Virus record (IMG/VR): IMGVR_UViG_3300032315_001071
Span: 1 to 25,450 of that record
Direction: 5' to 3' (one strand)
Length of the DNA: 25,450 nt
DNA from: a virus
A program made the translations under genes and the position numbers. Under the pieces are notes generated by a model. The model was not told where the DNA came from, made no database searches, and saw only the letters and a program-made list of their open reading frames with translations. Positions 1-25,450 of this stretch are shown one piece after another (position 1 is the first letter of the stretch; every line of letters begins with the position of its first letter).

Positions 1-497
1 GCTTTGTGGTGAATTTCTAAATCAATCCAGCTAACGGTCTCTTCAATTCTGTCTGGGACAAGTATCTCATGTACCGGGGTCTTCCAACGGTAGTTGTGCC
101 TAGCGTGGATGTGATCACCACCAAATTCAATACCAGGAGTGCCGTCATGATTAAAATTCCAAATGTAACGATAACGAGGTCTAGTTGTTTTATTTTTGTA
201 AGCTTTTTCAAGCTCTTTACGCCAGCCTGGAGCAAGGAGCTCATCCATATCAAGAGAAATACAATAATCCACGTCGTCAGGAAGGCTAGCGAGAGCAGCG
301 TTCCTAGCGTCATCAAAACGCCAAGGTTTAATGCTGATATTAATGACGTTAATGCCGAATTTTTTTGCAAGTTCTGCCGTTTTATCATTTGATCCTGTGT
401 CCGCAATTAGCAAGTAGTCTGCATCTTTAGCAGACTCGTACCAGCGCTCTACAAATTGCTCTTCATTTAATGCAATTGTATAAACTGCTACCTTCAT
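1..497 (-). CDS. Family 2 glycosyltransferase (partial, cut by window edge)
   Basis: The reading frame is open from an ATG at 497 down to base 1, so the C-terminus lies outside the window. The first 165 residues read as a GT-A fold family 2 glycosyltransferase. The N-terminus MKVAVYTIALNEEQFVERW is the usual nucleotide-binding strand and NE motif, followed by a D-T-G-S-N-D-K-T loop and an acidic D-M-D-E motif in the DxD position that normally binds the metal and sugar nucleotide. The start overlaps the stop of the upstream gene (TAATG), so it is translationally coupled as the last visible gene of the leftward operon. Donor and acceptor cannot be told. No signal peptide is seen, so it should act in the cytoplasm. 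Confidence 0.8.
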   Translation of the reverse strand, partial: MKVAVYTIALNEEQFVERWYESAKDADYLLIADTGSNDKTAELAKKFGINVINISIKPWRFDDARNAALASLPDDVDYCISLDMDELLAPGWRKELEKAYKNKTTRPRYRYIWNFNHDGTPGIEFGGDHIHARHNYRWKTPVHEILVPDRIEETVSWIDLEIHHK

Positions 498-1009
498 TAC
501 ATCCACGTTCCTTTCCACTTTTCGTATATGTCATTGACATAAAGTCTGTTCTCTCTTCCGTTTTTGTAGACTGTGTCCAAGACCTTGTGGCGAACGGCCA
601 CCGGGTGGATATGGTTTGTGCAGGCTTTAACGTATGTTTTTGTCCAGAGCCACTCTTGTTTGATTGACTCCTCTTTTGTGTTTACTTTTGGGATATCTAT
701 TCTGTTTAACGTATCTCTTTCATAGAGACCCATAAATGAGCCAAAGCAGTCTGGATCGTCCATAATACAAACAGACCCATCGTAGTCAAAAAGACTCATA
801 AGTAGCTGGTTGTTTCTAACTACCACGCTGTCTTGTAAAAAAATAAATCGATCGATGTCAGTATTTTCTAATACCCACTCAATTTTACCTAGCTCGTATC
901 CACCAGTAGAAACAACAATTACAGGGATAGGAACGCGGATCGATGCAAGGCAGTCTCGTACCCAATCTTCACGTCCTTCAGACGTGGCAATGACTATAGC
1001 TTTTTTCAT
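497..1009 (-). CDS. Small GT-A-like glycosyltransferase-related protein
   Basis: This 170-residue protein starts MKKAIVIATSEGREDWVRDC and has the alternating hydrophobic strands of a short GT-A fold. F-L-Q-D-S-V-V-V sits where glycosyltransferases carry their acidic metal motif, followed by D-D-P-D-C-F-G-S-F-M-G-L. It is shorter than typical family 2 enzymes and the canonical DxD is not clear (QDS/DDPD instead), so it may be a minimal or divergent enzyme. It lies 4 nt after the DUF4422-like gene and overlaps the next gene by TAATG. The operon context of sugar-transfer genes supports the assignment; family membership is inferred from motifs only. Confidence 0.55.
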   Translation of the reverse strand: MKKAIVIATSEGREDWVRDCLASIRVPIPVIVVSTGGYELGKIEWVLENTDIDRFIFLQDSVVVRNNQLLMSLFDYDGSVCIMDDPDCFGSFMGLYERDTLNRIDIPKVNTKEESIKQEWLWTKTYVKACTNHIHPVAVRHKVLDTVYKNGRENRLYVNDIYEKWKGTWM

Positions 1010-1013
1010 ACCA

Positions 1014-1703
1014 CTAGTCGGTAAAAAATACCAACGGCCTCTCTACAATTTCATATTCACGCTCGAATGAGACGTACACAGAGAACAATCTTTCTAGAAT
1101 AAATCCTCCCCACCTATCATTTGTTTTATGCGGTGAGTCCATTAGATTCATATATGTAGCAATCTCTAATGATATTTTATACCATCTAACAGCAAAATCG
1201 GGTGGAGAAATAAAAATATTTCTTGAATATAGATAGTTGGTAGACTGAAGATGCTGTTTTGCATCGTATCCAGTAAGTTCGTAAAATTTTTCGCAAGCTT
1301 TTTCCATAATAGGGATGTTTGCTGCATGTTCGCTCGGTGAGCAGTACTGGTCCCATGCTGTAGTTGTAAACTGTAATTTTGTTCCAACAACAATTTTATT
1401 TTTATATTTATCAAAAAGATCAGATTGTTTTCTAAAAAACCTATCTCTTTCTGAGTAATTCATTTTTACTTTATTAGATTTAAAATTTAGTGCGCATCTG
1501 TAGTGCATTAGTCCATATATCTCGATGTTCTCATTTAAAGGAAATGAGTTAAAAAATTGAGCATACTCTGACCACGTTAGTGCTGGACCAGGCAATCCCT
1601 TTACTTTATAAAATTCGTTACGAACATCTTCATAGTATGGGTACTCTAGTTTCTTTAAATCTTCCCTATATACATTAGATGCAACGGTAATGTGTATTGT
1701 CAT
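1014..1703 (-). CDS. DUF4422-like glycosyltransferase
   Basis: This 229-residue protein has the hallmarks of the DUF4422 (capsular polysaccharide glycosyltransferase-like) family. These are an M-H-Y-R motif near residue 67 (family HYRR), a YKNKIVVGTKLQ block matching the family's D-x-I-V segment, N-x-F-I-S in the middle, and a C-terminal R-W-G-G-F-I-L-E-R-L-F block matching the family's R-x-x-G-(F/Y)-x-x-E-R-L signature. Known members are cytoplasmic sugar transferases of surface-glycan clusters. Its start overlaps the stop of the cytidylyltransferase gene (ATGA), so the two are probably co-translated. Its A/T-rich codon use differs somewhat from the metallophosphoesterase upstream, which may point to separate acquisition. 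Substrate is unknown. Confidence 0.7.
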   Translation of the reverse strand: MTIHITVASNVYREDLKKLEYPYYEDVRNEFYKVKGLPGPALTWSEYAQFFNSFPLNENIEIYGLMHYRCALNFKSNKVKMNYSERDRFFRKQSDLFDKYKNKIVVGTKLQFTTTAWDQYCSPSEHAANIPIMEKACEKFYELTGYDAKQHLQSTNYLYSRNIFISPPDFAVRWYKISLEIATYMNLMDSPHKTNDRWGGFILERLFSVYVSFEREYEIVERPLVFFTD

Positions 1704-2113
1704 TTTAAACGTTGTTTGATGTCCGTAGAAGATATTTGTTTTGTGTATGGAATATAAATTAAACCAATACTTCGGGCATCGAGCCAGTCTTGATCAAACT
1801 GCATTTGAGCGTAGTAGTCTCGACGAGCCCAGTCCGAGCCAATAACAATATAGTCTGGCTTAACAAGATCAATTGAAATCTTTGAGTCAGGTCCACCAAT
1901 ATTGGGCACCACGTCGTCTACATATCGACAAGCACGGAGTACCGACTCACGCTCATGGTATGACAAAACTGGTGGCTTACCTTTATACTTCTCAATAAAC
2001 TCGTCGGTATTGAGAGAAACTATAACTTCTCCAATTTCAGAGCAGCGGCGAAGGAGGTTGACATGTCCGCTATGGAACAAGTCAAACGTACCTCCGGTAT
2101 AAACTACTGCCAT
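1700..2113 (-). CDS. Cytidylyltransferase, TagD/glycerol-3-phosphate type
   Basis: This 137-residue protein has the complete small nucleotidyltransferase signature. G-G-T-F-D-L-F-H-S-G-H at residues 7-17 carries the HxGH-type CTP-binding site, R-x-x-x-L-R-A-C-R-Y-V-D-D-V-V-P follows, and the C-terminal I-S-S-T-D-I motif is the usual ISST element. Length matches TagD-type enzymes, which make CDP-glycerol or a related CDP-activated alcohol from CTP. In phages such genes sit in glycan clusters, and here the next three genes are glycosyltransferase-like. The start (TAATG) overlaps the stop of the metallophosphoesterase gene. It could also use ethanolamine or ribitol phosphate; sequence alone does not settle the substrate. 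Confidence 0.85.
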   Translation of the reverse strand: MAVVYTGGTFDLFHSGHVNLLRRCSEIGEVIVSLNTDEFIEKYKGKPPVLSYHERESVLRACRYVDDVVPNIGGPDSKISIDLVKPDYIVIGSDWARRDYYAQMQFDQDWLDARSIGLIYIPYTKQISSTDIKQRLK

Positions 2114-3309
2114 TAAATACTCGTTGGAAGGACGCTGATAAACTCTCGAGGAGCATAGTCCCCGCCAATAACCATTGTCAAAAGACCTGGCTTTGAAGAC
2201 ATACCTGAGCGGTCGCGAAACCAGTCAGATCCTGGGTCTGTAGTAGGACACTGCACCCAAAGTCGCTCGCCAATATCCATACTCTTAAAGTTGTGGAAGT
2301 GTCCGGATACCCAAACGTCTGCTCCACCAAGTGCAGTTTGGCCTGCTGCTTGTCCAGAAAGATACTTAGTGACGTCGCGTCCGGCTTGGTGTCCATGGAA
2401 GATTCCAAGCATACATCCGTCAACATCGACAGTAAGTGTCTGGTGTCCAGACGCGGGAAAGCGGAACTCTACGTGCTGAAGGGCTGGGTTCTCGGCGCAA
2501 GCGTCTTGAACTGCTGATGCAATCTCGACGTTCCAACCGTCTGCTGGGTCTGCTGCAACCTGGCGAGTAACCTCGTCGTGGTTTCCGTTGACTACAGGAA
2601 CAATCATTTTTTCTGCAAGAGGGGCGTGTGCTTTAATTTGAGCCATAAGCAGCCGACGTGCGACACGAATTTGCTCAGTCATACCGAGGTCGGATGCCGC
2701 TTGTCCTTGTAGGCGACCGTTCTGACTGACGTTTCCCTCAACATGGTCTCCAGGAAGCGCAAGAACAACTGTGCCAAGATTAAGGCCCATCTTTTTGTAT
2801 GCCTCGAACTTATTGACTGACGCTCCAGTGAGTTGGAGAATTCGTTCTACTGAAAGATCCGTACCACCTGCTCCAGATTTTTTACCAATCTGCTGATCAC
2901 TCGGTGCGAGGAAGTATGCTCCGCTTCCTGTGGAAGTTTTGATCCCACGCTCTGGACGCCACTTTTTAATTTCATCAATAAGTGCTTCGGCATCGAGCTG
3001 GTCACCAAAGTATAGGTCTGCAGGTGCAAGGGAGATTCGAGCTGCCTCGAGCCACTCTCCGTTGTATGTCTGCCAACGAGACTTTCGTACTGACACGACT
3101 CGCCAAGAGTTAGGATCAAGCTCAAACTCTTTTAAGATATCTACTGCATCTGGAATTTCTCCAGCCTTGCGTGGGCTAGATATAATGTATCCGCCGTCTG
3201 CCCCAATCTCCATTCGAGGACGCCATGCCTCGGGAGTGTTGAGTGCGCGTACATCGGACCCCGACTGTCCGGGGGACACTAAGTTTGTGAGCTTATCGGA
3301 AAGACTCAT
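2113..3309 (-). CDS. Calcineurin-like metallophosphoesterase
   Basis: Reading from the ATG at 3309 (398 residues, first residues MSLSDKLTNL), the protein carries the binuclear-metal motifs of the calcineurin-like superfamily: L-P-G-D-H-V-E-G (D188), N-G-N-H-D-E (N243, H244), F-H-G-H-Q (H303-H305) and S-G-H-F-H-N (H337, H339). The first motif, normally DxH, reads S-D-Q-Q-I-G-K (D138), a variation worth noting. Phage members are usually annotated as DNA-repair or Mre11/SbcD-like exonucleases, but activity here is unproven. The start at 3309 is preferred over an in-frame upstream ATG at 3339 because it overlaps the previous stop as TAATG, as other genes of this operon do. Residues 1-100 match nothing I recognise. 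Confidence 0.8.
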   Translation of the reverse strand: MSLSDKLTNLVSPGQSGSDVRALNTPEAWRPRMEIGADGGYIISSPRKAGEIPDAVDILKEFELDPNSWRVVSVRKSRWQTYNGEWLEAARISLAPADLYFGDQLDAEALIDEIKKWRPERGIKTSTGSGAYFLAPSDQQIGKKSGAGGTDLSVERILQLTGASVNKFEAYKKMGLNLGTVVLALPGDHVEGNVSQNGRLQGQAASDLGMTEQIRVARRLLMAQIKAHAPLAEKMIVPVVNGNHDEVTRQVAADPADGWNVEIASAVQDACAENPALQHVEFRFPASGHQTLTVDVDGCMLGIFHGHQAGRDVTKYLSGQAAGQTALGGADVWVSGHFHNFKSMDIGERLWVQCPTTDPGSDWFRDRSGMSSKPGLLTMVIGGDYAPREFISVLPTSI

Positions 3310-3581
3310 TATTCGATCCCTCTCTTGAAGCACGAGCATCGCTTTAGTCGGTGACGAGTGATTGATGTCCCAGAAATACTAATGCCCTCTTCTTCAAGAG
3401 CGTGCGACAATGCGTCACTAGAGATTCGGCGTGGGTCGCCACTCGGTGTCAAGACTGCTGAAATAAGTTGATCTCGGTCTTCAATCTGCAGCTCGGTTCC
3501 GGCCATTAAATCGCCCAGCTTGCAGAGGGCTGTTTTTTTCTCTTTATTGCTGACCGAGGTCAAGCGTTCTGAAAGAGACAT
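3309..3581 (-). CDS. Small HTH-like phage protein
   Basis: A 90-residue protein starting MSLSERLTSVSNKEKK, with a strong ribosome site (AAGGAG) 7 nt before the ATG. Residues about 55-80 (D-A-L-S-H-A-L-E-E-E-G-I-S-I-S-G-T-S-I-T-R-H-R) look like a helix-turn-helix, followed by a basic, Cys-containing tail (K-R-C-S-C-F-K-R). Similar short proteins are common in actinophages and are sometimes compared to small terminase subunits or DNA-binding regulators; I cannot decide between these. It is the first gene of the leftward operon. The following metallophosphoesterase begins with a similar MSLS(E/D)(R/K)LT peptide although the codons differ, so the resemblance is at protein level only. Confidence 0.6.
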   Translation of the reverse strand: MSLSERLTSVSNKEKKTALCKLGDLMAGTELQIEDRDQLISAVLTPSGDPRRISSDALSHALEEEGISISGTSITRHRLKRCSCFKRGIE

Positions 3582-3652
3582 AACGTAGCTCCTTAATGTG
3601 TAAATACGTCGCTATTACATAGTAGCGCATAAAACGCTAAAACTTGCTTAAA

Positions 3653-3982
3653 CTAGCTAGCTTTTTTGGCGCGTGTCTTGCGTACTGAAGAAGCTGCTGG
3701 TTGCGCTCCAATTAAAATATCTTTGATGATCTCTAGCTCTGCCGTCGTTTTGATTGCGTGTGTCTCAATTGTATTTACTCTATCAGCAAGCGAGGTCCCA
3801 CCATTTTCCCAGAGCTGGTGCTCGACTCTATCGAGTCTTTCAGAAATTGTTCTGCCTTTTTCGTCAAGTCCAATAGATTTGCTGATAGTTTGTGCTAATC
3901 TATAGATAGCAACAATTCCGCCGACAATCACACCGATAGCGGTTATGACTGCGGCAGTGGTGAAAATCCACTCAAGAGGCAC
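3653..3982 (-). CDS. Single-span membrane protein with coiled coil (holin-like?)
   Basis: From a GTG at 3982 the protein has 109 residues. A short N-terminus is followed by one long hydrophobic segment (I-F-T-T-A-A-V-I-T-A-I-G-V-I-V-G-G-I-V-A), then a charged amphipathic region with heptad-like spacing (S-E-R-L-D-R-V-E-H-Q-L-W, L-A-D-R-V-N-T-I-E-T) and a Lys/Arg-rich tail. This layout resembles small actinophage membrane proteins proposed as holins or tail/lysis accessories, but no definite family motif is seen. The frame extends upstream to a TTG at 4033; I prefer GTG 3982 because AGGA lies 5 nt before it and a likely -10 box (TACAAT on the minus strand, 4022-4027) would overlap the upstream start. 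Confidence 0.6.
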   Translation of the reverse strand: MPLEWIFTTAAVITAIGVIVGGIVAIYRLAQTISKSIGLDEKGRTISERLDRVEHQLWENGGTSLADRVNTIETHAIKTTAELEIIKDILIGAQPAASSVRKTRAKKAS

Positions 3983-4019
3983 AAGTATCCTAAAAAATAA
4001 AAGCTCAGATTGCTTGATA

Positions 4020-4034
4020 TAATTGTACAACAAC
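4020..4034. promoter_or_regulatory. TGTACA-containing site, copy 1 (with minus-strand -10 box)
   Basis: The 15-mer TAATTGTACAACAAC occurs here and, in inverted orientation, just after the primase gene at 6798-6812. On the minus strand it contains TACAAT (4022-4027), a plausible -10 box for the membrane protein gene that starts at 3982. The core TTGTACAA is palindromic, as expected for a repressor site. Function is inferred. Confidence 0.45.
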
Positions 4035-4040
4035 CTGGAT

Positions 4041-4069
4041 TTGGTGATTAGCCCTAGGCGTGCTACACT
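4041..4069 (+). promoter_or_regulatory. Promoter of the primase-helicase gene
   Basis: TTGGTG (4041-4046) and TACACT (4064-4069) are separated by 17 nt, and TGC directly before the -10 makes it an extended -10 box. It is the same TGC-TAnnCT type seen at several other genes here. Unlike those, it leaves a leader of roughly 75 nt before a strong ribosome site, AGGGAGG (4139-4145). Confidence 0.6.
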
Positions 4070-4151
4070 GACTTCAATCCAGTGACTCGATAGTATATCT
4101 TGAGTTATTTCAGCCTGGGGTGTAGTATTTTATTTACCAAGGGAGGTTTAT

Positions 4152-6755
4152 ATGACATCTGCTAAAACGACGCATACGGAAAAGCTGGCGCGTGGTTCTG
4201 AGTGGTACGCTCAGCAAGGATGGAAGATTCTTCCGTGTTTTGGAATTACAGACGGCGGACGATGCACATGTAATGGTGTTCACGCAGAGCCTAAAGATAT
4301 TGGTAAGCACCCGGTGATTGGCGAGTGGACTACTCGATCTACTGACGACGTTGAGACTGTCTCCGCGTGGTGGGAACGTAATCCAGAGAATAACATTGGT
4401 GTCCACTGTCAGCGGTCTGGATTTATTGTTATTGATATAGACCCTCGTTCTGACGGTGTTGACTCATTCGAGAAGTTTAAAGAAATGATTGGAATTGACC
4501 TACCCAAAACTGTTGAAGCATTTACTGGTGTTTACACCTATCAGGGAGTGCAAAACCGCGGGCGTCACATTTACTTCCGTGTCCAAGACGGAGAGAGTTT
4601 TGTAGGCAATCTCAAGTCTTTCGGTCTTCCTGGTATTGATATCAAGTACAACGGATATGTAATGGTTGCTCCTAGCCGCCACGGATCTGGTGTTACTTAT
4701 GATTGGGCTGCCGGCTGTGCTCCTTGGGAAGTTGAGATGGCAGAGGCACCCGAAGAATTGCTCGAAGCACTTCGCAAGCGTAGAGGAAGTGGTCGGACCG
4801 GCACATCTCTCGGTACTGGTGACTGGAGCTGGCTTGGAGATCTTGGTGGAGACGACCGAGTTGACATCAATAAGTTTTTGGAAGAGGGGATTGATGAAGG
4901 TTCCCGTGCGGTAGACGTTTACAAACTTACATGTGCAATTGCTAACAAGATGAATGTCGACTCGGAGGCTGGAAAGCTTGCAGTCGAAACTTTGATGATT
5001 CGCTTTAACCACGAAAAGGTTCGCCCACCTCTTGAACTTGAGGGTCAGGGCGGGCTTCTCATGCACGTTCGTCGTGCAATTGATTTTGTCGCCAACAACC
5101 CTGTTGGGGATATGCTGTGGCCAGGTGCTCAGGATTGGGCAAAAAATAATCAAGCTGAAGCTCGAGCCACCGCTGCTCAAGTTGCCGAGCAGCACGATGA
5201 TCCTTCTATCCAACTTCTTGGGACTATTGGTGCTGCAGTTGCCGACGCGGCCCATAGCGGCTCGTCTATTGATGAGGCATTTAGCGGTGGCAACGTAGAC
5301 ATCCCCAAAGATCCTGATGCTATCTCTGAGCATGAAGGTGGCACTCCGGGCAAGCGCTCACTGACTGATATTGGTAACGGACGACGAATGATTGACTCAT
5401 TTGGTTCTTCAGTTCGATACACTCCTGGAATTGGCTGGTTTATCTGGGAAGGTCAGTACTGGAAGCCAGATGCCGAAGATCTTGGTATGAAAGAACTTGC
5501 TAAGCGAATCCCTCCGATTATTGCTACCGAGGTTGCTAAATACGAAGACCAAGATAAAAAGAATGAAGTTCTCAAGTGGGCAAATCAAGCCAAGAGCAAT
5601 GGACGTCTTAATGGTGCAGTCGAGAGCGCAAACTCTGATCCTCGTATTGTTGTTCCCGTAGAGTCATGGGACGGCGATGAATATCTTTTGGGTGTTATGA
5701 ACGGAGTTATCAATCTTCGTACCGGGGAGCTTATGCGCGGTAGACCCGACCTACACATCACAAAGCGTGTCCCTGTCTCTTACACTCCTGGAATGCGTAA
5801 CGTTCGCTGGGAGCAGTTTGTGGACTTTGCAACTGGCGGAGACAAAGAACTTCAAGACTGGATTCAGCGTGCTGTTGGCTACACGCTCACCGGACTCAAC
5901 AACCAGGATCTTATGTTCCTTGTATACGGTCCGCCTGGTTCAGGTAAGAACACTTTTGTTGAAGCACTTGTTAAAGCTCTTGGTACCCAGCAGTATGCTT
6001 GGCCTCTTGATTCAAGCATTCTTGCTGACAACGGAGGGCAAACGTCCTCTACCGACCTCTATCACTGGGCTGAACTCCGTGGTCGTCGTATGGTCTGGGT
6101 CGACGAGCTGCCCGAATCAGAGCGTATCAAGGAAAACGCAGTCAAGAAGTTGACTGGTTCATCTGAAATCTCGGCACGTTCTCCTGGTGAAAAGCCGTTT
6201 ACGTTCAAGGCCCAGGCTAAGTTGTGGATTACCACAAACCACCGACCGATGATTACCGATGATGCTATGTGGCGTCGTATCCGTCCCATCCCGTGGTCGC
6301 ACGTTCCAGAGTCTCCTGATCCAGATCTTAAAGCGTATCTTTTTGATGCTGAGGGTGGGCTCCCCGCTGTCCTTGCATGGGCAGTTGAGGGTGCTATTAA
6401 ATACCTCGGCTCTTCTGCTCGTGACCCTCTTGGTTGGTGTACTGCAGTTCAAGAAGCCGCGGATATTTACCGTAAGAACGAAGACCGTATTGGTATGTTC
6501 TTGAATGAGGAGATGCGTGAGTCAGAAGGTTCAGAGATTGCAGTCAAGCAGGTCTATACTATCTATCGAATTTGGAGTGAAGAGCGCGGTGAGCGGGCTA
6601 TGACTCAAATTGCTCTGCAGCGTAAACTTACAGACAGAGGTATGAATATCGAAGGGCAAGGCTCTCGAGCTAAAATTAAAAACTGGGTCCTTAACCCTCG
6701 AATTGTTTCTAACACAAATATTGACTGGGGTATTGCCGATCGAATGGCTCAATAA
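4152..6755 (+). CDS. Bifunctional primase-polymerase / SF3 (D5-type) helicase
   Basis: This 867-residue replication protein joins two modules. Residues about 10-195 are a prim-pol domain: a Cys-containing loop (C-F-G-I-T-D-G-G-R-C-T-C), the catalytic V-I-D-I-D-P-R with D95 and D97, the G-R-H-I-Y-F strand near 137-142, and G-I-D-I-K-Y-N-G-Y-V. From about 400 a D5-like N-terminal region leads into an SF3 helicase: Walker A G-P-P-G-S-G-K-N-T (593-601), Walker B M-V-W-V-D-E (647-652), and L-W-I-T-T-N-H-R-P as motif C near 690-700. Such fusions start DNA synthesis and unwind the template in phages and plasmids. The ATG at 4152 has an excellent ribosome site 6 nt upstream. The gene stands alone in its own transcription unit. 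Confidence 0.93.
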   Translation: MTSAKTTHTEKLARGSEWYAQQGWKILPCFGITDGGRCTCNGVHAEPKDIGKHPVIGEWTTRSTDDVETVSAWWERNPENNIGVHCQRSGFIVIDIDPRSDGVDSFEKFKEMIGIDLPKTVEAFTGVYTYQGVQNRGRHIYFRVQDGESFVGNLKSFGLPGIDIKYNGYVMVAPSRHGSGVTYDWAAGCAPWEVEMAEAPEELLEALRKRRGSGRTGTSLGTGDWSWLGDLGGDDRVDINKFLEEGIDEGSRAVDVYKLTCAIANKMNVDSEAGKLAVETLMIRFNHEKVRPPLELEGQGGLLMHVRRAIDFVANNPVGDMLWPGAQDWAKNNQAEARATAAQVAEQHDDPSIQLLGTIGAAVADAAHSGSSIDEAFSGGNVDIPKDPDAISEHEGGTPGKRSLTDIGNGRRMIDSFGSSVRYTPGIGWFIWEGQYWKPDAEDLGMKELAKRIPPIIATEVAKYEDQDKKNEVLKWANQAKSNGRLNGAVESANSDPRIVVPVESWDGDEYLLGVMNGVINLRTGELMRGRPDLHITKRVPVSYTPGMRNVRWEQFVDFATGGDKELQDWIQRAVGYTLTGLNNQDLMFLVYGPPGSGKNTFVEALVKALGTQQYAWPLDSSILADNGGQTSSTDLYHWAELRGRRMVWVDELPESERIKENAVKKLTGSSEISARSPGEKPFTFKAQAKLWITTNHRPMITDDAMWRRIRPIPWSHVPESPDPDLKAYLFDAEGGLPAVLAWAVEGAIKYLGSSARDPLGWCTAVQEAADIYRKNEDRIGMFLNEEMRESEGSEIAVKQVYTIYRIWSEERGERAMTQIALQRKLTDRGMNIEGQGSRAKIKNWVLNPRIVSNTNIDWGIADRMAQ

Positions 6756-6797
6756 AAATTTTTTAATTTTAGTATGGTTTCTCTAAATTTACACTCA

Positions 6798-6812
6798 AGT
6801 TGTTGTACAATT
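6798..6812. promoter_or_regulatory. TGTACA-containing site, copy 2 (inverted), with -10 box
   Basis: GTTGTTGTACAATTA is the exact reverse complement of the 15-mer at 4020-4034, so two identical sites bracket the primase gene. TACAAT at 6806-6811 could be the -10 of the downstream glycosyltransferase gene; no convincing -35 is seen. Confidence 0.45.
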
Positions 6813-6840
6813 AAAGAGTGCTCTTGGGAGAGAGGCACAG

Positions 6841-6875
6841 AGAGGTCTGGCGATTCTCTTTTTCGTCAGACCTCT
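6841..6875 (+). promoter_or_regulatory. Leader hairpin before glycosyltransferase gene
   Basis: AGAGGTCTGGCGA (6841-6853) pairs with TCGTCAGACCTCT (6863-6875) in a 13-bp stem containing one G-T pair and a 9-nt loop. It lies 18 nt before the GTG start and just upstream of the AAGGAG ribosome site (6883-6888). Only two T residues follow the stem, so a leader structure is more likely than a terminator. Confidence 0.55.
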
Positions 6876-6893
6876 TCATAATAAGGAGTATTA

Positions 6894-7769
6894 GTGCACA
6901 TCAGAATTGCAACGCCGATGTACGGCGGAAACTGTAAAGGCATCTACGTTGACTCAATCATGGGTCTTACTTTTGAACTGGCTAAAAAAGGACACCAGGT
7001 TTCCTTTTCTAAGATCTACAATGAAAGTTTGATTACACGAGCTCGTAATAATCTTGCCCATGAGTTTATTAAAAGTGCGGCGGATGCACTGCTTTTTGTT
7101 GATGCAGATGAGGGTTTTAATCCTCATGATGTAATTAAAATGATTGAATCAGATAAAGATATTATTGGTGGAATCTATCCAATGAAGAATATCAACTGGG
7201 ATAACATTAGAAAAGCTGTCCACGCCGGGAAGCAAAACCTTGCCGATTTTTCTGGGTTCTTTGCACTAAACATGCTTCCTGGTGTTTCAACATTTAGACT
7301 TGACCACCCCGTTGAAGTTACTGAGGTTGCCACTGGTCTTATGTTTATTAAGCGTGAAGTTTTTGAAAAGATGGAGCCTCACTGCCCTAAGTATGCTTTG
7401 AATGGTCCTGATGCTTCTTTTGATTTTGACAACATGGTTACAGAATATTTTGCCACGTCAATCACAGAAGAGGGCATACTCTTGTCTGAAGATTACCACT
7501 TCTGCCGGCTATATCGAAAAATTGGTGGATCGGTCTATGCCGCTCCTTGGGTTACGGTAGATCATGCTGGTGAATACATCTTCAGTGGGCGTTTTGCTCA
7601 GGATGTTATGTTGAATGGTCAAGTGAATAAGGGCGCTTCAGAAGCTATCCCAGTAGATTCTTTACCGTCGTCGGGTACCACTTCCGACCATTCTGAGTCG
7701 GAACCTGATCTCGATTCAACCCGTCAGCGATCTTCTGGTAAGAAATCCCCAAAGCCCTCTCAGAAGTAA
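6894..7769 (+). CDS. Phage glycosyltransferase (GT-A fold), C-terminus antisense to recombinase
   Basis: Starts at GTG with AAGGAG 5 nt upstream; 291 residues. The N-terminus M-H-I-R-I-A-T-P-M-Y-G-G, then I-T-R-A-R-N-N-L-A and L-L-F-V-D-A-D-E-G-F (the DxD metal motif), is typical of phage GT-A glycosyltransferases. A-T-G-L-M-F-I-K-R-E-V-F and L-S-E-D-Y-H-F-C follow in the expected order. The fold ends near residue 250. The last 41 residues are Ser/Asp/Lys-rich, look disordered, and are encoded entirely opposite the conserved end of the serine recombinase gene (7645-7769). That tail therefore probably arose by readthrough after the two genes were brought together, and may not be functional. 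Donor and acceptor are unknown. Confidence 0.75.
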   Translation: MHIRIATPMYGGNCKGIYVDSIMGLTFELAKKGHQVSFSKIYNESLITRARNNLAHEFIKSAADALLFVDADEGFNPHDVIKMIESDKDIIGGIYPMKNINWDNIRKAVHAGKQNLADFSGFFALNMLPGVSTFRLDHPVEVTEVATGLMFIKREVFEKMEPHCPKYALNGPDASFDFDNMVTEYFATSITEEGILLSEDYHFCRLYRKIGGSVYAAPWVTVDHAGEYIFSGRFAQDVMLNGQVNKGASEAIPVDSLPSSGTTSDHSESEPDLDSTRQRSSGKKSPKPSQK

Positions 7770-8286
7770 CTCTTTGTTTGACTTCTTCAGGGGTCTTATT
7801 CATTGGCCCCATGTCTACGCCCCAGACAACACCACGCTTGCGTCGATCTTCGTGGACGTCTTTCTGACGAGCAGCAATAATACCTCTTTCCATCTCGGCA
7901 AGTGCTGACATAATCGTCACAACGAATCGACCTTGATATGTTGAGGTGTCGAGGTTTAAATCAAGCATTACAAGACGCCACCCATTTTTATTGGCTCGGT
8001 CTACGACGCTCAAAAAGTCTTGAGTAGATCGAGCAAGTCTATCAATTCGGGTAACAAAAAGTGCTTTAGCTTCTCCAGAATCTAGACGTTTTAGAGCGTC
8101 AGTCAGTGCTGGACGTCCACTAATGTTTTTACCAGATCGTCCTTCTTCTCTAACCAACTCTACATTTGTGTACCCAGCGAGTTCGGCAGCACTCTGTAGA
8201 TTGCGCTCTTGGACATCAAGAGAGACGCCATCATTTACTTGAAGCTGCGTTGACACACGGGCATAGAGTAAAGCTAGATCTTCCAT
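7645..8286 (-). CDS. Small serine recombinase (resolvase/invertase family)
   Basis: This 213-residue protein has the serine-recombinase catalytic core: Y-A-R-V-S-T with nucleophile S12 and R10, then V-T-R-I-D-R-L-A-R-S with R83 and R86. The E helix region S-A-L-A-E-M-E-R-G-I-I-A-A-R-Q is typical. The C-terminal end (I-S-Y-Q-K-I-A-D-G-L-N-R-D-Q-V-P) is the helix-turn-helix DNA-binding part. Length matches resolvases and invertases, not large phage integrases. It would cut and rejoin DNA at paired sites. Its start overlaps the end of the dNMP kinase gene by 13 nt, so the two are co-transcribed. No inverted repeats or insertion-sequence ends were found around it. Confidence 0.88.
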   Translation of the reverse strand: MEDLALLYARVSTQLQVNDGVSLDVQERNLQSAAELAGYTNVELVREEGRSGKNISGRPALTDALKRLDSGEAKALFVTRIDRLARSTQDFLSVVDRANKNGWRLVMLDLNLDTSTYQGRFVVTIMSALAEMERGIIAARQKDVHEDRRKRGVVWGVDMGPMNKTPEEVKQRVTSERALGISYQKIADGLNRDQVPTQNGRKWYPTTVKNLLG

Positions 8287-9182
8287 AGGTGTCTGTTTTC
8301 TTTCATAAGTGTCACAACAATATCTTCAAGAAAATCAACAGTATCTACGTTATTAATTTGGATGTTAAATTTGTAGTCTTGTAGCGCATGCTCGGACTCG
8401 TGTTCGTTTGCTCCAAAATTGTCTGGACGATTTACTCTCCAAACAGATCCACCTGCAGACTTAATTGCGTCTGCTTCGTTTGGATATCTAACGTCCGAAA
8501 AAACAACACGACTTCCGTCTGGAATAGAGTCCAATGCCATGTTTACCCAAATGTTTTCATCAATTAATTCTCTACCAACCTCTGTGCCAAATTTTTGTAA
8601 AAGCTCTCTAACTCCCGTATCTTCTTTCTTTAGGAAATCCCAGCCAAAAGACTTGACTGCCTGAGCAAGTTTCATTGGCATCCCGGCGACTTCAATTCTA
8701 GGATTTAGTGCAAGTAGTGCTTCACGAATAGAATCTGCAAAAGCCACTTTTTTGTATCCAAAATCCTCTGTAAGAGTCTTTGCAACTGTGTCTTTCCCAG
8801 ACTGAGCGTATCCCGCTAATCCGATGCAAGTAATTCTTGGTGCAAGTTTTTCGTCTTTAAGAATAAACAAAGGCATCTTAAGCTGTTTTGCAATGTGTAC
8901 TTCTAAACGTGCACCTTTAGAATCTTGCCAGCCTGGGAGCAAAACCACCCCAACACACTCAAGTAGATATTTAAGATCCCTCTTTACATAGAACTCCCAC
9001 TTTTCTACAGGATTGTCTGCGGTACCGACGGTAGCCAAGGCTTCTTCAACAGTATTGCCGTCATGCCGTGCTGGGTTCTCTACTGCGTATCCAAGACTTT
9101 CTAACTGCTTTTCAGCATCAAAGAATGCGGGGAAGTTCCAATCCTCCATGCCCGTCATGGGGCCAGCAATATAAAGCTTCAT
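8274..9182 (-). CDS. DUF4406 domain fused to deoxynucleoside monophosphate kinase
   Basis: A 302-residue two-domain protein. Residues 1-110 (Y-I-A-G-P-M-T-G-M-E-D-W-N-F-P-A-F near 4-20, V-E-N-P-A-R, D-S-K-G-A-R-L-E) match the DUF4406 group, related to nucleoside 2-deoxyribosyltransferases. Residues 117-302 form a dNMP kinase like phage T4 gp1: P-loop G-Y-A-Q-S-G-K-D (124-131), R-E-L-I-D-E-N-I-W-V, and V-V-F-S-D-V-R-Y-P-N-E-A-D-A. Together they suggest salvage or production of dNDPs for phage DNA, feeding the same pool as the NrdHIEF enzyme encoded elsewhere in the window. GGAG lies 5 nt before the ATG. Fusion of the two domains in one chain is unusual; nothing indicates a sequencing frameshift. 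Confidence 0.82.
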   Translation of the reverse strand: MKLYIAGPMTGMEDWNFPAFFDAEKQLESLGYAVENPARHDGNTVEEALATVGTADNPVEKWEFYVKRDLKYLLECVGVVLLPGWQDSKGARLEVHIAKQLKMPLFILKDEKLAPRITCIGLAGYAQSGKDTVAKTLTEDFGYKKVAFADSIREALLALNPRIEVAGMPMKLAQAVKSFGWDFLKKEDTGVRELLQKFGTEVGRELIDENIWVNMALDSIPDGSRVVFSDVRYPNEADAIKSAGGSVWRVNRPDNFGANEHESEHALQDYKFNIQINNVDTVDFLEDIVVTLMKENRHLWKI

Positions 9183-9196
9183 ACGTCTCCAGTTGT

Positions 9197-9222
9197 ATAA
9201 TAGAATGTATCATTTTGTACAG
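9197..9222 (-). promoter_or_regulatory. Promoter/operator element A of dNMP kinase gene
   Basis: Read on the minus strand this starts CTGTACAAAATGATACATT and ends in the -10 box TATTAT (9197-9202). It matches 24963-24989 on the plus strand at 23 of 27 positions, with the -10 box in the same place. The -10 predicts a start about 8 nt before the ATG at 9182. Confidence 0.55.
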
Positions 9223-9241
9223 CATTTTAGAGAAAAACGCC

Positions 9242-9267
9242 GTATAAACTTAAAGTTAAGTCTATAC
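9242..9267. repeat. 26-bp imperfect palindrome, copy 1
   Basis: GTATAAACTTAA on the left is mirrored by TTAAGTCTATAC on the right (two centre bases AG), giving near-perfect dyad symmetry. A second copy at 24905-24930 is identical except at two central positions and lies in a matching position next to the other TGTACA element. It is probably a protein-binding site. Confidence 0.6.
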
Positions 9268-9299
9268 ACAGGATACCACACAGCCCAATAAACACGCGG

Positions 9300-9305
9300 T
9301 ATAAT
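9300..9305 (+). promoter_or_regulatory. -10 box for leaderless micro-gene
   Basis: A perfect TATAAT ends 7 nt before the ATG at 9313, so the transcript should begin at or next to the start codon. No -35 is recognisable. Confidence 0.45.
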
Positions 9306-9312
9306 TGTAGTA

Positions 9313-9405
9313 ATGATAACTCCACAGAATCCATATCGATGCCCTGGATGCGGAAAAACTTATGTAGTTCCGTCGTTAGCTAAAGCTTGTGAATTAAAGC
9401 ACTGA
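9313..9405 (+). CDS. 30-residue Cys/His micro-protein
   Basis: The ATG at 9313 opens a 31-codon frame beginning MITPQNPYRCPGCGKTY and ending in C-E-L-K-H. C10, C13, C26 and H30 give a compact CxxC-x12-C-x3-H pattern able to bind one zinc ion, like a minimal zinc finger. Support for its reality is the perfect TATAAT placed for a leaderless transcript and the zinc pattern; against it, the size and a 12-nt tail-to-tail overlap with the gene ending at 9394. Function is unknown. Confidence 0.45.
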   Translation: MITPQNPYRCPGCGKTYVVPSLAKACELKH

Positions 9406-9597
9406 TTCTTCGGGGTTTTCAGGCGGGTTCTCCATAAAGGATGTTCCGTCCCACCAATCACCAATTCTTGCTTGGCCAGTCAGTTCCGTGACCTCGACCA
9501 CGTTGCTCATTACAGCGCGTGCTTGTTCTAGGCTGTCGGCAATAATAATGTTTGCCACGCGACCTCGTAATGGGTTGACTACTGCATATACGTTCAT
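9394..9597 (-). CDS. Unknown 67-residue protein
   Basis: Begins MNVYAVVNPLRGRVANIIIA and ends in an acidic, Pro/Asn-rich tail. The pattern of a short strand, then A-D-S-L-E-Q-A-R-A-V and W-W-D-G, recalls small proteins often found beside phage tail-fibre genes, where a residue range is compared with a following W-D-G turn. I do not recognise a defined family. AAAGAAAG lies 6 nt before the ATG, and the gene follows the glycine-rich fibre gene by 14 nt, so it is the last gene of the fibre operon. It might be a fibre chaperone or accessory, which is only inferred from position. Confidence 0.6.
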   Translation of the reverse strand: MNVYAVVNPLRGRVANIIIADSLEQARAVMSNVVEVTELTGQARIGDWWDGTSFMENPPENPEESVL

Positions 9598-9611
9598 TTA
9601 TATTTCTTTCT

Positions 9612-10532
9612 TTAGTAATAGATTAAAACGCAGCCGGCTCCACCTGCTCCGCCAGTTGAAGAGACTCCGCCAGCCCCGCCTCCGCCTCCGCCTCCGGATC
9701 CTCCGGCTCCGCCGTTGGCTCCGTTGCTCGCGGCCGCACCACCACCATTAGTGCCGTTTCCCAAGAAACCTGCCCCGCCCCCGCCGGTAGCGGTTCGACT
9801 AGTAGTGGTTGATGTTCGACCCCCGCCGCTCCCCCCCGCGTATCCAGCGTAAGAGTCGCCACCACTTCCCCCGAAGTTTGTCCCCTCCAAATTTGCGTCT
9901 TGGCTGGTGGCAGAGCCACCTCCACCACCTGTCCAGCCGTTTCCCCCATCACCGCCAGTACACTCGTTTGACCCTGTAGTCGAGGTGTTGCTGTGGCCCC
10001 CGCCTCCTCCACCGGCAGAGCCAGAACCCCCCACACCCCCGCCTACCGAGGCGCCGCTGTCGTTTGCGACCCCGTCTCCGCCAGCTCCCCCAATGTTGTA
10101 CCAAAGAACGCTCCCCGCACCGCCAGTGAGTGTTCCAGCAGAGGAGTTTTTTCCAGCGCCTCCAGCGCCAGCTCCATACTCAGAAACAGTCGCGGGAGCG
10201 GCGCGACCGCCGCCCGCACCGCCCGCGGCGTATAGGGTCGAGTAAGAGGAAGACCCTCCAGATCCGCCGTCAGCGTCTACAACGCCCACTCCTCCAGCGC
10301 CAACAGTCACTCTAGTTGCCGCGGGAACAAGGCCGTATGAGATTGCTCCTCCTCCCCCGCCCCCGCAGGATCTATCTCCCGCGTTGCCGCCTCCGCCCGC
10401 ACCGCCCCCGCCGACTACAATGGCAAAGACAAACGCGGGAGCGCCGGTGAGGCTGAATGACGCGTTTGTAGTAGCAGAAGAAAACGTATGTCTGAGGGTC
10501 ATGCCCGGGGGGACTAAAAAGTTACCGTACAT
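9612..10532 (-). CDS. Glycine-rich fibre-tip-like protein
   Basis: A 306-residue protein. A short N-terminal part (MYGNFLVPPGMTLRHTF, then S-L-T-G-A-P-A-F-V-F-A-I-V-V-G) leads into about 250 residues dominated by Gly runs (GGGGG), Ala, Ser and Asn, ending G-C-V-L-I-Y-Y. The same architecture, including L-T-G-A-P-A, A-x-G-G-A-G-G-G, Y-N-x-G-G-(A/S)-G-G and the ending (L/V)-L-(I/L)-Y, forms the last 290 residues of the collagen-like protein encoded just upstream, so this is a paralogous stand-alone copy. Comparable glycine-rich domains form the receptor-binding tips of phage fibres. The gene is much richer in G+C than its neighbours, a direct result of Gly codons. TAGGAG lies 11 nt before the ATG. 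Confidence 0.75.
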   Translation of the reverse strand: MYGNFLVPPGMTLRHTFSSATTNASFSLTGAPAFVFAIVVGGGGAGGGGNAGDRSCGGGGGGAISYGLVPAATRVTVGAGGVGVVDADGGSGGSSSYSTLYAAGGAGGGRAAPATVSEYGAGAGGAGKNSSAGTLTGGAGSVLWYNIGGAGGDGVANDSGASVGGGVGGSGSAGGGGGGHSNTSTTGSNECTGGDGGNGWTGGGGGSATSQDANLEGTNFGGSGGDSYAGYAGGSGGGRTSTTTSRTATGGGGAGFLGNGTNGGGAAASNGANGGAGGSGGGGGGGAGGVSSTGGAGGAGCVLIYY

Positions 10533-10544
10533 AGGCTCTTACTC

Positions 10545-15400
<4,856 letters not shown>

Positions 15401-15490
15401 GACAGTCCTTAAAAGAGGGAGATAGGCCTTCTATTATTTTACCGCATAAGCGAGTTATCAACTTTTGAAAGTGCTTTAGAATTGATATCT

Positions 15491-16420
15491 ATGGTTAATA
15501 ATTTACCTACTTTTGATAATCTTGGTGGCGACACTTGGAGAGTTAGGCGATTTGCTGACCCCCAGGTTCATGAGTGGTCTTGCTTCAATCCATCTATTGG
15601 ATACCAAGAAACTCAAGGTTTTGTTGCTATGTTCAGGTCTTCTAATTATTGGTATACAGATAGCGGGAACAGAGTTGAGTTGTTGACAGAGAATACTATA
15701 AAGAATAAAACTTATTTTTCTAAACTCGATGAAAATCTAAATTTAGTTGACTTTATTTTTATTACATATCATGGGTTTGATTATGCTTTAGTTCGCGGGC
15801 CAGAGGATCCTAAAATATATTGGAGAAACAGTCGGTGGGAGTTTACCGCTGTAATTAAAGAAGACGAGTGTCCGGTACCAAAGGTTGCTTCTTTTTGGTT
15901 AGATGGGTCAGATGCACATTTAATTAAACTTTGGGACTCCCCTAATGCGGAAAAAACAGAGAAAAATTGGATGTCTTCTTTTGACGAGAATATAAATTTT
16001 GATTTTGTGTATGGCGCAAATAAAATATATAAAAACGGCGACATAAAAAGTTTTTCAAAAGATACTAGATATAAAGGTTTTAGGGGAAGCTCAAATCTCT
16101 ACAAACTAGAAGACGGAACCTATTTATCTTTAATGCACAAGTGCTATGTCGATAAAGTCTATGCATACAACCCCAACACTTTTGGAACTATGAGAACTTC
16201 TACTAGAGATTACGTACATTTTTTTGTTAGGTATAGCGACTTTGGAGAAATTATTGGAATGTCTCGCGGGTTTCATTTTAAAGGCCCAGGAATTGAGTTT
16301 GCCTCTGGGCTTGTGGTTGCGGACGACATGGTGTATGTTTCATTTGGTGTGAAAGACCTAGTCTCATACTTTGGTAAAATCAAACTAGATAGAGTTATGG
16401 AGATTTTAGATGATTGCTGA
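15491..16420 (+). CDS. GH130-like five-bladed beta-propeller enzyme
   Basis: From ATG 15491 the protein has 309 residues (the frame extends three codons to a TTG at 15482). It carries motifs of the GH130 mannoside phosphorylase/hydrolase group and related propellers: F-N-P-S-I near residue 32, R-G-P-E-D-P-K-I-Y near 100-108, F-R-G-S-S-N-L-Y-K-L-E-D-G-T-Y near 200, and I-E-F-A-S-G-L-V-V near 275. GPEDP(R/K) and GSSN are the active-site and blade-start segments in the family. Family members cleave or phosphorolyse beta-mannosides; here it may trim host or phage glycans, which is inference. It overlaps the next gene by 11 nt. Codons are A/T-rich compared with the fibre genes, suggesting a different origin. 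Confidence 0.6.
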   Translation: MVNNLPTFDNLGGDTWRVRRFADPQVHEWSCFNPSIGYQETQGFVAMFRSSNYWYTDSGNRVELLTENTIKNKTYFSKLDENLNLVDFIFITYHGFDYALVRGPEDPKIYWRNSRWEFTAVIKEDECPVPKVASFWLDGSDAHLIKLWDSPNAEKTEKNWMSSFDENINFDFVYGANKIYKNGDIKSFSKDTRYKGFRGSSNLYKLEDGTYLSLMHKCYVDKVYAYNPNTFGTMRTSTRDYVHFFVRYSDFGEIIGMSRGFHFKGPGIEFASGLVVADDMVYVSFGVKDLVSYFGKIKLDRVMEILDDC

Positions 16421-16637
16421 GCTGGATATACAGGAAGCACCTGTCACGATTGACTCAGACGGAGAGAATGTTTTTACGCATGTTGCGGAAGCAGCTCTTA
16501 TAACTGAGGCATATGTAAATGGGACAGCAATTATGGCCCTGTGCGGTTACATATTTATACCCCACCGCGACCCGGAAAAGTATCCGGTCTGCAAAGAGTG
16601 TAAAGATATTCTTGACGCACTCTATTTGTCAATTTGA
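16410..16637 (+). CDS. DUF3039-like actinobacterial zinc-ribbon protein
   Basis: This 75-residue protein closes with A-L-C-G-Y-I-F-I-P-H-R-D-P-E-K-Y-P-V-C-K-E-C-K, matching the DUF3039 pattern ALCGxxxxPxRDPxKxPVCxxCK of actinobacterial proteins. H24, C45, C61 and C64 can hold a zinc ion. The role of the family is unknown; it is almost confined to Actinobacteria, so it supports the host assignment. GGAG lies 7 nt before the ATG, and the start lies inside the end of the GH130-like gene, so translation is coupled. Confidence 0.75.
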   Translation: MIAELDIQEAPVTIDSDGENVFTHVAEAALITEAYVNGTAIMALCGYIFIPHRDPEKYPVCKECKDILDALYLSI

Positions 16638-16662
16638 CATAACACTAACGAGAGGATAGACT
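16634..16662 (+). promoter_or_regulatory. Consensus promoter for leaderless FmdB-like gene
   Basis: Perfect TTGACA (16634-16639), 17-nt spacer, TAGACT (16657-16662), then exactly 6 nt to the ATG at 16669. The transcript is expected to start at the ATG. Confidence 0.7.
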
Positions 16663-16668
16663 GAGGAC

Positions 16669-16827
16669 ATGCCAACATACGAATACATTTGTGAGAAAAA
16701 GCACATCTACACTGAAGAGCGGGGCATTGCTGAGGATCAAAAGCAGATTGAATGCCCTAAGTGTAAAACCCCACTCAAGCGTATTTATAACCCACCAACA
16801 ATTATCTACAATGGTGTTGGGTTTTAG
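16669..16827 (+). CDS. FmdB-family zinc-ribbon protein
   Basis: A 52-residue protein beginning MPTYEYICEKKHIYTEE, the hallmark N-terminus of the FmdB-type putative regulatory zinc ribbon, followed by E-C-P-K-C-K-T-P-L-K-R-I-Y-N-P-P. The second knuckle (C29, C32) is normal; the first, usually CxxC, is C8-x3-H12 here, so a CHCC site replaces the usual four cysteines. Members are thought to be nucleic-acid-binding or regulatory, but function is poorly known. The gene has its own consensus promoter with no room for a leader. Confidence 0.75.
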   Translation: MPTYEYICEKKHIYTEERGIAEDQKQIECPKCKTPLKRIYNPPTIIYNGVGF

Positions 16828-16864
16828 CAAAACTCAAGGCTAACTACAGAAAGAAAAATGACAC

Positions 16865-17176
16865 ATGGAACTATTCTCTTCCGATTTCCCAGACTTTACA
16901 GAATTTGGAACTCCCCCTTGCGCTGAATCAAACCCTGACGCTTTTTTCTGCGATGAACCAGTTGAGGGTCTTATAGTAAATCGAGCTGTTTATACTTTTG
17001 AACAAGAAGCAAAAATTGTTTGCTCTACGTGTCCATATCAAAAGCGATGCTTAGATTATGCGCTGGATCACCCAGAGCTAGAGGGCATCTGGGGAATGTC
17101 TACCGAAAAGCAGCGCCGAAGAATGCGCCGAGGAGAGTTTGTCAGTCTTGGCATCCCAGCAAGACGACATGTTTAA
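16865..17176 (+). CDS. WhiB-family iron-sulfur transcription factor
   Basis: A 103-residue protein with the WhiB core: C19 in P-P-C-A-E-S-N-P-D-A-F-F, then C53-S-T-C56-P-Y-Q-K-R-C62, giving the four cysteines that bind a 4Fe-4S cluster. The G-I-W-G-M turn at 74-78 (GIWGG in most) and the basic tail R-R-R-M-R-R-G are the sigma-factor and DNA-contacting elements. WhiB proteins occur only in Actinobacteria and their phages; phage copies are known to redirect host transcription, for example by blocking host WhiB2. Here it may reprogramme the host sigma factor while phage promoters are active. It follows the FmdB-like gene by 37 nt. Confidence 0.93.
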   Translation: MELFSSDFPDFTEFGTPPCAESNPDAFFCDEPVEGLIVNRAVYTFEQEAKIVCSTCPYQKRCLDYALDHPELEGIWGMSTEKQRRRMRRGEFVSLGIPARRHV

Positions 17177-17240
17177 TTTGCGGTAGAATATATATGTACG
17201 CCTGGGAGAGGGCTCTAAACCTCTACCCTAGGGAGATTAC

Positions 17241-17504
17241 ATGGAAATCACAAAGAAGATCTTCAAGCGTACTATCGCGCTTGTTATCCTCAAGGTCAGC
17301 GGTGTTCTCGCTGCTGGCTCAATCGCAGGTGTCGAACTTTGGCAGTCTGCATTAGTTGCCGCATTTGTCGGTATCATGGAAGTTGCCGAGTCGCTTGCAC
17401 GTGCATACGTTGTTGATGGAGTTCTCGACAATGACGAGATCGACATTGCCTTTGCTTCGTCTGCTGAAGCTGCTTTGTCAAAGCAAAAAAGCTCTGACTA
17501 CTAA
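17241..17504 (+). CDS. Small membrane-associated protein (possible holin-like)
   Basis: An 87-residue protein. A basic start (M-E-I-T-K-K-I-F-K-R) is followed by a hydrophobic stretch (I-A-L-V-I-L-K-V-S-G-V-L-A-A-G-S-I-A-G) and a second one (S-A-L-V-A-A-F-V-G-I-M-E-V-A), then an acidic end with E-I-D-I-A-F. Two short hydrophobic segments with a basic head resemble small actinophage holins (r1t-like group), but no lysin lies nearby, so the name is tentative. AGGGAG lies 7 nt before the ATG, and the leader contains an AGAGG/CCTCT hairpin. A strong terminator follows directly. Confidence 0.5.
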   Translation: MEITKKIFKRTIALVILKVSGVLAAGSIAGVELWQSALVAAFVGIMEVAESLARAYVVDGVLDNDEIDIAFASSAEAALSKQKSSDY

Positions 17505-17519
17505 AAAATAAAAAAGAAG

Positions 17520-17548
17520 ACCCCCTCGTTTGAGGGGGTTTTCTTTTT
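17520..17548. terminator. Bidirectional intrinsic terminator
   Basis: ACCCCCTC (17520-17527) pairs with GAGGGGGT (17532-17539) around a GTTT loop. T-rich sequence follows on the plus strand and A-rich sequence precedes it, so it can stop transcription from both sides. It separates the membrane protein gene from the convergent HTH gene. Confidence 0.9.
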
Positions 17549-18032
17549 ACAGTATTTGCTCTCGTCTTAGTCTTGCTTTTGATACCGCGTAGTAGAGCGG
17601 GTTAGCGGAGCTCATCCCTAAGACCTTTGCAATCTTGTTTAAAGAAACTTTTTCAGTCTCATAAATGTGAAGGACAATCTCGTGGTAGCCAGTCGAGTCA
17701 CCTTCCGTGTTTGCAAATCCTCGTGCAAATTGGATCCTGTATGCAGCGTCAGAGATTTCTGCTTCTGTTGATTTGCTATTGGTTCCCTTACCTTTTGGTG
17801 GGATTTCTGCAGTCAAAACTCTACGTCTAATTCCCGCGTAGGTAACGTCCAGCTCTTTTGCAAGCTGCAGTAGACTTCCACCCTTAGAGTAGAACTCAAC
17901 AAGAAGCCTCGTGTATTCACGAGATGCGTCGTGTTGTGGAGACTTAGTGGCCCTTGAGCCATAAGCCTTTTTCGCAAGTTCGAGATGCGGTGCAATGTGT
18001 GCTGCATACTCTTGTGTCAGTTCGTCTTTCAT
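17547..18032 (-). CDS. Double helix-turn-helix DNA-binding regulator
   Basis: A 161-residue protein with two HTH segments: S-L-L-Q-L-A-K-E-L-D-V-T-Y-A-G-I-R-R-R at about 53-71 and S-L-N-K-I-A-K-V-L-G-M-S-S-A-N-P-L-Y at about 130-147. Both have the Ala/Leu-x-x-Leu-Gly/Asp-Val/Met pattern of resolvase- or sigma-type helix-turn-helix motifs. No enzymatic domain is seen, so a regulator binding two adjacent half-sites is likely. The gene has its own strong promoter and no leader, and lies divergent to the small basic protein and tmRNA, which it might control. Which phage targets it binds is unknown. Confidence 0.65.
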   Translation of the reverse strand: MKDELTQEYAAHIAPHLELAKKAYGSRATKSPQHDASREYTRLLVEFYSKGGSLLQLAKELDVTYAGIRRRVLTAEIPPKGKGTNSKSTEAEISDAAYRIQFARGFANTEGDSTGYHEIVLHIYETEKVSLNKIAKVLGMSSANPLYYAVSKARLRREQIL

Positions 18033-18038
18033 AGTTTT

Positions 18039-18066
18039 ATGATAGCACTAATAACTTTTTTGTCAA
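18039..18066 (-). promoter_or_regulatory. Consensus promoter for leaderless HTH gene
   Basis: On the minus strand: TTGACA (18061-18066), a 16-nt spacer ending in TGC, TATCAT (18039-18044), then exactly 6 nt to the ATG at 18032. It lies back-to-back with the promoter of the small basic protein gene. Confidence 0.75.
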
Positions 18067-18087
18067 CTTACTATTTATTATTTTTTG

Positions 18088-18096
18088 TGCTATGCT
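18088..18096 (+). promoter_or_regulatory. Extended -10 promoter for small basic protein and tmRNA
   Basis: TGCTATGCT at 18088-18096 ends exactly 6 nt before the ATG at 18103. TTACTA at 18068-18073, 17 nt upstream, is a possible -35. This is the only clear promoter before the tmRNA, so it may drive both. Confidence 0.6.
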
Positions 18097-18102
18097 TTAG
18101 AT

Positions 18103-18237
18103 ATGGCAAAAGGAAAAGGTGGCGGACAGAAGCCCGCCAAAGGCAGCAACTCGGATCGACAGAACGGCAAGGCGAACAAGAAGCGCCCCAAGAAGTTTGA
18201 TCTTGAGAAGCGACGCCTTGTAGTAGTAGAAAACTAA
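18103..18237 (+). CDS. 44-residue basic protein abutting tmRNA
   Basis: The ATG at 18103 gives a 44-residue protein starting MAKGKGGGQKPAKGSNS and ending K-R-R-L-V-V-V-E-N. It is rich in Lys, Arg, Gly and Asn and looks disordered and nucleic-acid-binding, like a ribosomal or histone-like tail; no family is recognised. The extended -10 box 6 nt upstream and its position 7 nt before the tmRNA support it as a real gene. It is not SmpB (far too short). Confidence 0.55.
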   Translation: MAKGKGGGQKPAKGSNSDRQNGKANKKRPKKFDLEKRRLVVVEN

Positions 18238-18244
18238 ATATCAA

Positions 18245-18577
18245 GGGCCTGACAGGATTCGACAGCTGTCTTAAGTCTGATGAAGCAAGCAGAAACTGCG
18301 GTGCATTCTTAAAAGTGTCGCACAAAAATAAAAGCAAACGCTAAAAGCGCCTTCGCTCTCGCAGCCTAAAAACTGTTAAAGCACTTTGACTAAATTTATC
18401 CCCCTTCGGATTAGTCAAAGTTAAAAAAGATGGGGGCGGTTTTTCAAAGACAGCTCTTTGGATTACCTGACCGTTCTGGCAAAACATGCGGTCAGGGACA
18501 CTTTTTAACTTGCCTAAGCTTGTAGAAGACCAGAATGAACGCAGTTGGACGGGGTTTCGATTACCCCCAGGTCCACA
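18245..18577 (+). ncRNA. ssrA: Phage-encoded tmRNA (10Sa RNA)
   Basis: Rescues stalled ribosomes by adding a degradation tag. The 5' end GGGCCTG (18245-18251) pairs with CAGGTCC (18568-18574) as a 7-bp acceptor stem (one G-T pair), and the 5' region has the typical G-A-C-A-GGATTCGAC. The T-arm GGGGT-TTCGATT-ACCCC lies at 18551-18567. The tag-coding frame (18334-18369) reads ANAKSAFALAA followed by TAA, with the classical ALAA ending. Several stems fit the pseudoknot region, including CCTGACCG/CGGTCAGG and TTTGACTAA/TTAGTCAAA. ACA follows the acceptor, so the CCA end is not encoded. Phage tmRNAs are known in actinophages. No own promoter or terminator is evident; readthrough from 18096 is likely. 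Confidence 0.95.
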
Positions 18578-18583
18578 ATAGAT

Positions 18584-18612
18584 TTGACTTAAAAGCCGTA
18601 TACTGGTAATCT
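18584..18612 (+). promoter_or_regulatory. Promoter of the nrdHIEF operon
   Basis: TTGACT (18584-18589), 17-nt spacer, TAATCT (18607-18612). A leader of about 30 nt follows, with a strong ribosome site GGGAGG (18636-18641) before nrdH. A TATACT at 18599-18604 lies within the spacer and could be an alternative -10. Confidence 0.6.
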
Positions 18613-18648
18613 CTTCATATCTACTTTATCTGTCCCGGGAGGTTCAAA

Positions 18649-18873
18649 ATGACTGTTACGGTCTATACAACACCATCGTGCGTTCAATGTGAAAGCACCA
18701 AAAAGCTATTGAACAAGAACGAAATTATGTTTAGCACAGTCGACTTAACAGAAGACGATGAAGCAATGGCATATGTAAAGTCTCTCGGTTATGCCTCAGC
18801 CCCAGTTGTTATTGCTGGTGACAAGCATTGGTCTGGATTTCGTCCAGACATGATCTCCTCTCTGGCTGCGTGA
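18649..18873 (+). CDS. nrdH: NrdH glutaredoxin-like protein
   Basis: A 74-residue redoxin with the C-V-Q-C active site (C11, C14) after M-T-V-T-V-Y-T-T-P-S, and the NrdH-specific W-S-G-F-R-P-D near the end. Length is normal for NrdH. It passes electrons from host thioredoxin reductase to the large subunit of class Ib ribonucleotide reductase. It heads the operon with an excellent ribosome site 7 nt before the ATG. Confidence 0.95.
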   Translation: MTVTVYTTPSCVQCESTKKLLNKNEIMFSTVDLTEDDEAMAYVKSLGYASAPVVIAGDKHWSGFRPDMISSLAA

Positions 18874-19265
18874 GTTTAGTTGGAGATTGTATATTTCTCC
18901 AACTACTCAGGCAACACAAAACGATTCGTTGAAAAACTCGACATACCAGCAATTAGAATTCCAGTAAAGTGGGATGCGAATCGACCCTTAGTAGTTGACT
19001 CTGAGTATGTTTTGGTGGTCCCAACGTACGGTGGTGGGGCCGACTCGCATGCGGTACCCAGATCTGTAATTAAATTTTTAAATATTAGAGAGAATAGAAA
19101 GCTTTCAGTTGCTATAGTTGGCACAGGCAACACAAATTTTGGAGAGCACTACTGCCTCGCTGCAGATATTATTTCTGCTAAATTAAATATTCCAGTGATC
19201 GCTCGAGTAGAGTTACTGGGGACAAATGAAGATGTTAAACAAGTAACTGAGAGGATCCAACAACT

Positions 19266-22348
<3,083 letters not shown>

Positions 22349-22363
22349 CCTATTACATAAATA

Positions 22364-22372
22364 TGCTATACT
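22364..22372 (+). promoter_or_regulatory. Extended -10 promoter for leaderless HNH gene
   Basis: TGCTATACT ends exactly 6 nt before the ATG at 22379; no good -35. The same nine bases recur at 23288-23296. Confidence 0.6.
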
Positions 22373-22378
22373 GTCTAG

Positions 22379-22909
22379 ATGAATTGTTCATTTGACAAGT
22401 GCTCAAGGAAGTCGTACGCAAAAAATCTTTGCCAATCTCACTATAAAATGAGTCTTCGGGGAGAAGAACTTCGTACGTTACGACCAAGAGAGGGTGCGAG
22501 ACTTAAAACTTGCACCTTCGATGGTTGTCCCAAGCCACACAAGGGAAATAACCTTTGTTCTGGTCACAACTACCAAATGAAAAAGTTTGGAGAACTACGA
22601 CCATTAAAATATAACAATTCTGGGGAGTGGGGAGACTGGTATATAAATGGTAGTGGCTATCTAATGAGAACAAAAACGATTAATAGAATAAGAGAGAGTC
22701 AGCTACAGCATCGTTTTGTGGTGGAGCAGTACCTTGGAAGACAACTTCTCCCTGGAGAAAATGTTCACCATAAGAATGGTATAAGAGATGATAATAGGCT
22801 GGAGAATCTAGAGATATGGGTATCAAGCCAACCATCTGGTCAACGAGTTGAGGATCTAGTTAGTTGGGCTAAAGAAATACTAAATCGCTACAACGATTTG
22901 GATTTTTAA
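22379..22909 (+). CDS. Free-standing HNH endonuclease with two N-terminal zinc fingers
   Basis: A 176-residue protein. Two similar CxxxxC-x9-CxxH fingers come first (C3, C8, C18, H21 and C45, C50, C60, H63), then an HNH_3-type nuclease: H111-R-F-V-V-E, the catalytic V-H130-H131-K-N133-G, and D-N-R-L-E-N-L-E-I-W. The layout (DNA-binding fingers plus HNH) is that of phage homing endonucleases. It sits immediately after nrdF, and free-standing homing nucleases often lie next to reductase genes in phages, but neither nrdE nor nrdF is interrupted. It has its own leaderless-type promoter, so it is not simply a passenger of the nrd operon. Confidence 0.88.
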   Translation: MNCSFDKCSRKSYAKNLCQSHYKMSLRGEELRTLRPREGARLKTCTFDGCPKPHKGNNLCSGHNYQMKKFGELRPLKYNNSGEWGDWYINGSGYLMRTKTINRIRESQLQHRFVVEQYLGRQLLPGENVHHKNGIRDDNRLENLEIWVSSQPSGQRVEDLVSWAKEILNRYNDLDF

Positions 22910-22926
22910 CTAGAATGGTGTACTAT
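22898..22926 (+). promoter_or_regulatory. Promoter of candidate small RNA 1
   Basis: TTGGAT (22898-22903), 17-nt spacer, TACTAT (22921-22926). No start codon lies 6 nt downstream, unlike the leaderless genes; transcription should begin near 22933. Confidence 0.55.
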
Positions 22927-22932
22927 TACTAG

Positions 22933-23125
22933 TAGTGACAAACAAGACTGAACACTTGGGAGTTATTACTTATATTTATGTAGGTGCCTATCGGGGCAGA
23001 GCGATATCAGTGCAGAGTTCAGCTGAGACTGTGAGTGAAGCTTCAAGTAGGTACGGGGAAGTGGATAGCCGGAAAACGGTGAGCACGACTTTCAAACTCA
23101 AAACCCTCGCTTCGGCGGGGGTTTT
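22933..23125 (+). ncRNA. Candidate small RNA 1
   Basis: A unit of about 190 nt bounded by the promoter at 22898-22926 and the terminator at 23100-23125. The interior can form small stems (GCC-TATCG-GGGC, CAGT/ACTG, CCG-GAAAA-CGG). An 84-codon GTG-started frame (22935-23189) crosses it but also runs through the terminator and into the next unit, has no ribosome site and resembles no known protein, so an untranslated RNA is preferred. No known RNA family is recognised. Confidence 0.45.
23100..23125 (+). terminator. Intrinsic terminator of candidate small RNA 1
   Basis: AAAACCCTCGC pairs with GCGGGGGTTTT around a TTCG tetraloop, with the T run as part of the stem base. The next promoter begins two nt later. 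Confidence 0.85.
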
Positions 23126-23126
23126 G

Positions 23127-23135
23127 TGTTACAAT
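23127..23135 (+). promoter_or_regulatory. Extended -10 promoter of candidate small RNA 2
   Basis: TGTTACAAT directly follows the preceding terminator; transcription should start near 23142. No clear -35. Confidence 0.5.
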
Positions 23136-23141
23136 ATATCT

Positions 23142-23285
23142 AACATGGCACTTACCCGTCCATGCTGGCGCTCGATAGCGTCGCCGTAGTTGTAATGGCT
23201 ACGAGCTTATAGCAGGATTCTGTGCACGGAATCCCGCAGTGCCGGACCCCCTAGGAACAAGCTCGAAAGAGTGCCTAGGGGGTTT
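23142..23285 (+). ncRNA. Candidate small RNA 2 (structured, about 145 nt)
   Basis: A compact unit between an extended -10 box and a strong terminator. It can fold into successive hairpins: GGCGCT/AGCG..GCC (around 23165-23185), CGTAG/CTACG (23184-23202), GGATTC/GAATCC (23215-23234), then the terminator. Only a 14-codon frame (ATG 23145) is present. It is not a tRNA: no T-arm is found. Function and family are unknown. Confidence 0.5.
23246..23283 (+). terminator. Intrinsic terminator of candidate small RNA 2
   Basis: ACCCCCTAGG (23246-23255) pairs with CCTAGGGGGT (23274-23283); the loop holds a GCTC-GAAA-GAGT hairpin. Only TTT follows, but the long GC-rich stem is strong. The promoter of the next gene starts five nt later. 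Confidence 0.8.
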
Positions 23286-23287
23286 CG

Positions 23288-23296
23288 TGCTATACT
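23288..23296 (+). promoter_or_regulatory. Extended -10 promoter for leaderless gene at 23303
   Basis: TGCTATACT, identical to 22364-22372, ends exactly 6 nt before the ATG. Confidence 0.65.
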
Positions 23297-23302
23297 CCTA
23301 GC

Positions 23303-23638
23303 ATGGTAAGACGTAGAAAAATCAACACACCCCGTCTAGATGACGATTGGGTTGTCACTACCCATATGCAAATCAATGGCAGAAACGTCTCCCCCGGAAC
23401 GGAACTAAAGATTAAAGGTGTGCGTGGGAGATTTAGATTTATCAAGCATGTCGTGACGCCGGCTGGGGCTGAGTGGATTGACGTGTGGGGCGGGCCGAAA
23501 GGTGGAGAGACTTGGAGAAGCTTCCGTCCAGACATGGTCAAAACTGTGCACTATAAAAATCAAACTGTTGGCAATCTGGCTGTAGAATATAAACAGAAGC
23601 TAAAAGCTAAGAAAGAAGAAGAGACTAAAAATGACTAA
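23303..23638 (+). CDS. Actinophage-type conserved unknown protein
   Basis: A 111-residue basic protein: M-V-R-R-R-K-I-N-T-P-R-L-D-D-D-W-V-V-T-T-H, then I-N-G-R-N-V-S-P-G-T-E-L-K-I-K-G, R-G-R-F-R-F, E-W-I-D-V-W-G-G, and W-R-S-F-R-P-D-M-V-K-T-V-H. This set of blocks recurs in a small, uncharacterised actinophage protein family that looks like a single beta-barrel domain; no activity is known. The C-terminus is Lys/Glu-rich. It starts leaderless and overlaps the next gene by 8 nt, so it may be co-expressed with the GT17-like enzyme. Confidence 0.7.
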   Translation: MVRRRKINTPRLDDDWVVTTHMQINGRNVSPGTELKIKGVRGRFRFIKHVVTPAGAEWIDVWGGPKGGETWRSFRPDMVKTVHYKNQTVGNLAVEYKQKLKAKKEEETKND

Positions 23639-24401
23639 GGTCTATGACTGCATCACATTTGGTGGAGAACTCGACATGCTCGAGGGTCGGCTTAATACAT
23701 ACGTTGACGTTGTCGATAAGTTTGTAATCGTTGAGGGCGACCACATGTACGCCAACCAACCAAAGCCTTTCTACTTTGAAGAAAACCGCGAACGCTTTAA
23801 AGACTTCGAAGACAAGATTGTCTATCACAAGGTTCAGTCACAGAAGTCTGCCAATGCTTGGGACAACGACTACTACCAGCGTGCTCAGCTGAGTGGCGTA
23901 CTGGCAAGTCTTAATCCCTCGATTGAAGACCTAGTTCTAATTTGCGACACAGATGAGTGGGTGGACTTTGACAAGATCAAAGACATCACTGAACCAGTCG
24001 GGCTAATTATGCCTAAGTATCACATGAGCCTCCACTGGTACCACAAGAACGAGTTGACTGCTGTAGTCGCTCGTTATGGGGATGTTGCAGGAAGAGACTT
24101 GGATAAAGTTCGTTGGCAAAGAAACCGAATGCCCCAGGTCTTTGGAGGATGGCACCTAACTTCTATGGGAGATCTTCAGTACCTTATTCGTAAGGTTCGC
24201 GGATTTGCTCACCAAGAGCTTGTCACAGAGTATGTAGACGAAGCACTTGAGCACTGCTGGGTTTTTGGACATGATCTTGCTGGAGATATCTATACAGAGA
24301 TTGAGCTTGAGCAAGCGAACTACCCTCAGTGGGTTATGGATCGAAAGTTCCCTGAAGAATGGTATCGACGCCGTCCAGAGTTTAGCTTGACATCTAATTA
24401 G
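23631..24401 (+). CDS. GT17-like glycosyltransferase (beta-1,4-GlcNAc transferase family)
   Basis: A 256-residue protein with the GT17 signature: V-Y-D-C-I-T-F-G-G-E-L-D-M-L-E-G-R-L at the start, D-K-F-V-I-V-E-G-D-H, Q-P-K-P-F-Y-F, and the metal motif L-I-C-D-T-D-E-W near 105. The family includes animal MGAT3-type N-acetylglucosaminyltransferases and many bacterial and viral relatives of unknown substrate. It is complete for the family core. The start overlaps the preceding gene, which ends at 23638. It adds a further sugar transferase, distant from the leftward cluster at 1-2113, so glycan handling is spread over the genome. The promoter of the next gene lies in its last codons. Confidence 0.85.
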   Translation: MTKVYDCITFGGELDMLEGRLNTYVDVVDKFVIVEGDHMYANQPKPFYFEENRERFKDFEDKIVYHKVQSQKSANAWDNDYYQRAQLSGVLASLNPSIEDLVLICDTDEWVDFDKIKDITEPVGLIMPKYHMSLHWYHKNELTAVVARYGDVAGRDLDKVRWQRNRMPQVFGGWHLTSMGDLQYLIRKVRGFAHQELVTEYVDEALEHCWVFGHDLAGDIYTEIELEQANYPQWVMDRKFPEEWYRRRPEFSLTSN

Positions 24402-24415
24402 TTTTTGTGTAGCAT
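24387..24415 (+). promoter_or_regulatory. Consensus promoter for leaderless glycosylase gene
   Basis: Perfect TTGACA (24387-24392), 17-nt spacer, TAGCAT (24410-24415), then exactly 6 nt to the ATG at 24422. It overlaps the end of the GT17-like gene. Confidence 0.7.
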
Positions 24416-24421
24416 TTGGGT

Positions 24422-24910
24422 ATGCAAACATTCGTACCCCTCACAGAGTCGTATGACGACGTCGCCAAGGTGCTTGACAATAAGCGCCTCAACAAGCAAG
24501 CCCTTGAGGGCTGGCAGATTCTTATGAATCTCCTCGAGCTTGATCCGCAAGGAAACTTTCGACCTGCTAAAGGCTGGAGGAACCACCCAGCTGTAAAGAT
24601 GTGGAGAGGTCACGAGATGGCCTTGTATGTCTACATCCAAGCAATGGTAAAGGAGTGGAAGAGTCGAGGATTTAACTCAACTATCGGGGAGAAGGCTCAA
24701 GCAACGATGCTTCGTGCTGAGCAGCTTGGTCTCCTAGATCACCCCTCTGACCCTCCTGCCTGGATTCGAGACATGTCCCTTTTTGACGAGATTGCCTCTA
24801 GCCACCGGATTGCCCTGCTTAGCAAGGAATACGAGTGGTACTCCCAGTTTGGGTGGGAAGAAGACCCTGGATACAGGCCTGAAACCTACGAATATATCTG
24901 GCCCGTATAA
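24422..24910 (+). CDS. MSMEG_6728-like pyrimidine-dimer DNA glycosylase
   Basis: The protein starts M-Q-T-F-V-P-L-T-E-S-Y-D-D-V-A-K-V-L-D and carries K-R-L-N-K-Q-A-L-E and G-W-R-N-H-P-A-V-K-M-W-R-G-H-E, the blocks typical of MSMEG_6728-type proteins, which are related to T4 endonuclease V (pyrimidine-dimer glycosylase). A frame start two codons upstream (TTG) is possible, but the promoter spacing and the family N-terminus favour ATG 24422; 162 residues. It would begin repair of UV-damaged phage DNA by cutting the glycosidic bond at dimers. The protein ends E-Y-I-W-P-V. Confidence 0.8.
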   Translation: MQTFVPLTESYDDVAKVLDNKRLNKQALEGWQILMNLLELDPQGNFRPAKGWRNHPAVKMWRGHEMALYVYIQAMVKEWKSRGFNSTIGEKAQATMLRAEQLGLLDHPSDPPAWIRDMSLFDEIASSHRIALLSKEYEWYSQFGWEEDPGYRPETYEYIWPV

Positions 24911-24930
24911 ACTTAAGTTTAAGTCTATAC
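24905..24930. repeat. 26-bp imperfect palindrome, copy 2
   Basis: GTATAAACTTAA mirrored by TTAAGTCTATAC, identical to 9242-9267 except for two central positions, and in the same orientation. It overlaps the last codon and stop of the glycosylase gene and precedes a terminator and the second TGTACA promoter element. Confidence 0.6.
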
Positions 24931-24939
24931 GCAGGTATT

Positions 24940-24962
24940 GGGGCCCCTTCGGGGGCCCTTTT
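24940..24962 (+). terminator. Intrinsic terminator after the glycosylase gene
   Basis: GGGCCCC (24941-24947), loop TTCG, GGGGCCC (24952-24958), then TTTT. Confidence 0.88.
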
Positions 24963-24989
24963 CTGTACAACATGATACGTTGTATAATA
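24963..24989 (+). promoter_or_regulatory. Promoter/operator element B
   Basis: Starts CTGTACAACATGATACGTTG and ends with a perfect TATAAT (24983-24988). It matches the minus-strand element upstream of the dNMP kinase gene at 23 of 27 positions. A second TATAAT follows at 25003-25008. Confidence 0.55.
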
Positions 24990-25008
24990 AAATCGAAATT
25001 GTTATAAT

Positions 25009-25026
25009 GAACTTTGAACGAAGTTC
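25009..25026. promoter_or_regulatory. Dyad-symmetric site over expected start point
   Basis: GAACTT-TGAACG-AAGTTC directly follows the TATAAT at 25003-25008, so it would cover the transcription start. The core GAAC-GAA-GTTC resembles an actinobacterial LexA box but has a 3-nt instead of a 4-nt spacer. Confidence 0.35.
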
Positions 25027-25066
25027 GTTAAATGTTGCAGTTACCGGCCAGTTTTAGGCTGTCTCG

Positions 25067-25075
25067 TGGTAAAGT
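25067..25075 (+). promoter_or_regulatory. Extended -10 promoter for leaderless gene at 25082
   Basis: TGGTAAAGT ends exactly 6 nt before the ATG. The -10 is weak (TAAAGT) and no -35 is clear; the TATAAT boxes further upstream could give a longer transcript. Confidence 0.4.
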
Positions 25076-25081
25076 AGAGGT

Positions 25082-25330
25082 ATGACCAAGAAGTATAGGA
25101 CGCTTACTCTGGAAAACATGACAGACAGCCAAGAGATGATTATTGGTATTGTCCTGCACGAAGGAGAGCTTCGAGAGCGTGAGCGCATTGCAGACATTCT
25201 ATATAGCCTTCAAGGAGAATACCTAGAAGACCCTAAGTCTGCTGAGGTCAACCCCGTCGACGTCCTTCAGAAAGCTATTGATAGCATCGACCTAGACTAC
25301 GAAGTAGAAAAGGAGTCCGACAATGGATGA
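25082..25330 (+). CDS. Unknown acidic 82-residue protein
   Basis: Starts M-T-K-K-Y-R-T-L-T-L-E-N-M-T-D-S-Q-E-M and contains an amphipathic helix E-L-R-E-R-E-R-I-A-D-I-L, then an acidic, Asp/Glu-rich second half. I do not recognise a family; it resembles other small early actinophage proteins. It overlaps the next gene by 8 nt (the start ATG at 25323 precedes the TGA stop at 25328), so the two are translated together, and both share the R-E-R-x-R-I type helix. Confidence 0.65.
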   Translation: MTKKYRTLTLENMTDSQEMIIGIVLHEGELRERERIADILYSLQGEYLEDPKSAEVNPVDVLQKAIDSIDLDYEVEKESDNG

Positions 25331-25450
25331 GATGGACGAACAGATTAGTGGATACTTTCGAGGTATTCAAGACGAGCGAAACCGTATTCGTGACGGGGTC
25401 AACAAGATTTTAGAGAACTGGGACAAAAACCTGTCTGCTGAGGCTGTAGA
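25323..25450 (+). CDS. Unknown small protein (partial, cut by window edge)
   Basis: The open frame starts M-D-E-M-D-E-Q-I-S-G-Y-F-R-G-I-Q and continues past the window end without a stop. The helix D-E-R-N-R-I-R-D-G-V-N-K-I-L parallels E-R-E-R-I-A-D-I-L in the preceding protein, so the two may be small paralogues or partners. Function unknown. Confidence 0.6.
   Translation, partial: MDEMDEQISGYFRGIQDERNRIRDGVNKILENWDKNLSAEAV

Follow-up and report, generated by a model that had tools for sequence, protein, structure and literature searches.

Actinophages make abundant, highly transcribed noncoding RNAs from intergenic gaps, as reported for Rhodococcus phage WC1 and mycobacteriophages D29, Kampy, and L5; the roles of these RNAs are not known (PMC10986025). 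In some mycobacterial prophages a noncoding RNA is used as replication origin (PMC7157519). Among structured phage RNAs, the pRNA of phage phi29 has two mutually complementary hairpin loops (PMC5340915), and GOLLD and ROOL are phage-encoded RNAs held partly by kissing loops (PMC12286853).

Here we analyse two consecutive units in one intergenic gap of a phage genome fragment. Like the actinophage RNAs, unit 1 (∼195 nt) would be a noncoding RNA from an intergenic gap; the described RNAs are highly transcribed and lie at the ends or in the middle of other phages' genomes. Like phi29 pRNA it is a phage RNA of similar size with two mutually complementary hairpin loops. Unlike pRNA, its predicted fold has no three-way junction, the complementary loop segments are 6 nt long, it has no covariance-model (Rfam) match, and no phi29-type packaging context was seen in the 25,450-nt window. 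GOLLD and ROOL are much longer than unit 1 (several hundred nt, GOLLD often over 800 nt, vs. ∼200 nt) and often lie near tRNA islands; on length and on the lack of an Rfam match unit 1 does not belong to them. The resemblance of pRNA and ROOL/GOLLD to unit 1 is only in the use of complementary loops. The prophage replication-origin RNA is, like unit 1, a short actinophage noncoding RNA, but it sits beside parABS of extrachromosomal prophages, whereas unit 1 belongs to a region of nucleotide metabolism and has a terminator at its end.

Genomic Context of the Locus

The window, i.e., the whole 25,450-nt stretch of DNA analysed, is a fragment (25 kb) taken from a virus record. Among large actinobacteriophages, Myrna, Racecar/Atuin, and Zooman/Big4 carry close relatives of its ribonucleotide reductase genes; of the contigs from cellular genomes, the nearest are Microbacteriaceae and Actinomycetales bins. 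The host of the phage is thus probably an actinobacterium. The gap is flanked by a free-standing HNH gene downstream of nrdB and by a DUF7246 gene (Table 1). In L013, another IMG/VR phage and the relative used for comparison, the HNH gene is absent and the unit 1 homologue directly follows nrdB; an M23-peptidase-like gene (named from its sequence) is found where the window has unit 2.

The HNH gene is inserted between nrdB and unit 1. It carries its own extended −10 leaderless promoter and probably encodes an intronless homing endonuclease next to nrdB. At 22880–22901, a weak terminator-like hairpin overlaps its end and the claimed −35 element of unit 1. The nrdB-to-DUF7246 interval (window 22349–23302; L013 7063–7959; L205 upstream of 3001) appears to be a hot spot for insertions: in the window it holds the HNH gene and the two RNA units, in L013 unit 1 and the M23-peptidase-like gene, and in L205 what seem to be tiny cysteine-rich frames. 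The open frame of nrdB and the nrdA gene share 97 nt (21287–21383), with such an overlap also in L013, and the true nrdB start may be further downstream than the start of the open frame. The window also contains a phage-encoded tmRNA (18245–18578) with the tag ANAKSAFALAA. In a distant relative, Arthrobacter phage Atuin (L202), tRNA genes and a gene for a Ro-like RNA-binding protein occur shortly behind nrdB (4394–6519).

Table 1. Positions of genes, RNA elements, and transcription signals in and beside the gap (window coordinates)
Feature	Position	Strand	Description
HNH endonuclease gene	22379–22909	+	Free-standing, outside the RNA unit; Pfam HNH_3
Putative weak unit 1 promoter	22898–22926	+	TTGGAT-17-TACTAT; 7/12 consensus
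Hairpin A (predicted)	22931–22970	+	P1 22931–22939/22962–22970; apical stem 22943–22946/22955–22958; loop ACUGAACA 22947–22954
84-aa frame	22935–23189	+	GTG start at 22935; overlaps both units; judged not a gene
Proposed loop-loop contact	22948–23022	+	CUGAAC 22948–22953 with GUUCAG 23017–23022; −7.6 kcal/mol; complementary in both phages
Hairpin B (predicted)	22984–23054	+	P2 22984–22990/23048–23054; P3 22993–22997/23040–23044; P4; apical stem; loop AGUUCAG 23016–23022
Hairpin C (predicted)	23057–23093	+	GGAAGU...GCC(G)GAAAA(C)GGU...ACUUUC; conserved in L013
Unit 1 intrinsic terminator	23096–23131	+	Hairpin of −21.2 kcal/mol; U-rich 3′ arm; conserved in L013
Unit 2 extended −10 element	23127–23135	+	TGTTACAAT; one of seven such sites on this strand
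Unit 2 body	23142–23244	+	Three predicted hairpins (MFE) closed by GGCACU/AGUGCC; 14-codon frame from ATG 23145
Unit 2 terminator hairpin	23245–23289	+	−23.7 kcal/mol; only three U behind the stem

Transcription Signals and Layout of the Gap

A sequence-only reading of this DNA had placed two terminator-bounded small RNAs at 22898–23285. Both units are present, but they are unequal: unit 1 is a conserved structured RNA as judged by comparison with L013, and unit 2 is unproven. The extent was corrected to ∼22931–23131 for unit 1 and ∼23142–23289 for unit 2. The two strong hairpin terminators were found as claimed, and so was the unit 2 promoter, a good extended −10 element located between them. 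By the criterion of TGN plus at least 5/6 hexamer matches, only seven extended −10 sites occur on the + strand of the window, and three of these form the joints at HNH, unit 2, and the DUF7246 gene.

The promoter proposed for unit 1 is present at its claimed position, but its match to the consensus is no better than chance: about 1.7 sites of equal score are expected per 388 nt in this DNA, and the site did not appear in the list from a consensus promoter scan. The one point in its favor is that, in both phages, the predicted start (∼22932–22933 in the window) falls at the 5′ boundary of the conserved fold.

The earlier reading had taken two terminators with promoters packed between them as the layout of regulatory or decoy RNAs. 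This argument fails because the joint of a terminator and an extended −10 element also stands ahead of ordinary leaderless protein genes, both in this phage and in its relatives, where the terminator hairpin and −10 element are followed by an ATG 6 nt on. Nothing points specifically to a decoy role. A −10 element, exactly 6 nt, and an ATG, often right behind a terminator, were observed in the window at 18032 (− strand), 18103, 22379, and 23303, and in relatives L003, L014, L024, L035, and L036; leaderless transcription appears to be a general rule in this phage group. The distance from the −10 element to the first possible start codon, read from the sequence, is 8 nt in unit 1 and 9 nt in unit 2, vs. 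6 nt for HNH and DUF7246; a spacing of 8 nt is seen at a few other joints. Unit 2 differs from the leaderless genes in this spacing, and unit 1 in both its spacing and its non-conserved reading frame. Neither unit is a copy of the other: they have just one notable stretch in common, the 15-nt terminator/−10 joint, which is repeated at the end of unit 2 (23278–23292) ahead of the DUF7246 gene.

A Common Fold with Compensatory Changes in Unit 1

The unit 1 homologue in L013 (7095–7291) is ∼70% identical and was the only one among the sequences searched. Separate minimum free energy (MFE) folds of the two sequences gave the same order of elements, hairpins A, B, and C followed by the terminator. 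Hairpin A is predicted to form a long stem, a 3 × 3 internal loop, and a 4-bp stem carrying the loop ACUGAACA; the loop is identical at 8/8 positions in L013, and the two arms of the short stem are identical at 2/4 positions each, with compensatory changes. Hairpin B is predicted to have a 7-bp outer stem, a 5-bp stem, an internal loop, and short apical stems, ending in a 7-nt loop that contains GUUCAG (GUUCA in L013) and reads (A/U)GUUCAG across both phages (6/7 identical). The GAAAA loop of hairpin C is invariant (5/5). Identity in the linker is 4/13, against these values for the three loops.

Five base pairs were altered on both sides between the two phages, a small count because only two sequences are known, and one that partly rests on a hand alignment and leaves out P4 of hairpin B. 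Two of these double changes are in P2 of hairpin B (C-G to A-U and A-U to U-A), one is in its apical stem (A-U to C-G), and two are in the apical stem of hairpin A (A-U to G-C and C-G to G-U, as seen in the alignment and folds). In hairpin C, one pair was gained or lost by a paired G...C insertion on both sides. No broken pair was found in the tested helices.

The consensus fold without the terminator gave z scores of −7.7 to −8.1 vs. column-shuffled alignments. The controls gave −1.2 for the antisense strand and a mean of −0.5 (minimum −2.9) for 56 coding windows of the same two phages. The single-sequence folding energies without the terminator were ordinary (z −0.8 and −1.6), and the signal lies in the shared fold. 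This common fold, with compensatory change beyond the controls, marks unit 1 as a conserved structured noncoding RNA by the comparison of the two phages.

The loops ACUGAACA and AGUUCAG are complementary over 6 bp in both phages; for random loops of 8 and 7 nt, six contiguous pairs would arise with a probability of about 0.001. Loops A and B were kept while the neighboring stems and the linker changed. Since nothing varies in the loops, there is no covariation between them, and we infer that they pair, as a kissing loop within one molecule or between two. The two forms of contact are indistinguishable from sequence.

Coding Potential of Unit 1

We also examined the 84-aa frame that starts with GTG in unit 1 (43 aa in L013). 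It gave no match to Pfam or PHROG, and it crosses terminator 1 without a stop. In gap-free in-frame blocks of the window and L013, mismatches at the three codon positions were 3/7/10. The same two phages gave 2/3/35 for DUF7246, 10/11/77 for the glycosyltransferase, and 53/16/146 for NrdB, so that the changes in unit 1 do not concentrate at third positions in the way those of its neighboring genes do. The net indels are in frame as far as codon 41, and a slight synonymous excess (six changes in 24 codons, P about 0.045) could be taken to favor a small protein; after codon 41 the two frames part by a 2-nt indel. A conserved protein from this region is unlikely on these comparisons, and we consider it highly improbable that the region encodes a small protein at all. 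The absence of a convincing gene, as claimed before, was borne out, and the search for synonymous-biased protein conservation across 22935–23189, named beforehand as what would speak against an RNA, left the RNA reading of unit 1 standing. Unit 1 almost certainly yields a folded noncoding RNA with a shape that, as deduced from the two homologues, was kept in a related phage despite much sequence change.

Searches for Homologues and Known RNA Families

At the gathering threshold, Rfam 15 matched only the tmRNA in the window and neither unit. More permissive Rfam scans of both unit 1 homologues gave only sub-threshold matches centred on the terminator hairpin, and ARAGORN reported the tmRNA only, with no tRNA or tRNA-like match for the units. 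When both units, the 84-aa frame, and the L013 homologue were compared by blastn with 50,697 phage records, only terminator or chance matches came up.

A covariance search had been suggested as a check. It recovered the L013 homologue, but no further member in the records and genomes searched: the unit 1 model found one homologue over 88 and 46 loci (the remaining matches were terminators), no further member in 48 + 37 whole records (related contigs, phages including Myrna, Atuin, and A3Wally, and bins), where recovery of the L013 record served as positive control, and no member in two draws of actinobacterial genomes (150 and 395; the other matches were terminators). All other IMG/VR matches to unit 1 DNA patterns were unrelated DNA by eye. 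A search by descriptor for terminators preceded by complementary hairpin loops returned both unit 1 copies; its other hits were chance-like sites.

Three further candidates were rejected. An HNH-associated RNA (HEARO/OMEGA-like) does not fit, as L013 carries the RNA without the HNH gene, and there is no Rfam match. An attenuator or riboswitch was dropped: no conserved antiterminator was seen by eye, and the downstream genes differ between the two phages. The Ro-like gene close to the nrd genes of phage Atuin prompted the idea of a Ro/Y-RNA, but unit 1 gave no family match. The claim of a small RNA of no known family is supported for unit 1, which has a conserved fold with compensatory changes and neither a coding signature nor an Rfam match. 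Since actinophage intergenic noncoding RNAs are already known (PMC10986025) and Rfam gave no match, unit 1 is, as judged from these searches, a new RNA family within a known kind.

Unit 2

Unit 2 would be a separate short transcript running from its own extended −10 promoter to its terminator, and it may be functional as an RNA, contain a tiny ORF, or serve as a spacer. The three further hairpins described earlier are indeed predicted, closed by a 6-bp stem, but they are no better than the window background: 25/494 control windows (5%) reach the z of −2.3 to −2.9 obtained without the terminator (−4.5 with the terminator included). No homologue was found in the sequences searched, IMG/VR DNA patterns gave short chance matches only, and L013 has its M23-peptidase-like gene instead. 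Unit 2 is a candidate small RNA on its good promoter and strong terminator; the proposal is weakened by the single sequence, the missing homologue, and structure within background. That unit 2 is a functional structured RNA in its own right is possible, though we lean against it.

Possible Modes of Action of Unit 1

The best-supported explanation, ranked above antisense, cis-element, and self-assembling readings, is that unit 1 is a structured noncoding RNA of ∼195 nt, transcribed on its own from an actinobacteriophage genome. Pairing of loops A and B would give it a defined compact shape, and the stable RNA would act in trans, using this shape to bind a protein or machine of the phage or its host. 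The trans-acting role is our best guess from the conserved fold. As a whole, i.e., with a trans-acting, shape-dependent unit 1 and a separate short unit 2 transcript, we hold the explanation with slightly better than even confidence.

Unit 1 could instead be a base-pairing regulatory sRNA that uses loops A/B or the conserved internal-loop side UGUGAGYGARGCUU as seeds against phage or host mRNAs. Its size, own terminator, and conserved loop sequences would fit, and actinophages do make abundant intergenic noncoding RNAs (PMC10986025). However, the two most conserved loops complement each other; the sole exact complement of loop A and its flanks in the window is its own locus, and near matches are at chance level. 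We regard antisense action as unlikely because the most conserved single-stranded segments would be consumed by pairing with each other. Quite unlikely, too, is that unit 1 matters only in cis, as a 3′-end, processing, or insulation element separating nrdB/HNH from the transcription unit that follows. Its place directly behind nrdB (L013) or nrdB-HNH (window), its strong terminal hairpin, and the frequency of terminator-promoter joints in these phages agree with such a role, but a terminator alone needs no hairpins A–C with covariation and conserved loops, and most other nrdB relatives inspected carry just a simple terminator hairpin there.

The complementary 6-nt loops on two hairpins might also pair between molecules and form dimers or larger rings, comparable in principle to phi29 pRNA or to ROOL/GOLLD. 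The short A–B linker in L013 would make a within-molecule contact tight, yet linkers of about 5–13 nt plausibly still permit it. There is no phi29-type context and no Rfam match to pRNA, GOLLD, or ROOL, and we consider intermolecular pairing improbable. It would equally be a long shot that unit 1 is the first of a new phage RNA family that assembles into dimers or rings via its two complementary loops, a small self-assembling RNA in a large tailed phage outside the phi29 group.

Among the actinophage intergenic RNAs, unit 1 is a compact case whose predicted structure is concrete and easy to test. Pairing of the loops between molecules would make it a further entry on the very short list of small self-assembling RNAs; as no more than a monomeric structured RNA, it would still define a new family absent from Rfam.
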